In this document: positions 1 to 64,000 of the stretch, piece by piece | Layout: each line of letters begins with the position of its first letter | Position numbering within the stretch: the first letter of the stretch is position 1 | Source: Chloracidobacterium sp. | Lineage (GTDB): Bacteria; Acidobacteriota; Blastocatellia; Chloracidobacteriales; Chloracidobacteriaceae | Length of the DNA stretch: 64,000 nucleotides | Assembly: GCA_025057975.1 (NCBI GenBank) | Contig: JANWUV010000001.1 | Coordinates: 310,001-374,000 of the forward strand | Direction: 5' to 3' | Notes under the pieces: model-generated | What the model saw: only the letters and a program-made list of their open reading frames with translations | What the model was told of the DNA's origin: nothing | The model's database searches: none | Translations under genes and position numbers: made by a program

Positions 1-180
1 CTGAATGAAGTGGAACGGAGCATCTATGTGCGTTCCTGTGTGCGTTCCCATACCGCAGTAGCACACATTCGCCGGGTCGCCCTTAGCAATCTGCGCGTGT
101 GGTTCAAGCACTACCGGCGGGTCGCCTGGATAAACCGGCATCCGTGGATGAACCGGAACCGTCACATCGTAAATTTGCAT
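1..180 (-). CDS. Cyclase-family / kynurenine formamidase-like protein, N-terminal part (cut by window edge)
   Basis: Only the first 60 codons are in the window and the frame is still open at base 1. The translation begins MQIYDVTVPVHPRMPVYPGD and reaches the family signature HTGTHIDAPFHF, the metal-binding HxGTHxDxPxH motif of the cyclase/arylformamidase family. Such enzymes hydrolyse N-formylkynurenine or related amides. The ATG (complement of 178-180) is preceded by AAGGAAGGA, a good ribosome-binding site. A 3-hydroxyanthranilate dioxygenase lies 23 kb away (23126-23629), which makes a kynurenine role plausible, but other members of this family act on other substrates. Family assignment is firm; the substrate is inferred. 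Confidence 0.8.
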   Translation of the reverse strand, partial: MQIYDVTVPVHPRMPVYPGDPPVVLEPHAQIAKGDPANVCYCGMGTHTGTHIDAPFHFIQ

Positions 181-497
181 AACCCTGGATTCCTTCCTTG
201 TCCGGCGCGGATGCTAACGGCGTCGCCCAAGCCCTGTCAAACCGGACGATTATGGCAACGCCGCCTGAAACAAAATCGGCTTTCAGCCATGAAAGAGCTG
301 TGAAACTCGGCTTTTGCACCAGCTTGGTACTTGCGCCCCATGACGCTGCGCGGCGCACCGTTGTATTCTGCCGCTGCGTGTTTGCTGCTGGTTCGCGTAT
401 GGACGGCCGCGCCGTCAGGATGGCGCTACGCCTTCTTGCTGGTCGCCGGACACTGCTCCCTGCGTACCCGCGAACGATGTTCACGCCGGAGGTATGT
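181..497. other. Divergent intergenic region, no gene seen
   Basis: This 317-base stretch separates the leftward formamidase-like gene from the rightward parvulin lipoprotein and should hold both promoters. Open frames crossing it, including an in-frame extension of the lipoprotein ORF back to 198, give compositionally odd translations with no recognisable domain. I see no clear -35/-10 pair, RNA or strong hairpin. Confidence 0.5.
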
Positions 498-1016
498 ATG
501 CGCTTCTTTCAACTGGGTTGCTTGATGTTTGGTTTGCTTTTGAGCGTCGCCTGTGACAACGCTCCCAAAAAGCCAGCGGCGGAAGACAAAGCCGCTAAGC
601 CGGCTAAACCAGCCCCCAAACCCTGTGACCCCAAAGACCTTATTCCCGTCAAGCCTGAAACGCCCCCGGAGTCGCTGGAAGTCCAACACATCCTGATTGC
701 GTATAAAGGCAGCGGCGCGTCTAAAAATCCCCAGATCAAAGTTACGCGCTCAAAGGAAGAGGCGCGCAAACTTTGGGAAAAAGTGTTTGAGGAAGCCCGC
801 AACTGCGCCGACTTCAATCAGCTTGTCATCAAGTACAGTGACGACCCCAACAAGATGAATGACTACAAGTACAACGCCTTTCCGGGCTTTTACGAAATCA
901 CTCCCAAGGGCGTCTTTGATGAGAACTTCAAAAAGTGCGCCCAAGGCCTCAGTCCGGGGAATATTGACAAGGTAGAAAGCTACTACGGCTTTCACATCAT
1001 TCGGCGGAAGGCGTAA
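498..1016 (+). CDS. Parvulin-type peptidyl-prolyl isomerase lipoprotein
   Basis: The predicted 172-residue protein is a lipid-anchored PPIase that would assist folding of exported proteins. Residues 1-19 form a signal peptide ending in the lipobox LSVAC, so Cys19 would be lipidated. A Lys/Pro/Ala-rich linker follows to about residue 50. The rest fits a PpiC/parvulin domain, with VQHILIAYKG at its start and the closing motif YYGFHIIRRK. Start 498 is chosen over 198 because GGAGGT lies just upstream and only this start gives the lipoprotein signal. An alternative ATG lies at 494 out of frame. The PP2C gene starts 8 bases after the stop, so the two are probably co-transcribed. Confidence 0.85.
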   Translation: MRFFQLGCLMFGLLLSVACDNAPKKPAAEDKAAKPAKPAPKPCDPKDLIPVKPETPPESLEVQHILIAYKGSGASKNPQIKVTRSKEEARKLWEKVFEEARNCADFNQLVIKYSDDPNKMNDYKYNAFPGFYEITPKGVFDENFKKCAQGLSPGNIDKVESYYGFHIIRRKA

Positions 1017-1024
1017 GCGGCGAC

Positions 1025-2080
1025 ATGGCGCATGACACAACTGCTTCGGTGGCGTCTTTTACCGTTCGTTTTGCCTGCATCTGTGACCGAGGTCTGCAAC
1101 GCATCGCCAACCAAGACCGGGCACTGGCGGAAGTCAACGCCCGGCTCTTTGTCGTCTGCGACGGCGTCGGGGGTAACACCGGCGGTGAAATCGCTAGCCA
1201 GACGGCGATTGAGACCGTCCGCGACGCCTTCATTGCGCCCGACGACAACCCGCCGCTCATCCGGCTTGAACGCGCGATCCACTACGCCAATCGTGACATT
1301 TATGAGATGGCCAAACACGATCTCGACTTGGCCGGTATGGCGACGACGCTGGTGGCGTTGCACCTCAACGGCGAGACGGCTTACGTCGCGCACGCAGGCG
1401 ACAGCCGCCTGTACCACTTCGCCAACGGCGCACTGACGCAAGTCACGATTGACCACACGCCGTTGCAGGACGCCGTTCGCCGCGGTGAACTCTCAGCCGC
1501 CGAAGCTGAACAACTCCCTAAAGCTAACGAAGTCAGCCGGGCGCTGGGCGTGCGTCCCGAAGTCGAAGTTGAAACGCAGGATTTCACGTTTACGGTTGGC
1601 TCGCGTTTTCTGCTGTGTACCGACGGTGTGACGCGCCACATCACCAACGACGAACTGGAACGGCTGATGATTACCTTTGTCGACAACCCTGACGGGCTGT
1701 GCGACGAAATTCACCGCTATTGCTACGAGCGCGGGGCGGAAGACAACTTCACAGCGCTGGTTGTCTGTGTTGATCCGCCGTCGCCAGCTCCACCGCCGGT
1801 CGGGCCACCGTCCACGCCGTCGCTCCAGGAGCGGTTGATACGAACGCGGGAGCTTAGCCTTGCGCCGAGTTTTCCCACCGATCGGACAACCGGCGAGCAC
1901 CATCCGCTCAAGGAACTGGTTGAAGCGCGGCGGGCGCGTTCGCGGCGCGAACTCCTTTGGCAAGTCTTGGCGACGCTGCTGTTGATGGCGTTGGCGTTTG
2001 TCGCCGGATGGTGGATGGGCGGCGGCGGTCGGTCGCCGAACCCGCCGCCGGTTGCGCCGGGTTCTCCATCGGCGCGCTAA
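1025..2080 (+). CDS. PP2C-family protein phosphatase with C-terminal membrane anchor
   Basis: The 351-residue protein is a PPM/PP2C Ser/Thr phosphatase. Its metal-binding motifs are visible: NQDR near residue 29, VCDGVGGNTGG at 44-54, HAGDSRLY at 123-130, CTDGVT at 198-203 and EDN at 239-241. A Pro-rich linker (about 251-300) leads to one membrane helix at about 311-330, placing the catalytic domain in the cytoplasm. It would reverse the action of Ser/Thr kinases such as the one encoded in the facing operon (6951-9515). Its last 173 bases overlap the 3' end of the convergent HEAT gene. Confidence 0.93.
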   Translation: MAHDTTASVASFTVRFACICDRGLQRIANQDRALAEVNARLFVVCDGVGGNTGGEIASQTAIETVRDAFIAPDDNPPLIRLERAIHYANRDIYEMAKHDLDLAGMATTLVALHLNGETAYVAHAGDSRLYHFANGALTQVTIDHTPLQDAVRRGELSAAEAEQLPKANEVSRALGVRPEVEVETQDFTFTVGSRFLLCTDGVTRHITNDELERLMITFVDNPDGLCDEIHRYCYERGAEDNFTALVVCVDPPSPAPPPVGPPSTPSLQERLIRTRELSLAPSFPTDRTTGEHHPLKELVEARRARSRRELLWQVLATLLLMALAFVAGWWMGGGGRSPNPPPVAPGSPSAR

Positions 2081-4751
2081 CGGGCGGCCACTCACGGAAT
2101 CTCGACAGGCTGCTCTGTCCGGCTTCAGTACTCCGAATGACGCCGGAGGCGTCCACGTAGAAAACACGTCCGCCAGTCAGACCTGGAATGGTCGGCGTCG
2201 CCAGCACAAAGAAATCCGCCGGGCTGGCTGGCGTCGCCTCGGTGACATAAAGCATCAGTCGGTAGTCCGCCATCGCCCATAGGTCATCCGGTAGGTGGCT
2301 GTACGCCTTGAGTTGCGCCGGTGTAGCGAAATTGCCGCCCGAAACCAACTGGAAGGCCGTCTGGGCGGCGACCAATTGCGCCAAACGTTCCACGACCAGC
2401 GCCTCGTTGCGTTTGATCCGCTCATCAGTGCCAATTGCGCCGTCCGGGCGGAGACTGCGCAGCGATAGCCACGTCGGTACGTTTTGGGCGGCGGCGTGGC
2501 GGAGGGGCAGCCGACGAACCAGCGCGGCGACTGCCGTTTCCGCCGGAGGCATGGACGGCGTTGTCGGACGTACCTCGAACGGAGGCTCATCCGTTGCGTT
2601 TACGGCCGTCGCATCCGGCGCAGGCGTGGGGGGTGGTGCGGCCGCCGGCGACGGGAGCGAGTCTGCGGCAGGCATCCGCCCAGTCAGCGTCGGCGGCGCA
2701 GCGGCAACGGTCAGCAGGCCTTCGCCGCTTGTCCATCGCGGCAGGACGCGCGCCGGACGCAGTTGCTCCGAGGCCGGACGCGCTTCGGCGAGCCGTTCTA
2801 AAACCGGACGCGCGCCCGGCGTCTCGCGGTCAGCGACCAGCGGCGGAGGCGGCGGGGCGGGCGACGCTGTAGGGAGCGCCGCATCGGGTATGCGTGGCGG
2901 CGGCAGTACGGCGACCAGCGGCGGCGTGGCCGGAGCGGTAGGCAGCATCATGCGCGGCAGGCGTAAACGATCCAGCGCGGCGACGGCCGCCTGCCGAACG
3001 TCCGGCGAGCCGTCCTCGCGCGCTAGCCGTCGCAGCACTGTCGCTGTCTCCGGCGGCACGTCTTGCAGCGCTGGCGTTAGCGCGAGCCAGTTGGCGCGGA
3101 CGGACGGGTCAGCTTCCGTGGGCAACCGCCGTGTCGCCTCCCGGATAAAGCGGGCTGGATCGGTCCGCGCCAACCCCAAGACCGCCGCCCGGCGCACGTC
3201 CGGGTCGGCGTCTTCCAGCGCGGCTTGCAGCCATTCGGCGGCGTTCGGCGCGTTGACAACCACCACAAGCGCCAGCAGCGCCCCGCGTCGGCGCAGGGCT
3301 TCAGGCGCGCGGAGGAGGGTTTCCAGCCTTGTCGCGGCGGCGTCCACAGCGTTGAAAAAACCGGCAAAGGTCGTGCGGTGGGCCGACAACTCATCGAAGG
3401 TCATCCGCCCGATGGTTTCGACGACGCCGGTAAATGCCTCCTCTGAACCAAGGCGAGCCAGCGCAAAAGCCGCCGCGCTGCGCAGAGCGTTATCATTGGA
3501 CTGAAGCACGGCAAGCAGGACCGGCAAGGCGCGTGCGCCGCCGATGCGGGGCAACACAGCGACGGCGGCGGCGCGAACAGTTGGGTTGGCGTCCGCCAAC
3601 GCCGACTGAATAGCGGGAAGCGCTCGCGCGTCACCGATCTTACCAAGCGATTCAACCGCGCGGCGGCGCAGCAGTGGATCGTCGGCGGTTAGGGTTTGGA
3701 TGAGCGCCTCCGTTGCGCGGTCATCCTTGAAGCCACCTAACGCTTGGACAGCCAGCGTTCGCACCAGCGGATCGCCGTCGCGCAGAGCATCCGTCACGGC
3801 GTCGAGGGTACGCGGGACGGCAAGCGCGCCTAAGGCGTCCACAGCGCGGGCGCGCACGCGGGCGTCTTCATCGCGCAGCGCATCGGTCAAAGCGTCGGCA
3901 GCCGTGTCGTCGCCAATCTTCCCCAGCGCAAAAGCGGCGTTCTGACGGACGACGGCCTCGCGGTCGCGGAGGGCGTCCACCAGCGGCAGTACGGCCCGGC
4001 GGTCACGTAGGCGGCCCAGCGCCTCAGCCGCGCTTGCGCGGACGGTTCGCTCCGGGTCACGCAACAACTCAATGACTTTGTCAACGGCGCGCGCGTCACC
4101 AATGATCCCAAGCGCCATCGTGGCGCGGCTGCGGACATACAGGTTAGCGTCGCCCAACGCGCGCAGGAGCGGCTCAACGGCTTCCCTGCGACCGAGCGCG
4201 CCAAGCGCCTCGGCCGCACCGATCCGCACCTCCGGTTCGGCGTCGGACAACGACCCGACCAACGCCGGAAGCGACGCCGCATCGCCCAGCTTGCCAAGCG
4301 CCTGCGCGGCGGCGCTGCGGACGGTCGGTTCAGCGTCCCGCAGTCGCAGACGCAACGCCGTCGCCGCCTGTGGACGCCCTAGCCGCGCCAAGGCGAGCGC
4401 CGCCGCCGCTCGTACGTCGGGACTACTGTCGTTGAGGGCGGCGATAAGGCCATCCAGAGCGAGTTCACTTTTGAGGTTGCCAAGAGCTTCAGCGGCGGCG
4501 CTACGAACAAGAAAATCCCGGTCGCCGCGCAAGGCTTCCAGCAGCGGCGTCACTTGGCGCTCATCACCGGAACGACCAAGCTCTTCAACAGCGCGGCAGC
4601 GGGCTTCACGATCCTGTAGCTCGCCCAGGCTGCGCCGCCCATCCTGCGCCGCTGTCGGTGAGACGTTTGACCAGACGCTTCCGGCGATGACGCCCACCAA
4701 GAACGCGCCCAGCATCAAGAACCGTCGCGCATGAGGTCCAATCTGCGACAT
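1908..4751 (-). CDS. HEAT-repeat (PBS-lyase-like) exported protein with pilin-like C-terminal domain
   Basis: The predicted protein has 947 residues. Residues about 10-30 form a signal peptide or anchor. From about 45 to 620 runs a near-regular array of roughly 17-19 HEAT repeats of about 31 residues, with recurring RAAAAEALGKLGD-like cores. A long Pro/Ala linker follows. A small domain then ends in FYVDASGVIR, a motif I associate with the C-terminus of acidobacterial pseudopilin-like proteins. It is probably a scaffold; no catalytic motif is seen. The start at 4751 gives the signal sequence, whereas the open frame back to 5219 overlaps the glycosyltransferase. The final ~57 codons are antisense to the PP2C gene and look like read-through. 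Confidence 0.85.
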   Translation of the reverse strand: MSQIGPHARRFLMLGAFLVGVIAGSVWSNVSPTAAQDGRRSLGELQDREARCRAVEELGRSGDERQVTPLLEALRGDRDFLVRSAAAEALGNLKSELALDGLIAALNDSSPDVRAAAALALARLGRPQAATALRLRLRDAEPTVRSAAAQALGKLGDAASLPALVGSLSDAEPEVRIGAAEALGALGRREAVEPLLRALGDANLYVRSRATMALGIIGDARAVDKVIELLRDPERTVRASAAEALGRLRDRRAVLPLVDALRDREAVVRQNAAFALGKIGDDTAADALTDALRDEDARVRARAVDALGALAVPRTLDAVTDALRDGDPLVRTLAVQALGGFKDDRATEALIQTLTADDPLLRRRAVESLGKIGDARALPAIQSALADANPTVRAAAVAVLPRIGGARALPVLLAVLQSNDNALRSAAAFALARLGSEEAFTGVVETIGRMTFDELSAHRTTFAGFFNAVDAAATRLETLLRAPEALRRRGALLALVVVVNAPNAAEWLQAALEDADPDVRRAAVLGLARTDPARFIREATRRLPTEADPSVRANWLALTPALQDVPPETATVLRRLAREDGSPDVRQAAVAALDRLRLPRMMLPTAPATPPLVAVLPPPRIPDAALPTASPAPPPPPLVADRETPGARPVLERLAEARPASEQLRPARVLPRWTSGEGLLTVAAAPPTLTGRMPAADSLPSPAAAPPPTPAPDATAVNATDEPPFEVRPTTPSMPPAETAVAALVRRLPLRHAAAQNVPTWLSLRSLRPDGAIGTDERIKRNEALVVERLAQLVAAQTAFQLVSGGNFATPAQLKAYSHLPDDLWAMADYRLMLYVTEATPASPADFFVLATPTIPGLTGGRVFYVDASGVIRSTEAGQSSLSRFREWPPVSAPMENPAQPAAGSATDRRRPSTIRRQTPTPSTAASPRLAKGVRAANAPAALQPVP

Positions 4752-4807
4752 GGCGGTTTCTTCCTCGCTTCTTTCCCGGATGCACGGATGTCTTCGTTCG
4801 CCGATGA

Positions 4808-5845
4808 TCACGTCCGCCTGATGATGTTCACAGGCGGTTCGGCGGACGCACGCGCCCGCATTGCATCCGCACGACCCATCTGTTCGGCGATGTTCCCGCA
4901 GCGCCACGCTATGACTCTGGCCCGCAGCGCCTGTCGTCGCTTTTCGACCACAGCTGGCAACAGCAGTCGCGCCGCCATCTTGGCGCGCGCCCGCCAGCCG
5001 GGCGCCGCCGACCAACTTGACCAAGCCAACACGGCGGCGCGGCGACGTGCGCCCGCGCGCGCAAAAGCTTCCGCGTACGTCCACGTCAACTCGGCGGCGG
5101 CGCGGCGGCGTTCCACGTCCGACAGGCCCATCCAGTCGGCGGCGCGGGCCTGCGCAGCCAGCGTCTCCGTCAGCATGAAGTCCACGTCGCGGCTGGTGTT
5201 GCGCCCGTGCCGCCGCCAAGCGGCGCGCGCTTCCGCATCTAGCGCAAAATCACCAAGGCGACACAGCCGCAGGTACAACTCATAGTCTTCCAGTCGGGCT
5301 CGTTCATTCCAGCCGAACCGGGCCAGCGCGGCCGTCCGATACAGAACGGTGGAACTCATCGGCGCGCCGCCGCGCAGGAGCATGGCGCGTACGTCGCCGT
5401 CCGTGTAGCGCGCCCACCAGCGCGTGTCGTCCACAATGTCGTCGTCGGCATTGACGACCAGCGCATGGCCGTAGGCAAGAACGGCCGGCGGACGCGCTTC
5501 GAGCATCGCCGCGCGCGTCGCCAGAAAGTCGGGCAGCCAGAGGTCGTCCGAGCCGAGGTAGGCGAAATAAGGTGCGTTGCAGTAACCAAGGGCTTCGTTG
5601 AGCGTCGCGCACAGCCCCCGGTTGACGGCGTGGACGATGAGTTCGCAAGGGAAAGGACATTCGGCCAGCGTTTCGGCGATGATGCGCGCCGAATCGTCGG
5701 GCGAAGCGTCATCAATAACGAGCAACTTGGTCGGCGGTTGGGTTTGGCGGAAGATGGAGCGCAGCGTACGCGCCACAAAACGCGCGTGACCATACGAAGG
5801 GACGACAACGAACACACCGGCGGCGGGCGCGGTGACGACGTTCAC
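4808..5845 (-). CDS. Family 2 glycosyltransferase
   Basis: This 345-residue GT-A-fold enzyme would transfer a sugar from a nucleotide-sugar donor. Near the N-terminus VFVVVPSYGHARFVARTL is the nucleotide-binding start, LVIDDASPDDS follows, and YLGSDDLWLPDF carries the metal-binding DxD-type motif. LEDYELYLRLCRLG is the usual acceptor-side segment. The C-terminal ~130 residues are Arg/Ala-rich and may contact the membrane. The GTG start at 5845 forms a GTGA overlap with the stop of the upstream GT4 gene, which decides the start despite an open frame to 6193. The HEAT gene follows after 56 bases, so the four genes probably form one operon. Donor and acceptor are unknown. Confidence 0.9.
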   Translation of the reverse strand: MNVVTAPAAGVFVVVPSYGHARFVARTLRSIFRQTQPPTKLLVIDDASPDDSARIIAETLAECPFPCELIVHAVNRGLCATLNEALGYCNAPYFAYLGSDDLWLPDFLATRAAMLEARPPAVLAYGHALVVNADDDIVDDTRWWARYTDGDVRAMLLRGGAPMSSTVLYRTAALARFGWNERARLEDYELYLRLCRLGDFALDAEARAAWRRHGRNTSRDVDFMLTETLAAQARAADWMGLSDVERRRAAAELTWTYAEAFARAGARRRAAVLAWSSWSAAPGWRARAKMAARLLLPAVVEKRRQALRARVIAWRCGNIAEQMGRADAMRARASAEPPVNIIRRT

Positions 5846-6954
5846 AGGGCAATCACCCGGTCGTAAAAATCGCGTAGTCGGTTGAGGTACGCCGCCAGAG
5901 TATAGCGTCGGCGCGCATGCGCTTGTCCACGCGCGGCCAGCGTACGGCGGTAGGGCAGGTCGTCCAACAACTGGTTGAGGACGCGCGCGCAGTCCACCGA
6001 ATCCCCGGCGCGAAAGAGCGCGGCAGCGGTACCGTCGGCAGTGACTTCGCGCAGGGCGGGAATGTCCGAGGCGGCGCAAGGGACGCCGGCTAGCATGGCT
6101 TCCACCAGCGCCAACCCGAAGGTGTCGCTGTGTGAAGAAAGAACAAACACATCCAGCTTCGGCAACACGTCGGCGGCCGGACGCGCGCCCCAAAAATGAA
6201 CGCGGTGCAGGAGGCCGCCGCGCGCACAGATGGCGCGCGCCTCACGGTAGAGTCGTTCGTCCTGCGCCGCCCCGACAAACACGCACTGCGCCGTCGGCCG
6301 GCGCTGGAAAACCTCCGGCAGCGCCCGGCACAGCGTGGCGTGATCCTTGATGGGGGTAAAGTTGGCAATCATGCCGAGTATCGGCCCGGTTGCGGGAGCG
6401 TCCGCTGCAGAAGCCGCCGGCCGAGCCGGATCGGGGACGCCGTTGGGGATGACCGCCACCCGCTGGGCGCAGTCGAGGCGAAGCATGCCGTCGGCTTCAT
6501 GCCGGCTTCGTGCGGCTTCGGAGACGACCGTTACGGCGTCCACGCGCGGCAGCAGGAAGTTGAGCGCCCGGCGGTTTTTGGCGTCGTAGGCAAGGTTATG
6601 GAGCGTGAGGACAAGCTTGGCCGGCAGGCCGCGCCGCGCCCACCACGCATGGAGCGCCTCGACGGCTTGGTTGGCATGAATGAGGTCAATGGCCTGCGTT
6701 TGGATGAGACGACGCAGCCAGCCAGCGAGCCTAGGGTCAAACGGCGCGCGCCGGCGGTGGAAAAACGACCGAGGCAGAGCGTGAAAGGCGTCGGCGAAGT
6801 TCCCGTCACCAAAACCGGCGACATAAGCTTCAATCCCGACGGTGGCTGCGTTTTGGCAGGTCGCCAGCGTCAATGTCTCGACGCCGCCCCGGTTGAGCGA
6901 GTCGAGCAGATACAAAACACGCAGGGGATTGGCTCGTCCGGCGCTGCGGCTCAC
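5842..6954 (-). CDS. Family 4 glycosyltransferase
   Basis: This 370-residue GT-B enzyme begins with RVLYLLDSLNRGGVETLTL, the glycine-rich N-terminal loop typical of GT4. It contains VIPNGVPDP and GMIANFTPIKDH near the domain junction. The C-terminal donor site is VFVLSSHSDTFGLALVEAML, the E-x7-E-like region, followed by VPCAASDIPALREV. It would use a nucleotide-sugar in surface glycan or glycoconjugate synthesis. The start is GTG at 6954, overlapping the kinase stop as GTGA, and the gene overlaps the following GT2 start in the same way. The coupling suggests that kinase, GT4 and GT2 are made in step. Confidence 0.92.
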   Translation of the reverse strand: MSRSAGRANPLRVLYLLDSLNRGGVETLTLATCQNAATVGIEAYVAGFGDGNFADAFHALPRSFFHRRRAPFDPRLAGWLRRLIQTQAIDLIHANQAVEALHAWWARRGLPAKLVLTLHNLAYDAKNRRALNFLLPRVDAVTVVSEAARSRHEADGMLRLDCAQRVAVIPNGVPDPARPAASAADAPATGPILGMIANFTPIKDHATLCRALPEVFQRRPTAQCVFVGAAQDERLYREARAICARGGLLHRVHFWGARPAADVLPKLDVFVLSSHSDTFGLALVEAMLAGVPCAASDIPALREVTADGTAAALFRAGDSVDCARVLNQLLDDLPYRRTLAARGQAHARRRYTLAAYLNRLRDFYDRVIAL

Positions 6955-9515
6955 GCCGTGGCGTTGCCGGCGGTTGGCGACGCGGCCGCCGAGCCAAGGA
7001 AAGGTTGCATCAGTTGCTCCCAGCTTTGCCGGACGGGTTCAATAATCGCTTGAAATGCAGGCGTTTCGCGGAGTCGCGCCCAATCAGGATTCGAGATAAA
7101 CCACGGGTAGTTCTCATTACCGAGCGCGATGGCACGGCGCAGCCAGTAGAGGGCGTCTTCGTCGTCGCCTAACGCGGCGTAAAGCGTCGCCAACCAGTAG
7201 GCGGCGTCCCCATCAGCGTTGGCAATCTCGCGGACGGCGTCGTTGATGAGGGCGCGGGCGCGATCCGGCTGGCCTTCAATGACAAAGCCAAGCCCGTAGA
7301 TTGGACGAAAAGCATGCAGGTCGGGGTTACGCTCAAAGAGTTCCCGGAACGTACGGGCTGATTCAGCGTAGCGTCCTTGGTAGTAGAGCACCTGCCCAAG
7401 CACCATCGAGGCAAAGGGGTGATTGGGTTCGACAAACAGCGCCCCGTCAAGGTACTCAAGGGCTTCTTCGTAGTGTCCTTGGTACATGGCAATGCGCGCG
7501 CGGTTGTAGGAAACCCGGACGAAATCCGTCGGATCAAGCCGCAAACAGGCCTCGTATTCGGCGAGGGCCGGGCCGTACAACCCGTCCCACCGGTGCAAAT
7601 ACGCAGCCGTGTTGTGGGCGGCCGGGTCGTTAGGCGCAATGGCCAGCATCCGGCGAACCTGCTCGCGGGCGCGCGCCTTCTCGCCCTTCAGCAGGTAGTA
7701 GTAGACCATGTTGATTTGCGGCTCGATAAGCGAGTCATCCAGCGCCAGCGCCTGTCGGAAACGTTCGGCGGCGCGTTCGAAGTACAGCGCTCCACCAATC
7801 CCCTTCAGGACATACTCGACATAACACAGCCCCATTCCGGAGTGCGCCAGCGCGAAGTTGGGGTCACAGGCTAGAGCGTTTTCAAACATTTCCGTCGCCG
7901 CGCTGAAGTCGTCCTTGAGCATGGTCTGGCGGAACCGCTGCAACTGGTTACGCCCGCGTAGGTAGTACTCAAACGCCTCCGCGTTGCGGGTCGTCGGTTT
8001 GGCGATGCGTTCTTGCTCGGTCGGGCTAATGCGGACACGCAGTTCCTCGCAGATTTTCTGCGCCAGCGTATCTTGGAGCGTGATGAGGTCCTGCGCGTCG
8101 AGGTCAATCTTGTCGCTCCAGAGAATCTCGCCCGTGTGGACATCAATCAGCTGCGGCGTCACGCGCATCCGGTGCCCGGACTTGACATAGGCGCTCGTCA
8201 TAATCGCGTCCACCTGCAGCTCGTTGCCGACATAAATCGGATCAAGGTCGCGTCCTTGGTACTTCGCCATGTAGCTTGACGGACGCACGACGATGGATTT
8301 GAGGCCGGCTAGTTCGGTGATCACGCTGTCAGCGAGCGAAAAGCTGTAGAAGTCGGTCTGGGGGTCGCCGCTGAGGTTACGGAACGGGAGAATGGCGATG
8401 GAGCGTTTATCGGAGGTCCGCCACGAGCTGGGCATCGAATCGCGTAGTCCTTGCCCTTTGTCAGCAATGTCTTCGGTTTTTTTCTCGGCCGGTTCGGCTG
8501 GGCGGGGCGTCGCCGCCGGTTGCACAGTCGGCTGATTGGTCGGTGGACGGTCGGCGGTTCCGCGCAGACGGCTGATGAGGCGGCCGACGACGCCGCCGGT
8601 GAGCCAATTGCTGCGCTCATGGCGCGGGGCGACCATCGGCAGCAGGGAGTCATCCGTCAACGGTTGGCCGGTTTGCATTTGCACCGCGCGCAGCAGTTGC
8701 TTGAGCTCCGCTTGGAACTCGCGCATGGTCTGGTAGCGCGCCGTGACCTCCTTAGCCGTCGCCTTTTCGAGAATGGCCTGTAACCGTTCCGGCGCAGCCG
8801 GGTTAAAGGCGGACAATGGCGGCAGGGGTTCGTGCATGATGGCATGCATGACGTCCACGCTGCTCTTCCCTTGGAAGGGGAGACGTCCGGTGGCCATCTC
8901 ATAAATGACAATGCCAAGGGAAAAGATGTCGGAGCGGGCGTCAATTGTGCCGCCACGCGCTTGTTCTGGCGACATGTAGCCCGCCGTACCGAAAGGGACG
9001 CCGGCTTGTGTCAGTTCCATGACCGACTCATCCCCAATCGTCTTGGTCGTCGCCTTGGCGAGGCCGAAGTCAAGAATTTTCGCTTGACCGCGGTCGTTAA
9101 CAATGATGTTGGTGGCCTTGACATCACGGTGAATGATGCCGCGTTCATGGGCGGCGGCCAGAGCGTCGGCCAGCTGGACGGCGATGGAGAGTGTACTTTC
9201 CACATCGAGCGCGCGTCCGCGAACCATCTGCTTGAGGCGTTTGCCTTCGAGGTACTGCATGACGATGAAATGCAGGCCACGGTCTTCGTTGATTTCGTAA
9301 ACGGTGCAGATGTTAGGGTGGTCGAGAGCGGAGGCCAGCTGAGCCTCACGGAGGAAGCGCTTACGGGTTTTTTCGTCGGCGACCAATTCAGCCGGCAGGA
9401 TTTTGATGGCGACGATACGCCGCAAGCGGGTGTCCTCAGCTTGATAGACTTCGCCTTGCCCGCCTTCACCGATTTTTTTGAGGAGCTTGTAGTGGAGCAG
9501 GTAGGTGCCAATCAT
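6951..9515 (-). CDS. Ser/Thr protein kinase with TolB-like and TPR domains
   Basis: The 854-residue protein starts with a Hanks-type kinase domain (about 8-275): glycine loop GEGGQGEVY, Lys38, HRDVKATN at 129-136, DFGLAK at 149-154 and GYMSPEQARGG. After a Pro-rich linker comes RSIAILPFRNLSGDPQTDFY (from residue 371). It opens a TolB/FlgO-like domain of the kind fused to adenylate cyclases and CadC-like regulators. The last ~320 residues are TPR repeats. No membrane helix is evident, so it is likely cytosolic. The ATG at 9515 is preferred over 9551 because GAGGGTGGA precedes it and the kinase fold begins at once. It heads the kinase-GT4-GT2-HEAT operon. Confidence 0.92.
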   Translation of the reverse strand: MIGTYLLHYKLLKKIGEGGQGEVYQAEDTRLRRIVAIKILPAELVADEKTRKRFLREAQLASALDHPNICTVYEINEDRGLHFIVMQYLEGKRLKQMVRGRALDVESTLSIAVQLADALAAAHERGIIHRDVKATNIIVNDRGQAKILDFGLAKATTKTIGDESVMELTQAGVPFGTAGYMSPEQARGGTIDARSDIFSLGIVIYEMATGRLPFQGKSSVDVMHAIMHEPLPPLSAFNPAAPERLQAILEKATAKEVTARYQTMREFQAELKQLLRAVQMQTGQPLTDDSLLPMVAPRHERSNWLTGGVVGRLISRLRGTADRPPTNQPTVQPAATPRPAEPAEKKTEDIADKGQGLRDSMPSSWRTSDKRSIAILPFRNLSGDPQTDFYSFSLADSVITELAGLKSIVVRPSSYMAKYQGRDLDPIYVGNELQVDAIMTSAYVKSGHRMRVTPQLIDVHTGEILWSDKIDLDAQDLITLQDTLAQKICEELRVRISPTEQERIAKPTTRNAEAFEYYLRGRNQLQRFRQTMLKDDFSAATEMFENALACDPNFALAHSGMGLCYVEYVLKGIGGALYFERAAERFRQALALDDSLIEPQINMVYYYLLKGEKARAREQVRRMLAIAPNDPAAHNTAAYLHRWDGLYGPALAEYEACLRLDPTDFVRVSYNRARIAMYQGHYEEALEYLDGALFVEPNHPFASMVLGQVLYYQGRYAESARTFRELFERNPDLHAFRPIYGLGFVIEGQPDRARALINDAVREIANADGDAAYWLATLYAALGDDEDALYWLRRAIALGNENYPWFISNPDWARLRETPAFQAIIEPVRQSWEQLMQPFLGSAAASPTAGNATA

Positions 9516-9934
9516 ACATCCACCCTCAAGTGGCGACCCGCGCACCGGCACAGCGCCGGCGCACTGAGTGAGGCGCAGTCAAAATTTTTGGTTGCGCGGT
9601 GTGGTCAGCTTCGCCGTATTGGCTGGGGCGATACTAGATGATTCACCAAGGCTTTTCCACTGGAAACCACAACACCCCTAAGCTAACGCAAGGCCGGGCT
9701 GAGGGAGAAGGGTGACGTACACGTGTCGTCTTCCTTCTGCGTTGTTTGAGGTCCGGAGGACCGTCGCGGCAAAGGGGGCGCTCCCGACGACTCCTCCACG
9801 TGGAATGACTCACGAAAGCTTGCTCTCACAAAAAAGCCGTTGCCGAAACCGTCTGGCTGTGCATGCTGGATGGTAACATGAGCGCCGGCCTGGTGTTGTC
9901 CCGGCGCAAGTCACCTGGAAGGACACGCTCCGCC
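9516..9934. other. Divergent intergenic region between kinase operon and DUF6941-like gene
   Basis: This stretch of 419 bases must hold the leftward promoter of the kinase operon and the rightward promoter of the next gene. I see a short palindrome GGTCC-GGA-GGACC at about 9751-9763 and A/T-rich patches near 9580 and 9830, but no convincing -35/-10 pair. A leftward frame continues from the kinase to 9551 but lacks domain content. Confidence 0.45.
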
Positions 9935-10375
9935 ATGCTCGCCGTCAGCTCCAACCACGCCAAAACCATCGAACTCGTCTACCAAATCCTGTGCGACGAC
10001 GTACGTCTCGAAGTCGGCAACAAGCTCAGCTTTATGGGGGTGTTTCAGGAAATCTACGCCCCGGAAATCCCCTTTGGGCTGGTGCGCATGGCGGTGTGCA
10101 ATCACTGGCGCGGGACGGGCGAGTACCTATCGGAAGTCCGCATCCTTTCTCCCGGACGCCGTGAAGCGCTCGCCGTTTCGACGCCGTCGCGCCTGAGCCT
10201 GCCGGCGCAGGGCTTCAACACGAACGTGACGTTTTTTCTGAATCTGCATTTTCCGCAGGCTGGGGAGTACGTTGTACAGACGCTGCTTGACTCGCGCTTG
10301 TTTTGCGAGACGATCTTGCGGGTTGGACGCCTGACGCCGCCGTCCGACCACCACCCCAATCCGCTACTGAACTGA
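9935..10375 (+). CDS. DUF6941-like conserved hypothetical protein
   Basis: This 146-residue soluble protein opens MLAVSSNHAKTIELVYQI and then LCDDVRLEVGNKLSFMGVFQ. The pattern CDDVR-x-E-x2-GNKLS-x-MG resembles a family of small bacterial proteins of unknown function that I recall as DUF6941. The remainder is predicted mostly beta, with no membrane segment or signal peptide. The start at 9935 is taken because the family pattern begins there and GGAAGGA lies upstream at about 9917-9923; the frame is open back to 9863. It is monocistronic, with a pseudogene downstream. Function is unknown and the family name is from memory. Confidence 0.7.
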   Translation: MLAVSSNHAKTIELVYQILCDDVRLEVGNKLSFMGVFQEIYAPEIPFGLVRMAVCNHWRGTGEYLSEVRILSPGRREALAVSTPSRLSLPAQGFNTNVTFFLNLHFPQAGEYVVQTLLDSRLFCETILRVGRLTPPSDHHPNPLLN

Positions 10376-10429
10376 ACCTAATGTGGGTTGTGACAACGTC
10401 TGATGTTGTCCCACGCCACCAAAAAACTT

Positions 10430-11361
10430 TTTATGCGGGGTTTCCAGCGCATGGTTACGGCAGCGGCAGGTCGTTCGCCGCACCGCATGTCTCCGGTGCA
10501 GCCGCTATTTTCACCGGGCTGGTGGCGCGGCCAAAACGCCGGTGACGTGCCGTTACCAGCAATGATCAAGGCGGCGCTCGGCAATGGCGCAGTGGACATG
10601 AGCGCCCAGCAAACCGGCATGCCGGGCGGCAGTACGCTGGCGCCAATCCCGAACGACACGGAAGGTTGGGGGTGTGTGAACCTCGCCAAAACGGCATTTG
10701 GAATCTGTTTGTCGTGGATGACGCAACCGCTGACGTTGGAGCCTTTGCAGGCGGCTGGTCGCTGACCATTCAGACACAGACGCCGGTTTGCAGCTCGTGT
10801 ACGACCTCCTGCACGCCCGGCGTTATCAACCCACTCGTTACCGTATCCACAAACATAGGTGCGCCATTTGGTTTGCAGGGTTCTTCAACCTGCGCGACAG
10901 ACGGGTACTCAAACGACTTCTTGATTCAGTCAACACTAACCAATCTATCCACCTCGACGCTGACCAACCTCGCTTTCCAAGTTGTTGAGCTGCAGCATGC
11001 GAACGGTCCGGTACCGTCAATACCCTTCCGCCTGACATCGGCGGATGGGGCGACCTGCACAAGCGGCGGTTTGGTTGGCGCGACACAGTCGCTCACGGGC
11101 GTCACGCTTGCGCCGGGACAGAGCGCGACGGTGACATTTCGGATTGCCATGCCGTCCGTGCGACGGTTCCGGTTCTTTGTCAACGTGCTTGGATGCATTA
11201 CTGGCAGCACTCGGCTGCCGGAACAGCGACTTGATGCCCTTGCCAAAGCTTCGCCCATCGAGATTAAGACGGGCGGCCTTGGTCGGAGCGGAGCGACCGA
11301 GGCGAGCCGTCGCCGGCCTGCATCAGGGCGCCACTCGGCAGGTCAAGCCGGTCGTCGGTAG
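10430..11361 (+). pseudogene. Remnant of a secreted subtilisin-like (S8) protease with P-domain, frameshifted
   Basis: Pieces of one protein appear in two alternating frames. The first frame gives GRSFAAPHVSGAAAI (about 10460-10505), the S8 serine-site motif with Arg where GTS has Thr. The second frame gives PAMIKAALGNGAVDM and EGWGCVNLAKT (about 10555-10690), the typical S8 C-terminal stretch. The first frame resumes with NGIWNLFVVDDATADVGAF (from about 10687), the end of a proprotein-convertase P-domain, then a Ser/Thr-rich beta domain to the stop at 11361. The catalytic Asp and His regions are absent upstream. At least two frameshifts plus 5' loss indicate a decaying gene; sequencing error alone would not restore the missing N-terminus. 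Confidence 0.75.
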
Positions 11362-11386
11362 CACCTGCATCCACTGACAATGCTTT

Positions 11387-11419
11387 CGGGGGAGGTGGAA
11401 TCACCTCCCCCGATTTTTT
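11387..11419 (+). terminator. Rho-independent terminator
   Basis: A perfect 11-bp stem, CGGGGGAGGTG (11387-11397) and CACCTCCCCCG (11402-11412), closes a GAAT loop and is followed by ATTTTTTG. It lies 26 bases after the subtilase remnant, so it was probably that gene's terminator. Confidence 0.93.
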
Positions 11420-11699
11420 GCACAGATGTGCAGTGGTCGTTTCCAAGCTGTTTCCACTGAGCCAAGCGTGAAGCTTTGCTTCTCAATCTGCGCCTTTGCA
11501 GCTCTGGGGGAGACAAACCGACGGTTCCCGCTGTGTCCGCCACCAGTCCAAATAGGCGGTTACGGAGCGCCGCCAAGTTTGTCCACACTAGGCTGTCGTG
11601 GCGCACCCGCCGTCCGAAGCGCCGCGCCTTCTCGTAAAGGGAGCCGTCTCAGAACGGCGAAGCGCCGCCCTCGGTAGCAGAAAGCCTCCTGCGATCTTT

Positions 11700-12938
11700 T
11701 CACAGTAGGAAGGTGCGCCGCACCAAATCGAGCGCAACTTGCGAGGCCAGCTGGCGAATCCGGTCGCGGTCGCCCGGCAAAATAAACCGCCGGTGCGTCG
11801 TCACGAAGTCGCCGGCGACGCCGACATACACCAGTCCAACCGGCTTTTCATCCGTACCCCCGTCGGGACCGGCGATACCGGTCACGCCCACGCCGATAGT
11901 TGTCTGCGCGCGCGCCTTAACGCCGGCCGCCATCGCCTCTGCCACCTCCGCGCTGACCGCGCCATGGGTGGCGATCAGTTCCGCCGGGACGCCCAACAGT
12001 CGCGTCTTGGCCTCATTGGCGTACGCAACGACGCCCTCGATGAAATACTTGGAACTGCCCGGCACGTCCGTCAGCCGCTTAGCAAGCAATCCGCCCGTGC
12101 AGCTTTCGGCCGTGGCAATCGTATAGCCTTTGACCGTCAGCCGTAGGCCAATGACTTGCTCCAGCGTCTCGCCGCGATGGGAAAACACGTTCGCACCAAG
12201 CGCCTCCTCGACTTGCCCAACCAACTTGTCAAGCAGGGCGTCGGCCTCCGCATCCGACGGCGCTTTAGCCGTAAAATGCAACTCGACTTCCGTGTTGTTG
12301 AACAGAATCGTCGTGGTCGGATTAGTGTAGCGCGTGTAAATCGGCGCAATTAGGCTGTCCACCTGCGACTCACCCATCCCGGCAACGCGCAGCGTCCGCG
12401 TGCGGAGACGGACGCCGCCAGCTCGGCATTCCAGCCGGGGGCGGACATACGCCGTAAACATCGGACGCATTTCGCGCGGGGGCCCCGGCAAAACCACCAG
12501 CAGTCGGTCGCCTTCCTCAAGGATTAGACCCGGCGCCGTTCCGTACTCGTTGCGCAGCGGTTCGGCGTCGCGCGGAATAAGCGCCTGCCGTTCGTTGTTG
12601 GCTGGCATAGTCAGCCCCCGGTCAGCGAACTGCCGGCGAATCCGCTCCAGCAGCTCCGGTTGCAACACCAGCGGACGCTGTGTGACGCGCGCGACGACCT
12701 TCCGCGTGATGTCGTCTTCGGTCGGCCCTAAGCCGCCGGTTGTAATCACAATCGGCGAGTTGCGCAGGGCGTCGCGGAGCGTTTCTTCAAGGAATGGTTC
12801 GTCGTCGCCAACGACGGTTTTGCGGCGCACCGCAATGCCAAGCGCATTGAGTTCGGCGGTCAGCCAAAGTGAGTTGGTGTCGCTACGGAACGGCGTCAGC
12901 AACTCTGAGCCGATGGCGATGATTTCAGCGTGGGACAT
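11700..12938 (-). CDS. cinA: CinA-family protein (NMN deamidase / ADP-ribose pyrophosphatase type)
   Basis: The 412-residue protein has the standard two-domain layout. The N-terminal MoaB-like domain starts MSHAEIIAIGSELLTPFRSD and contains ITTGGLGPTEDDITRK. The C-terminal amidase domain (about 260-412) contains TIATAESCTGGLLAKRLTDV, with the PncC-type catalytic Ser/Lys region, and GVGVTGIAGPDGG. CinA recycles pyridine nucleotides, converting NMN to nicotinate mononucleotide; some members are induced with competence. Length fits the family. It is the last gene of a leftward operon, starting 37 bases after the helicase stop. Confidence 0.95.
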   Translation of the reverse strand: MSHAEIIAIGSELLTPFRSDTNSLWLTAELNALGIAVRRKTVVGDDEPFLEETLRDALRNSPIVITTGGLGPTEDDITRKVVARVTQRPLVLQPELLERIRRQFADRGLTMPANNERQALIPRDAEPLRNEYGTAPGLILEEGDRLLVVLPGPPREMRPMFTAYVRPRLECRAGGVRLRTRTLRVAGMGESQVDSLIAPIYTRYTNPTTTILFNNTEVELHFTAKAPSDAEADALLDKLVGQVEEALGANVFSHRGETLEQVIGLRLTVKGYTIATAESCTGGLLAKRLTDVPGSSKYFIEGVVAYANEAKTRLLGVPAELIATHGAVSAEVAEAMAAGVKARAQTTIGVGVTGIAGPDGGTDEKPVGLVYVGVAGDFVTTHRRFILPGDRDRIRQLASQVALDLVRRTFLL

Positions 12939-12975
12939 AGGCGCACCAGTGAGTCAGACGTTGTGAGACGCTATG

Positions 12976-15900
12976 TTACGTCACGTCGCACACCATGGTG
13001 GAACCATCATCGCCAGACGAAACAACCGTTTCCGTACAGCCAAGATCGTCCAGAAAAGGCGACCGACACCGGGCTTGCACTGTGGTTTGGCCGCCATTCA
13101 CATGTTGCGTACGCCGCGCCGCCCACGACAATGTCGCCTGTTTTTCCGCGCGCGTCAGTCCTACGTAGAGCAGTCGCCGCTCCTCCTCAAGCTTTTTTGG
13201 GTCATTTTTCACCAAACGGTCAGTCGGCTGTCCGTCCGACGGCGGGCCGGCGTCTTCAAGCGCGGGCAGCCAGACATAGCCGAACTCAAGGCCCTTGGCG
13301 GCGTGGATGGTCATCAGCGTTACGGCGTCACAGTCGCGCCACGTGTCGGCCGCAGTGAAGAGGCGCGTAAAATCGAGCAACGCTGTCATCGCTTCGCGGA
13401 CAGGCAAATCATCGTAGCGTTTGGCCACGGCCGCCAAGGTCGCCGCCGGACGAGTGAGCGCCGCGTCAGACGCCGCGCCGACGCGCCGCCGCCAAACGGC
13501 CACCGCCTGTTCCGCAGCCGGTTCAACGCTTAGCCGCGTCAGCAAGCCGTCGGCGGCGGCCGGTTTCCACATCGCCGCGCCCGCCTGAAAGAGCCGTGAG
13601 ACGGCGGCTTCGGCCTCATCCATTTCGAGCAACATCGCCAGCGCCAGAACACCCAGCGTCTCCGCGCCCAGCGCATCACCGCGTCGCCGAGTGTAATCCG
13701 CCTGCATCCGCTCAAAGACCACTGCTAGGGTTTTTACGTCGTCAAGCGCGCGGTGGGCTGTTCCAGTGTCCACACCGTACAGAGCAGCCAAGTTCTCTAA
13801 ACGGAACTTTTTGACGGCCGGTTGGTCGGCGTAAATCTGGCGCGCAAACGGAAGCGTATCGAACAGTGGGTTGTCGAGCCTGCAGCCGACATTACCCAAA
13901 CGGCGCTTCAAGATGGGGAAGTCAAACGTTAGCCCGTTGTGCGCGACCAGCAAATCATCGCCGAGAAACTCCAGCAACGCCGGCGCTACGGCGTCAAAGG
14001 TCGGCGCGTTGGCGACCATCTCTGGCGTGATGTGGTGGGTTTTCTGGGCTTCGAGCGCAATCGTCTCTAGCGTAGGGCGCACAAGTTGGCTGTAGGTTTC
14101 CGTGATGACGCCGTCCCGAACGCGCGCCGCCGCGACCTCGACAATATCGCAGCGCTTAGGATCCTTGTCGGTCGTTTCCAAATCCACAACGGTGTAATGG
14201 GAAAACAGCGGGCGCAGGGTTTGCGCCAAGTAGGCGCGCGCCAGTTTCCAGAGAGCGACAAAGCGGCTCGGCCGTGCGCCGCGTTCGTCGGCTGGAAGCG
14301 CGTCAGTCCGCACCACCAAACGCGCTCGCATGCCGGTTGGTGCGTCATCACACGCCAGCGCGATGACGCCGGAAAACTTCCAGCGTGCAACGGCCGCTCG
14401 CTCAGCGGCAGCGTCCAGCGCTAGTAAAACCGCTTTTTCGTGCGGGAGGGCGTCGCCTAGGAGGTGACACGGCAGAACGTGAAAGCGGGCTTGTCCGGCG
14501 AGGGTCTGCGTCAGGAGCACGGCCGCCGCGTCTTCAATTAGCGGCGATTCAGCGGCGATGACCAGTGCGCCCGCCAGTTCGGAAAGTCGCGCCAACCACA
14601 GGGCCGCCTTCTGAATATCGTCCGGCGTCGTGAGCAGCGAAGGCAGGGCGGCACCCGGTTCGAGAAACGCGCTGACGGCAGCGATCCAGTCGGAAAGACA
14701 TGACGCCCTATCGAGGTAGATTTCTCCGATCTTCAAAAGACCAATGAGGCGACCGGCGGTGTGCCGTAAACCGGCGTCGTTGTCTTCAAGCGCCGCCCGA
14801 AGCGCCCATCGCAACGCCTGCCTAGTCGCAGGCGCATACCCCTGCCAGCCTTTCTCAAACTTCCGACGGATGGCTTCGTCGGCAACAGCGCCGATGAGTT
14901 CGGCAACAGCGAGATCATCGTCGGGGTTGAGCGCCGCCCGCATGAGGAGGAGAAGTCGCTTGACTTCCGGCGCGTCATAGACGCCTCGGCGTCGGACAAC
15001 CTGGCACGGGATTCCTAACGCCAAGAGCGCGGACTCAAACGCCTCACCGATGTCGTGGCGTCGGTAAAGCACCGCCATGTCGGAAAACGGAACGCCCGAC
15101 CGTCGCTTATCCTGAATATCAGCCGCAACGCCGTGTATTTCCGCAATGTCGTCGGCGTAGCGATACAGACGAACAGGCGCTCCATCGGGACGATGCGCGC
15201 GCGGCGTTTTGTCAAACAGGCGCGGCGCGCGCGCCAGCAGCCGATTCGCCGCCGCCACAATATTGCCCGAGCAGCGGTAGTTGGTTTCGAGCCGGAACAC
15301 GGCGCGGTCATCGCCGCCTAGAAATTCAGTGAAGAACTGATGAATGTTTTCAGGGCGCGCGCCGCGCCACGCAAAGATGGATTGGTCGTCGTCGGCGACA
15401 GCGAACACCGGAATGACGTTTTGGTAGGTTTTGGCGTTTGTGTCCCAGTCAAGCGCCAACCGCTTGAGGATGGCGTACTGCGCCGCGTCGGTGTCCTGAA
15501 ACTCATCCACTAGAATGAAGCGCCAGTCGCAGCGCACTTCAAATAAAACGTCGTCATTGGCGAGCAGGCGTTCAGTGAGTGTCAGAATGTCGTCAAAGTC
15601 AATCAGCGCGTTCCGACGCAGATAGGCTTCGTACTCGGCGAAAAACGAGTTGGAAGCCCGCAACAGGTCTTCCGGCGACGCTGAGCAGACTGCTGCGCCT
15701 ACGCCCGCGTTGGATCGCCGGTCGCCGATCCGGACTTGCGAAAATTTTCTCAGAATTTCCTTCGCGTTTTTTTCGTCCATGCCAGCTTTCAATCGCTGGA
15801 GCGCAGTGATTTGCGCCGCTTCATCGGCGACGCCGAAGTACTCAGGAAGACCAACGTGTTCGTGGTAGCGCCGGAGGAGTTGCAGGCAGAAACTATGAAA

Positions 15901-16281
15901 CGTGCCGACGGCAAGCCGTCCGGTCTCACCGGGCAACAGGCGGCGCAGGCGGTCACGCATTTCTTCCGTGGCTTTGTTGGTGTAGGTCACGGCCAGCACC
16001 GCTGACGGCGGGACACCAAGGCGGGTTACGGCATAGACGGCGCGATACGTCAGCGTGCGCGTTTTACCTGTTCCCGGGCCGGCCAAAACCAGATGTGAGG
16101 TCAACGGCGCTTCGACGGCCTGTTTCTGTTCGTCGCTGAGCTGGAAGCCCTGGGTGGTGGGGGCATCCATAGCCGCCAGCGGGCCAAAAGGCTCGGTGGT
16201 CGTGTTTGACGGGGACGACAGCATCAGCAGTGCACCTGGCTCTAGCGGCTGCGCCCTAGTGGGCAAGGCGTTCGCGGACAT
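12976..16281 (-). CDS. UvrD/Rep-type helicase with internal DnaQ-like 3'-5' exonuclease
   Basis: This 1101-residue protein carries all superfamily 1 helicase motifs: LVLAGPGTGKTRT (about 64-76), LVDEFQDTD, DDDQSIFAWRGA, TNYRC, TLMTIHAAKGLEF (about 993) and RRLLYVGLTRAE. Between motif IV and motif V, at about residues 690-860, sits a complete DEDDh exonuclease: YTVVDLETTDKDP, LVAHNGLTFDFPILKRRL and HRALDDVKT. A 3'-5' exonuclease moving with a 3'-5' translocase suggests processing of single-stranded ends in repair. The first ~45 residues are low-complexity and the true start may be one of the later Met codons. It lies between an alpha/beta hydrolase and cinA. Confidence 0.92.
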   Translation of the reverse strand: MSANALPTRAQPLEPGALLMLSSPSNTTTEPFGPLAAMDAPTTQGFQLSDEQKQAVEAPLTSHLVLAGPGTGKTRTLTYRAVYAVTRLGVPPSAVLAVTYTNKATEEMRDRLRRLLPGETGRLAVGTFHSFCLQLLRRYHEHVGLPEYFGVADEAAQITALQRLKAGMDEKNAKEILRKFSQVRIGDRRSNAGVGAAVCSASPEDLLRASNSFFAEYEAYLRRNALIDFDDILTLTERLLANDDVLFEVRCDWRFILVDEFQDTDAAQYAILKRLALDWDTNAKTYQNVIPVFAVADDDQSIFAWRGARPENIHQFFTEFLGGDDRAVFRLETNYRCSGNIVAAANRLLARAPRLFDKTPRAHRPDGAPVRLYRYADDIAEIHGVAADIQDKRRSGVPFSDMAVLYRRHDIGEAFESALLALGIPCQVVRRRGVYDAPEVKRLLLLMRAALNPDDDLAVAELIGAVADEAIRRKFEKGWQGYAPATRQALRWALRAALEDNDAGLRHTAGRLIGLLKIGEIYLDRASCLSDWIAAVSAFLEPGAALPSLLTTPDDIQKAALWLARLSELAGALVIAAESPLIEDAAAVLLTQTLAGQARFHVLPCHLLGDALPHEKAVLLALDAAAERAAVARWKFSGVIALACDDAPTGMRARLVVRTDALPADERGARPSRFVALWKLARAYLAQTLRPLFSHYTVVDLETTDKDPKRCDIVEVAAARVRDGVITETYSQLVRPTLETIALEAQKTHHITPEMVANAPTFDAVAPALLEFLGDDLLVAHNGLTFDFPILKRRLGNVGCRLDNPLFDTLPFARQIYADQPAVKKFRLENLAALYGVDTGTAHRALDDVKTLAVVFERMQADYTRRRGDALGAETLGVLALAMLLEMDEAEAAVSRLFQAGAAMWKPAAADGLLTRLSVEPAAEQAVAVWRRRVGAASDAALTRPAATLAAVAKRYDDLPVREAMTALLDFTRLFTAADTWRDCDAVTLMTIHAAKGLEFGYVWLPALEDAGPPSDGQPTDRLVKNDPKKLEEERRLLYVGLTRAEKQATLSWAARRTQHVNGGQTTVQARCRSPFLDDLGCTETVVSSGDDGSTMVCDVT

Positions 16282-16371
16282 ACCGAAACACGCGCCGTCC
16301 TTACCACGCTTACCGCACAGGTGAAAAGCGTTCCCAGCACAGCAAGTCGCCTTCGTCCGGCGGCGGTTTCC

Positions 16372-17571
16372 CTAATGCGGCGGTGACGCACCACGATAGA
16401 TACCCTCGTCGTTGGGAAGCAACGCAGACGGACGCAGCGTTCGGGCGCGCGGCCGCAGAACAGCCGGAAGCTGACTTTGCAGCGCCCGGCGGACAACGTG
16501 CCCGCCCGGATTCAAATGCTTGCGCATGTGGTCAATCATCAGGTAGCCGTCGTGAAACTTGAAGGGCGTTTCGCCGGTTGTGTAGTGACCGCAGTACATC
16601 CAGGCCGACTTGTAGGGCGCGCGATGCCGCTCAAATTCACTCATGGCATGGCGCGTCAGGTGCGGCAGAAAGGTCATGTCATAGCGGGCGGCAATCAGCA
16701 GGGTTTTCTTGTGGCGGTTTTCCGGGCGACCCAACCGCTCGATGTAGGGGAACGGACTAATCGGCAGCCAGTAGTCGCGTAGGTCGTAACGTGTCACGTG
16801 GTGTTCAAGGCCGGCGCGAACGTGGCTGGTTGAAATGCCCGTCCAAACGACATCGGCGAAGTAGCTTGAGACGTGGTTGAACGCCGCCACCTGAAGGCGC
16901 GGGTCGAAAACATACGCTAGAAAAGCCACGCACGAACCAATGCTTGTGCCGATGATGCCAAAGCGGGTGTAGCCTTGGCTTTCAAGCCAATCCAAAACAA
17001 GCCGCACCTCGTGAACCGCCTGCCGGACAGCTTGGATGGTTCGCCCGATGTTGGGGCTGACCATGTAATCGGCTCGCACCTGGTGTACGGGCCGCCGACT
17101 GCCGTGATAGGGCAAACTAAGCCGCACCGCTGCGATGCCAAAGGCGTTGAGTCCCCGGCAGACCGAGACATGACTGGCGTAATCGGCATTCCACTGCGGA
17201 AGCACCAGCACAACCGGCGGGCGCGTCGTCGCACCCCATCGCTCGCGCACCGGAAAGTACCGCGCCCAAGCAAGGTTGTTCGGCTCATCCGGCGTTTGAA
17301 TCGAGCTTGGGAACGTCAGCCAGCCGTCGTGCAGATGCCAATCGGTGAGCGGAGGGGGCGTGAAAAAGCGTTCGCTGGCTGGGAGCGTCCGCCGGGCGTA
17401 TTCACGTAAGAACGCCGGCGGGTCGGGGAAGTCCGCCGCTGACAGCGGCACATCCAAGTGCTCGGCGTGGGCGGTGAGATGTTCCACTCCCCACGCGAAA
17501 GGAGACGCATGCCGGTGCCGATCCACCTTCGAGAGACGTAGTTCCCACGCCTGAATAAAACGCTTCAGCAT
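16372..17571 (-). CDS. Alpha/beta hydrolase (ABHD18-like)
   Basis: The predicted 399-residue protein looks like the ABHD18-type alpha/beta hydrolases. VVLVLPQWNAD is the strand and oxyanion region, RFGIIGTSIGSCVAF is the nucleophile elbow with Ser in GTSIGS, AARYDMTFLP supplies the acidic residue, and CGHYTTGETPF supplies His. There is no signal peptide. Substrate is unknown; an ester or lipid is a guess. The ATG at 17571 is used; a TTG at 17583 in frame is possible. It begins 14 bases after the PilZ gene stop and is followed by the helicase after 90 bases. Confidence 0.82.
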   Translation of the reverse strand: MLKRFIQAWELRLSKVDRHRHASPFAWGVEHLTAHAEHLDVPLSAADFPDPPAFLREYARRTLPASERFFTPPPLTDWHLHDGWLTFPSSIQTPDEPNNLAWARYFPVRERWGATTRPPVVLVLPQWNADYASHVSVCRGLNAFGIAAVRLSLPYHGSRRPVHQVRADYMVSPNIGRTIQAVRQAVHEVRLVLDWLESQGYTRFGIIGTSIGSCVAFLAYVFDPRLQVAAFNHVSSYFADVVWTGISTSHVRAGLEHHVTRYDLRDYWLPISPFPYIERLGRPENRHKKTLLIAARYDMTFLPHLTRHAMSEFERHRAPYKSAWMYCGHYTTGETPFKFHDGYLMIDHMRKHLNPGGHVVRRALQSQLPAVLRPRARTLRPSALLPNDEGIYRGASPPH

Positions 17572-17585
17572 GGCGGACGACAAGC

Positions 17586-17957
17586 CTAACCAACCGCCGA
17601 GGTTTCACTGAATGCGCCGCCTGTGATCGCCGCATCACTGAAAATCACGAATGTGTCGTCGTCAATCGGTCCCAGACCAACGTGGCGCTCCCCTTCAAAC
17701 TCACGAACCCAAGCGACGACCATCATCTCTTTGCGTTCGGCGTTGATGGTCGGCAGCGCCAGATTGAGCTTCTCGCCGACCGTCACTTCCAACGGGGTGA
17801 TGACACACGCGCCGCGCCGGCTAATGGAAATACACTGGGCGGAGGCATCGCGCTTTAGGCCATCCCGGCCAAAAACCTCAACCACAGCCGGTAAACGGCA
17901 TGTCAGTCGGTTCTCACGTCGCAAGGTTTCAAATTTCGACTCTTCGGTTGTCGTCAT
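17586..17957 (-). CDS. PilZ-domain protein
   Basis: This 123-residue protein is essentially one PilZ domain, a c-di-GMP-binding beta barrel. The basic start RRENRLTCRLPAVVEVFGRD corresponds to the RxxxR loop. CISISRRGACVITP corresponds to the (D/N)xSxxG motif, although the first position is Ile here, which may weaken ligand binding. VGLGPIDDDTFVIF ends the fold. It is the first gene of the leftward operon leading to the hydrolase, helicase and cinA, and is divergent from the S41 peptidase gene across 151 bases. Confidence 0.82.
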   Translation of the reverse strand: MTTTEESKFETLRRENRLTCRLPAVVEVFGRDGLKRDASAQCISISRRGACVITPLEVTVGEKLNLALPTINAERKEMMVVAWVREFEGERHVGLGPIDDDTFVIFSDAAITGGAFSETSAVG

Positions 17958-18108
17958 GGTGCTTGGCCTGCTCCCTGTAACGTTGCACCGTACTGGGCCT
18001 GTCCTAGTCCTTTTCGCTATCCAAACACAACCAGATGACTATTTTCCAGCTTGCCGTGAGTGAAACCGGACGGTAGATTGGTAATCTCTTCGTCGCCGAA
18101 CTCTACCC

Positions 18109-19419
18109 ATGCAGTCAAAGCACGGCATTGCTTTGCCATCCATTCGGTCACGTCTGAACTGGCGGCGGTTTTTGCTTCGGCGGCCGCTTCTTGTTTTCGT
18201 TCTCGGTCTGCTTCTCATCGGCGGCGTCACAAAGCCGACGTATCCGGCTGTTCCGACACCCCCGGCGACCATCTCAGAGACTGCAGCCGACGCCCGAAGC
18301 AACGCGCGTGTGTTCGACACGGTATGTCGGCTGGTCGAACGTAAGTACTATGACCCAAAACTGCGCGGCGCCAACTGGGCTGCTCTGACTGAGCGATTAC
18401 GCCGCGAGGCGCTGACCGCCACTGACGAAACAACGCTTTACAATGTCATCAATCGTCTCCTTGGCAGCCTACAAGATCAACACACCTTCGCCGTTCCTCC
18501 AACACGCGCGCGTGAGGAGAGGCAGGGTGCGCGGGTTGGGCTAGGAATTCAGTTGCGCAAGGTGGAGGGCCGGTGGGTTATTACCCGCGTTCTAGGTGGT
18601 TCGGCGGCTCAGGACGCCGGCCTTCGTCCAGGTTGGCTCATCGTGGAAATAGACGGTCGTCCTTTTGATGGATTCAACCCCGGGCAGACGTTTCGCGTCG
18701 GGCAATCCGTGCGGCTCAAGCTGCTTGACGCCGATGACCATCCTCGGCGCGTTGAAGTGATTTGTCGCGCCTTCGCCACCACCCCGGAGCAACGCGCCCG
18801 GCTTTTGCCGGAGGGACTGCTTTACCTGCGCTTTAGTGAGTTTGCGCCGAAAACCGCCTCTTGGATAGAGGAGCAAATCCGAGCCCACCCGCACGTTACG
18901 GGTCTGATCCTTGATTTGCGCGAGAATACCGGTGGTCTGCTTGACGCCTTAGCCAATTGCCTGCGGCTTATCTATCAGCAGGATGTTGTTTTTGGTGACT
19001 TCATTCAACGCAACCAGAAACCGCTGCGGATGCGCATCAGGGGCAACCGGAGCGCCTTCACTGGCGCAGTCATCGTGCTGACGGATGAGAACTCGGCTAG
19101 CGCCGCCGAAATCTTCGCTGCGGCGATACAGGACACCCAACGCGGCTTGGTGATTGGCCGACGCACTTCAGGAGCGGTTCTAGCCAGCATTCAGGAAGCG
19201 CTTCCCGACGGCGGCAAATTGCAAATCAGCATCCGCGACTACCGAACAGTGCGGGGCGTCCGGCTTGAAGGTCGCGGCGTGACTCCGGATATCGTTGTCA
19301 ACCTGACCCTTCACGACCTCCGCCGCAACGTAGACGTTGACCTACAAGAAGCGTTGGCGCATTCGACGAGCCGTCCGCCGTTACCGCCGCCGTCGCCAGC
19401 GGCGCTTCCGCGCCGGTAA
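18109..19419 (+). CDS. S41-family (C-terminal processing type) peptidase with PDZ domain
   Basis: The 436-residue protein has a basic N-terminus and a membrane anchor at about residues 25-42, placing it in the periplasm. A PDZ domain (about 135-225) includes QDAGLRPGWLIVEIDGRPF. The catalytic domain contains GLILDLRENTGGLLD and the nucleophile motif DENSASAAEIFAAA. In CtpA-type enzymes the general base is Lys in GxxTxGKG; here the segment reads IGRRTSGAVLASI, with no Lys, so it belongs to a variant S41 group or uses another base. The tail is Pro-rich. tRNA-Glu follows. Confidence 0.87.
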   Translation: MQSKHGIALPSIRSRLNWRRFLLRRPLLVFVLGLLLIGGVTKPTYPAVPTPPATISETAADARSNARVFDTVCRLVERKYYDPKLRGANWAALTERLRREALTATDETTLYNVINRLLGSLQDQHTFAVPPTRAREERQGARVGLGIQLRKVEGRWVITRVLGGSAAQDAGLRPGWLIVEIDGRPFDGFNPGQTFRVGQSVRLKLLDADDHPRRVEVICRAFATTPEQRARLLPEGLLYLRFSEFAPKTASWIEEQIRAHPHVTGLILDLRENTGGLLDALANCLRLIYQQDVVFGDFIQRNQKPLRMRIRGNRSAFTGAVIVLTDENSASAAEIFAAAIQDTQRGLVIGRRTSGAVLASIQEALPDGGKLQISIRDYRTVRGVRLEGRGVTPDIVVNLTLHDLRRNVDVDLQEALAHSTSRPPLPPPSPAALPRR

Positions 19420-19504
19420 TGTTGAGGCGAGCCGACAAAGCTTGACAGGCACTCTGAGGCTATGGCCAACTGCGCATTCGCTTTTTTCAAGAAAGCGCCC
19501 CTAT

Positions 19505-19580
19505 GTCTCGTTCGTCTAGTGGCCTAGGACACCGCCCTTTCACGGCGGTAACACGGGTTCGACTCCCGTACGAGACACCA
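19505..19580 (+). tRNA. tRNA-Glu (anticodon TTC), CCA encoded
   Basis: The 7-bp acceptor arms GTCTCGT (19505-19511) and ACGAGAC (19570-19576) pair. The anticodon stem CCGCC/GGCGG encloses CTTTCAC, giving anticodon TTC. The T arm ACGGG-TTCGACT-CCCGT is perfect. Discriminator A is followed by an encoded CCA. Confidence 0.97.
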
Positions 19581-19583
19581 CTC

Positions 19584-19611
19584 GCCGCCGAATTATCGGC
19601 GGCTTTATTTT
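19584..19611 (+). terminator. Rho-independent terminator of tRNA-Glu
   Basis: A perfect 8-bp stem, GCCGCCGA and TCGGCGGC, encloses an ATTA loop and is followed by TTTATTTT. It starts 3 bases after the encoded CCA. Confidence 0.9.
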
Positions 19612-19734
19612 GTCAAACCGGCTTCATTCGGACGACGTTCCAGTGGGCGCGCGACGCCTGCCCTGCTGGAAAAGCCTCTTCCTGCCGTGGGTTGGGTTCA
19701 ACTGTGGCGGGAAGCCTGCTTGGCGTCGGCGAAC

Positions 19735-20100
19735 TTAGGTTTCAACGCGGTGCGCCCGGAACAAAACGTTTGTCCCTAGTCGCTCACGAGCGTCCCAGAA
19801 GGCGCAGACCCACCACGAAACGTCATCCTGCCGATACACCCCGCGCGTGAGCGCGCACGCGCCCAACTCGCGTGTCATCTCCGCCAGCGCCGGTGCGTCA
19901 CCGAGGTACTCAGCCCAGCGGTCGTCGTCAAGCGATTCCAAAGCGTAGTCAGTTGGAAAGAGGGCCCGACAACTTTCTAAATCAGGGTGGTGGGTCAGGA
20001 TGAGCTGGGCCGGATCGCTTGACTCCGAACCCAGCCGGTCGCCGACTTGGAAGGTGAGGAGAAACAAGCGGTTGATCAAATCGAACTGTTCAGGCGTCAT
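19735..20100 (-). CDS. Hypothetical protein downstream of zapA
   Basis: The predicted 121-residue acidic, soluble protein begins MTPEQFDLINRLFLLTFQVGD and is rich in Asp, Glu and Trp, with VSWWVCAFWDARERLG near the end. I recognise no family, signal peptide or membrane helix. The start at 20100 is preferred to 20151, because the upstream segment overlaps the zapA gap and lacks character. It follows zapA by 56 bases on the same strand, so it is probably co-transcribed. Whether it has a division role is unknown. Confidence 0.6.
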   Translation of the reverse strand: MTPEQFDLINRLFLLTFQVGDRLGSESSDPAQLILTHHPDLESCRALFPTDYALESLDDDRWAEYLGDAPALAEMTRELGACALTRGVYRQDDVSWWVCAFWDARERLGTNVLFRAHRVET

Positions 20101-20156
20101 AGTAGTGTCTTCTGGTGGGCAATGACCGGCGTTGTCAGGGGCAAAGTGCATGGGCG

Positions 20157-20507
20157 CTACTTGGCGTCGTGCTTTGGATCAGGTTCAGTCGCAGGCGTCT
20201 TCTCTTTGCGCAGGACGGAGTCAATCAGATTGGCGTAATCACTGCTGCGTTCGCCGACGACGGCGTCAAGTTGCTCAAGTCGGCGGTTGGCTTGAAACAA
20301 CTCGTCGGCGATGTTGAGCGCCGAGAGGATCGCTACACGCAGACTGTCCACCGTATGGGTGCTGCTCATCACTTCCCGCATTTTGCGGTCAACATACGCC
20401 GCGAGTTCGGAAATGTAGGCGCTGTTGCCGTCGCCGCGGATGTTGTAGACCTGCCCATAGATGCGGACCTCGACCGTCTGGGTACCGGTTTCACGTGGGT
20501 TTGCCAT
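20157..20507 (-). CDS. zapA: Cell division protein ZapA
   Basis: The 116-residue protein matches ZapA: an N-terminal beta hairpin VEVRIYGQVYNIRGDG followed by ISELAAYVDRKMREV and a C-terminal coiled coil (about 50-95) with VAILSALNIADELFQANRRL. ZapA dimers and tetramers bundle FtsZ protofilaments at the division ring. The length is slightly above the usual ~100 residues because of a charged tail. A coiled-coil gene lies 142 bases upstream, the arrangement often seen for zapB-like/zapA pairs. Confidence 0.93.
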   Translation of the reverse strand: MANPRETGTQTVEVRIYGQVYNIRGDGNSAYISELAAYVDRKMREVMSSTHTVDSLRVAILSALNIADELFQANRRLEQLDAVVGERSSDYANLIDSVLRKEKTPATEPDPKHDAK

Positions 20508-20649
20508 TTTGGATTGCCTCTACGCTGGAACCGGGTTTCTCACGAAGCCGACGCGAAACGCTTCAATCCGCCGCTTTCGTCGCTGCCTTCGCCGTCTCTA
20601 GCCAAACCCTGCCGTCTCTGTGGGCCGCCTTCGGCGGCTCGAAGCCCTG

Positions 20650-20934
20650 TTACGAGCGTCGCGCGGCTTCTGTCAACTCAGGTTCGACCAAGGCGATGGC
20701 GTCGAGCATAGCCTCCACCTTGCTTTTGATGGCGTCCCGTTCATTGAGCATCTGGTGCAAGCGCTGATTCAGGCGTTCATTTTCTTCGGCCCGTGAAGCC
20801 GCCTCCCGTTTGAGAGCGGCCACCTCGCGTTCGAGCGACTCCTTTTCCTGACGTAACAGTTTCGCATACTCGACGATGCGATAGAGCTTGTCTTCCAGAT
20901 GGTTGAACTTTTCCATTCCGTTGAGCGTCGTCAC
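20650..20934 (-). CDS. ZapB-like coiled-coil protein
   Basis: This 94-residue protein is almost entirely one coiled coil, from MEKFNHLEDKLYRIVEYAKL through heptads rich in Glu, Arg and Leu to about residue 75. Its size, composition and position just upstream of zapA suggest a ZapB-like division-ring factor, but coiled coils are weak evidence for orthology. A GTG start at 20934 has AGAGGG six bases upstream. The ATG at 20916 is the alternative. pheT precedes it on the same strand by 78 bases. Confidence 0.7.
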   Translation of the reverse strand: MTTLNGMEKFNHLEDKLYRIVEYAKLLRQEKESLEREVAALKREAASRAEENERLNQRLHQMLNERDAIKSKVEAMLDAIALVEPELTEAARRS

Positions 20935-21012
20935 GGCTTTCCCTCTGGCTCGATGGCTTCCTAGTGAATAGTGTCTCTGCCTGAGTTCGTCATCATGACA
21001 CAGGGTTGAAGC

Positions 21013-23061
21013 TCAGCGAATAGTCGCACCAAAGCGACTGCATAGCGTTTCGACGACTCGGCGATGTCGCTCGGCGACCTCATCATCTGTGAGTGTTCGA
21101 TCAGCCGCACGATACCACAAATTGAGCGTTACGGCGCGCTTTCCGGGTGGAATTTGCGCTCCGGTGAAAACATCCCGCAACCGAACCTGTTCCAGTTCTT
21201 CAATCCTAAGGTCGAGGACAGCCTGTTGAATGGCGGCAAAGGGGAGGACGGCGTCAAACAGCGCCGAGATATCGCGTTCGACGCGCGGGTAACGGGGCAA
21301 GGGACGGTAGACGGCGAAGCCACGCTGGTCGCTCAACAGCGCCGCCAACTCGATTTCCGCAACGTAGACCGGCGACTTAAAATCGAAATGCGCCGCCACA
21401 GCTGACCCCAGCCGACCCAAACGTCCAATCGGTTTATCATTGATACGGAGGACGCCCGCCTGTCCTGGAAAGAGGCCGATTGCGTTTTGTTCATCCGCCG
21501 GAACGACGACTGTCGTATGCCGACAACCCGCCGCATCACATAGCGCCTCCACAATCCCCTTGAGAGTGTGGAAGTTTTCCAGACTCGGCCGTCCGCGCCA
21601 ATCGTCGGGCAAGCTCCGGCCGGACATGGCTAGAGCGAGATGTTCCGCCTCGACCAGTTTGCCGTCTGCTGTGTGAAAAACCTTCCCTATCTCAAACAAC
21701 CGTATGTCATCTGTGCCGAAACGGAAGTTCCGTGCAACGGCCGTCAGCAGTCCTGGTAGGAGCGAGGTGCGCAACTCGGCCTCTTGTTGGTCAAGTGGGT
21801 TGGCGATCAGCATGCCACGCGGCGCGCCGACGGCGGCAAGGAGGTCGCCGGCGCACCAGCTAAACGAAATGGCTTCATAAAAGCCATGCGCCAGCAGCGT
21901 TTGGCGTATGACGCGACGGCGCTCGTCGCCGGGCAAATACTCGCCTGCCCCGTCCCAGCCGGGGAGCGTCGCCGGGACAGCGTCATAGCCGACATGCCGG
22001 ACGACTTCTTCCACGAGGTCTTCTTCAATTGCTACGTCCACGCGAAAGCTGGGAACAATCCACTCTGTTTCGCCTTCCTCCTCGGTGACAAGCTCAAATC
22101 CTAAACCGGTCAGAATCTCCGCCGCCTTGGAAGGCGGAACCTCGACGCCGGTCAGTTCCGCAATCCGTGCATGGCGCAGGCGAACTGTGGTCGGCGTACG
22201 CGGCACGGCGACCACATCCAGCGGGCCTCCCAAAACTTCTCCGCCCGCGACGTCAACGATGATCTGCGCGCAACGGTCAAGCGCGCGGCGGACGTTTTCG
22301 ACATCGGCCCCACGCTCAAAGCGGCGCGACGCCTCGGTGTGTAGCCCTAATGCGCGCGCCGTCCGGCGAACGGCGGCCGGCGCGAACCAGGCGCTCTCCA
22401 GCAAAACCTGGGTGGTTGCGGCGGAAATCTCACTATCCGCGCCGCCCATGACACCGGCGACGGCCACCGGACGTTCGGCGTCGCAAATCACGAGCATGTC
22501 CGGAGACAGCTCACGCCGAACGCCGTCCAACGTCGTGATGGTTTCACCGGAGCGCGCACAGCGGACGACGATGCGCCGTCCGATCAGGCGCTCAAAATCA
22601 AAAGCGTGCAGTGGGTGTCCCAGTTCCAGTAGGACAAAGTTGGTGGCGTCTACGATGTTGTTGATGCTGCGCTGGCCGACGGCGGCAAGCCGCCGCACCA
22701 ACCAGTCAGGTGATGGACCTACCTTCACGCCTTGAATGATACGCGCCGCATAGCGATGACACAGATGAGGAGCTTCGACCTCGATCTGAACCGCTGGGCC
22801 AATCGGTTCAGCGCGTTCAACCAGATGGATTTCAGGGAAAGTCAACTGTGCGCCGGTCAAAACAGCCGCTTCACGAGCAAGGCCAAAGTGACACAACGCA
22901 TCAGGACGATTGGTGGTCAAGTCGAAGTCAAAGATGAAGTCGTCTTCGTAAGGGGTGACGGCGTCCACAGCTAGTCCAGCGGCGGTGAAGCGTTCCGCTA
23001 GTTCACGCGCCGCGAGATTAGGCTTGACGTAGGTTTCAAGCCAGTTGTAGCTCACTTTCAT
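21013..23061 (-). CDS. pheT: Phenylalanyl-tRNA synthetase beta subunit, short form
   Basis: The 682-residue protein begins MKVSYNWLETYVKPNL, the usual PheT start, and shows the B3/B4 domain (SINNIVDATNFVLLELGHP), the B5 domain with VEEVVRHVGYD, the catalytic-like core (FYEAISFSWC, LFEIGKVF) and the C-terminal FDX-ACB domain (YPRVERDISALFD to the end). It is about 110 residues shorter than standard PheT. The EMAP/tRNA-binding insert normally placed after residue ~40 is absent, the sequence passing straight from AAGLAVDAVTPYED to FDFDLTTNRPD. pheS is not adjacent. The frame is open to 23193, but that overlaps the upstream dioxygenase. Confidence 0.95.
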   Translation of the reverse strand: MKVSYNWLETYVKPNLAARELAERFTAAGLAVDAVTPYEDDFIFDFDLTTNRPDALCHFGLAREAAVLTGAQLTFPEIHLVERAEPIGPAVQIEVEAPHLCHRYAARIIQGVKVGPSPDWLVRRLAAVGQRSINNIVDATNFVLLELGHPLHAFDFERLIGRRIVVRCARSGETITTLDGVRRELSPDMLVICDAERPVAVAGVMGGADSEISAATTQVLLESAWFAPAAVRRTARALGLHTEASRRFERGADVENVRRALDRCAQIIVDVAGGEVLGGPLDVVAVPRTPTTVRLRHARIAELTGVEVPPSKAAEILTGLGFELVTEEEGETEWIVPSFRVDVAIEEDLVEEVVRHVGYDAVPATLPGWDGAGEYLPGDERRRVIRQTLLAHGFYEAISFSWCAGDLLAAVGAPRGMLIANPLDQQEAELRTSLLPGLLTAVARNFRFGTDDIRLFEIGKVFHTADGKLVEAEHLALAMSGRSLPDDWRGRPSLENFHTLKGIVEALCDAAGCRHTTVVVPADEQNAIGLFPGQAGVLRINDKPIGRLGRLGSAVAAHFDFKSPVYVAEIELAALLSDQRGFAVYRPLPRYPRVERDISALFDAVLPFAAIQQAVLDLRIEELEQVRLRDVFTGAQIPPGKRAVTLNLWYRAADRTLTDDEVAERHRRVVETLCSRFGATIR

Positions 23062-23125
23062 AGGGCGTGTGGTTTTTAGGAGATGACGGAAAAGTGCGGG
23101 CTCAGGGGCGCAGACGACGCGCTGT

Positions 23126-23629
23126 TTAGGGTTGAAGTTGATGACCGCAGACGGTGCAGGTACGAGCCTGCTCATTGGCCCAAAATGCATCAAACAGCGG
23201 CTTGAGCTGGGTCGTGAGATCCGTCACATGCAGCGAAACTTCATGCAGACGGTTGCCGCAGTGGTCACAGTACCATTCAAACCGATCCAGTTCGTCGGGG
23301 CGCCGTACCCGCTCGATGACCAGTCCGAGGGTGTTGGGACCGCGCTGGGGGGAATGCGGTACAAGCGGCGGCAGTAGAAAAATTTCACCTTCTCGAATGG
23401 GTAGGTCCCGAAACTGCCCATCTTCAATCAGGCGCAACGTCATATCGCCTTCAAGCTGGTAGAAAAATTCCTCGCCCGGATCAATGTGATAATCCTTGCG
23501 CTGATTGGGGCCGCCAACGACCGTCACCATAAACTCACGGTCTTTCCAGATTTGAGCGTTACCCACCGGCGGGCGTAGCAAGTGACGATGTTCGTCAATC
23601 CACTGACGGAAGTTAATGGCGGTCAACAT
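23126..23629 (-). CDS. nbaC: 3-hydroxyanthranilate 3,4-dioxygenase
   Basis: The 167-residue cupin enzyme opens the ring of 3-hydroxyanthranilate, leading to quinolinate and NAD or to degradation. FMVTVVGGPNQRKDYHIDPG and EEFFYQLEGDMTLRL carry the Fe-binding His/Glu set, and FLLPPLVPHSPQR carries the second His. Bacterial members have a C-terminal rubredoxin-like iron site, seen here as CDHCG and CTVCG. Length fits the family. It lies 64 bases upstream of pheT on the same strand. Together with the formamidase-like gene at the window start it suggests a kynurenine route. Confidence 0.93.
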   Translation of the reverse strand: MLTAINFRQWIDEHRHLLRPPVGNAQIWKDREFMVTVVGGPNQRKDYHIDPGEEFFYQLEGDMTLRLIEDGQFRDLPIREGEIFLLPPLVPHSPQRGPNTLGLVIERVRRPDELDRFEWYCDHCGNRLHEVSLHVTDLTTQLKPLFDAFWANEQARTCTVCGHQLQP

Positions 23630-23841
23630 ACGACATGCGCTCCCAAGCCAAAACAGAAAAGCCGACTCAGCCCATTCTAAGTTGGCGTCTGAAGCGATGG
23701 AAAGCCCTGCTAAACCCTCCAGTCAACCAAGGCGGCTCCGTTGCGTTGGTCGCCGTCCCGTGCGATAGTCATTGCCGCCGCGCCACGGGGCTCGGCGCAC
23801 GGTTTTCAGCCGCTGGGAACTTGTTGTAGCTTGCCTTCAGT

Positions 23842-24603
23842 ATGCGTCGTGTGTTTGATGAGCCGCCGTTGGGTGGTGGCGGCCCGCAGCCCGGTACGCT
23901 GTTTTTGATGGCTGCGACGACCGTGGTCATCATTGTGCGGGCGCTTGCGCCGGTCCCGTTCTTTTTTCTGCCGGAGGCGGTGCTCCGCGGCGCCGTGTGG
24001 CAGTTCCTGACCGCCACTATTACGCCGATGACGCCCGGTGGGTGGGTTATCGGTTTGTTGGTGCTCTACCTCTTTGGGAACGTGATTGAGCGAATGCTCG
24101 GCACGGTGCGTTTTTTAACGTTGTGCTTTGCCGGCGGCGCGGCGGCGTACTTGGGAACCCTGTTGACGGCCCTAGCCGTCTGGTTGGTTTTCCCATCGCC
24201 AACGCCCTCATTCATCTTCGCTGCCAGTTCGGCGACGCTGTTTTCGCTGATGGTCGGCGTTTTCGCCGCCCGCCTCTGGGAAACGCCGACGTTTTTCAAC
24301 TTTGTCCAACTGCGTGGGCGGACGATTTTTTATGTCTCGGCGGCGATTGACAGCGTATTTTTGTTATACGGCTACCCGGATTCAGTTTCGGCGCTGTGGG
24401 CCTTGGGGATTGGGTTTTTGTATGTGCGTGGCGGTGAATTCGCCTGGTACCGTACGGCTCGTGATTGGGTGACAGGGCCTATTCGCCGCTGGCGGATTCG
24501 ACGCCGATACAAAAACTTTCATGTCGCCGAATCGGAAATGCAACGGATGTGGGATGAACTGGAAGAACGTCTGAACCAAGAAGAGCGGCGTCCACGCCGC
24601 TGA
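23842..24603 (+). CDS. Rhomboid-like integral membrane protein, probably inactive as protease
   Basis: The 253-residue protein has about six membrane helices between residues 20 and 200 and a basic, charged C-terminal tail. WQFLTATITPMTPGGWVIGL followed by FGNVIERMLGTVRFL strongly resembles the L1 loop and TM2 of rhomboids. The catalytic GxSG is replaced by FAASSATLFSLM, and the later His-containing helix reads ALGIGFLYVRGGEF without His. It is therefore likely a pseudoprotease of the derlin/iRhom kind. The receiver gene starts 69 bases downstream on the same strand. Confidence 0.75.
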   Translation: MRRVFDEPPLGGGGPQPGTLFLMAATTVVIIVRALAPVPFFFLPEAVLRGAVWQFLTATITPMTPGGWVIGLLVLYLFGNVIERMLGTVRFLTLCFAGGAAAYLGTLLTALAVWLVFPSPTPSFIFAASSATLFSLMVGVFAARLWETPTFFNFVQLRGRTIFYVSAAIDSVFLLYGYPDSVSALWALGIGFLYVRGGEFAWYRTARDWVTGPIRRWRIRRRYKNFHVAESEMQRMWDELEERLNQEERRPRR

Positions 24604-24672
24604 AACGGCGGGCAAGCAGGCAACCCATTTTCAGGCAACCCATTTTGAAGAAAGCAAGGAGAGTGCGCCGAG

Positions 24673-25044
24673 ATGAAACGTGTCCTAGCCGCCGATGACG
24701 ACATTGGAACCCGCGCCGTGATCAAGAGTACGCTGGGGCGTGAGTTTGAGGTGGTGGCAGTGGAGAACGGCAAAATTGCGCTGGAGATGCTCCAACGTGA
24801 CCCAAATTTTGCCTGTCTCCTACTCGACCTTGATATGCCGGAGATGGACGGCGGCGAGACCTACCGCCGGTTGCGGCAGATACCAGCGCTGGCGGATTTG
24901 CCGGTGATCATCCTGACCGGTGACGCCAGCGTACAAACGGAGGCAGAAGCCCTGCAGGCGGGCGTGGTGACATACTTCCGCAAGCCGTTCTCACCTTCGC
25001 AATTGCTTTCCATCGTTAAGGCGGCAACTCGCAACCGTTCATAG
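24673..25044 (+). CDS. Single-domain response regulator (receiver)
   Basis: The 123-residue protein is a stand-alone CheY-like receiver. RVLAADDD holds the acidic pocket, CLLLDLDMPEMDGGE the phospho-accepting Asp (about residue 55), VIILTGD the switch Thr, and YFRKPFSP the conserved Lys. There is no output domain, so it probably acts through protein contacts or a phosphorelay. AAGGAGA lies about 12 bases upstream of the ATG. gatB follows after 12 bases. No histidine kinase is nearby. Confidence 0.94.
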   Translation: MKRVLAADDDIGTRAVIKSTLGREFEVVAVENGKIALEMLQRDPNFACLLLDLDMPEMDGGETYRRLRQIPALADLPVIILTGDASVQTEAEALQAGVVTYFRKPFSPSQLLSIVKAATRNRS

Positions 25045-25056
25045 GCGCATCATTGC

Positions 25057-26574
25057 ATGAATCAGTCCGTACCCATGTTTGATCTTGCCAAGCTGCTCCG
25101 TGAAAAGTACGAGCCAGTCATCGGTCTTGAAATCCACGCGCAACTCAACACAAGGAGTAAAATTTTTTGCCCCTGTCCGACTTACTTCGGCGCGGAACCA
25201 AACGCCAACACATGTCCAGTGTGTTTGGGGTTGCCCGGCGCGCTGCCGGTGCTCAATCAGGCCGTGGTGGAAAAAGCGGCGTTTGCGGCCTTTGCACTGA
25301 ACCTCCACATCAATGAAGTCTCCATCTTTTCGCGGAAGAACTACTTTTACCCTGACTTACCCAAGGGCTATCAGATTTCGCAGTACGACCAGCCTTTTTC
25401 CGTCGCTGGGTATGTTGAAATTCCGACCAGCGAACGCGACGAAGGGGGGCGTCCGATTGAGTGGCGTTTGAAGCGGTTTCGAATTCAGCGCATGCACATT
25501 GAGGAAGACGCGGGTAAGAGCCTGCACGAGGGCATGCCGGACTCGGCCAAAGTCTCCTACGTCAACCTTAACCGCAGCGGCGTGCCGTTGGTGGAGATTG
25601 TCAGCGAGCCGGATTTCCGCAGCAGTTGGGAAGCGTACGACTACGTGCAGTATTTGCGGCGTGCATTGCTCTACGTGGACGCCTGCGACGGCAACATGGA
25701 GGAGGGAAGCCTGCGCTGCGACGCAAATGTTTCCATTCGGCGGCGGGGCAGTGACACGTTCGGCGTCCGTACAGAAACGAAAAACCTCAACTCCTTTCGT
25801 TTCATTCAGCGGGCGATTGACTACGAGATTGCGCGGCAGATTCGGATTCTTGAGGAAGGTGGTCACATCGTGCAGGAGACGCGCTTGTGGAATGAACGCG
25901 AGGCGCGCACATACACGATGCGCACCAAGGAGGAAGCGCATGACTACCGTTACTTTCCTGAACCAGACCTACCGCCGTTGGTCTTGAGCGCAGAAACCAT
26001 TGCGGCGTTGCGCGCCCGGATGCCGGAGCTACCAGAGCCGCGTCGTCGGCGTTTCGCCGAGACCTATGGGCTTTCCCTAGAGGACTCGACGTTGATGACG
26101 ACAACCCGCGAAGCGGCGGACTTCTTCGAAGCCTGCGTCAAGGCGAGCGGTAACGCGCGCGCCGTCTTCAACTGGATCGCCAATGAACTGCTGGCCCGCG
26201 TTCCGGTTGAAAAACTGTCGCTCGCCACATCGCCTGTTAGTCCCGAAGCGTTGGCCGAACTCATTGCTTTGATTACCGACGGCACGCTGAGCAACAAGTT
26301 GGCAAAGGAAGTTTTTGAACGAATGTTGACGACCGGCAAGCCGGCCAAGCTGATTGTACAGGAGTTAGGCGGCGGCCAAGTGTCGGACGTAGGACAGATT
26401 GAAGCGATTGCGTCGGAAGTTATCGCCGCCAACCCGAAGCAGGCGGCGGAGTACCGGGCTGGCAAGAAGCCGTTGTTTGCCTTCTTTGTTGGGCAGGTCA
26501 TGAAGGCAACGAAAGGGAAGGCGAATCCGCAGGTCGTCAATGATGTGCTCAAGCGTTTACTGGACGCCCCATAG
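25057..26574 (+). CDS. gatB: Aspartyl/glutamyl-tRNA amidotransferase subunit B
   Basis: The 505-residue protein is GatB, which phosphorylates and amidates Glu-tRNA-Gln or Asp-tRNA-Asn together with GatA and GatC. The signature VIGLEIHAQLNTRSKIFCPC is followed by CPVCLGLPGALPVLN, giving the zinc-type cysteines. SIFSRKNYFYPDLPKGYQIS is the highly conserved catalytic segment. The C-terminal YqeY-like tail (about 350-505) ends KGKANPQVVNDVLKRLL. ATG at 25057 or 25075 could be the start. gatA and gatC are not in the window. Confidence 0.97.
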   Translation: MNQSVPMFDLAKLLREKYEPVIGLEIHAQLNTRSKIFCPCPTYFGAEPNANTCPVCLGLPGALPVLNQAVVEKAAFAAFALNLHINEVSIFSRKNYFYPDLPKGYQISQYDQPFSVAGYVEIPTSERDEGGRPIEWRLKRFRIQRMHIEEDAGKSLHEGMPDSAKVSYVNLNRSGVPLVEIVSEPDFRSSWEAYDYVQYLRRALLYVDACDGNMEEGSLRCDANVSIRRRGSDTFGVRTETKNLNSFRFIQRAIDYEIARQIRILEEGGHIVQETRLWNEREARTYTMRTKEEAHDYRYFPEPDLPPLVLSAETIAALRARMPELPEPRRRRFAETYGLSLEDSTLMTTTREAADFFEACVKASGNARAVFNWIANELLARVPVEKLSLATSPVSPEALAELIALITDGTLSNKLAKEVFERMLTTGKPAKLIVQELGGGQVSDVGQIEAIASEVIAANPKQAAEYRAGKKPLFAFFVGQVMKATKGKANPQVVNDVLKRLLDAP

Positions 26575-26721
26575 GAAGCTGAAAAAAGTTTCCAGGGGAC
26601 AGCCCGGCGGCGATCAACCAAGACGCTTCAGCCAAGCGTGCGGACGGAAACCGACAAGCTCCGCCCTAGCGTTATTGGCACATGTTTACCGAAGCCGCCG
26701 ACGCACGGTTTGACAGGGGCA

Positions 26722-26750
26722 TTGACGAAAAGTGCCCCGAAACCTTATGC
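26722..26750 (+). promoter_or_regulatory. Probable sigma-70 promoter of rpsT
   Basis: TTGACG (26722-26727) and TTATGC (26745-26750) are spaced by 17 bases, predicting a transcript start near 26757 and a leader of about 45 bases. An inverted repeat GGGGCA/TGCCCC (26716-26721 and 26733-26738) straddles the -35 box and could be an operator. Confidence 0.55.
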
Positions 26751-26800
26751 TGACCGACTCACTTTGAGCACAAGCTTGACAAGGAGACGAACCACCCTGC

Positions 26801-27166
26801 ATGCCGAACAAGGCTTCTGCCCTCAAACGTGTCCGTCAAACAGAGCGGCGCAACGCTGTCAACCGTCGTAATCGGAGTCGTCTGCGCACGTTCATCAAGA
26901 AGTTTCGGGCGGCGCTCAAAAAGCCCGCTCCCGAAGACTTGGCGCTGCTTGAGCCGCAAAAGTTGGCCCGCGTCAAAAAGAAAGAGGCGACGGGTCTCCA
27001 GAAGGTGTACTTGGAGGCCGTTTCAATCATTGATAAGTCCGTTCAGAAAGGGATTATTCACCGCAACACGGCAGCCCGCTACAAATCACGGCTCTGGCGT
27101 CGCATCGTGACCACCCTCAATCATTACAAGGCCGGGGAGACAACCTCTCCGGCGGCCAACGCCTGA
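26801..27166 (+). CDS. rpsT: Ribosomal protein S20, extended form
   Basis: The predicted protein has 121 residues, against about 85-90 for most S20. The N-terminus MPNKASALKRVRQTERRN and the later KGIIHRNTAARYKSRL are diagnostic. Extra length comes from an insertion of about 12-15 residues around PEDLALLEPQKLARVKKKEA and from a C-terminal tail. S20 binds 16S rRNA early in small-subunit assembly. AAGGAG precedes the ATG by about 17 bases. The next gene starts 13 bases after the stop. Confidence 0.95.
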   Translation: MPNKASALKRVRQTERRNAVNRRNRSRLRTFIKKFRAALKKPAPEDLALLEPQKLARVKKKEATGLQKVYLEAVSIIDKSVQKGIIHRNTAARYKSRLWRRIVTTLNHYKAGETTSPAANA

Positions 27167-27179
27167 AGCGTCTGTTTTG

Positions 27180-28364
27180 GTGTCGCTTTGCGCCTTCCGC
27201 CGGCGATTTCGGTCGGCTCGTCTCCTGTGGGGGATCGTTTGGCTGATGATGTGGCCGGCGTCCGCACCGCGCACGAGCCAAAGCGTCGGTGCCGCCGTTG
27301 TCGCCGACCCACTGACGACCGTCGCTCCAAACACAGCGTATGCAGCCGACCTCGCCTTGGCGGCGCGCTATGCGCCGGTCTTCCACCAAGGTTTGGGGCA
27401 GACGCCGCGTTTTGACTACATCACCAACTTCGACTTCGACAACGACTGGCGCGGCGACAACAACTGGCAAAATGCCGAAGACACCCGTTTTCCGTTGGCT
27501 GCGTGGGTGTATTTTTCCGTCTGTGAAACAACGACGCACTACTTCATCCACTACGCGGTTTTTCACCCACGCGATTGGAAAGGCGGCAATCGGCGCGGCG
27601 TCGTCATGAGCGACCTGCTGCGCATCGGCGCACGCTATGGGCGGCGGTATGACCCAACCGGCGTGGTGGACGACCTCGTGCTGGCGCACGAAAATGATTT
27701 GGAAGGCTGTCTGGTGGTGGTCGCCAAGGCGCGCGGCGGCGCGGCGAACCGCGAACGGGTGGTGTTTGTGGAGTCGCTGTCCCACAACAAGTTTCTGCGT
27801 TACACGCCGGGGACCGGACAAGCCGCCAACACCGTTCGACTCGAAGGCGACCGGCCGCTGCTGTTCATTGAACCGCGCGGTCATGGCATTGAAGCTTACC
27901 GGGGCAGCCAACGTCAGCTTCGGGACTCGGACAAGGGCATCGTCCGCTATGAATACGCCGGTCAGCCGGGCGTTCCCGGCGACGGCGAACCGCCGCAACG
28001 ACTGGGCTATGCGCTGACGCCGCTGGGGCCGACGCTCTGGGCGCGCGCACAAGGGGGACGCAACGAAACCTACGGCGAACAGTTCAACTATGGGACACGG
28101 CACATCACAGTCGCCGGGGGGCGGCGCGCGCTCTGGCTCGGCGTGTTGGGTTCGGCGTTTTTGGGCGTGAACGGCGGCCGGAACATGGCGCGGCCGCCGT
28201 GGGGTTGGTTTGATCGCAACGAGCGCCACCGCCCGCTCGGCGAGTGGTATTTTGACCCGGCGGCGACCATCAAGCGTCACTTTCAGCTTGGAAGCGACTT
28301 CTCAACCAGTTACGTTGCGCACCCGCTGCTGCAACCGGCGGCCGGTCGGACACCACGCGACTAG
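27180..28364 (+). CDS. Secreted protein of unknown function (Vps62-like region)
   Basis: The predicted 394-residue protein has a basic, hydrophobic N-terminus (about 1-35) consistent with a signal peptide. The central part is rich in Trp, Tyr and His: RYAPVFHQGLGQTPRFDYIT, FDFDNDWRGDNNWQN and THYFIHYAVFHPRDW. I recall this pattern from secreted bacterial hypotheticals related to Vps62-type domains, but I cannot assign a function. The start is GTG at 27180, with TTG at 27177 directly before it. It may be transcribed from the rpsT promoter. Confidence 0.7.
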   Translation: MSLCAFRRRFRSARLLWGIVWLMMWPASAPRTSQSVGAAVVADPLTTVAPNTAYAADLALAARYAPVFHQGLGQTPRFDYITNFDFDNDWRGDNNWQNAEDTRFPLAAWVYFSVCETTTHYFIHYAVFHPRDWKGGNRRGVVMSDLLRIGARYGRRYDPTGVVDDLVLAHENDLEGCLVVVAKARGGAANRERVVFVESLSHNKFLRYTPGTGQAANTVRLEGDRPLLFIEPRGHGIEAYRGSQRQLRDSDKGIVRYEYAGQPGVPGDGEPPQRLGYALTPLGPTLWARAQGGRNETYGEQFNYGTRHITVAGGRRALWLGVLGSAFLGVNGGRNMARPPWGWFDRNERHRPLGEWYFDPAATIKRHFQLGSDFSTSYVAHPLLQPAAGRTPRD

Positions 28365-28429
28365 ACGGTATAGAGAGGCGGCGTTGGCGGCCTGTGAGGT
28401 CTGGCGCAGCGAAAGCGCCGCATTCTGCA

Positions 28430-29050
28430 CTAGTCTCCGTCAGACGCTTGCCGGCTTTCTTGGTTGGGCAACAGCCAAGCTCCGGCCGGCGTCAGGAACT
28501 CAACGCCGGCAAGAAAACGGCCTTCCTCCTCCTCATCAGGCCGAATGTTGCGCACAACGGCTTCAATCGTCTCCGCCGCATCGCCGCGCGTACCAAACAG
28601 ATGCACATGCTCACCGGGCGCAAACTCTGTGGCAACGCGCAACTGTGCGCCGAGCAAACTTGTCACTTCCACAACGGCCAACTCCGCCCATAGCTTTCGC
28701 TGTAGGTTGTTCGCCACGAGAATGACCGGGTGGGAGACCGGAAAACGGGGCGCACGCCGCTTGCCGTTCGGGTCGGGATCGGTTTCGACGGCCGGCAGCG
28801 GCGCACGCGGCTTGCGGGAAAACGCCACTTCTTCAATCGCACGCCGGAGCAACTTGACCCGACTTTGCTCAAGCCGCTGCGCTTCAAGGACATCCCACAG
28901 CAAGAGATGCGCGTTGGGATCGGGGAAACCGCTCCACAACACACTGTAGATGCGCATCAAAGCTTCTTCATAGTTGCCCTGCTGAAAAGCTCGCCGCGCC
29001 AACTCAAGGTTGACTTGGGGTGAGCTCTGAGCGGTGTTGGTGGCGGTCAT
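28430..29050 (-). CDS. PilZ-domain protein with N-terminal TPR-like segment
   Basis: In this 206-residue protein, residues about 10-60 resemble a TPR-type helical hairpin (NLELARRAFQQGNYEEALMR). From about 90 the sequence KRRAPRFPVSHPVILVAN starts a PilZ-like barrel, with VVEVTSLLGAQLRV at the (D/N)xSxxG position and FLAGVEFLTPAGAWLL near the end. The key motif is degenerate, with Leu and Ala where PilZ has Ser and Gly, so c-di-GMP binding is doubtful. The ATG at 29050 is preferred to the TTG at 29065. It faces the secreted-protein gene convergently. Confidence 0.68.
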   Translation of the reverse strand: MTATNTAQSSPQVNLELARRAFQQGNYEEALMRIYSVLWSGFPDPNAHLLLWDVLEAQRLEQSRVKLLRRAIEEVAFSRKPRAPLPAVETDPDPNGKRRAPRFPVSHPVILVANNLQRKLWAELAVVEVTSLLGAQLRVATEFAPGEHVHLFGTRGDAAETIEAVVRNIRPDEEEEGRFLAGVEFLTPAGAWLLPNQESRQASDGD

Positions 29051-29086
29051 CGTTCGTTGCGTCAAACATCCGGGTTGAGCTTAGTG

Positions 29087-29178
29087 CTTGGCGCACGCTG
29101 TACTTAGCACGCTGTACTTAGCGCACGCTGACCCCTGGCCGAATGATGGTCGCTAAAAACCTTGACAGTGTGCGCCAA
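29087..29178. repeat. Tandem 14-bp repeat with distal inverted copy
   Basis: The 14-base unit CACGCTGTACTTAG occurs twice in tandem (29094-29107 and 29108-29121) and is followed by CGCACGCTG. The 14-mer CTTGGCGCACGCTG at 29087-29100 recurs inverted with one mismatch at 29165-29178. It lies between two leftward genes, upstream of the PilZ gene. Confidence 0.75.
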
Positions 29179-29222
29179 GGCGTCAAGCCGGTTTTGTCTC
29201 CGATGATTTTGCCGCGTCACGT

Positions 29223-31184
29223 TCAGTGAGAAAAGGCCGGTTCCATCGCCAGCCGCAAATTCGCGCGCGCCGACTCCGAAGCGGAGTCCACCCTAAGCGC
29301 CTCAACAAAGGCGCGGCGCGCAGCTTCATAGTTCCCCTGTTCGCCATGGATGACGCCGAGATTCACCCAAGCGTCACCCAACTGCGGGTCAAGCGCCACA
29401 GCCCGTTCAAGGGCAGCGCGTGCGGCGTCGGGCTGGTTCAGGCGCAGCAGGGTGACGCCGTAGCCGGCCCAAGCCGTCGCCAAGAAGGGATCGCGGCGCA
29501 GCGCGTCCTCGTAAATGGCGCGGGCTTCCGCGTAATGGCCGCCACGGTAAAAACCGGCCGCCGTGTTGGCGAGCACGTCGCCGGGTGGAACATACTGGCG
29601 TTTGCCGGCCTCATACCAACGGAGCGCCTCCTCGGTGCGTCCTTGGCGGGCAAGCGCGTTGGCGAGCGAAAAATACGCTTGCCAGCCCAGCGGATTACCT
29701 GCAATGGCCGCCCGGAACAGGGCTTCGGCTTCCGCGATGCGTCCCTGCCGAAGATAAAGTTGCCCCAGCAACGTACGCGGCGCGGCGCGATGCGCGCCAA
29801 TCCTAATTGCCTGCTGCAAGGCGGCTTCAGCCGCCGCCACGTCCCCGGCGTCCTCATACACCTTGGCGATCCCCATCCAGCTCTTTGGATTGCCGGGTGC
29901 GTCGCGCAGCAGCGCCCGGCTGTAGGCTTCGTTGTCGGTCCAGTCCGGGTTGCGCGTAATCGTTCGCCACGCCATCAGCGCCAGTCCGACGACGCACAGT
30001 GCAACGGCGGCGGTTTTCCCTTCTGGCGCACGCCTGTAAAGCGTTTCCAGTCCAAGACCACCCAGCAGACAAATAGAGATTGAGGGCACGTATAGCACCC
30101 GTTCGGCGATCACCAGTCCAGTCGGAACGACAATGTTCGAGACCAGTGAAATCGAAACAAAGAACATCAAGACGGCGAACGCTACAATCGGCCGTCGCCG
30201 CCAAGCAGACAGCCCAATGCCAAGTACGGCGCTGACCAAGACGAGCGACAGCGCGACGCGGGGCGTGACAGTTGAAACCTTCGGAAAAAAGCTGAAGTCG
30301 TAAAAGGCGCAGAGTTTGTACGGGAAGACGAGCAGTCGGAAGTACTCGACAAACCCTTGCGACATCGTCAAAACGCGCGTCAGCCATGTATCGCCGTGAA
30401 AGTACGTCTGGTCGCCTTGGACACCGAAGCGTCCATTTACCAGCCGCCGGGTGACGATATAGCTTGCAGCGACAAGGAGAAAACCGCTGGCGTCCACCGC
30501 CGCCCGCCGCCACTCTGCGCGAGTTCGCAAGCGTCCGGCGCACAGCTCCGCCAATCCAATAACGCCGATGAGGGTGAGGGCGCTTTCCTTGGCGTACATC
30601 GCCACGGCGAACGCCGCCCACGCTAACCATCGCCAATGCCGTCCCTGTGCGATGCGCAAGTAGGCGTGCCAGCTCAAAAAACCGAAGCCGGCCGCCAGCA
30701 GCTCCGTTCGCCCGACGACCTGCGTGACTGCCTCGACATGCACCGGGTGCGCAGCGAACAGAAGCGCTGTGAACAACGCCAACAGCAACCGGCGCGTGTA
30801 GGCGGCGACCAGTCCGTAAAGCAGGCAACCGTTCAAGGCATGGAGCGCCAAGTTGACCAAGTGATATCCCAGCGGATGAAACCCGTGGACGGCGTAGTTG
30901 AGCGCCAAGCTGACGTTGACCACCGGGCGGTAGGTGGCGACCTCTTCGTAGCCGATCCCCCAGTACGGCTGGGCGAACACGCGATAAATGTGCGGTAGGT
31001 CACGGATGGCGCGGTTGACCGTCACCACCAGCACATCGTCTTGGGCGAAGCCGCAGTTGAGCGCGTTGGCGTAGCAGACGACCGTGACGAGACTGATGAG
31101 CAGGTAGGCCGTGCGCGCCGGAAGCGTCTTGTCGGCCGACGCAGCTTGCGCCGTCGCCGGGGCTGGATTATGGCTTTCAGGCAT
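29223..31184 (-). CDS. TMTC-like membrane protein: glycosyltransferase-type core plus TPR repeats
   Basis: The 653-residue protein has about 11 membrane helices in residues 25-430. The first loop carries NCGFAQDDVLVVTVN, with an Asp-Asp pair as in GT-C enzymes, followed by TYRPVVNVSLALNYAVHGFH and PLGYHLVNLALHALNG. This is the pattern of DUF1736/TMTC-type proteins. Residues about 450-653 are TPRs, including ALAWYEAGKRQ-like and AWVNLGVIHGEQGNYEAARR units. Eukaryotic TMTCs are O-mannosyltransferases; a bacterial role in protein or surface glycosylation is inferred. The ATG at 31184 is used; the frame is open to 31397. Confidence 0.83.
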   Translation of the reverse strand: MPESHNPAPATAQAASADKTLPARTAYLLISLVTVVCYANALNCGFAQDDVLVVTVNRAIRDLPHIYRVFAQPYWGIGYEEVATYRPVVNVSLALNYAVHGFHPLGYHLVNLALHALNGCLLYGLVAAYTRRLLLALFTALLFAAHPVHVEAVTQVVGRTELLAAGFGFLSWHAYLRIAQGRHWRWLAWAAFAVAMYAKESALTLIGVIGLAELCAGRLRTRAEWRRAAVDASGFLLVAASYIVTRRLVNGRFGVQGDQTYFHGDTWLTRVLTMSQGFVEYFRLLVFPYKLCAFYDFSFFPKVSTVTPRVALSLVLVSAVLGIGLSAWRRRPIVAFAVLMFFVSISLVSNIVVPTGLVIAERVLYVPSISICLLGGLGLETLYRRAPEGKTAAVALCVVGLALMAWRTITRNPDWTDNEAYSRALLRDAPGNPKSWMGIAKVYEDAGDVAAAEAALQQAIRIGAHRAAPRTLLGQLYLRQGRIAEAEALFRAAIAGNPLGWQAYFSLANALARQGRTEEALRWYEAGKRQYVPPGDVLANTAAGFYRGGHYAEARAIYEDALRRDPFLATAWAGYGVTLLRLNQPDAARAALERAVALDPQLGDAWVNLGVIHGEQGNYEAARRAFVEALRVDSASESARANLRLAMEPAFSH

Positions 31185-31230
31185 GAGGCTTACACCGGGT
31201 GCGTCTTTTGAAAACCGTGACCGTACAGCC

Positions 31231-31608
31231 ATGATGGCATACCTTGCCGGTTTTCTCTTTACGTCGGCGGTCTTCATCGTGAGCGTTTTGTACCAACCGC
31301 CCGACACGCCGACCGTCACGCTGTGTACGCTGAAGACCACCACCGGCATTGACTGTCCAACCTGCGGCCTGACGCGCGCTTTTTGTGCGCTCGCCAAGGG
31401 GCAATGGACGCGCGCCCTACGTTTTCATCCCATGTCGCCGGTGATTTTCACCTTGTTCGGGTGGTGGTGGCTGCGCTCTCTGTTGCATTTGATGGGCCGC
31501 AGCCGCTGGGTTCAGCGTGTCGAAGGTTGGTTTCCGCCGTGGCCGACCGTTCTGGTCATAGCGGCGGGATTGCTGATCGGGTGGGCGTTCAAGCTCAAGT
31601 TGCAGTGA
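31231..31608 (+). CDS. DUF2752 membrane protein
   Basis: The predicted 125-residue protein has about three membrane helices. Between the first two lies the family hallmark TGIDCPTCGLTRAFCALAKG, with CPTCGLTR and the later FHPMSPV. Function is unknown; these proteins are widespread in Acidobacteriota, Bacteroidota and Actinobacteria. Start 31231 gives a helix directly at the N-terminus. An upstream in-frame ATG at 31183 would share bases with the start codon of the divergent TMTC-like gene. Confidence 0.85.
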   Translation: MMAYLAGFLFTSAVFIVSVLYQPPDTPTVTLCTLKTTTGIDCPTCGLTRAFCALAKGQWTRALRFHPMSPVIFTLFGWWWLRSLLHLMGRSRWVQRVEGWFPPWPTVLVIAAGLLIGWAFKLKLQ

Positions 31609-31774
31609 ATCACAGATTCACCGTTGAACTTGTTATCGCTGGGATGTACGCTACGCCCCTGCAAGGTTAGGGAACGCTGTAGCGCCTTCGGCAAGAGGTT
31701 GTTCAGCTTTTGGCGTGAGGCGCTGGTCTGAGCCAGGTTCGACTCCTTTTCCCGACCGCTTTCCGAGGTTCGCC

Positions 31775-33706
31775 ATGCGCGACGCTCCCGTTTCAAACGG
31801 CGCGTCGTCGGTTCCACCGGCTTTGCTGGCCGGCTTGACGATGCGCTTGCCGCTGGACATTGCTTCGGAACCTGCTCCGCTTCCCCCCTCCCAAAACGAC
31901 CCCTTCGTCGGTCGGACGCTCGATGGCAAGTACCGGATCGAGCGCCGTATCGGACGCGGCGGGTCCGGCACGGTCTATCGCGCCCGCCACCTACTCATTC
32001 ACCGCACTGTCGCCGTCAAGGTGCTGTCGCTGCAGCTTGTCGCCGATGAAGACGCGCTGGCGCGCTTTCGGCGTGAAGCGACCATGGCCGGACAGCTCAA
32101 GCACGTCAACATTGTTTCCGTCACGGATTTTGGCATCACGCCGGACGGCGTGGCCTATCTGGTGATGGACTTCATCGAAGGGCGAAGCCTGCGCCGCATC
32201 CTCGACACCGAAACAACAATTGCCCCGGAGCGGATTGTGCGGTGGATGAAAGCCGTCTGCTCGGCGGTGCATGCCGCGCACCGCAAGGGCATCATCCACC
32301 GTGACCTCAAGCCGGACAACGTGATGATTGAACTCGTGGACGAGGAAGAAATTCCACGGGTGCTGGATTTTGGAATCGCCAAGTTGATGGACGCCTTCGC
32401 TGGCGGCAATGACTTCAACACCGAAACTGGCAGCGTGATGGGTACGCCCCACTACATGTCGCCAGAGCAGTGCGAGGGCAAGCCGCTTGATCCGCGCTCC
32501 GACATCTACAGCTTGGGCACGCTTGTGTACGAACTGCTGACCGGCAACGTCCCGTTTCCGGGCAAGGTCACGACAACCGTCATGATGCAGCAGGTGACGG
32601 CGACGCCGCGCCCATTGCGCGACTGGCGACCCGACCTGCCAGAAGCCGTCGAACTGTGCGTGATGCGGGCGCTGAGCAAAAATCCGGCGGCGCGACAATC
32701 CACGGCGCTGGATTTCGCCCTTGAACTGGAGGCCGCGCTGGCGTCTTCGACGGCGGGAGCTTCGTCCGACCGTTGGTTGGAGGCGGCGACGGATGAGCCG
32801 GCGAACTCGTTGTCGTCAGAACCGGCGACGGATTTTCGCGTCCAGTTACAGCAAGCGGCCGCCGCCGCGCTGCCGTTGCCGCCGGTCGCAGCGGCGACGC
32901 CCAAGCCCGTTGCCGACTTGCCTCTAGCGACCGTCGCGGCGGCGGACGCCCACGCCGGCACAGATAGTCTGCATGCGGCGGAGCAACGCGCCGCGACCGC
33001 GAAATTAGCTCTTGAACAAAACCCGCCAGCGGCTGAAAGTCCAGAGGGGAAAGCGCACGAATCCAACGCCGCATTGCCGGCGCTTCCTGCAGCGGAAGCC
33101 GTCCCGAATGCTGCAAGCGTCTCCCTTCCTGAAGCCGCGCCGCCGTCCGTGACGACGGAAGCAACGCCCCACCCTGTCGCACCGCCGGCCGCGCCAACCA
33201 TGGTGACAGAGCAACGGCGTGGCATAACTCAGCCGGCTGTCGCATCCAGCCGCGTCAAACTGCAAACGTGGCTGCCGTCGGTGGCGCTGGCGCTGGCGCT
33301 GCTGGTTGTCGGCTACGCCCTGACCATCTATGGGTGGTATCGCCAGGCGAACGTTCGGCTGGGACAACAACTGGCCGCACTAGCGCAGGATCGCCGAGAG
33401 CCACTGCATACGCTGCGCCGCCGAACCGAGGCGCAGCTTGCAGCGCACAAGCTACGTGTGGACAACGTGCAGGTTCGCCTTGATCCCCCTAACCAACAGA
33501 TCACCATTCGCGTGCGCTATCAACGTTCCCTGCTGGGCATTCCCCTCGGCTTTGAGGCGGAAGGCGTTGCGCATGCCGTGCCGATGACGCTTGACATGCT
33601 GGCGGACATCCCACCAGCGCAGGCGGAGGTGATGAACGTATCGCGGCGGGAGGTGGAGCGTTACCGCGCCGAGCGGCGCTCGGCGGCGCACGGCAACGGC
33701 AATTAG
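31775..33706 (+). CDS. Transmembrane Ser/Thr protein kinase
   Basis: In this 643-residue protein the kinase domain (about 54-320) has IGRGGSGTVYRA, Lys82, IIHRDLKPDN (173-182), DFGIAK (198-203) and GTPHYMSPEQCEG. A long Ala/Pro/Glu-rich linker (about 325-495) leads to one membrane helix at about 500-521. A basic ~120-residue extracytoplasmic domain follows, with VRLDPPNQQITIRVRYQRSL. That suggests a sensor, although no ligand-binding family is recognised. GAGGTT precedes the ATG at 31775. The Fur-family gene follows after 41 bases, apparently with its own promoter. Confidence 0.92.
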   Translation: MRDAPVSNGASSVPPALLAGLTMRLPLDIASEPAPLPPSQNDPFVGRTLDGKYRIERRIGRGGSGTVYRARHLLIHRTVAVKVLSLQLVADEDALARFRREATMAGQLKHVNIVSVTDFGITPDGVAYLVMDFIEGRSLRRILDTETTIAPERIVRWMKAVCSAVHAAHRKGIIHRDLKPDNVMIELVDEEEIPRVLDFGIAKLMDAFAGGNDFNTETGSVMGTPHYMSPEQCEGKPLDPRSDIYSLGTLVYELLTGNVPFPGKVTTTVMMQQVTATPRPLRDWRPDLPEAVELCVMRALSKNPAARQSTALDFALELEAALASSTAGASSDRWLEAATDEPANSLSSEPATDFRVQLQQAAAAALPLPPVAAATPKPVADLPLATVAAADAHAGTDSLHAAEQRAATAKLALEQNPPAAESPEGKAHESNAALPALPAAEAVPNAASVSLPEAAPPSVTTEATPHPVAPPAAPTMVTEQRRGITQPAVASSRVKLQTWLPSVALALALLVVGYALTIYGWYRQANVRLGQQLAALAQDRREPLHTLRRRTEAQLAAHKLRVDNVQVRLDPPNQQITIRVRYQRSLLGIPLGFEAEGVAHAVPMTLDMLADIPPAQAEVMNVSRREVERYRAERRSAAHGNGN

Positions 33707-33709
33707 TTC

Positions 33710-33742
33710 TTGACGGCTTCTTTATTTGGATTTAGTCTAAGC
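33710..33742 (+). promoter_or_regulatory. Probable promoter and autoregulatory half-sites of the Fur-family gene
   Basis: TTGACG (33710-33715) and TAGTCT (33733-33738) are spaced by 17 bases, predicting a start near 33745, only a few bases before the ATG, so the mRNA may be almost leaderless. The -10 box overlaps GGATTTAG-TCTAAGC (33728-33742), which shares the GGATTTAG half-site of the palindrome at 34199-34221. Confidence 0.5.
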
Positions 33743-33747
33743 GCGTT

Positions 33748-34185
33748 ATGAAACGCCTCTCAACCGACGCCGTCATCAATCTGATCCGCGCCCAAGGCCT
33801 CAAGCTGACGCCGCAACGTCTGGCGATTGTGGCGTACCTCCAGCGGTGCGACCATCATCCGACGGCGGAAGAGGTTCTGGCGGCGGTCAACGACACATTT
33901 CGGATGACCTCGCGGGCGACTGTGTACAACACCCTCCGCTGGCTCACGGAAAACGGCTGGCTGGCTGAAATCTATGAGGGTGGTGTGGCGCGCTTTGATC
34001 CTAACCTTGACCCGCACCACCACTTTGTCTGTCGGCGATGCGGGCGGGTGGAAGATGTGGACTATGACGCCGTTGCGCCGCAGCCGCAGTGTACGTTGCC
34101 GGGACGGCACGTGATTGAGAGCTTTGAGTTGACCCTCCGTGGCGTATGCGCGTCCTGCGCGGCGGCGGACGCGGCAACGACATAA
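33748..34185 (+). CDS. Fur/PerR-family metalloregulator
   Basis: The 145-residue protein has the N-terminal winged helix (LKLTPQRLAIVAYLQRCDHH, then SRATVYNTLRWLTENGWLAE) and the C-terminal metal-binding dimerisation domain with DPHHHFVCRRCG and a final CASC. The two CxxC pairs form the structural zinc site. The peroxide-sensing members (PerR) cannot be told from Fur by motif alone. The rubrerythrin target directly downstream, behind a palindrome at 34199-34221, favours a PerR-like oxidative-stress role. Confidence 0.93.
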   Translation: MKRLSTDAVINLIRAQGLKLTPQRLAIVAYLQRCDHHPTAEEVLAAVNDTFRMTSRATVYNTLRWLTENGWLAEIYEGGVARFDPNLDPHHHFVCRRCGRVEDVDYDAVAPQPQCTLPGRHVIESFELTLRGVCASCAAADAATT

Positions 34186-34198
34186 TTTTTTTGCCTCT

Positions 34199-34221
34199 GG
34201 ATTTAGATAAAGTCTAAATCC
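34199..34221. promoter_or_regulatory. Perfect palindrome, probable Fur/PerR operator for rubrerythrin
   Basis: Arms GGATTTAGA (34199-34207) and TCTAAATCC (34213-34221) are exact inverted copies with a TAAAG spacer. It lies between the Fur-family stop and the rubrerythrin ribosome-binding site, where a repressor would block the promoter. The A/T-rich 9-bp arms resemble Fur-superfamily boxes. Confidence 0.75.
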
Positions 34222-34251
34222 TGACTTCATCTACAAAGGAGCATGCAAGCG

Positions 34252-34728
34252 ATGAACCAACCCAAAACAAAAACCCACCAGAACTTACAGGCGGCTTTCG
34301 CCGGTGAAGCTATGGCGAACCGCCGCTACCTCTACTTCGGTCAACTGGCGCGCAAACTGGGCAACGAAGAAGTCGCCCGGTTGTTTGAGCGGACGGCGGA
34401 GGAAGAAACCGGCCACGCCTTTGCGCACTTGCAGTTGATGTACCCTGAATCCGAAATGACGGTCGAGAAGCTGCTGCGAATTGCCTACGAGGGCGAAATG
34501 TACGAAACCGAGCAGATGTACCCGACCTTTGCAGAAGAAGCCCGGCAGGAAGGCGCATCGGATGCGGTAGCCAAGTTTCTTGAACAGGCCGCTGAGTCGC
34601 GCGAGCATGCCGAGCGCTTCAAGGCGATGTTGGAGCGGGCGGCCAAGCAGTTCAAAGCGTTTGGTCGGGTTGAAGCCGCACACGCCAAACGGTACGCCGA
34701 CGCTTTGGAAAAGGTCCTCGCCGGTTAG
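34252..34728 (+). CDS. Rubrerythrin-type diiron protein lacking the rubredoxin domain
   Basis: The 158-residue four-helix-bundle protein carries the diiron ligands in FAGEAMANRRYLYF, ERTAEEETGHAFAH, YEGEMYETEQMYP and AAESREHAERF. Such proteins reduce hydrogen peroxide. The C-terminal rubredoxin domain of classical rubrerythrin is missing, so electrons must come from a separate partner. ATG 34252 is chosen over 34243 because AAAGGAG ends only one base before the latter and is well spaced for the former. Control by the upstream Fur-family protein is likely. Confidence 0.92.
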   Translation: MNQPKTKTHQNLQAAFAGEAMANRRYLYFGQLARKLGNEEVARLFERTAEEETGHAFAHLQLMYPESEMTVEKLLRIAYEGEMYETEQMYPTFAEEARQEGASDAVAKFLEQAAESREHAERFKAMLERAAKQFKAFGRVEAAHAKRYADALEKVLAG

Positions 34729-34823
34729 CAGACCTGCAAGCGATGGGGCGGCCGCCCTGCCGTTGGGCGGGGTGGTTGCTCCATCGCCTTGCCCGCCTCA
34801 AAAGTCACGCCGTGCCGCCCCAG

Positions 34824-35180
34824 TCAGCGGCGTGGCTCATCCGGATTCCAACCGTAAACGGTCAGATCAAGCGTACCGTCAGCCCGAAAAACAACGCCTT
34901 CGTTCTCCAACCGCGCCCGTTGCTCATCCGCCAGATAAAGCGATAGCTTGCCTGTACTGATCCCGCCGCGCGCGTTGACGACGCGATGCCAAGGTATGGG
35001 GCGGGCGGCGCGGGCGCTGACCTGTAGCGCCCACCCGACGCCCTGCGCTGAGAGCCGTTCGCCAATCAGCCGCGAAATCCGGCCGTAGGTCGTCACGCGC
35101 CCGTACGGAATGCGACGAACCCATGCATAGACGGCTTCAAACGGCGGAAGGATTTCTTCGGAAGATGGACGCTTGTTCAT
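34824..35180 (-). CDS. Alkyltransferase-like (ATL) DNA-repair protein
   Basis: The 118-residue protein has the DNA-binding fold of O6-alkylguanine transferases: IPYGRVTTYGRISRLIG with the helix-turn-helix, then RPIPWHRVVNARGGIS. The catalytic Cys of PCHRV is replaced by Trp, the hallmark of ATL proteins. These bind O6-alkylguanine without repairing it and channel it to nucleotide excision repair. The length fits ATLs. Its start codon shares two bases with that of the divergent aldolase gene. Confidence 0.9.
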   Translation of the reverse strand: MNKRPSSEEILPPFEAVYAWVRRIPYGRVTTYGRISRLIGERLSAQGVGWALQVSARAARPIPWHRVVNARGGISTGKLSLYLADEQRARLENEGVVFRADGTLDLTVYGWNPDEPRR

Positions 35181-36288
35181 GACACCTTACGAGCCACCGA
35201 TTGACTTGCGCAGTGATACTGTAACGCAACCCTCGCCCGCCATGCGGGAGGCAATGGCGCGCGCCGCCGTCGGCGACGACGTGTATCTCGAAGACCCGAC
35301 CGTCAACGCGCTTCAGGAACGCGCCGCCGAACTCCTCGGTTTTGAGGCTGCATTGTGGACGCCGACCGGGACTATGGGCAACCAGATTTGTCTTCGACTG
35401 CACGCGCCGCCAGGAAGCGAAGTCATTGTCGAGCGCCGCGCCCACATTTACGAGTGGGAACTTGGGGCGTTTGCCGCATTGTCGGGGTTGATTCCCCGTC
35501 TGATTGACACCGAGCGCGGTCATCCAACTTGGGATGCCATCGCCGCCGCCATCCAGCCCAATGTGTACTATCGGACGCCGACAGCGCTCATCTGCCTTGA
35601 GAACACCCACAACATGCACGGCGGAACGGTCGCCGACCCCGCCGTAACAGCCGTTATTCTGCGTGAAGCGGCGGCGCATGGGCTGCCTGTCCACCTTGAC
35701 GGCGCACGGCTGTTCAATGCGGCGGTCGCCCTTGGCCGTCCGGTTGCGGAATTGGCGCGCGGTTTTTCCAGCGTAATGGTTTGCCTATCAAAGGGACTTG
35801 GCGCGCCAGCCGGGTCGCTCATCGCCGGTTCACGTGACTTCATCGAACGGGCGCGAAAGGTGCGCAAGATGTTCGGCGGCGGCATGCGGCAGGTCGGCAT
35901 GTTAGCGGCGGCCGGACTGATGGCGCTTGAGGAAGGCCCGACGCAGCTTGCCGCTGACCATGCCAACGCCAAGGCGTTGGCCGCCGACTTGGCGACTCTA
36001 CCCGGATGGCGTGTTGACCTCAGCCGCGTAGAAACGAATATCGTGCTGTGTGATGTCACCGAAACCGGCTTTTCCGCGCCGGAGCTATGCCGTCGCCTCA
36101 CGACGTACGGCGTCTTGGCTGGGGCAGTGAGCGACACGCAGATTCGTTTTGTGACGCACCGGGACGCACCCTACGAGGCTTGCCGGGAAGCTGTGGCGCG
36201 CATTCGCCGCTTGCTGACAGAACTTCCTCCGGCTGCGTGTACGTCCCTGCCCATCTCTCCGACACACGCTACACAAAAAGCCAGTTGA
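35179..36288 (+). CDS. ltaE: Low-specificity L-threonine aldolase
   Basis: The 369-residue PLP enzyme cleaves L-threonine or allo-threonine to glycine and acetaldehyde. [19 protein letters not shown] is the typical start, [11 protein letters not shown] a substrate-site segment, [20 protein letters not shown] the cofactor-binding Asp region, and [12 protein letters not shown] carries the Schiff-base Lys. The ATG at 35179 overlaps the divergent ATL start as CATG. The last 20 bases overlap the 3' end of the convergent phosphate transporter gene. Confidence 0.94.
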
Positions 36289-37669
36289 ACAGCAGGAAGA
36301 AGCCACCAGAGAGAAAAATCGCCGCTGGCAGCGTCAGTACCCACGCAGAAGCAATTTTGATGACCGTCGCCAGTTGCAAGCCCGACCCCTTAGCGACCAT
36401 TGTCCCAGCGACGCCGGACGACAAGACATGCGTTGTGCTGACCGGCAGGCCGAGGTACGACGCCATTCCAATGCTCGACATCGCCACCAACTCCGCTGAC
36501 GCACCTTGCCCATAGGTCAGGTGCTCCTTACCGATTTTCTCGCCGATGGTGACGACAATCCGCTGCCAGCCGACCATCGTCCCAATACCGAGCGACAACG
36601 CAATGGCGATTTTGACCCAAAGCGGCGCAAAGTCGGTCAGCGCTTTGAGGGTGGCAGCGTCTTTTTTGAGGGCGTCGGCTTCAGCGGCTGAAAACGGCGA
36701 CGGCTCGGCCTTTAGAACCTTCTTCACCACGGCGTCTAGCTTGATGATGTCGGCCCGTACATCTTTACGCTGCTCGCGTGGGATGTCGTTCAACGCGCCG
36801 TGCCCGTCGAGCATCCCACGCACGCGCGCCACAGCCGCCCGCAGCGCATCGCCTTCGGCCGGCGCGAGCCGCACCGCCGCGCCTTCAAGCCGCACCAGCG
36901 CTTGCCGCGCGGTTTCTATCTGCTGTGGACTAGCTGACATGTCCAGCGCAAACGAGGCTGGGACAATGCCTGTCAGAATGAGCATTACCAACCCGATGCC
37001 CTTTTGCCCATCGTTGGAGCCGTGGGCGAAGCTGACGCCGGTGCAAGTCAGCACCAAAATAGCCCGAATCCACAGCGGCGGTGGGTTGTGCTCGTCGGGC
37101 TTTTCGTAGAGCCGCTTGTCTGGGAGGAGATTTTTCGACAACAGCACCAGAATCGCCGCCAACAAAAAGCCGATCAGCGGTGACAGCAACAGTGACAGGC
37201 CGGTTTCCGACACCTTGCCCCAGTTGACACCGTCACCAAGGCGGTGGCCGGGCAGCATCGAGTTGGCCAACCCGACACCGACAATAGCGCCAATCAACGT
37301 ATGCGAACTCGACGCCGGCAACCCAAAGTACCACGTCCCAAGATTCCAAATGATCGCGCCTAGCAGCAGCGCTAAGACCATAGCGAGTCCCGCGCCGGTG
37401 CTCTTTGAAATGAGCAACTCGACGGGGAGCAGATACACAATCCCCATTGCCACGGCGATGCCGCCGAAAAACACGCCGCAAAAGTTGCAGATGCCTGACC
37501 AAACCACAGCCGTCCACGGACGCAGCGATTTGGTGTAAATCACCGTGGCGACGGCGTTCGCCGTATCGTGAAAGCCGTTGACGAACTCAAAACCAAAAGC
37601 TACCGCGAGAGACAGCAAGAGCAACACGAGGGTGCCGAGCGGAAGCGCCTCGCCGAATAGTGCGTCCAT
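36269..37669 (-). CDS. PiT-family inorganic phosphate transporter
   Basis: This 466-residue membrane protein shows the duplicated PiT signatures: FVNGFHDTANAVATVIYTKS near the N-terminus, GLPASSSHTLIGAIVGVG, and GLPVSTTHVLSSGVAGTM near the C-terminus. A soluble, charged central loop of about 130 residues (about 240-370) separates the two membrane halves. It would import phosphate with a metal ion or proton. The length matches PitA. No phoU-like gene is next to it. Confidence 0.94.
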   Translation of the reverse strand: MDALFGEALPLGTLVLLLLSLAVAFGFEFVNGFHDTANAVATVIYTKSLRPWTAVVWSGICNFCGVFFGGIAVAMGIVYLLPVELLISKSTGAGLAMVLALLLGAIIWNLGTWYFGLPASSSHTLIGAIVGVGLANSMLPGHRLGDGVNWGKVSETGLSLLLSPLIGFLLAAILVLLSKNLLPDKRLYEKPDEHNPPPLWIRAILVLTCTGVSFAHGSNDGQKGIGLVMLILTGIVPASFALDMSASPQQIETARQALVRLEGAAVRLAPAEGDALRAAVARVRGMLDGHGALNDIPREQRKDVRADIIKLDAVVKKVLKAEPSPFSAAEADALKKDAATLKALTDFAPLWVKIAIALSLGIGTMVGWQRIVVTIGEKIGKEHLTYGQGASAELVAMSSIGMASYLGLPVSTTHVLSSGVAGTMVAKGSGLQLATVIKIASAWVLTLPAAIFLSGGFFLLFNWLFV

Positions 37670-37763
37670 ACGGGTCGGAGTTCCTCAAAAAAGGCTTGAA
37701 TACGCTGGGGCAACGTACTGCAAGGCTGACCGGAAGACGTTAACGCCATGTTTCAAAAATGAT

Positions 37764-39140
37764 TCACGTCAACACTTTCTTGACCTTGGCGGGCACACCG
37801 ACCACCAAGGTGTCCGGCGGCACGTCTTCCGTCACAACTGCTCCAGCCCCGGTCATCGCTCGCGCGCCGACGCGCACCGGCGCCACCAGCATGGTGTCGC
37901 TCCCGACTTTTACGCCGTCTTCTATGATGGTGCGGTGCTTCTGCTTGCCATCGTAGTTGCAGGTGATCGTGCCGGCGCCGATGTTGACCTGTGCGCCCAG
38001 CGTGGCATCACCCAAGTAGCTCAGATGCATGGCCTTTGTTCCGGTACCCAGCGACGATTGCTTGACTTCCACGAAGTTGCCGACGACGGCGGCTTCGTGC
38101 AAGTGGGCGTTCATCCGCAGGTGCGCAAACGGACCGACGGACGTTCGGTCGTCAAGGCGGCTGTCAAACACCAGCGAATAGTCGCGCACCGTCACGTCGT
38201 TGCCCAACCGTGCGTTGACCAGCCGTGCGCCAGGATGAATCCGGCAGTTTTCGCCAATGACAGTTTCCCCTTCGAGATGGACGTTTGGATACACGACCGT
38301 ATCCATCCCAATCCGCACATCGGCTTCGACATAGGCCGTCGCCGGATCGAGGAACGTCACACCGGCGGCCATCAACTCGGCGACCTTGCGCCGCCGAAAA
38401 GCCTCTGCGACGGCGGCCAGTTCGGCGCGGGTGTTGACGCCGCGCACTTCCTCGGCGTCGGGATGGTGGACGACCTCGACAGGGGAACCGGCGGCGCGCA
38501 GCAACGCCAAGGCGTCAGGCAGATAGTATTCGCCCTGCGCGTTGTTGTTTGAAACGCGCGCCAGAATGTCAAACAAGCCATCAAATTGAAACGCATAGAC
38601 GCCGGCGTTGATTTCGGTGACGGCTTTTTCTTCAGGCGTGGCGTCGCGTTCTTCCACAACGCGGTCAAAACCGCCGTCGGCGCGGCGCAGGACTCGGCCG
38701 TAGCCGGTTGGAACCGCCATGGTGGTGGAAAGTACGGTCGCCGCCGCACCCGTTTCGCTATGCGTCGCTAGCAAGCGACGGAGCGTTTCAGCCCGCAGCA
38801 ACGGTACGTCGCCTGACAACACCAACAGCGTCCCCGTTGCATCCTGCAAAACATTCTCCGTCGTACGCAGCGCATGCGCCGTGCCGCGCCGCTCGGTTTG
38901 CACAACAACCGTTGCCGGAACGTGAGGACAGAGTGCCGTCCACCGGGCGTGGAAAGCTTCCCGAACAGCTTCAGCCTCATAACCGACGACGGCGATGACC
39001 TGCTGCGGGGCGAGCGCGGCGGCCGTCCGACAGACATGACCAAGCAGCGAATCTCCGGCGACTGTGTGCAGTACCTTCGGACGCCGCGACTTCATGCGCG
39101 TGCCGTCGCCGGCCGCCAAAATGACAACGGTAAGTGACAT
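37764..39140 (-). CDS. glmU: Bifunctional GlcNAc-1-phosphate uridyltransferase / glucosamine-1-phosphate acetyltransferase
   Basis: The 458-residue enzyme makes UDP-GlcNAc for peptidoglycan and lipid A. The N-terminal pyrophosphorylase domain begins TVVILAAGDGTRMKSRRPKV and includes GTAHALRTTE and LVLSGDVPLL. The C-terminal left-handed beta helix (about 250-458) contains VGPFAHLRMNAHLHEAAVVG, VEVKQSSLGTGTKAMHLSYL and NIGAGTITCNYDG. The ATG at 39140 is selected because the Rossmann strand follows at once. It is divergent from glmM, which supplies its substrate. Confidence 0.97.
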   Translation of the reverse strand: MSLTVVILAAGDGTRMKSRRPKVLHTVAGDSLLGHVCRTAAALAPQQVIAVVGYEAEAVREAFHARWTALCPHVPATVVVQTERRGTAHALRTTENVLQDATGTLLVLSGDVPLLRAETLRRLLATHSETGAAATVLSTTMAVPTGYGRVLRRADGGFDRVVEERDATPEEKAVTEINAGVYAFQFDGLFDILARVSNNNAQGEYYLPDALALLRAAGSPVEVVHHPDAEEVRGVNTRAELAAVAEAFRRRKVAELMAAGVTFLDPATAYVEADVRIGMDTVVYPNVHLEGETVIGENCRIHPGARLVNARLGNDVTVRDYSLVFDSRLDDRTSVGPFAHLRMNAHLHEAAVVGNFVEVKQSSLGTGTKAMHLSYLGDATLGAQVNIGAGTITCNYDGKQKHRTIIEDGVKVGSDTMLVAPVRVGARAMTGAGAVVTEDVPPDTLVVGVPAKVKKVLT

Positions 39141-39273
39141 GGACAATGTGATAACTCCTCGACACAATTCCCGGCTGGTGCAGATTCCGCCGCCGGACTA
39201 TAAATTCTCGAGAAGGGCTGCCGCTACTTCTGCACGGGGTTGGGCGGAGACGACGCCGACCAACAGAGTGGGT
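39141..39273. promoter_or_regulatory. Divergent control region of glmU and glmM
   Basis: The 133 bases between the two start codons contain an A/T-rich patch TATAAATTC (39199-39207), the only good -10 candidate, next to a 10-bp palindrome TTCTCGAGAA (39205-39214). GAGGAG, a possible glmU ribosome-binding site, lies on the minus strand at about 39155-39160. Exact promoters are not resolved. Confidence 0.4.
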
Positions 39274-40635
39274 ATGGGACGCTTTTTTGGCACGGATGGG
39301 ATACGCGGCCGCGCCGGCGAGTTCCCACTTCAGCCGGAAGCCTTAGCCGTCATCGGCGCGACCTTAACCAACGTGTTTTCGGCGCGCCTCGGACGCACGC
39401 CGCGCTTTATCATTGGCGGCGATACCCGTGAATCGAGTCCGTGGATGGCGGCGGCGCTGGCGCGCGGAGTGATGCGGTCCGGCGGGACGGTGAGTTGCGC
39501 CGGGGTCATGCCAACGCCTGGCGTGGCGTACCTAACGCGCGCGGAGGGGTTCGACGCCGGGATTGTCGTCTCGGCTTCCCATAACCCTTTTCACGACAAC
39601 GGCGTCAAGTTTTTCCTTGCTTCCGGCGAAAAACGCGATGACGTACTAGAAAACGCCATTGAGGATGCTCTGCGGTCATTGACGCCAGCGCCAACAACGA
39701 CCGCGCCGACTGAAACGCCGCTGTGGGAAGACCCGACGCATGCGCTCAGCTACTTGGAGTTTTTGACACAGTGCATCGGCGACGACCTTGATCTTTCCCG
39801 CTGGTCGGTGGCGATTGACTGCGCCAACGGCGCGGCTGCGCCATACGCCAACATCGCCCTTCAGGCGCTTGGCGCGCAGACCTTCGTCACCGGCGCGACG
39901 CCGACGGGACGCAACATCAACGACCAGTGCGGGACGGTTCACATCCGGCATTTGGCGGACTTCACCCGCGCCGTCGGCGCACAAATCGGGGTGGCGTTTG
40001 ATGGGGACGCCGACCGCTGCCTCTTTGTGGATGATCAGGGCGAAGTCGTGGACGGTGACGCGATTCTCTACGCCATGGCGCTGGACGCCGACGCGCGCGG
40101 CGAGCTAACGCCCCGCTGCGTCGTGGCGACCGTTATGAGTAACATGGGGCTGGAAGTCGCGCTGCGCGAGCGTGGCATTGAGCTGATCCGCACGCCAGTC
40201 GGCGACCGCGCTGTGCTGGCAGCGATGCTGGAGCGTGGCGCACTGCTGGGCGGTGAGCAGTCTGGGCACATCATATTTGCGCGGCAGAGTCTAGCTGGCG
40301 ATGGCCTCATCACCGCCCTCAACGTTCTACGGATGCTGACCGAACGTAACCTGTCGCTGCGCGACGCCGTGCGCGGTCTGCCGCGCTTCCCGCAGACGCT
40401 GATCAACATTCCCGTCCGTGAAAAGCGCCCGTTTGAGACGCTGCCGAGCGTGACGGCGACGGTGCGGGCGGTTGAAGCGCAGTTGGCCGGACGGGGAAGG
40501 CTGCTTCTCCGCTACTCCGGCACGGAAAACTTAGCGCGCGTCATGCTTGAAGCCGCCAACGGCGTTGACATCGGTGCGCTGGCGGCGCAAGTGGCGGCGG
40601 CGATTGAGCGCGATCTGGGCAACGGCCGCCCATGA
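39274..40635 (+). CDS. glmM: Phosphoglucosamine mutase
   Basis: The 453-residue enzyme converts glucosamine-6-phosphate to glucosamine-1-phosphate, the substrate of GlmU. Signatures are RFFGTDGIRGRAGEFPL, the phosphoserine loop VVSASHNPFHDNGVKFF, the Mg-binding FDGDADRCLFVD, GGEQSGHIIF and LLRYSGTENLARVM. The start at 39274 matches the family N-terminus; the open frame back to 39064 runs through glmU. The DUF362 gene overlaps its stop as ATGA. Confidence 0.97.
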   Translation: MGRFFGTDGIRGRAGEFPLQPEALAVIGATLTNVFSARLGRTPRFIIGGDTRESSPWMAAALARGVMRSGGTVSCAGVMPTPGVAYLTRAEGFDAGIVVSASHNPFHDNGVKFFLASGEKRDDVLENAIEDALRSLTPAPTTTAPTETPLWEDPTHALSYLEFLTQCIGDDLDLSRWSVAIDCANGAAAPYANIALQALGAQTFVTGATPTGRNINDQCGTVHIRHLADFTRAVGAQIGVAFDGDADRCLFVDDQGEVVDGDAILYAMALDADARGELTPRCVVATVMSNMGLEVALRERGIELIRTPVGDRAVLAAMLERGALLGGEQSGHIIFARQSLAGDGLITALNVLRMLTERNLSLRDAVRGLPRFPQTLINIPVREKRPFETLPSVTATVRAVEAQLAGRGRLLLRYSGTENLARVMLEAANGVDIGALAAQVAAAIERDLGNGRP

Positions 40636-41420
40636 CAGTTGTCGCCGACAGTCCGACGTTTCAGTACGCGCCGCCGCAAGCTGCGTACGGCGCGCGGTGC
40701 ATTATCGTCAAGCCGAATTTGGGCTACCCCACGCCCGCCCCGGTGACGGTGAGCCTGCCGGTGCTGCGCGCCGTGCTGATGGGGCTGCGCTGCGCCGCGC
40801 CGCGCGCAGAGATCATCCTGCTGGAAGGCGTTTGCACCAAGGTCGGCTTTGCCGAAGTGATGACGCAGTTGGGCGTCAGTCGTCTCTTGACCGAACTGAA
40901 TGACCCAGATGTTCGTCTACTGGACGCTGATACACTCCCCAGTAAGCCGTATCCCAACCAGTCGCCGACGCCCGAACGCTTTTCCGAAATGCATGCGCCG
41001 GCGCTGTTGGACGACGCCGATTGCCGTCTGTCGGTCGCTGCTTTCAAGCGGACGACGCTCCGGGAACGTCCGCTGTTGAGCGCCGCGATTAAGAACCTGT
41101 ATGGCTTGTTTCCGCGCGCCATTTACCGCGCCCGCAGCCCGTACGCGCGCGGGCAACTCCATGTCCCCGACGTACAGCGTGTTTTGGTGGACGTGTATTT
41201 CACGCTGGGCATGCGGTTTGACGGCGCGGTGGTGGATGTGACGCACAAGTTCGTCAGCCGCGACTGGCGACCCGATGTGGGGACAGCCGTCCCCGTCGGC
41301 AAAGTCGTGACGGGAGACGACCTTTTGGCGGTGGATATGAAAGCGGCGGAACTTGCCGGAGAGCCGCCGTCGGATTACCTCCAGACCATTGCCGCGCGAC
41401 GGCGGACAAACGGCGCGTAA
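40632..41420 (+). CDS. DUF362-family protein
   Basis: This 262-residue soluble protein starts with CIIVKPNLGYPTPAPVTVSL, the KPN motif of DUF362 proteins, and has VAAFKRTTLRERPLLSAAIK followed by NLYGLFPRAIYRA, matching the family's central segment. Unlike some relatives it carries no ferredoxin CxxCxxC cluster. Function is unknown. It overlaps glmM by ATGA and is followed by a DNA glycosylase gene after 7 bases, so all three are probably co-transcribed. Confidence 0.75.
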   Translation: MTVVADSPTFQYAPPQAAYGARCIIVKPNLGYPTPAPVTVSLPVLRAVLMGLRCAAPRAEIILLEGVCTKVGFAEVMTQLGVSRLLTELNDPDVRLLDADTLPSKPYPNQSPTPERFSEMHAPALLDDADCRLSVAAFKRTTLRERPLLSAAIKNLYGLFPRAIYRARSPYARGQLHVPDVQRVLVDVYFTLGMRFDGAVVDVTHKFVSRDWRPDVGTAVPVGKVVTGDDLLAVDMKAAELAGEPPSDYLQTIAARRRTNGA

Positions 41421-41427
41421 GCCACAT

Positions 41428-41991
41428 ATGAACGAACCGGCGGCGATGCTCACCGAGGATTTTTTCAGCCGGGATGCCGTGACCGTCGCGCAGGAACTGC
41501 TGGGGTGTACGCTGGTTCATGGCGAGGTCGGCGGCGTCATCGTCGAAACTGAAGCATACACCGACGATCCGGCCTCGCACGCGGTTCTGCGCGGGCCGCG
41601 CGGTCAACTGATGCGGGAGACTTACGGGCGGCTTTACGTCTATTTGATTTATGGGATGTACTACTGCCTAAACTTCACGACGGACGCCGCCGGTCCTGGC
41701 GCGGTTCTGATTCGCGCCGTCGCGCCGACGCGCGGTCTTGAGCAGATGCAGGCGCGCGTACCGCGTCGGTTGCCCCCGCATGAGTTGGCGCGCGGCCCTG
41801 GTCGGCTGTGTCGCGCCTTCGGCATCGGACGCGAGCACAACGGTGACCGCATCGGCGACCGGGTGTGCGTTCTGCCGCGCGCCTACCAACCCGCCATCGC
41901 CAGTTCACCGCGCATTGGCATTACGAAGGGCCGCGATTTGCTTTGGCGGTTTTACATACCCGACGAACCGAGCGTGAGTCGCTTCCGATGA
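41428..41991 (+). CDS. DNA-3-methyladenine glycosylase (AAG/MPG family)
   Basis: The 187-residue protein removes alkylated purines in base excision repair. FFSRDAVTVAQELLGCTLVH is the typical start, IVETEAYTDDPASHA holds the catalytic Glu, and YGRLYVYLIYGMYYCLNF the base-flipping Tyr. GAVLIRAVAPTRGLEQM, LARGPGRLCRAFGI and PRIGITKG complete the fold. The start at 41428 gives the usual family length. It overlaps the next gene by ATGA. Confidence 0.95.
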   Translation: MNEPAAMLTEDFFSRDAVTVAQELLGCTLVHGEVGGVIVETEAYTDDPASHAVLRGPRGQLMRETYGRLYVYLIYGMYYCLNFTTDAAGPGAVLIRAVAPTRGLEQMQARVPRRLPPHELARGPGRLCRAFGIGREHNGDRIGDRVCVLPRAYQPAIASSPRIGITKGRDLLWRFYIPDEPSVSRFR

Positions 41992-42617
41992 CGGTGACAC
42001 CGATGACACACAACATCCAAAGCGCCGATTTGACGACGATTCTTAGCGCAGTCTGGAGGGCGCTGGAGACCGGCGCGCAGCAGGCGAAGCATCCGTTCCA
42101 CACGCCGGTCGTGGCCACAGGCGGCGCGAACGACTGCGATGCGCGGGTGGTCGTCCTCCGGCGGGCGTCGCCGGCGTTGCGCGAACTGGCGTTTCACACC
42201 GACGCGCGCGCGCCAAAGGTTCGCCTGTTACAAACGTGTCACACAACAGCATGGGTGTTTTATGACCCGGCGGCGAAGGTCCAGGTACGCGCTAAGGGGG
42301 TGACCGCCGTTCACATTGGGGATGAGACGGCGGCGCAGGCGTGGTTGCGGACGAAGCTGATGTCACGGCGGTGTTATCTGGCCGAGACCGCGCCGAGTAC
42401 GCCAGTGGACGAGCCGACCAGTGGGCTTCCGGCGGCGTTGCTTGCGCGGTCGCCGACGGCGGAGGAAAGCGAGGCGGGTTTTGTCAACTTTGCGGTGTGC
42501 GTGACGACGGTTGCCCGGTTGGAGTGGCTCTATCTTGCGGCGCGTGGTCATCGGCGGGCCGCCTTCGTTTGGGACGCCGCCGCTGAGCGGTGGCAGGGAA
42601 CTTGGCTGACGCCGTGA
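41988..42617 (+). CDS. Pyridoxamine 5'-phosphate oxidase-like flavin-binding protein
   Basis: The 209-residue protein has a split-barrel fold of the PNPOx-like type. FHTPVVATGGANDCDARVVV and LRELAFHTDARAPKV resemble the FMN-binding strands, and TTAWVFYDPAAKVQVRAKG matches the central segment. VARLEWLYLAARGHRRAAF near the end fits the Alr4036-type subgroup. It need not make pyridoxal phosphate. The ATG overlaps the glycosylase stop as ATGA. The only PLP-synthesis gene seen in the window is pdxS (45957-46850). Confidence 0.78.
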   Translation: MTVTPMTHNIQSADLTTILSAVWRALETGAQQAKHPFHTPVVATGGANDCDARVVVLRRASPALRELAFHTDARAPKVRLLQTCHTTAWVFYDPAAKVQVRAKGVTAVHIGDETAAQAWLRTKLMSRRCYLAETAPSTPVDEPTSGLPAALLARSPTAEESEAGFVNFAVCVTTVARLEWLYLAARGHRRAAFVWDAAAERWQGTWLTP

Positions 42618-42632
42618 GGGCATGGGCGGCAG

Positions 42633-42920
42633 GTGTTTCCAGTATGCTTCCTCCACACGTTGACGATTTTGGGTCTTTTCGCTGGGGCGCTCGCCAGCTT
42701 TTCGTTTGTGTTTCAGGTGTGGCGGAGTTGGCGCACGAAGTCCGTCAAGGATGTTTCGGCCGGGATATACATTGTGTTCGCAGCCAGCGTCGTTCTCTGG
42801 CTGACCTATGGGGTGTTGCGTTGTGACGTGGCGTTGATTGTCTGGAACGCGCTTACGCTGGTGTTGTTCATGGTCATCCTGACGCTGAAGTTTCGTTACG
42901 CCCAACGCGCGATAGACTAG
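42633..42920 (+). CDS. SemiSWEET-type sugar transporter
   Basis: The 95-residue protein has three membrane helices in the PQ-loop/SemiSWEET pattern: ILGLFAGALASFSFVFQVW, then RTKSVKDVSAGIYIVFAASV, then LIVWNALTLVLFMVILTLKF. Two copies would form a sugar channel-like transporter. A Val replaces the first-helix Pro-Gln motif found in many members. The start is GTG at 42633, 15 bases after the previous stop. No sugar-metabolism gene is adjacent. Confidence 0.9.
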   Translation: MFPVCFLHTLTILGLFAGALASFSFVFQVWRSWRTKSVKDVSAGIYIVFAASVVLWLTYGVLRCDVALIVWNALTLVLFMVILTLKFRYAQRAID

Positions 42921-43087
42921 AGCAGCTTTCGCATAAGGGTAGCAACGCCCCCGCGAGAATCGCAGCCTGGCGTGCCAACCCGCTACATCTAAAGTGCGCC
43001 GGCAGCCTTCGCAGGGTCTGGGCCAACTTGAATAGGTGGATTGCTCCTTCGACGCTTGGCAGACCCTTCGGAGGCGCTCCGACGGCT

Positions 43088-43927
43088 ATGAAGGATGATT
43101 TGCGCGGTATTGCCGCCCTGACTGTCGTTACGTTTCACGAAGCCCGTAAGCGTAAGGTGCTTCTGGCGGCTTTTGTGTTGGGGTTGCTGTTTCTGGCACT
43201 TTTTGCATGGGGATTCCGCACGACCGTGGTGGAAGCGGCTAGCGTGCCGCCAACCATTCAACGTCTGCAACACAACCTACTGACACTGGCCGGCTTGTAT
43301 GTCGTCAACTTCCTTGTCGCCGTCACGGCCGTGGCGCTGCCCGTGGACACGCTGTCGGGTGATATCGCTTCTGGTGTCGTCCACACGCTGCTGACCAAGC
43401 CGCTGTGCCGGGCGGCGGTTGTCATCGGCAAGTGGCTGGGTTTTCTCGGCTTGCTGACGCTTTACCTGTGTTTCATGGCAGGCGGCGTGTTGCTTGTCGC
43501 CCGCCTGACGGCCGGTTACACGCCGCCCAACGCGCCGGCGGCGCTGGCGGCGATGTGGCTCGGGGGCGTCGTCCTGCTGACGATGACCATCGCTGGCGGG
43601 ACGCGGCTTTCAACCCTCACCAACGGCGTCGTCGTCTTTGGGCTATATGGCGTCGCCTTCATCGGCGGTTGGATGGAACGCATCGGGACGTTGCTCGGCA
43701 ACGCAACGGCGCGCAACTTGGGCATCGCTTCCAGTTTGCTCGTACCAACGGAGGCGATGTGGCAGTACGCGGCGGCGCTTCTTCAACCGACGCTAGCGCG
43801 GCAATTCGGACTGGGGCTGTTTTCCGTGGACTCCACCCCGTCGCCGCTCATGCTTGGCTGGGCTGTTGGATGTGTTCTCGTGAACCTGGCGCTGGCCGTC
43901 TGGTGGTTCGAGCGCCGTGACCTATAA
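43088..43927 (+). CDS. ABC-2 type transporter permease subunit
   Basis: The 279-residue membrane protein has six predicted helices. EARKRKVLLAAFVLGLLFLA resembles the first helix of ABC-2 permeases, and LPVDTLSGDIASGVVHTLLTKPLCRAAVVIGK is the family's amphipathic segment before TM3, written here as positions of about 92-123. VWWFERRDL is the characteristic end. No ATP-binding subunit is encoded next to it, so the partner must be elsewhere. The ATG at 43088 is used; the frame is open to 43028. Confidence 0.85.
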   Translation: MKDDLRGIAALTVVTFHEARKRKVLLAAFVLGLLFLALFAWGFRTTVVEAASVPPTIQRLQHNLLTLAGLYVVNFLVAVTAVALPVDTLSGDIASGVVHTLLTKPLCRAAVVIGKWLGFLGLLTLYLCFMAGGVLLVARLTAGYTPPNAPAALAAMWLGGVVLLTMTIAGGTRLSTLTNGVVVFGLYGVAFIGGWMERIGTLLGNATARNLGIASSLLVPTEAMWQYAAALLQPTLARQFGLGLFSVDSTPSPLMLGWAVGCVLVNLALAVWWFERRDL

Positions 43928-43954
43928 CTGCACGCCGCAAGAGATTTGCCGTGA

Positions 43955-45765
<1,811 letters not shown>

Positions 45766-45956
45766 CCTCTCCTGATTGGTTGCAAATTCCAGCCAAATGG
45801 CCGTTGCACGCTACCCCGCCCCGGCCGTATACCGTGAAAGTTTGCAGCGCATCCCCCTGCGCCGGCTTTGTACGGACGACCGTTGGAAACCGCCGACGTG
45901 TCGCCGCGACGATGGAAAGTCCTGATTGTCAGCGTTTTTTGGAGGAAGTTTGCCTG

Positions 45957-46850
45957 ATGGACGACACTCAGCAGCAAATGCGACTCAAGACCGGCTTGGC
46001 GGAGATGCTCAAAGGCGGCGTCATTATGGATGTCGTCAACGTCGAGCAAGCCCGCATTGCCGAAGAAGCCGGGGCGGTAGCCGTGATGGCCTTGGAGCGC
46101 GTGCCGGCCGACATTCGGCGGGACGGCGGTGTGGCGCGCATGTCGAATCCACGCCTGATTCGCCAAATCATGGAAGCCGTCTCGATTCCGGTGATGGCCA
46201 AGGTGCGCATTGGCCATACGGCCGAAGCACAGGTGCTTGAAGCCCTTGGTGTGGATTTTATTGATGAGTCGGAGGTGCTGACGCCGGCCGACCCCTACCA
46301 CCATATCAACAAATTCGCCTTCCGTGTCCCGTTTGTCTGCGGCGCGACGAATCTCGGCGAGGCGCTGCGGCGAATTGGAGAAGGCGCGGCGATGATTCGG
46401 AGTAAGGGCGAGGCCGGGACTGGCAACATCATTGAGGCGGTGCGGCATTTGCGCGAAATCCGGCGCGACATTCGGTTGCTGACGGTTCTTGACGAAGATG
46501 AGTTGATGGCGGAAGCCAAGCGCCTACAAGCGCCGTATGAGCTGGTGCGCTATGTGGCGCAGCACGGCAAGCTGCCCGTACCGCTTTTCGCCGCCGGTGG
46601 TGTGGCGACCCCAGCTGACGCTGCGCTGTGTATGCAACTGGGGGCGGAAACGGTGTTTGTCGGCTCTGGCATCTTCAAGTCCGATGATCCGGCGCGTTTC
46701 GCCCGCGCCATCGTCAAAGCCGTGACATTTTACCAAGACCCGGCCAAAGTACTGGAGGCCTGCGAGGAAATCGAAGACGGCCAGCCTATGCGCGGGCTGG
46801 CGATTGAGACGCTTCCAGCCGAACAGGTCTTGGCAGCGCGCGGTTGGTAG
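45957..46850 (+). CDS. pdxS: Pyridoxal 5'-phosphate synthase, lyase subunit PdxS
   Basis: The 297-residue TIM-barrel enzyme makes PLP from ribose 5-phosphate, glyceraldehyde 3-phosphate and ammonia. [40 protein letters not shown] and MAKVRIGH with the catalytic Lys are highly conserved, as are [16 protein letters not shown] and [14 protein letters not shown]. Start 45957 fits the family N-terminus and has GGAGG 11 bases upstream; the open frame to 45759 overlaps larB. The glutaminase partner pdxT is not adjacent. Confidence 0.97.
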
Positions 46851-46979
46851 GATTCGCCGAGCGCACGGGACAAAACTTCGCCCGGCGATGGACTTTCAAC
46901 TCGGACGTTGCTTATGCTCCAGTCGCATTGGCAACGTCCTTCTGTTTGTTGCTTATTGTGACCGTTTGCTGCTTCGCTG

Positions 46980-47099
46980 ATGTCGCTACGTGAACTCAAG
47001 ATTGTTCGTGTGACGCCGGTCGGTGCAGCGCCGACCTACAATCTGACGATGCGTGCGCCGCACCACAACTATTTCGTCAACGGCGTCCTGACGGCGAAT
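46980..47099 (+). other. Split-intein C-terminal fragment (IntC) at the head of DnaE-C
   Basis: Residues 1-40 carry the two C-terminal intein blocks: TYNLTM (block F start), then HHNYFVNGVLTAN (block F end and block G). The last residue Asn40 would cyclise, and Ser41 is the +1 nucleophile. The penultimate residue is Ala rather than His, as in the Synechocystis DnaE intein. The extein junction falls before SHS, three residues after the cyanobacterial DnaE site (before CFNKSHS). The fragment is about the length of known IntC halves (35-40 residues). Confidence 0.87.
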
Positions 47100-48296
47100 A
47101 GTCACTCGGTCTGCTACGGCATCCTTGCCTACCGGACGGCGTACCTCAAAGCGCATTACCCGGCGCACTTTTGGGCCGCTGTCCTGACGAATGAACTCAG
47201 CGACAGCGACAAGGTGGCGCGCTACCTTGAGAGTGCACGCGCACAAGGCGTTGAGATTTTGCCGCCCGATGTCAACGTCAGCCAGCATGGCTTTACGGTG
47301 ACGGAAGGCAAAATTCGCTTTGGATTGATGGCCATCAAGGGACTTGGCGAAGCGACAGTGGACGCCATCCTTGATGCCCGTGAACAACAAGGACCGTTCA
47401 GGTCGCTCTTTCATTTCACTGAGCGGGTTGACCCCAAAGCTCTCAATCGGCGTGTCTTGGAAAGCCTTGTGAGGTCTGGCGCGTTTGACGGTCTTCCGGG
47501 CACGCGCGCCCAGAAGTTCGCTGCCATTGACGCCGCACTTGAACATGGCGCACGGGCGCACCGGGATGCAGCCGCCGGTCAAGTCTCGCTGTTTGATGGA
47601 CTCACTGGTGACACAGCCCAGGCGCTGGAGACGGCGCTGCCGAATGTTCCTGACTGGACACCTAAAGAAAGCCTTGCTGGTGAAAAGGCGACGTTAGGGT
47701 TTTACCTTACTGGGCATCCGTTGGCTGCGTTCCGTGAAACCTTGAAAAGCCTCAAAAGCCTTTCCTGTGCGCAACTTGCAGAGCAGAACTCCGGCGATGA
47801 GGTGCGTGTCGGCGGCATCGTCAGCAACTTTACGGTGAAGAATACAAAAAAGGGCGAACGCTTTGCTGTTTTCAGCCTTGAAGATGAAACCGGCGGGATT
47901 GAAGTCATTGCGTGGCCGGAAACGTTCAGACGACTTGGCGACAAGGTACAAGACGACGCAGCGATTCTTGTCACCGGTCGCTTGGAACTTGAAGACGGCG
48001 TACCGACACGGCTTATCGCCGAAGCAGCCGAACCGCTCGAAGGCCTGCGCGAACGTCAGGCACGAAGTGTGACGATTCGCCTGCCAGCGACGGCGCTCGA
48101 CACGGCGCGAGTTGAAAAACTTTGCGAGGTCATTGACCAGCATCGTGGGGAGCGCCCCCTCATGTTTATTGTGCGTTTGCCTTCCGGCATGGAAGCTACA
48201 CTTCGCGCACATCGCGCCTTTGACGTACGCCCTTCACCAGAGCTACTTGAGGCTTTGCAAGCGGCTCTTCCGGATTGCATCATTGAACTTCAGTGA
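46980..48296 (+). CDS. dnaE: DNA polymerase III alpha, C-terminal half fused to an N-terminal C-intein (split dnaE)
   Basis: The 438-residue product begins with about 40 residues of intein C-terminal half (see 46980-47099), then from Ser41 continues as DnaE: SHSVCYGILAYRTAYLKAHY, PDVNVSQHGFTVTEGKIRFG, GLMAIKGLGEATVDAIL, the OB domain (VRVGGIVSNFTVKNTKKG, then FSLEDETGGIEVIAWPE) and the C-terminal domain. The PHP and palm domains are absent. An in-frame TGA at 46959-46961 and the complete pdxS gene just upstream show that the split is physical. Function therefore requires an N-terminal DnaE-intein half encoded elsewhere, joined by trans-splicing. No clear ribosome-binding site precedes the ATG. 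Confidence 0.9.
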   Translation: MSLRELKIVRVTPVGAAPTYNLTMRAPHHNYFVNGVLTANSHSVCYGILAYRTAYLKAHYPAHFWAAVLTNELSDSDKVARYLESARAQGVEILPPDVNVSQHGFTVTEGKIRFGLMAIKGLGEATVDAILDAREQQGPFRSLFHFTERVDPKALNRRVLESLVRSGAFDGLPGTRAQKFAAIDAALEHGARAHRDAAAGQVSLFDGLTGDTAQALETALPNVPDWTPKESLAGEKATLGFYLTGHPLAAFRETLKSLKSLSCAQLAEQNSGDEVRVGGIVSNFTVKNTKKGERFAVFSLEDETGGIEVIAWPETFRRLGDKVQDDAAILVTGRLELEDGVPTRLIAEAAEPLEGLRERQARSVTIRLPATALDTARVEKLCEVIDQHRGERPLMFIVRLPSGMEATLRAHRAFDVRPSPELLEALQAALPDCIIELQ

Positions 48297-48817
48297 CCTG
48301 TTCCCGGAGGGCGTTGATCACGGCGCGGTTGGAAGAAGGGACTCCAGTAACGACCTAAGCCGAGCTTGCCGCCGTCGCATCGGTTGGTGGCGCGCCGGAC
48401 AGTCCTGACTTTTGCCGAAGTGTTGGCGCTCGACCTCTCTTGCTGGAGCCAGCATTCCCACTACAGATGGCGTTCCCTTGGAAAGCGTCTGGATCGCCTG
48501 CAAAACCTGCCTCGACGATTGTCTGGGCGGCGCTGGCGTGGGCGGTATTGAGGCGGTGGAACGAGACGGGCAAGAGGCCGCGGCGTGAGCAGCTTGCGGC
48601 TGGTTGGGCAAGTGGAAGGGGAGTCTCACAGGGTGGCGAGCGGTGGTTGCGGTTGTGTACGCGGCGGGTCAGTTTGCGCCAGCAGCGGCGGAAGTGGGAC
48701 GTATTCGTGCGGAAGCGGCTGAAACGCAGCTGCAGGTGAGAGAGTGCGAGCGGCGGGCCTTGAAACTAGAGCATTTGTGCACGTTGCCGGAAAGTCCAAT
48801 CCTTGACAGGCCGCAAA
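48297..48817. other. Unassigned stretch downstream of dnaE-C
   Basis: This stretch of 521 bases holds only short overlapping frames, the longest rightward one at 48604-48879 (91 codons) running antisense into the next gene. Translations are rich in Arg, Trp and Ala with no recognisable domain. It may be a decayed gene; I see no repeats at its ends and no RNA. Confidence 0.4.
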
Positions 48818-49714
48818 TCACCCCAAGGCTTTATTTGACGCCGACTCAGGCAGCCAAAGAACTCCCTTCCTTGGAATAGTAATCTGGCTTGGTTGAAGAC
48901 CAACCTCAAATGAATCACAGGCCGACGCAGCTTCAAGGCAACGAGTGCATAAGGCGTTTAACTGCCGACGAACATCCGCTTCGATGTGTAGCAGCGTTTC
49001 GTGAAGGTCTGGGTCACTCACCACCTGGCTCAACGGCTGGTTGTCTTCGGCAGTGACAACCAATCGCTCGCCGCTCGAAAAGAGCGCCTCAAGACGATTC
49101 ACCGAAGAAAAAAATTCCTGCCGTCGGTTATTCACAATTTCATTGAGTTTGGCTTCCGGGAGATTTCTGGCAAGTCCCTTTCGCTCGGCCGCCGCTTGTA
49201 CTTGCAATAGCTTGAGGTTGACGCGCGCCGTTAGCGCCGTCAGTTCATCTTCAATCGTGTCGGCGGCCGACTCGGCCAGTCGCCTGATGAAGCTTTCCCG
49301 CGTTTCCCCAACTTCGGAAAAGGCGTCAAACTGCCGGTTAAACCACAGCCGGAGCTTCTCACGTCGCGCCAGCCAATCCACGAGTTCTTCTACGTGGCCC
49401 GATAATGCCGCGTCATCCAACAAGCATCCGTGCAACTGGTAAGGGAGTTCACGCGGCGGCGACTTCCACAGCCGATCCTCCGTCAAACCGGAGGGGTCAA
49501 GCGGCGGATGCTCCCAGTCAGGGCTACCCTCACCGCGCGGAACCCAGGCTAGAAACCGTCGCTCTTCCGTGTGTTTGAGCCGCGCCCGTAGGCTGTGAAA
49601 CTTCAGGCTGCATTCGACCAACCACGCCGGCCGGTAGCCGTCGGCCGTATCCGGTACGGGGGCAAGCCAGTACTGCGGCACATTGAGGGTTGGCGGCGAC
49701 AACAACGTCGTCAT
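48818..49714 (-). CDS. Uncharacterised protein resembling the C-terminal part of HerA-like ATPases
   Basis: The 298-residue protein starts MTTLLSPPTLNVPQYWLAPV and YRPAWLVECSLKFHS. The centre is a long helical, Glu/Ala/Arg-rich region (about 130-200, SAADTIEDELTALTARVNLK) and the end reads KGVLWLPE. That order recalls the region after the ATPase domain in some HerA/FtsK-like bacterial proteins, but no Walker motifs are present here. It may be a stand-alone subunit or unrelated. It follows argS by 39 bases on the same strand. Confidence 0.6.
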   Translation of the reverse strand: MTTLLSPPTLNVPQYWLAPVPDTADGYRPAWLVECSLKFHSLRARLKHTEERRFLAWVPRGEGSPDWEHPPLDPSGLTEDRLWKSPPRELPYQLHGCLLDDAALSGHVEELVDWLARREKLRLWFNRQFDAFSEVGETRESFIRRLAESAADTIEDELTALTARVNLKLLQVQAAAERKGLARNLPEAKLNEIVNNRRQEFFSSVNRLEALFSSGERLVVTAEDNQPLSQVVSDPDLHETLLHIEADVRRQLNALCTRCLEAASACDSFEVGLQPSQITIPRKGVLWLPESASNKALG

Positions 49715-49753
49715 GGCGCTTATATCGGCGGCGGCGCAGGACTACAGCACGCC

Positions 49754-51766
49754 CTACATGCGCTCCGGCGCGTCAATTCCAAGGACGTTCAGCGCCGCGC
49801 GGAGCCGGGTTTCGACCAAACTCACCAACGCAAGCAGAAACGCCCGCCGGACATCGTTGGATTCGTGTCGGATGTTATGCCGATTATAAAACGCGCTAAA
49901 CGCTTGCGCGAGTTGGAAAGCATACTTCGCCACAACGGATGGCTCCAGCGTTTCGGCGGCCTCTGCAAGGGCAACGTCGTAGCGCAATGCCAGCGTCGCC
50001 AACGTCCAGAATTCGTTCGGGCTTTGGCCTTCGTCCCGAAGCCAGTCGTCGAGGCGGCGCAGGTGGTCGCGCAGAACGGCGGCCGGCGCGGCACAATCCA
50101 GACCGGCTTCGCGGAGTTTACGGCGAATGCCCGCCACACGCACCAGTGAGTACACCAAGTACACGCCGGTTTCACCTTGCTCAGCCATTGCATCGGTGAA
50201 ATCAAAGGCGATGAGCGTTGTCCGTGCAAACTTCAGCAGGAAATACCGAGCGGCCGCCACGGCGATCTTGTGGGCAATCGCCCGTTGTTCGGCTTCAGAC
50301 AACGCCGACTGATGCGCTTGGACATGCGCCAGCGCCTTACTTTCTAAACGGTCGAGTAGATCATCGGCCCTGACGCCCAATCCCTTGCGACCGCTCATTG
50401 AGATGAAAGGCCGCCGTCGGTCCTCATCAGAGAGGGTAAAGCCAAGCTCAAGACAACTGGCCGGCGTCAAGGCCACTTTTTCATAAGCGACATGCGCGCT
50501 GGCGGCGATACGGCTTTGTACGTTCGGCGGCGCGACGGCTAAAACCCCACGTTTGACGAACGCTTGGGCGTAACTCTGACCAACGTCAATGACGTTCAAG
50601 TAGGCGACGCCGTGACCAAACGCCGTAGGAGGGGATTCAGCCTTGGACGCAGCCGCGCCACCCATCCAGACGGTATGCCCATCAGGATAGTGATAAAACG
50701 CCCGATAGTGAAAATCACGGTTGAGCAGACCAAGCTTCCAGAGGTGATAGGCAATGTCTTTACCGGTATAGTTCACCGTGCCATTTGAGCGAACAAGGAT
50801 TTTGTCGGCGTCATGTTCGTCGTCGGCCACGGCGGCGGTGTCCTGATCGGCGCGCATCACCCAGCAGCCGGCTCGCCGGCCTTCGGTTTCATAGACGATA
50901 GCGCCAGCCGCTTTGAGCTGCTCGAAGGCGTCCGCCCAGAAGTTCAGGCGTAGAATGGCGCTTTCACAGGGCAACACATCATACTGAACGCCCAGCCGCT
51001 GCATGGTGGCAAGGTGACATCGCACAATACGTTCGGCGATGTGTTCCGCCAGCGCCGCCGCCGCTCCCTCATGTCGCTCGATGGCGTGCAGGACCTCCGC
51101 CCGGAAGCGCAGGCGCGTTTCATCCTCGGCGTACCACGCCCCGACGCGCGCGTAGAGGTCCCAGCACACATCGTCAAACTTGTCGGTTATGGCTTCGACC
51201 TCAGCCAGCGACTTGCCTTCCATGTGCATAAACCCGACGACAACGTCCGCCACCTGAACGCCCGTGTCATCAATGTAGTTGTGTACTTCAACCGTCTCAC
51301 CGACGGCGCGCAAAATCCGCACCAGCGCGTCGCCTAGAACGGCGTTGCGAAGGTGGCCAATGTGGGCGGCTTTGTTGGGATTGACGCTGGTGTGCTCAAC
51401 AATGATTTTGCCGCCGAAGCGCGGCGTCGGTTGCGCCGCCGGCGACTCAAGCGCCGCGAGCAGCGTCTCTGCCCGCCGCAGAAATAAGTTCACGTAACCG
51501 GCGCCGGCGACTTCAATCCGGTCGAAGCTCGTCAATTTGGCGCGCAGTTCTTCAGCCAGCGCCGCCGCGATGTCGCGCGGCGGGCGCTTTTCGCCCGTCG
51601 CCGCTTTGAGACGCTTGGCGATTTCAAACGCCGCCGGTGTCGCCAAATCGCCCATCAGAACGCTAGGCGGAAACTCCACTGCCGCATCCGGTAAAACGAC
51701 ACCAAATCGCCGCTCAGCCGCCGCCTTGACGGCGGCGCGTACTTTTTCTCGTAACGAGTGGAACAT
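49754..51766 (-). CDS. argS: Arginyl-tRNA synthetase
   Basis: The 670-residue class I enzyme charges tRNA-Arg. The N-terminal Add1 domain contains VEFPPSVLMGDLATPAAFEI, the HIGH-type motif is in VNPNKAAHIGHLRNAVLGD, the KMSKS-equivalent loop is SMSGRKGLGVRADDLLDRL, and the DALR anticodon-binding domain ends LNVLGIDAPERM. It is longer than the usual ~560-580 residues, with insertions in the catalytic core. The ATG at 51766 is preferred to the TTG at 51787. Confidence 0.95.
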   Translation of the reverse strand: MFHSLREKVRAAVKAAAERRFGVVLPDAAVEFPPSVLMGDLATPAAFEIAKRLKAATGEKRPPRDIAAALAEELRAKLTSFDRIEVAGAGYVNLFLRRAETLLAALESPAAQPTPRFGGKIIVEHTSVNPNKAAHIGHLRNAVLGDALVRILRAVGETVEVHNYIDDTGVQVADVVVGFMHMEGKSLAEVEAITDKFDDVCWDLYARVGAWYAEDETRLRFRAEVLHAIERHEGAAAALAEHIAERIVRCHLATMQRLGVQYDVLPCESAILRLNFWADAFEQLKAAGAIVYETEGRRAGCWVMRADQDTAAVADDEHDADKILVRSNGTVNYTGKDIAYHLWKLGLLNRDFHYRAFYHYPDGHTVWMGGAAASKAESPPTAFGHGVAYLNVIDVGQSYAQAFVKRGVLAVAPPNVQSRIAASAHVAYEKVALTPASCLELGFTLSDEDRRRPFISMSGRKGLGVRADDLLDRLESKALAHVQAHQSALSEAEQRAIAHKIAVAAARYFLLKFARTTLIAFDFTDAMAEQGETGVYLVYSLVRVAGIRRKLREAGLDCAAPAAVLRDHLRRLDDWLRDEGQSPNEFWTLATLALRYDVALAEAAETLEPSVVAKYAFQLAQAFSAFYNRHNIRHESNDVRRAFLLALVSLVETRLRAALNVLGIDAPERM

Positions 51767-51931
51767 AAGCTTAGGTGGTGTGGGCAATCTCTAAGCCATA
51801 ACGCTACCATTCCAGACGGTGGGCGGCGCAAGGGCGCAAGTCGGCGACCGTCTCGACGCAGGCGCACCTGACGAATAACGTTTGGCTTGCGGTCATACTG
51901 CATAACTTGTCGTGTTCAGGGAGGTTCAACC

Positions 51932-52609
51932 ATGCGCGTTTGGCTGCTTTCGGCCGTCTTGACGGCTGTTGCGCTGCTTAGTTTGCCGGTGACGGCGCAA
52001 CAGCGCCGGCCGGCGCGTCCGACTGCAACACGCCCAACCACGCCGCCGAAGCCGCCTCAACCACTGACGCCGAAGCCAAGCCGGGCGGCGACGCTCTCGG
52101 TGGAGGAACTCAAAAGGGTACGCGCTGTGATTGAGTCAGCGGCCGGGAACATCGTGCTGGAGTTTTTCCCGGAAGTTGCCCCGAACCACGTCCGGAACTT
52201 CCTGCGCTTGGCGGAGCAAGGCTACTACGATGGGACGGAGTTCAATCGCATCGTGAAGGACTTTGTCATTCAGGGCGGCGATCCCGCTAAGTGGCCGGCG
52301 GATAGCCCTAACCGCAAAATTCGGTTTGACACTGGGCCGCTCAAAGCCGAATTCAACGATACGCCGCACGATAGAGGAATTCTTTCGATGGCGCACGGCA
52401 GCGACCCTGACAGTGCGACGACGCATTACTTCATTTGTCTGCGTCGTGCTCCGTCGCTGGATGGCAAGTACACGGCGTTTGGGCGCGTCGTCGAGGGGAT
52501 GGATGTTGTGGACAAAATCGCCCAGACGCCGATTATGCCCGGTACCGACGACAAACCCGCCGAAAGGATTGAGGTGCGGACGATTCGAGTCGTCTATCCA
52601 CAGCAGTGA
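51932..52609 (+). CDS. Cyclophilin-type peptidyl-prolyl isomerase, exported
   Basis: The 225-residue protein has a signal peptide (about 1-22, ending VTAQQ), a Pro/Thr-rich linker to about residue 50, and a cyclophilin domain: IVLEFFPEVAPNHVRNFLRL, YYDGTEFNRIVKDFVIQGGD, GILSMAHGSDPDSATTHYFI and YTAFGRVVEGMDVVDKI. It would isomerise proline bonds in the periplasm. GGGAGG lies 7 bases upstream of the ATG. It is the window's second exported PPIase, beside the parvulin lipoprotein at 498-1016. Confidence 0.94.
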   Translation: MRVWLLSAVLTAVALLSLPVTAQQRRPARPTATRPTTPPKPPQPLTPKPSRAATLSVEELKRVRAVIESAAGNIVLEFFPEVAPNHVRNFLRLAEQGYYDGTEFNRIVKDFVIQGGDPAKWPADSPNRKIRFDTGPLKAEFNDTPHDRGILSMAHGSDPDSATTHYFICLRRAPSLDGKYTAFGRVVEGMDVVDKIAQTPIMPGTDDKPAERIEVRTIRVVYPQQ

Positions 52610-53272
52610 TGTTCTTCGCCGCCCGAAGACAGGGAGCGCATCAACGGCGGCGTGGTCGTCTCATCCACAGGTTAGTCGCCTTCTGCAAGGACGCAGCCGC
52701 TGTATGACGTTCGAGGCGCAGCTCAGAAGTTGCCTTTTCGAAATTGCCCTTTTGTGAAGCAGTGCAAGGGACTCCACATTGTCCGGCTAGCGGCAACTCC
52801 GGCCGATGCTGACCAGAGTAGGCCGCGCGGAGCGTAGGTGCCCTGCCCACTGCGCCAACGAGTGATCCGGTGGCCGGCCACAGCGGGAAAATCCTCGCCG
52901 TTCACCCCAACCACCGCCCCCCACTCGCGCGGCTTGATTCTGTCCAACGTTAGACGGGTTGGGTGCGCCACCCAACAGGAAAGCGTAGGGCGGCGCTATT
53001 GAGCTGCAAGTAGCATATCCCCTTACGAGAAAGCGCCGCACGGCGTTAGCCGTCGGGTATCGTTCCCCATCGGGTGGCGTCAGCGCCAAGGCGTCAGCTT
53101 TTCTAGGCCGAAGTTGAACGAGTCTGTGTCGCCGCGCTGAGAGAAGCGCCTTGGATGAGGATTCCACATGAGCCGCTTGTGAGCGCACGACTGGCGCAGC
53201 TTCGTGAAACACGGTGCGCGCGCGTGCTATGGTTGCCGCTGACTCCCGATTCTGTGTCAGCGGCCGTGTTTC
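52610..53272. other. Long intergenic region upstream of lepA
   Basis: This stretch of 663 bases has no recognised gene. A leftward open frame (52787-53449) overlaps lepA and looks spurious. It contains a perfect 8-bp hairpin, GTTGGGTG/CACCCAAC at 52958-52976 with a 3-base loop and no T-run, and a 9-bp inverted repeat just before lepA (listed separately). An extended -10-like TGCTATGGT sits at 53225-53233. Confidence 0.5.
53235..53264 (+). repeat. 9-bp inverted repeat directly before lepA
   Basis: GCCGCTGAC (53235-53243) and GTCAGCGGC (53256-53264) pair perfectly across a 12-base loop and end 8 bases before the lepA ATG. No Shine-Dalgarno sequence is visible, so the hairpin would occupy the ribosome-landing region. 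Confidence 0.7.
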
Positions 53273-55078
53273 ATGGACACCCAGCACATCCGGAACTTTT
53301 CCATCATCGCCCACATTGACCACGGTAAGTCCACTCTGGCCGACCGTTTGCTTGAACGCACCGGTGCGCTCACTCAGCGCGAAATGGCCGACCAAGTGCT
53401 TGACGCCATGGACCTTGAGCGCGAGCGCGGCATCACCATCAAAGCCCATGCCGTCCGCCTCAACTACCGCGCCCGGAACGGCGAGGACTACGTCCTCAAC
53501 CTAATTGACACGCCCGGACATGTGGACTTCTCCTACGAAGTTTCCCGGTCGCTCGCCGCCTGCGAAGGCGCACTCATCGTCGTGGACGCTACGCAAGGCG
53601 TTGAAGCCCAGACGCTAGCCAACGCCTACCTCGCGCTCGAAAACAATCTCGAAATGTTTCCAGTCATCAACAAGATTGATTTGCCGTCGGCGGAGCCAGA
53701 GCGCGTACTTGCCCAAATTGAGCAGGTCATCGGCCTCGACTCAAGCCGGGCCGTTCTAACCAGCGCCAAAACCGGCGTCGGCACGGACGAAGTGCTGGAG
53801 CGTATCATTGAGGTCATTCCGCCGCCCCGAGGCGACCGCAACCAACCGCTCAAGGCGCTGATTTTTGATTCGTGGTTTGACAACTACAAAGGCGTTATTG
53901 TCCTCGTGCGCGTCGTGGACGGCGTTCTCCGTCCAGGAATGAAAATCCGCTTCATGGCGACCGGACGCGACTACGAAGTGGAAGGCGTCGGCGTCATGAC
54001 GCCCAAAATGCGCGAAATCGCTGAACTCGGCGCCGGCGAAGTTGGTTTCTTTTTCTCGAATATCAAGACCGTCGCCGACGTACGCATTGGCGACACGGTG
54101 ACGGACGCCGCCCGTCCCGCCGCCGAGCCGCTGCCCGGCTTTCAGGAAGTCAAGCCGATGGTCTTCGCTGGGTTGTACCCGGTCGAAAGCGACCAGTACG
54201 AGGCACTCCGCGATGCGCTTGAAAAGCTGCGTCTCAATGATTCGTCATTCCTTTACGAACCTGAACACTCCGCTGCGCTCGGCTTTGGTTTCCGCTGTGG
54301 CTTCCTTGGGCTGCTGCACATGGAAATTGTTCAGGAGCGACTGGAACGCGAGTTCGGGTTAGACCTCATCGTTACCGCTCCCAGCGTACGCTTTGACGTT
54401 TACCTCACCAACGGCGAGAAGGTGACTATTGATAGTCCCTCGAAACTCCCTGATCCGGTCAAAATCGAGCGCATTGAAGAACCCATCATCCGCGCCACCA
54501 TCATGACGCAGGACGACTATCTTGGGCCGATTCTGGCTTTGCTCGATGAGAAACGTGGCGTCCAGCGGGGTTTTGACTATATCGGCGAAAAGCGCGTCAT
54601 GCTGACCTACGACCTACCGCTTTTGGAAGTCGTGTTGGATTTCTTCGACCGTTTGAAATCGGTTTCGCGTGGCTACGCTTCGCTGGACTATCACTTGAAA
54701 GGCTACGAGCCGGCCGATCTGGTCAAGCTTGACATACTGGTTTCCGGCGAGCCAGTGGACGCCTTATCGCTCATCATCCACCGCAAAAACGCCTATGCTC
54801 GCGGCCGAGCGCTGGTCGAAAAGATGAAGGAGCTGATCCCACGTCAGCTTTTTGAAGTCCCCATCCAAGCCGCCATTGGCAATCGCGTCATCGCTCGTGA
54901 GACGGTCAAGGCAATGGGCAAGAATGTTCTTGCCAAGTGCTACGGCGGCGACATCACCCGCAAGAAGAAGCTCCTCGAAAAACAGAAAGAGGGCAAAAAG
55001 CGCATGAAGAAAGTTGGGCGCGTGGATATTCCGCAGGAAGCGTTCCTCGCCGTCTTGCGCGTCGGCGAGGCAAAGTGA
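53273..55078 (+). CDS. lepA: Elongation factor 4 (LepA)
   Basis: The 601-residue translational GTPase acts on stalled or back-translocating ribosomes. G motifs are [40 protein letters not shown] and [12 protein letters not shown]. LepA-specific features are [20 protein letters not shown] and the C-terminal domain with [34 protein letters not shown] and [18 protein letters not shown]. The full family length is present. Confidence 0.98.
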
Positions 55079-55426
55079 CGACGCATAACCAAGAGGGACG
55101 CTCTGCAACCGCCCTCACGGGACAACGCCGCTTCCCAATAGCGGCGGATGCTGCTTTGGCTGCTGGTGGACGCCAGACAATCCGTTGTGACAACCTCTGT
55201 CTCCTGCAGAAAAGCGCCCCTAGAGCGGTTTTCCAAGGAGATACGGCGTCCGTGACCCCGGCTGGCGGTCGGCGACGCTTACTTCGCCGGCTTTGCGGGC
55301 TTGGGCGGCTCAAAAACGTCGTGACCCATGGCGACGCGCGGCGCGCCTTTGACTGGCGACTGCCGCCCGCCGACCGGCGGGCTGACTCGCTGCACTTTCT
55401 TTGCACTTTCTTTCGGAAAAGTGCGC
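55079..55426. other. Convergent intergenic region after lepA
   Basis: In these 348 bases I see no gene. A 7-bp stem GCCCGCC/GGCGGGC lies near 55367-55384 but lacks a T-run, so it is at best a weak terminator. Short open frames here have no domain content. Confidence 0.45.
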
Positions 55427-56371
55427 TTAGGTGTGCAACGCCGACGCTTGCATGCGAAGGTTGAGAAAGCGCAGACCGACCGTGAAACCCAACGCTAAAA
55501 CGCCGGCCGCCAGCACGGTTTCCGGGGAAGCTCCAAGTTGCTCAAACCACTGCGTGTAAAAGTGAATCCCGCCAAACACCGCTACCGTGTTGACGACCCA
55601 GCGCCGGTTGCGTCGCCAGGCCCAAAGCGCGGCGACCAGAAGCGCACCGGCCCACGCCAGCGCAAACACGAAGGCTGGGATAGGCGGCTGGCTATGGAGA
55701 TGGAAATCCTTCTCCATCCAGAGCCAATCACCCCACAGTGAGCCAACCCAAAATCCAAGATTGGCGATTAGTACGCTCGTCCGGGCGGCGGCGAGCGTCA
55801 CCCCTTCGTAGTTCGAAGGCGCGCGCTTAGAAAGCTGATACAGCGCGATGGCGAGAAGCGTGAACACCACGACCGTTAGGAGCGGCTTTTCGACGAAGAT
55901 AAAGTACGCGGCGTGTCCGTAGCCTGTCCCAACCCCCAGACACGCCGACAACATCAAGGTCGCCAACACCGCTAGCAGGCTGCTTTGCGCGACAACGGTC
56001 GTCACGGTGAACAGGGCGAAAACCGTCCAAAACGACGCCGGCTGCGCGTTCCCAAACGCAATGACGCCGCCGCCGGTTAGGAGCGCGCCGACTAGTAGGC
56101 AGATGTTCGCCAGCAAACGCCACATCTCGGCCTGACGAAGTAGCAACCCTAGTCCGCCCCCAAGCACAACCAACCCAAGCGCCGTCGCGGTCGTAGGCTT
56201 CGGCAGCAAGGCAAGTGCGCCGCCGCTCACCGCTATTACGCTGAACCCAATCAGCAGATTGAAAACAAGCGAACCCGTCGCGCGGGCGGCGTACGCACGA
56301 AGCCGCTCGTACTCTTCCGTTGTGATTTTGCCTTCGGCAAGCAGCTGATCTAGATCGAGCGTGTACTTCAT
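55427..56371 (-). CDS. Polytopic membrane protein (DUF2157-like)
   Basis: The 314-residue protein starts with a short soluble segment, LDLDQLLAEGKITTEEYERL, followed by about nine membrane helices to the C-terminus. That opening, a helix ending in an I-T-x-E-E turn, resembles DUF2157-type proteins. No transport or catalytic motif is visible; function is unknown. The ATG at 56371 is chosen because the frame upstream to 56575 overlaps the EF-G-like gene. It follows that gene by 109 bases on the same strand. Confidence 0.75.
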   Translation of the reverse strand: MKYTLDLDQLLAEGKITTEEYERLRAYAARATGSLVFNLLIGFSVIAVSGGALALLPKPTTATALGLVVLGGGLGLLLRQAEMWRLLANICLLVGALLTGGGVIAFGNAQPASFWTVFALFTVTTVVAQSSLLAVLATLMLSACLGVGTGYGHAAYFIFVEKPLLTVVVFTLLAIALYQLSKRAPSNYEGVTLAAARTSVLIANLGFWVGSLWGDWLWMEKDFHLHSQPPIPAFVFALAWAGALLVAALWAWRRNRRWVVNTVAVFGGIHFYTQWFEQLGASPETVLAAGVLALGFTVGLRFLNLRMQASALHT

Positions 56372-56480
56372 AGGGCCGCCGCCTCGCGCCACCGGGTACG
56401 GCGTTATCTTTGTGGAAACATCTTTCCCCGGCAATGTCCTCCAAAACAAACGCCGGTGGAACCAAAACAAGCGCCGCGCC

Positions 56481-58583
56481 TCAAACCTCTTCGAGAACGC
56501 GCACGCGGCCAGCCGCTTGCGCCTCCGCCACGACGCGCTGCGTAACCTGCGGCGGCGCTTCGTCGTAGTGCGCAAACTGCATAGCGTAACTCCCGCGCCC
56601 GCTCGTCAGCGAGTTGAGCGCTGTAGCGTAGCTTAGCATTTCACCCAGCGGTACATGCGCTTCAATGACCTGCTTGTTGCCTTTGGCGCTAATGCCCAGA
56701 ATGCGACCGCGACGTGTGGAAAGGTCGCTCATTGTGTCGCCGGCCGCTTCGGCTGGTACGCTGACCTCAACATGCATAATCGGCTCAAGCAGAACCAGTT
56801 TGACCTTCTCCATCGCCGCCCGGAACGCCTTGCGTCCAGCCAGCTTGAACGACAGTTCATCCGAATCCACAGTGTGATACGCGCCGTCCACCAGTTCGAC
56901 TTGGAAATCCACCACCGGGTAGCCCGCCAGCGACCCCTGTTCGGCGGCTTCCAAAATGCCTTTTTCCACCGCCGGACGGAACTGCTGCGGAATGACGCCG
57001 CCGACAATTTTGTCTATGAAGCGAAAGCCTGATCCACGTGGCAGCGCCTCAAACACACACTTGCAATCGCCGAACTGCCCGCGACCGCCGGTCTGCTTTT
57101 TGTGGCGCGCATGAACTTCGACCCGCCCCTTGAACGTCTCTAAATACGCCACCTTGGGCGCGTGCAGCGTGACGGCGACGCCGTACCGCTTGTGCAGCCG
57201 CTCCACCGTCAGCTCAATGTGCTGCTGATTGCAGCCTGACAGAATGAATTCCTTGGTCTGCGGATCGCGGGCGTACCGCAGCGTTCCGTCCTGCTCAATC
57301 AGTCTGGCGATCGCGCTGGAAAGCCTGTCTTCGTCGGCGCGCGACTTAGGTTCGATAGCGAAGGCGATAGCCGGCTCTGGCATCGTCACTGGGGCAAACC
57401 GCACTGGCGCGGCCTTGTCGCAGAGTGTATCGCCTGTGTGCGTATCTTTGAGTTTGGTCACGGCCACGATGTCGCCGGCATGGGCTTCGGGGATTTTTTC
57501 AAGCTGCTTGCCCTGCGGGGCGTACACCGCCGTGATCTTTTCCAGCGTGCCGCGCCCGCCGTTGACGACCAGCGTATCCGGCCGGAGAACGCCTGACACA
57601 ATCTTGCACAGCGAAATGCGGTTGAATTGGTCGTCGAGCGTTTTGAAGACATAAGCGGCGAAGGGTTCGTCGTCGGTCACGTGACGCGGCGACACAAGGT
57701 CAGCGTCCAGCGGCGACATTCCAAGCCAGCCGCCGACATGCGCTGGGTCGGGCGCGAAAGTCGTCAGCGCGTCAAGCAACGGCGCAACGCCGATGTTGAG
57801 CGTCGCCGAGCCGACAAACACTGGCGTCAACCGGTGCCCGGCAATCGCCGCCGGCAGCGCCGCGAAGAGTTCTTCATCGGTCAGCGTCCCGCGCTCAAAA
57901 AAGGCTTCCAGCAGGCGGTCGTCGGTTTCCGCGACACGCTCGACGAGCGTTTCGCGGGCCTTGGCTGCTACTTCCACCAGCGAGGTTGGAATGCTGTCTT
58001 CGGTGAATGTTCCGCTGCCGTCGGGCTGGTACAGCAGCGCCCGTTGGCGCAGCACATCCACAACGCCGCGAAAATGTTTCTCTACACCGATGGGCAGTTG
58101 AAACAGGATCGGCTGCAAGTCGCATTGCTCAGTCAGCGCGGCCAAGCAGGCGTCAACATCGGTCTGCTCTTTGTCGAGCTTATTGATAAAAACAAAACAG
58201 GGCAGATTGAATTCCGCTGCATACTGCCGAACTTGCTCTGTGCCGATTTCAACCCCATTATGGGCGTCAATAACGATCAGCGCCGTTTCGGCGGCGCGTA
58301 GCGCCGGACGACTATCGAGAATAAACGCCGTTGCGCCGGGCGTATCGAGCAGGTTGATTTTGTGGTTGCGCCAGACGCCGCGCGCGACGCTTAGATGCGT
58401 TGACAGTTGATGCGCTACGGCGACTTCATCGAAGTCAGTGACGGTTGTGCCGTCGGCGACTTTGCCGAGGCGCGGTGTCGCGCCCATAGTGTACAGCATT
58501 GCGGCCGCCAGCGAGGTTTTACCGGCGTGCCCGTGACCGACGAGCGCGACGTTGCGTAGGTGAGGGGTGGCAAAGACGTTCAT
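56481..58583 (-). CDS. Elongation factor G-like GTPase (FusA2 type)
   Basis: The 700-residue protein has all five EF-G domains but a divergent GTPase site. The P-loop reads VGHGHAGKTSLAAAM in place of AHIDAGKTT, G3 is LLDTPG and G4 INKLD. Switch 1 is altered, without the usual RGITI. Domain IV contains VEVHARHKKQTGGRGQFGDC and PQQFRPAVEKGILEAAEQG. Such second EF-G copies may serve recycling or stress; the role here is unknown. AAAGGAG precedes the ATG by 14 bases. Confidence 0.93.
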   Translation of the reverse strand: MNVFATPHLRNVALVGHGHAGKTSLAAAMLYTMGATPRLGKVADGTTVTDFDEVAVAHQLSTHLSVARGVWRNHKINLLDTPGATAFILDSRPALRAAETALIVIDAHNGVEIGTEQVRQYAAEFNLPCFVFINKLDKEQTDVDACLAALTEQCDLQPILFQLPIGVEKHFRGVVDVLRQRALLYQPDGSGTFTEDSIPTSLVEVAAKARETLVERVAETDDRLLEAFFERGTLTDEELFAALPAAIAGHRLTPVFVGSATLNIGVAPLLDALTTFAPDPAHVGGWLGMSPLDADLVSPRHVTDDEPFAAYVFKTLDDQFNRISLCKIVSGVLRPDTLVVNGGRGTLEKITAVYAPQGKQLEKIPEAHAGDIVAVTKLKDTHTGDTLCDKAAPVRFAPVTMPEPAIAFAIEPKSRADEDRLSSAIARLIEQDGTLRYARDPQTKEFILSGCNQQHIELTVERLHKRYGVAVTLHAPKVAYLETFKGRVEVHARHKKQTGGRGQFGDCKCVFEALPRGSGFRFIDKIVGGVIPQQFRPAVEKGILEAAEQGSLAGYPVVDFQVELVDGAYHTVDSDELSFKLAGRKAFRAAMEKVKLVLLEPIMHVEVSVPAEAAGDTMSDLSTRRGRILGISAKGNKQVIEAHVPLGEMLSYATALNSLTSGRGSYAMQFAHYDEAPPQVTQRVVAEAQAAGRVRVLEEV

Positions 58584-58895
58584 GCCGTAAAAACTCCTTT
58601 CCAGTCTGATGGTTGTGAGCTGGAGTGCGCCAAGCCTCTGCGCGTCATAGCGGAGATGGCGCACTGCTGGAACCGAGCGACAGCCACGGCATCTCACCAA
58701 CAGAAGAGCAGATGGCGAAAAGCGTAGGTATTAAAACGTACTTTGCCGCTGCATCGGCGGGCAAAAAAACTTTCGTGCGGCTGCGATGGTGGCGCGCAAA
58801 TTGAGGCGCGGATTCCGACGGCGTATGGCATGCTGCCAGCGGCCTGACCCATTCGCGCCGCTGTCAACGCTCACCTCAGAAACCGCGTCGCCGTC
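58584..58895. other. Divergent promoter region between EF-G-like and metalloprotease genes
   Basis: Rightward, TTGAGG (58801-58806) and TATGGC (58824-58829) are spaced by 17 bases and form a plausible sigma-70 promoter for the protease gene. Leftward, TTTTAATACC around 58726-58735 is an A/T-rich candidate without a clear -35. No gene is seen in these 312 bases. Confidence 0.5.
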
Positions 58896-60290
58896 ATGTC
58901 ATTTGTTCACACAATGAGGCAACATTTTTCAAAACCAGCGTCCCGGTGCTGGAGCGTCGCCGTCTCCCCTTTCAGAACTTGGCTTGGCGGCCTTGTAACC
59001 CAAGGTTGGTCGCTTTGGCCGGCGGTCCTGCTGCTGTCAGCGGCGCTGGTGGGATTAGCGCCGGCTCAACGCCGTGCTGTGCCGCCCAAGGTTGCGGCGG
59101 CGCTGGCTGAAACTGACGCCATCTTGCGCGAGGTATCGCGTCTGCGTGAGCTTCCGATCAAACGCCCGGTCAAGGCGGGCTACCGCTCGCGGAAAGAAGT
59201 TGAGCAGTTTGTCATCGCGGATCTTGAAGCCTCACAGACGCCTGATGAGTTTGCGGCGCAAACCAAAATGCTCATCGCGCTGGGGTTGATCCCGAAGGAT
59301 TACAACCTGCGGGAAGCCATGATTCGGCTACTGACCGAGCAGATTGCGGGCTTCTACCAGCCGAAGACCGGAGAATTCGTCCTTACGGAAAGCCTTGTCG
59401 CCGACGATCCTGACAGCCGGCGGATCGCCATCGCGCACGAACTAACCCATGCGCTTCAGGATCAGCACTTTGACCTGCGGCGGTTTGAGAAACCGACCAA
59501 AGGCAACAGCGACCGCGACATTGCTGTTCGCGCCCTTATCGAGGGGGACGCGACAGTGGCGATGCTGGCCTACGCCTTTGATGGGCGAATGGACGTTCAA
59601 AAACTGCCCCTCTCGATTGGCGCACTGTTGGAGACGGTGGGCGCATTGAGCGAGGACTCACGGAAGACCCCAGCGCTCGCTGCGGCCCCGAAGGCGCTCA
59701 AGCGGATGCTGCTATTTCCTTACGCGGACGGCGCGAACTTCGTCCAAGCGTTATTGCGCAACGGCGGCTGGGCGCGAGTATCTCGAACCTTTACCGACCT
59801 GCCCGAAAGCACCGAGCAGGTGCTGCACCCGGAAAAGTATTTCGCTAATGAGGATCCCATCGTTCTAGCCGTGACCGACGTTGCCGCGCAACTGGGCGAC
59901 GGTTGGCGCTTTGTGACCGACGATGTCCAAGGAGAGTTTGGCTACCGGCTGATTCTCGGCGAGTTTATTGACGAAAAATGGGCGCAACGGGCGGCGCAGG
60001 GATGGGGCGGCGACCGCTCGGCGCTGTACGAGCACCGCTCCACTGGACAACTTTGCCTCATTCAGGTCACCCGCTGGGACACGGTCGCCGCCAGCCAAGC
60101 CTTCTTTGACGCCTATGTAGAACGGACGCAGCGCCGTTTCCCACGCCAAGACTTTGCGCGCGTCGCGGCCGGGGTTGTCGTGGGCGAAGGGGTACACATT
60201 GAGCAACGCGGCGCGGATGTCTTCATACTGGAGGGTTTGCCGCCGGACGCTGACGCCAAGGCGCTGATTAGACGACTGACGACGCCGTAA
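58896..60290 (+). CDS. Exported zinc metalloprotease-like protein (HExxH)
   Basis: The 464-residue protein has an uncleaved or cleaved hydrophobic segment at about 38-58. IAIAHELTHALQDQHFDL (HELTH at about 180-184) is the zinc-binding gluzincin-type motif, and ALIEGDATVAMLAY about 35 residues later provides the likely third ligand Glu. The rest, including EQVLHPEKYFANEDP and the C-terminal FILEGLPPDADAKAL, matches conserved bacterial proteins without known substrate. ATG at 58896 or 58914 could be the start. Confidence 0.82.
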   Translation: MSFVHTMRQHFSKPASRCWSVAVSPFRTWLGGLVTQGWSLWPAVLLLSAALVGLAPAQRRAVPPKVAAALAETDAILREVSRLRELPIKRPVKAGYRSRKEVEQFVIADLEASQTPDEFAAQTKMLIALGLIPKDYNLREAMIRLLTEQIAGFYQPKTGEFVLTESLVADDPDSRRIAIAHELTHALQDQHFDLRRFEKPTKGNSDRDIAVRALIEGDATVAMLAYAFDGRMDVQKLPLSIGALLETVGALSEDSRKTPALAAAPKALKRMLLFPYADGANFVQALLRNGGWARVSRTFTDLPESTEQVLHPEKYFANEDPIVLAVTDVAAQLGDGWRFVTDDVQGEFGYRLILGEFIDEKWAQRAAQGWGGDRSALYEHRSTGQLCLIQVTRWDTVAASQAFFDAYVERTQRRFPRQDFARVAAGVVVGEGVHIEQRGADVFILEGLPPDADAKALIRRLTTP

Positions 60291-60342
60291 CTACCCTTGG
60301 CCCCTTGCTGGCGCATACCATACACGACGACAGGCTGTTTTT

Positions 60343-60371
60343 TTGAGCAAACAGGCGCAATGTGCTAGTCT
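60343..60371 (+). promoter_or_regulatory. Probable promoter of the NrdD-like gene
   Basis: TTGAGC (60343-60348) and TAGTCT (60366-60371) are spaced by 17 bases, and TGC directly before the -10 gives an extended -10. The predicted start near 60378 supports ATG 60491 over the open frame back to 60362. Confidence 0.5.
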
Positions 60372-60490
60372 GGCTAGGATTTAGCTTGCTTGTCGGCCGG
60401 CTGCGCCGTCTTGTCCTAATCTTTCGGTTAGGTTTACCACGCTGTGGGGTTGCACATAGCCGCCAAGCTGTGGAACAGCCGGATGGACGT

Positions 60491-62578
60491 ATGAACAACA
60501 CGTCGCCTGTCGAGTTGTCGCCCGACCCGCCCGCTGCCGAGGCGGCGGAAGTCACGGTGCGCCGTTCGGATGACAGCATCGCCGGCTTTGACGCGCAGCG
60601 CATTGTGGAATCGCTGCGCCGCGAGCTCGGCGTCTCGCGCGAACTCGCCCAGCGGATAGCTCAGGATATTGAAGTTGTCGTCCGCCGGTCGGCGCTCCGC
60701 CGTGTAACTTCGTCCATGCTGCGAACGCTGATAGATGCCAAGCTCATTGAGTACGGCTTGGAAACCGAATACCGAGCGCATGCCCGACTAGGGCTGCCGG
60801 TCACCGACGTTGATCGCATCGTCAAACAGGCTGGCCACCGCGCCGCGCCCTTGCCGCTGACCCCGGAGGGGACAAGCCTTGAAATTGCCGCCGCCGTCAA
60901 GCGTGAATACGCCCTGCTGTCGGTGTTTTCCGCGCCGGTGGCTGAAGCGCATTTGGTCGGCGACATCTTTATTCAGGACTTAGGGGCGATTGATCGTCCC
61001 TACGCCATCATCCAGTCGCCGGATGTCGTCAAACGGCACGGGTTTGCGCTGCCGAATCGGTTTACCGTTTCTCGTCCGGCGCGGCATCCAGAAGTGCTGG
61101 TCGCCCATTTGGTCAAGTCATCGTCGGCTCTGCAGGGCTATGTCAACGGTACCGTCGAGTGGGACGCCGTCAACTTTAGCCTAGCGCCGTACTTGGAAAG
61201 TCTGACCGAGCGAGAGTTAGCCCAGATTGCCGAGTCCTTGATTTTTGAGCTGTCAGCGACGGCGGTTGGACGCGGCGGCGCGACGCCTACCTGCGTCATG
61301 CATCTTGACTGGCAAGCGCCGCCGTATCTGGCGCAGCGTCCGGCCGTTGGCCCCGGCGGCGGCTTCACCGGCAAAGTCTACGCAGATTACACCCCCATAG
61401 CGCGTCGCTTTCTCTGGGCGCTGTTTAGCGCTTACCGGGACGGCGATGGGCAGAAACTGCCGTTGTTGGGGATTCGTCCAGTCCTGCACGTTACGCCTGA
61501 GGACGCTGACGATGAATGGCGGGCGCTTGTCACCGAGGCCTGCCGTACCCTGCTGGAACGGGGCAATGTTTGGTTCGCCTTCGACCACACCCCGGAACGG
61601 GCTTTCCTCAGTCGGTTTGGTTTACCTTACGAAACAGGTTTCGCCGAGGCCGCGACGGATGAGTGGTGCGCCGCCGCCTTCCAAGTGGTCGCCATCAACC
61701 TGCCGCGTGCGGCCTATCGGGCGCGTCCGGGCAAGGTCGTTGAGATTTTTGAGGAACTCACACGGTTGATGGACATCGCTGCGCAGTCGCACCTAGAAAA
61801 GCGAGTGTTTCTAGAAAAACTGCTGGCGCGTGGTGAAGACGGCCCACTGGCGTTGCTGGCGGCGCGACGCGGTGGGCGACCTTTTTTGCGGCTGAGTCGA
61901 ACTACCCACCGGCTGTGCCCGGTCGGCCTTGATGACTTGGCGCAGGCTGTTACTGGCTATCGGCTTCATGAGTCTTCTGTGGCGCGCGATTTCGGCGCAC
62001 AGGTCGTTACTCACCTTGCCGCCGAAGCCGCGCGCCTCACCTCCCGCCATAAGACCCACTTCGTCTTGGCTGAATCGCATACTGAAGGGATGACGGAACG
62101 CTTTGCCCGCCTAGACACGCGGTTTTTCCCACAAACCGCTGTGGATGGCCGTCCGTTTGCCGACCTAGCGACGATAGAAAGTTACGTCAACGGAGCGAAA
62201 CTATCGCCGGCGGCGCCGCTCCCGCCGCGTCAACGCGCCCAGTGGGAGGGTCAGATTCAGCGCGGCTACTTGCTCAACGCCACGACAGACCTCTGGCTGG
62301 GCGACGACCTCCCGACGCCGACCCAACTTGCTGATTTGGTGGCCGACATCCGTACCGACGGCTTAGCTACGGGGCTGATGGCGGCGCCGGAGTTTACGGT
62401 CTGCCGCGCCTGCGGCGGCGTCACCGTTGGGAACGCAACGACATGTACAGCCTGTGGCTCGACCCAAGTCGAAACCCTCGCCAAGGCGACCAATCGCTAC
62501 AGCCGGGTGGCGGCTTGGTCGCCAGCGGCTCAGGCTGAACGGCAGCGTCGCGCGCGCGTTACTGCCGATGTACTGTGA
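60491..62578 (+). CDS. Degenerate anaerobic ribonucleotide reductase-like protein (ATP cone + NrdD fold)
   Basis: The 695-residue protein has an ATP-cone (about 20-105) and then an NrdD-like barrel: HPEVLVAHLVKSSSALQGYV, GRGGATPTCVMHLDWQAPPY (compare GGQTPF and LDW in class III enzymes), RFGLPYETGF, VVAINLPRAAY and LAESHTEGMTERFARLD. The C-terminal zinc ribbon CRACG/CTACG is intact. Two expected features are missing: the cysteine-bearing stretch between FGLPY and INLPR is collapsed, and the radical-glycine segment (RVxGY) reads YSRVAAWSP with Ala. It is therefore probably not a reductase; a nucleotide-sensing role is inferred. Confidence 0.82.
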   Translation: MNNTSPVELSPDPPAAEAAEVTVRRSDDSIAGFDAQRIVESLRRELGVSRELAQRIAQDIEVVVRRSALRRVTSSMLRTLIDAKLIEYGLETEYRAHARLGLPVTDVDRIVKQAGHRAAPLPLTPEGTSLEIAAAVKREYALLSVFSAPVAEAHLVGDIFIQDLGAIDRPYAIIQSPDVVKRHGFALPNRFTVSRPARHPEVLVAHLVKSSSALQGYVNGTVEWDAVNFSLAPYLESLTERELAQIAESLIFELSATAVGRGGATPTCVMHLDWQAPPYLAQRPAVGPGGGFTGKVYADYTPIARRFLWALFSAYRDGDGQKLPLLGIRPVLHVTPEDADDEWRALVTEACRTLLERGNVWFAFDHTPERAFLSRFGLPYETGFAEAATDEWCAAAFQVVAINLPRAAYRARPGKVVEIFEELTRLMDIAAQSHLEKRVFLEKLLARGEDGPLALLAARRGGRPFLRLSRTTHRLCPVGLDDLAQAVTGYRLHESSVARDFGAQVVTHLAAEAARLTSRHKTHFVLAESHTEGMTERFARLDTRFFPQTAVDGRPFADLATIESYVNGAKLSPAAPLPPRQRAQWEGQIQRGYLLNATTDLWLGDDLPTPTQLADLVADIRTDGLATGLMAAPEFTVCRACGGVTVGNATTCTACGSTQVETLAKATNRYSRVAAWSPAAQAERQRRARVTADVL

Positions 62579-62650
62579 GTGAACTGTCTGTGCTGCGGCC
62601 TCCTTCTGCAGGCGGAATCGTACATCACCCAAACTCGCCCGTCGCTTTGC

Positions 62651-63349
62651 TTATTCGTCGCCTTCCGCCGCAGGCAGATCGCTGACCAGATCAAGCAAAT
62701 CCGGGCCGGAACGCCGCTCATTTTCTTGAAGCCACGCCGCCAATTGCAGGCGTTGCTCGCGGTTGAGTCGCCCAACCAATCGAAGCAGTTCGGCCCGCTG
62801 CCGCTTCAGTTGAGCGTCAAGCGTCGCCTGCAAACGCGCTTCAAGTTCAGCCTCACGCTGGGTGGTTTGTTCGGTCAGCGCCTCCGTCACTGTCTGGGCC
62901 GCCAAGCGTCGCAGCGCGGCTTCGTCCACCGCCACCGAACTAGACGCCTGTGGTGTGCGTTCCGTGCGCCCCGACCAGCCGAAAGAAACAGAAACATTTT
63001 GCGGCCCAACTGTTACCCGAAAGCCAGCTAACGCCAGCACGACAAAGGCGGCAGCCAGGCTGGTCGCCATTCGACCCCACAGGGGGAGTATGGCGAAGAA
63101 CTCACGCCACGCCTGCCACAATGTCGGCTTGACGACAAGGTGCACACGCGGCGCGACGGCATCCATTGTCCAGCTTTGCAGCGTCGCCTGGACAGACTTG
63201 AAGCCTTCTAATTCGGTGCGACAGACGGCGCAAACTTGCAGGTGACGCTCAATGTCCGCGATCTCGGCGGGGGTGGCTTCTCCGTAAAGGTAGGCCACCA
63301 GGTCCGGGCCGCGGTCGCAGGCGGGGGCTGACGAACGATGCGTGGTCAT
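62651..63349 (-). CDS. Anti-sigma factor with zinc-finger (ZAS-like) domain
   Basis: In this 232-residue protein, CDRGPDLVAYLYGEA followed by IERHLQVCAVCRTELEGF gives the HxxxCxxC anti-sigma motif at about residues 11-50. One membrane helix lies at about 93-113 (MATSLAAAFVVLALAGF). A periplasmic, Glu/Gln/Arg-rich coiled coil extends from about 140 to 215. It should hold the upstream-encoded ECF sigma factor at the membrane. It starts 14 bases after the sigma gene stop. Confidence 0.9.
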   Translation of the reverse strand: MTTHRSSAPACDRGPDLVAYLYGEATPAEIADIERHLQVCAVCRTELEGFKSVQATLQSWTMDAVAPRVHLVVKPTLWQAWREFFAILPLWGRMATSLAAAFVVLALAGFRVTVGPQNVSVSFGWSGRTERTPQASSSVAVDEAALRRLAAQTVTEALTEQTTQREAELEARLQATLDAQLKRQRAELLRLVGRLNREQRLQLAAWLQENERRSGPDLLDLVSDLPAAEGDE

Positions 63350-63363
63350 AAACGATTTCCTCC

Positions 63364-63978
63364 TCAGTGAGACGAACGGTGCAGGCCCAGACCTTCCAGA
63401 CGGCGACGCAAGAGATTGAGTCCCGTGTAGAGCCGGGTTTTGACCGTACTCACCGGAATCCCAAGCACTTCAGCGATTTCGTGAAACTTCAGCCCTTCAT
63501 ACTCCTTCATCACAATGACCTGCCGCATTTCCGGGGGAAGCGCCGCCAGCGCCCGCCGGACGAGTTGCGCTTGTTCATCACGGAGCAATGCCTCATCCAC
63601 AGTGCCGGCCGTTGCTGGAGGATCGAAGCCGTGCGCTTCGGCGTGTTCGTCAAGCGAGACGTTCTCGGACGGCTGACGCCGTTGCCGTGAGCGACAGGCG
63701 TTGAGCGCAATCCGATAAAGCCACGAGGAAAACTTGGCTTCACCGCGAAACGTTTTCAGGTTGCGAAACGCCGCCAGAAACGTCTCTTGGCATACCTCCC
63801 GCGCATCTTCATCCGACCCCATCAGGCGATAGGCCAAGCTGAACACCGGGCGTTCCCAGCGCCGAACCAGGAGTTCAAACGCCCGGTGTTCTCCGCTCAG
63901 CGTACGCTCGACCAACTCTAAGTCAGACGCTTCTACCATCGGTTGGTTTTCGCTCTGCCAGCCGGGTTGACCGATCAT
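63364..63978 (-). CDS. ECF-type RNA polymerase sigma factor
   Basis: In this 204-residue sigma-70 factor, region 2 spans [20 protein letters not shown] to [18 protein letters not shown]. Region 4 spans [20 protein letters not shown] to [20 protein letters not shown], with the helix-turn-helix. The size and the RpoE/SigW-like pattern, together with the adjacent anti-sigma gene, indicate an envelope-stress type regulator. The ATG at 63978 follows a GTG at 63981; either could be used. The promoter lies beyond or at the window edge. Confidence 0.93.
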
Positions 63979-64000
63979 CACGGCTGCGCCCGTCCCGGAC

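What the first reader, a model, noticed from the sequence alone, without database searches (positions are those of the whole stretch)
46980..48296. Naturally split DnaE with a C-intein at the head of the C-terminal half
Seen: an ORF starts with about 40 residues carrying intein blocks F and G (TYNLTM, HHNYFVNGVLTAN), ends the intein in Asn, and continues at Ser41 as the DnaE C-terminal part for about 398 residues. An in-frame TGA sits 21 bases upstream and the gene before it is a complete pdxS, so the polymerase N-terminal half cannot be contiguous. Known: split DnaE inteins are classically cyanobacterial, inserted before Cys of CFNKSHS. Inference: this is a trans-splicing DnaE in a non-cyanobacterial lineage, with a shifted site (before SHS) and Ser instead of Cys at +1.
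Basis: partly seen in the sequence, partly recalled or inferred. Interest (0 to 1): 0.93.

Follow-up and report, generated by a model that had tools for sequence, protein, structure and literature searches.

The report
Split DnaE polymerase with split intein
In an acidobacterium the gene for the main DNA-copying enzyme lies in two pieces far apart in the genome, and the two protein pieces are probably stitched together by a split intein; relatives carry what look like successive stages by which such splits arise, but splicing itself has not been tested.

Summary
Window 46980-48296 encodes a 40-residue C-intein joined to DnaE from SHS on. The missing half exists: another contig of the same genome carries DnaE-N ending FADYAFNK, then an N-intein of 137 residues. 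Each of 15 intein-bearing genomes has one DnaE palm-domain match, so the split gene is its only DnaE. In 7 of 7 genus genomes (Chloracidobacterium) the halves are apart, three of them 2-contig assemblies. Both intein parts evolve under purifying selection there. Trans-splicing is inferred, not shown.

The wider find is a series at the same site (FN[KR]|SHS, four residues past the cyanobacterial site) in 15 of 162 Blastocatellia genomes. In 5, a LAGLIDADG endonuclease gene, read in another frame, lies between the halves and overlaps both. One has lost it but keeps a scar; one has a Uma2 gene there; one is a contiguous mini-intein; 7 are dispersed. Between two families (9 of 9 pairs) the inteins are more alike than the polymerases, and in two genera filled alleles carry another +1 Ser codon than empty ones: horizontal movement.

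Verdict: new variant of a known kind (split DnaE inteins; 'fractured genes'). It makes the origin of split inteins testable.

The parts
46980..48296 (+). dnaE-C ORF: C-intein plus C-terminal part of DNA polymerase III alpha (438 aa)
   Evidence: found in 7 of 7 genus genomes
46980..47099 (+). C-intein (IntC, 40 aa; blocks F and G, ...HHNYFVNGVLTAN; net charge +3)
   Evidence: median dN/dS 0.142 over 21 genus pairs
47100..48293 (+). DnaE C-extein starting SHS (398 aa): HHH_6, OB-fold
   Evidence: Ser +1 codon AGT
45957..46850 (+). pdxS (start codon my choice): complete upstream neighbour, not part of the polymerase; shows that the N-half is not contiguous. hemB-larB-pdxS precede dnaE-C in 6 of the 6 genus C-half loci compared (the window's included; G002 of the 7 was not compared)

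Best explanation
The ORF is the C-terminal half of the cell's only DnaE, made as a separate protein that starts with the C-part of a split intein. The N-terminal half is encoded elsewhere in the genome (G000:C6) and ends with the N-part of the same intein. The acidic IntN (net charge -16) and the basic IntC (+3) should associate, fold into a Hint domain and splice in trans as a class 1 intein: Cys1 attacks at Lys-1, Ser+1 takes over the acyl group, the terminal Asn cyclises. This would give a contiguous ...FADYAFNK-SHSVCYG... alpha subunit of 1163 residues. Shown: both halves, their motifs, conservation, purifying selection, the single polymerase, and far-apart positions in near-closed genomes. 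Inferred: association, splicing, and need of splicing for growth. Most likely origin (inferred from relatives, held with less confidence, about 0.45): a phage/intron-type LAGLIDADG endonuclease gene entered a contiguous mini-intein in another reading frame, split it into overlapping N / endonuclease / C genes, and spread by homing; later the endonuclease was deleted or replaced, and in the ancestor of Chloracidobacterium the halves came apart.
For: N-half: DnaE-N + IntN, TIGR01445 E 1.2e-9. One PF07733 match in each of 15 of 15 intein-bearing genomes. Halves 0.7-1.4 Mb apart on one contig in G001, G005 and G006, each of 2 contigs, and on different contigs in the other four genus genomes. Genus dN/dS (Nei-Gojobori, median): IntN core 0.160, IntC 0.142, exteins 0.047 and 0.100 (21 pairs each), IntN tail beyond the core 0.699 (13 of 21 pairs usable). 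Cys1, block B TxxH, F-block His, terminal Asn and Ser+1 kept in 15 of 15. IntN -10 to -20 and IntC +2 to +6 in 15 of 15. Ssp DnaE intein 1zd7 E 1.2e-9 for the contiguous relative. Origin: endonuclease between the halves in 5 of 15, its start at intein base 308, +1 frame, IntN stop inside it at base 330-351, its stop overlapping the C-half start as ATGA. Scar in G014: shuffles reaching the score against the first 60 nt of the five endonuclease genes 0, 0, 1, 0, 0 of 2000.
Against: No protein or RNA data. In the window's own genome the halves lie on two contigs of a draft, so distance rests on relatives. No intein family matches the C-half, and IntN does not reach Pfam's Intein_splicing cut-off (13.9 of 35.8 bits). 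The penultimate intein residue is Ala in 15 of 15, not His; a review says cyanobacterial DnaE inteins have Ser or Ala there too. For the origin: 'split first, endonuclease later' is not excluded; the intein tree has 2 of 13 inner branches well supported; the G014 linker matches endonuclease ends less well than starts (9, 3, 1027, 184, 94 of 2000); the contiguous G009 linker resembles the G014 linker (1 of 2000) but not the endonuclease gene (best 108 of 2000); G007 keeps no trace of it (best 162 of 2000).
Confidence: 0.92

Rival explanations
1. The two halves work as a non-covalent two-chain polymerase and the intein pieces only dock them or are relics.
For: No splicing data. Split enzymes without splicing exist: the introduction of PMC10448857 mentions a ribonucleotide reductase gene split by a homing endonuclease that works as two peptides (passage).
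Against: Cys1, block B TxxH, terminal Asn and Ser+1 are kept in 15 of 15; in the genus IntN core and IntC are under purifying selection while the IntN tail is nearly free.
Confidence: 0.06
2. Assembly or binning artefact: halves of one gene separated by misassembly.
For: The window's genome is a draft of 86 contigs.
Against: Separate halves in 7 of 7 genus genomes, three of them in 2 contigs; an in-frame stop upstream of the C-half and hemB-larB-pdxS in front of it in 6 of 6 loci compared.
Confidence: 0.01
3. Origin by rearrangement: a contiguous intein with an ordinary nested endonuclease domain was broken by frameshifts, or the gene was split first, and the free endonuclease genes of relatives are secondary.
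For: A held review gives splitting by genome rearrangement as speculation. Total intein-coding length is a multiple of 3 in 8 of 8 co-located loci, one of them contiguous and so trivially; two compensating frameshifts would also give this. Three of these dnaE genes also have an ordinary nested LAGLIDADG intein at another site.
Against: The endonuclease has its own N-terminal helical segment (model of mean pLDDT 73); of the 10 phage records listed, two match from residue 3 and four from residue 6, and in the two looked up the match lies in a separate endonuclease CDS. IntN reads on into this gene out of frame.
Confidence: 0.35
4. The contiguous mini-intein of G009 is the ancestral, never-split form rather than a re-fused one.
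For: Its linker does not match the endonuclease gene convincingly (108 to 1134 of 2000 shuffles as high).
Against: Its linker aligns with the endonuclease-derived linker of G014 (1 of 2000), and its intein is closer to G014's (68%) than to that of its sister host G007 (61%) although the exteins go the other way (63% against 81%).
Confidence: 0.45

Closest known systems
Cyanobacterial split DnaE inteins (Ssp/Npu DnaE)
   Same: Same host protein; split between blocks B and F into parts of about 100 and 40 residues, the usual position where inteins carry an endonuclease (passage of PMC11923092); no penultimate His; sequence match to 1zd7; halves as distant genes in the genus (for cyanobacteria recalled).
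   Different: Insertion four residues downstream (FN[KR]|SHS, not Y|CFN), Ser instead of Cys at +1, Acidobacteriota host, and living relatives that keep an endonuclease gene between the halves.
'Fractured genes' (Dassa et al. 2009; paper not held, content recalled; title seen in reference lists)
   Same: N-half gene, free endonuclease gene and C-half gene in a row around a split intein: 5 of 15 genomes here. A viral contig (L133) has such a fractured DnaE at the same site.
   Different: Bacterial chromosomes; the only DnaE of the cell; a LAGLIDADG endonuclease read in an overlapping frame, where L133 has a DUF559 protein (MTES_1575 and NUMOD3 hits below cut-off); a dispersed state in the window's genus.
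Phage LAGLIDADG endonucleases (e.g. of Alicyclobacillus phage MMB025)
   Same: Alignable over 95% of the query, 34.9% identity, E 7e-33, lying between two annotated DNA polymerase CDS.
   Different: There not inside an intein as annotated.
Split dnaE gene of Desulfonema ishimotonii (PMC6390638, passages)
   Same: A non-cyanobacterial dnaE in two adjacent CDS, with an intein.
   Different: The authors say the intein is a contiguous one of 415 residues within one CDS and that a split intein is not the case there.

Membership tests
Naturally split DnaE intein | N-half gene: DnaE-N fused to IntN with blocks A and B | tested here: met
   L001 595-3303, TIGR01445 E 1.2e-9
Naturally split DnaE intein | C-half gene: IntC with blocks F and G ending in Asn, followed by Cys/Ser/Thr and DnaE-C | tested here: met
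   window 46980-48296; Ser +1. By conservation: no intein profile matched
Naturally split DnaE intein | Halves are separate genes and no intact dnaE exists | tested here: met
   7 of 7 genus genomes
Naturally split DnaE intein | Sequence kinship with solved DnaE inteins | tested here: met
   1zd7 E 1.2e-9, with the contiguous relative G009 as query; not run with the window's own halves
Naturally split DnaE intein | Protein trans-splicing activity | not testable with these tools
   only selection on both parts
Cyanobacterial DnaE split-intein allele (site Y|CFN) | Insertion between Tyr-1 and Cys-Phe-Asn | tested here: not met
   FADY[AG]FN[KR]|SHS in 15 of 15; cyanobacterial junction from passages
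Fractured gene | Free endonuclease gene between the two halves, in the window's own genome | tested here: not met
   halves on different contigs; no match to this endonuclease at E <= 0.001 in 7 of 7 genus genomes
Fractured gene | Free endonuclease gene between the two halves, in relatives | tested here: met
   5 of 15 intein-bearing genomes
Fractured gene | Endonuclease of the Vsr-like family described there (recalled) | tested here: not met
   PF14528 LAGLIDADG_3 E 1.9e-13 and 1e-10 for the two tested of five; the 50 PDB fold matches listed are LAGLIDADG-type proteins by title or recall, at low TM-scores

The most novel reading that the evidence does not exclude
Split inteins can be born in one step when a phage/intron-type homing-endonuclease gene lands out of frame inside a mini-intein of an essential polymerase. 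The resulting three-gene fractured unit then spreads by homing between bacterial families, decays by endonuclease loss, replacement or re-fusion, and ends as two unlinked genes as in Chloracidobacterium. The class Blastocatellia holds living representatives of every step except, perhaps, the uninvaded starting mini-intein.
Probability: 0.45. Interest if true: 0.86.

Novelty: new variant of a known kind. Interest (0 to 1): 0.76.

Why it matters
How contiguous inteins become split ones is put in a held review only as speculation. Here, at one site of one gene, relatives carry an endonuclease-bearing fractured form, a form with the endonuclease's scar, a form with another nuclease-family gene in its place, a contiguous form and a dispersed form. 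The order of events, homing of a fractured unit and possible re-fusion become testable. It also adds a bacterial lineage outside the cyanobacteria whose only DnaE appears to depend on trans-splicing, and new natural intein pairs with Ser at +1 for protein ligation.

Tried and rejected
Rejected: assembly artefact (7 of 7 genus genomes have separate halves, three in 2 contigs). Rejected: a second intact dnaE (one PF07733 match in 15 of 15). Tried: endonuclease profile of 2 sequences in viral contigs, no relative; annotated phages gave 140 records. Tried: PDB sequence search with the endonuclease profile, three chance matches (E 0.28-0.95); fold search gave E down to 7.5e-6 but TM-scores of about 0.2-0.5. 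Tried: promoter/terminator scan, nothing above shuffles. Which half moved: the genes after the N-half and after the intact dnaE of G010 are both NtrC-family regulators (39.5% over 448 aa) but match different models best (AtoC, NtrX), so it is only suggested that the C-half is the migrant. Trees: G148 left out (truncated); five rows missed by a pattern were added. That nothing is in print rests on searches of an open-licence library and on terms sought in single papers. PMC4071816 lists an intein of Chloracidobacterium thermophilum B in its table of intein alleles; the paper has no 'DnaE' and no 'split intein', and the part of the table read does not yet reach that row, so its gene was not seen. 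The Chloracidobacterium genome paper PMC8245765 has no 'intein' and no 'dnaE' in its main text. Dassa 2009, Caspi 2003 and Aranko 2014 are not held.

Full report
What is there. The ORF at 46980-48296 encodes 40 residues ending in VNGVLTAN and then DnaE from SHSVCYG on, 398 residues. NCBIfam DnaE models match from residue 40/41 (best E 1.8e-102) and Pfam finds HHH_6 and an OB-fold. No intein family matched the 40 residues on their own. The stop 21 bases upstream and the complete pdxS in front are confirmed.

The other half. A search of the same genome (3.52 Mb, 86 contigs, 99.9% complete) for the DnaE palm domain PF07733 gives one place, on contig C6. That ORF (902 aa, L001 595-3303) is DnaE-N up to FADYAFNK, followed by 137 residues whose start matches TIGR01445 intein_Nterm (E 1.2e-9, above its cut-off). 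The halves lie on different contigs and no intact dnaE was found.

Lineage. G003, assigned to the window's genus, has a contig of 46,719 bases, the length of NKPT01000025.1, Chloracidobacterium sp. CP2_5A. NCBI places that genus in Acidobacteriota, Blastocatellia. All 7 genus genomes have both halves, apart. Three are 2-contig assemblies with both halves on contig 1: G001 about 1.12 and 2.56 Mb, G005 about 1.09 and 2.52 Mb, G006 about 1.75 and 2.47 Mb. An assembly artefact is thus excluded in practice.

Function. In the genus the median dN/dS (21 pairs) is 0.160 for the IntN core and 0.142 for IntC, against 0.047 and 0.100 for the exteins and 0.699 for the IntN tail past the core (13 of 21 pairs usable). 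IntN is acidic (-10 to -20) and IntC basic (+2 to +6) in 15 of 15. Cys1, the block B TxxH, the F-block His, terminal Asn and Ser+1 are kept in 15 of 15. The penultimate residue is Ala in 15 of 15; a review notes Ser or Ala there in cyanobacterial DnaE inteins (PMC5874633, passages). The contiguous relative in G009 matches the Synechocystis DnaE intein 1zd7 over residues 7-160 of 160 (E 1.2e-9). Trans-splicing is very likely but not shown.

Site. Passages in two papers give Tyr-1 (PMC4031507) and a CFN C-extein (PMC7313076) for cyanobacterial DnaE inteins. Here the junction is FADY[AG]FN[KR]|SHS in 15 of 15, four residues further on. A Chloroflexi MAG (L131) has a contiguous mini-intein at FNK|SHA, and a viral contig (L133) a fractured DnaE at FNK|SHS, so the site is re-used.

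The series in relatives. Of 162 class genomes, 147 match the C-half query and 15 carry the C-intein. (a) Five (G025, G033, G147, G150, G151) have DnaE-N / endonuclease / DnaE-C in a row. The endonuclease is LAGLIDADG (PF14528 E 1.9e-13 and 1e-10 for the two tested; the other three are 60-63% identical to G033's). Its ATG is at base 308 of the intein in 5 of 5, in the +1 frame; IntN stops inside it at base 330-351, so the end of IntN is read from this gene out of frame; its stop overlaps the C-half start as ATGA in 5 of 5. It has no internal stop in 5 of 5, and G150-G151 give dN 0.056, dS 0.257. (b) G014 lacks it, but the 65 bases from that ATG position to the C-half start still read MPRTAWNKRLTPEIEERITRYL-stop in the endonuclease frame. 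Against the first 60 bases of the five endonuclease genes 0, 0, 1, 0, 0 of 2000 shuffles score as high; against the last 30 bases 9, 3, 1027, 184, 94. (c) G007 has a Uma2-family gene between the halves (PF05685 E 1.8e-14) and no trace of the other endonuclease (best 162 of 2000). Uma2 is common in these genomes (17, 8, 15 and 50 matches in G000, G005, G007 and G009), so it may be a chance lodger. (d) G009 is contiguous. Its linker matches the G014 linker (1 of 2000) but not the endonuclease (best 108 of 2000): re-fusion is possible, not proven. (e) Seven genus genomes are dispersed.

Mobility. Between families f3 and f4, 9 of 9 pairs have inteins (64-74% identical) more alike than exteins (52-55%); for G033-G150 it is 74% against 53%, while G033-G025, of one family, have 71% and 78%. 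Pairs of the window's genus with f3 do not show this (inteins 48-53%, exteins 58-60%). On the DnaE tree (35 rows) presence of the intein needs 5 changes. The +1 Ser codon is AGY in 15 of 15 filled sites; of the 25 empty sites for which loci were held (of 132 other matching class genomes) 15 are TCN, 5 AGY and 5 Ala (Fisher 4.9e-6, which ignores kinship). In two f4 genera the contrast is direct: G150/G151 AGC against G152 TCG (a fourth member, G149, has Ala), and G147 AGC against G148 TCG. In G150 and G151 the first 30 bases after the site are 77-80% identical to G152; of the next nine bins eight are 87-100% and one is again 77%, so a conversion tract is not clear-cut and the codon switch is the stronger sign of co-conversion at homing.

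Where the endonuclease comes from. In the class 17 of 162 genomes have some match, but the strong ones are only these five dnaE loci (the next best is E 1.8e-19, 32% over part). In phages 140 records match, 89 of them over at least 80% of the query; the best lies between two annotated DNA polymerase CDS. Of the 10 records listed, two match from residue 3 and four from residue 6, so homology reaches into the segment overprinted by IntN. I therefore favour insertion of such a gene into a mini-intein as the event that split it. The rivals, a pre-existing split or a broken nested endonuclease, remain open.

Novelty. Searches for split intein or intein with Chloracidobacterium, DnaE with Chloracidobacterium, and related terms found no report of this split polymerase, within an open-licence library that lacks the key older papers. 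One paper lists an intein of C. thermophilum B in a table, in a text that does not mention DnaE; which gene it is in I did not see. A genome paper on the genus mentions neither inteins nor dnaE in its main text. Split DnaE inteins and fractured genes are known kinds; this is a new variant, valuable for its series of stages.

Noticed in passing
L063 4466-8392, L064 1763-5650, L067 2563-7575 (G007, G033, G009): A second, contiguous LAGLIDADG intein sits upstream in the same dnaE (G[IV]|C...HN|C[VT]YQEQ), so these polymerases carry two inteins; the G009 copy is shorter than the other two.
   Followed up: partly
L015, L018, L019, L022, L120 (G021, G040, G029, G046, G149): Intein-free dnaE with Ala in place of Ser at the +1 position (FNRAHS, FCAAHA), 5 of 25 empty sites looked at; such alleles could not splice an intein here in the usual way and might be resistant to it.
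   Followed up: partly
L133 4284-7167 (viral contig IMGVR_UViG_3300029568_000166): Fractured DnaE at the same FNK|SHS site with a different endonuclease-like gene (DUF559 E 2.8e-8) between the halves.
   Followed up: partly
L071, L069, L073 just after dnaE-C (G001, G005, G006): A Uma2-like frame follows dnaE-C closely in three of seven genus genomes, and a Uma2 gene lies between the halves in G007; link or chance unknown.
   Followed up: partly
L002 end of the N-half, IntN tail after LALYA: The tail of IntN is nearly free of constraint in the genus (dN/dS 0.699 over 13 usable pairs), so the useful IntN is shorter than the ORF suggests.
   Followed up: yes
window 48297-48818: About 500 bases after dnaE-C without a clear gene; the next open frames differ between genus members.
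   Followed up: no
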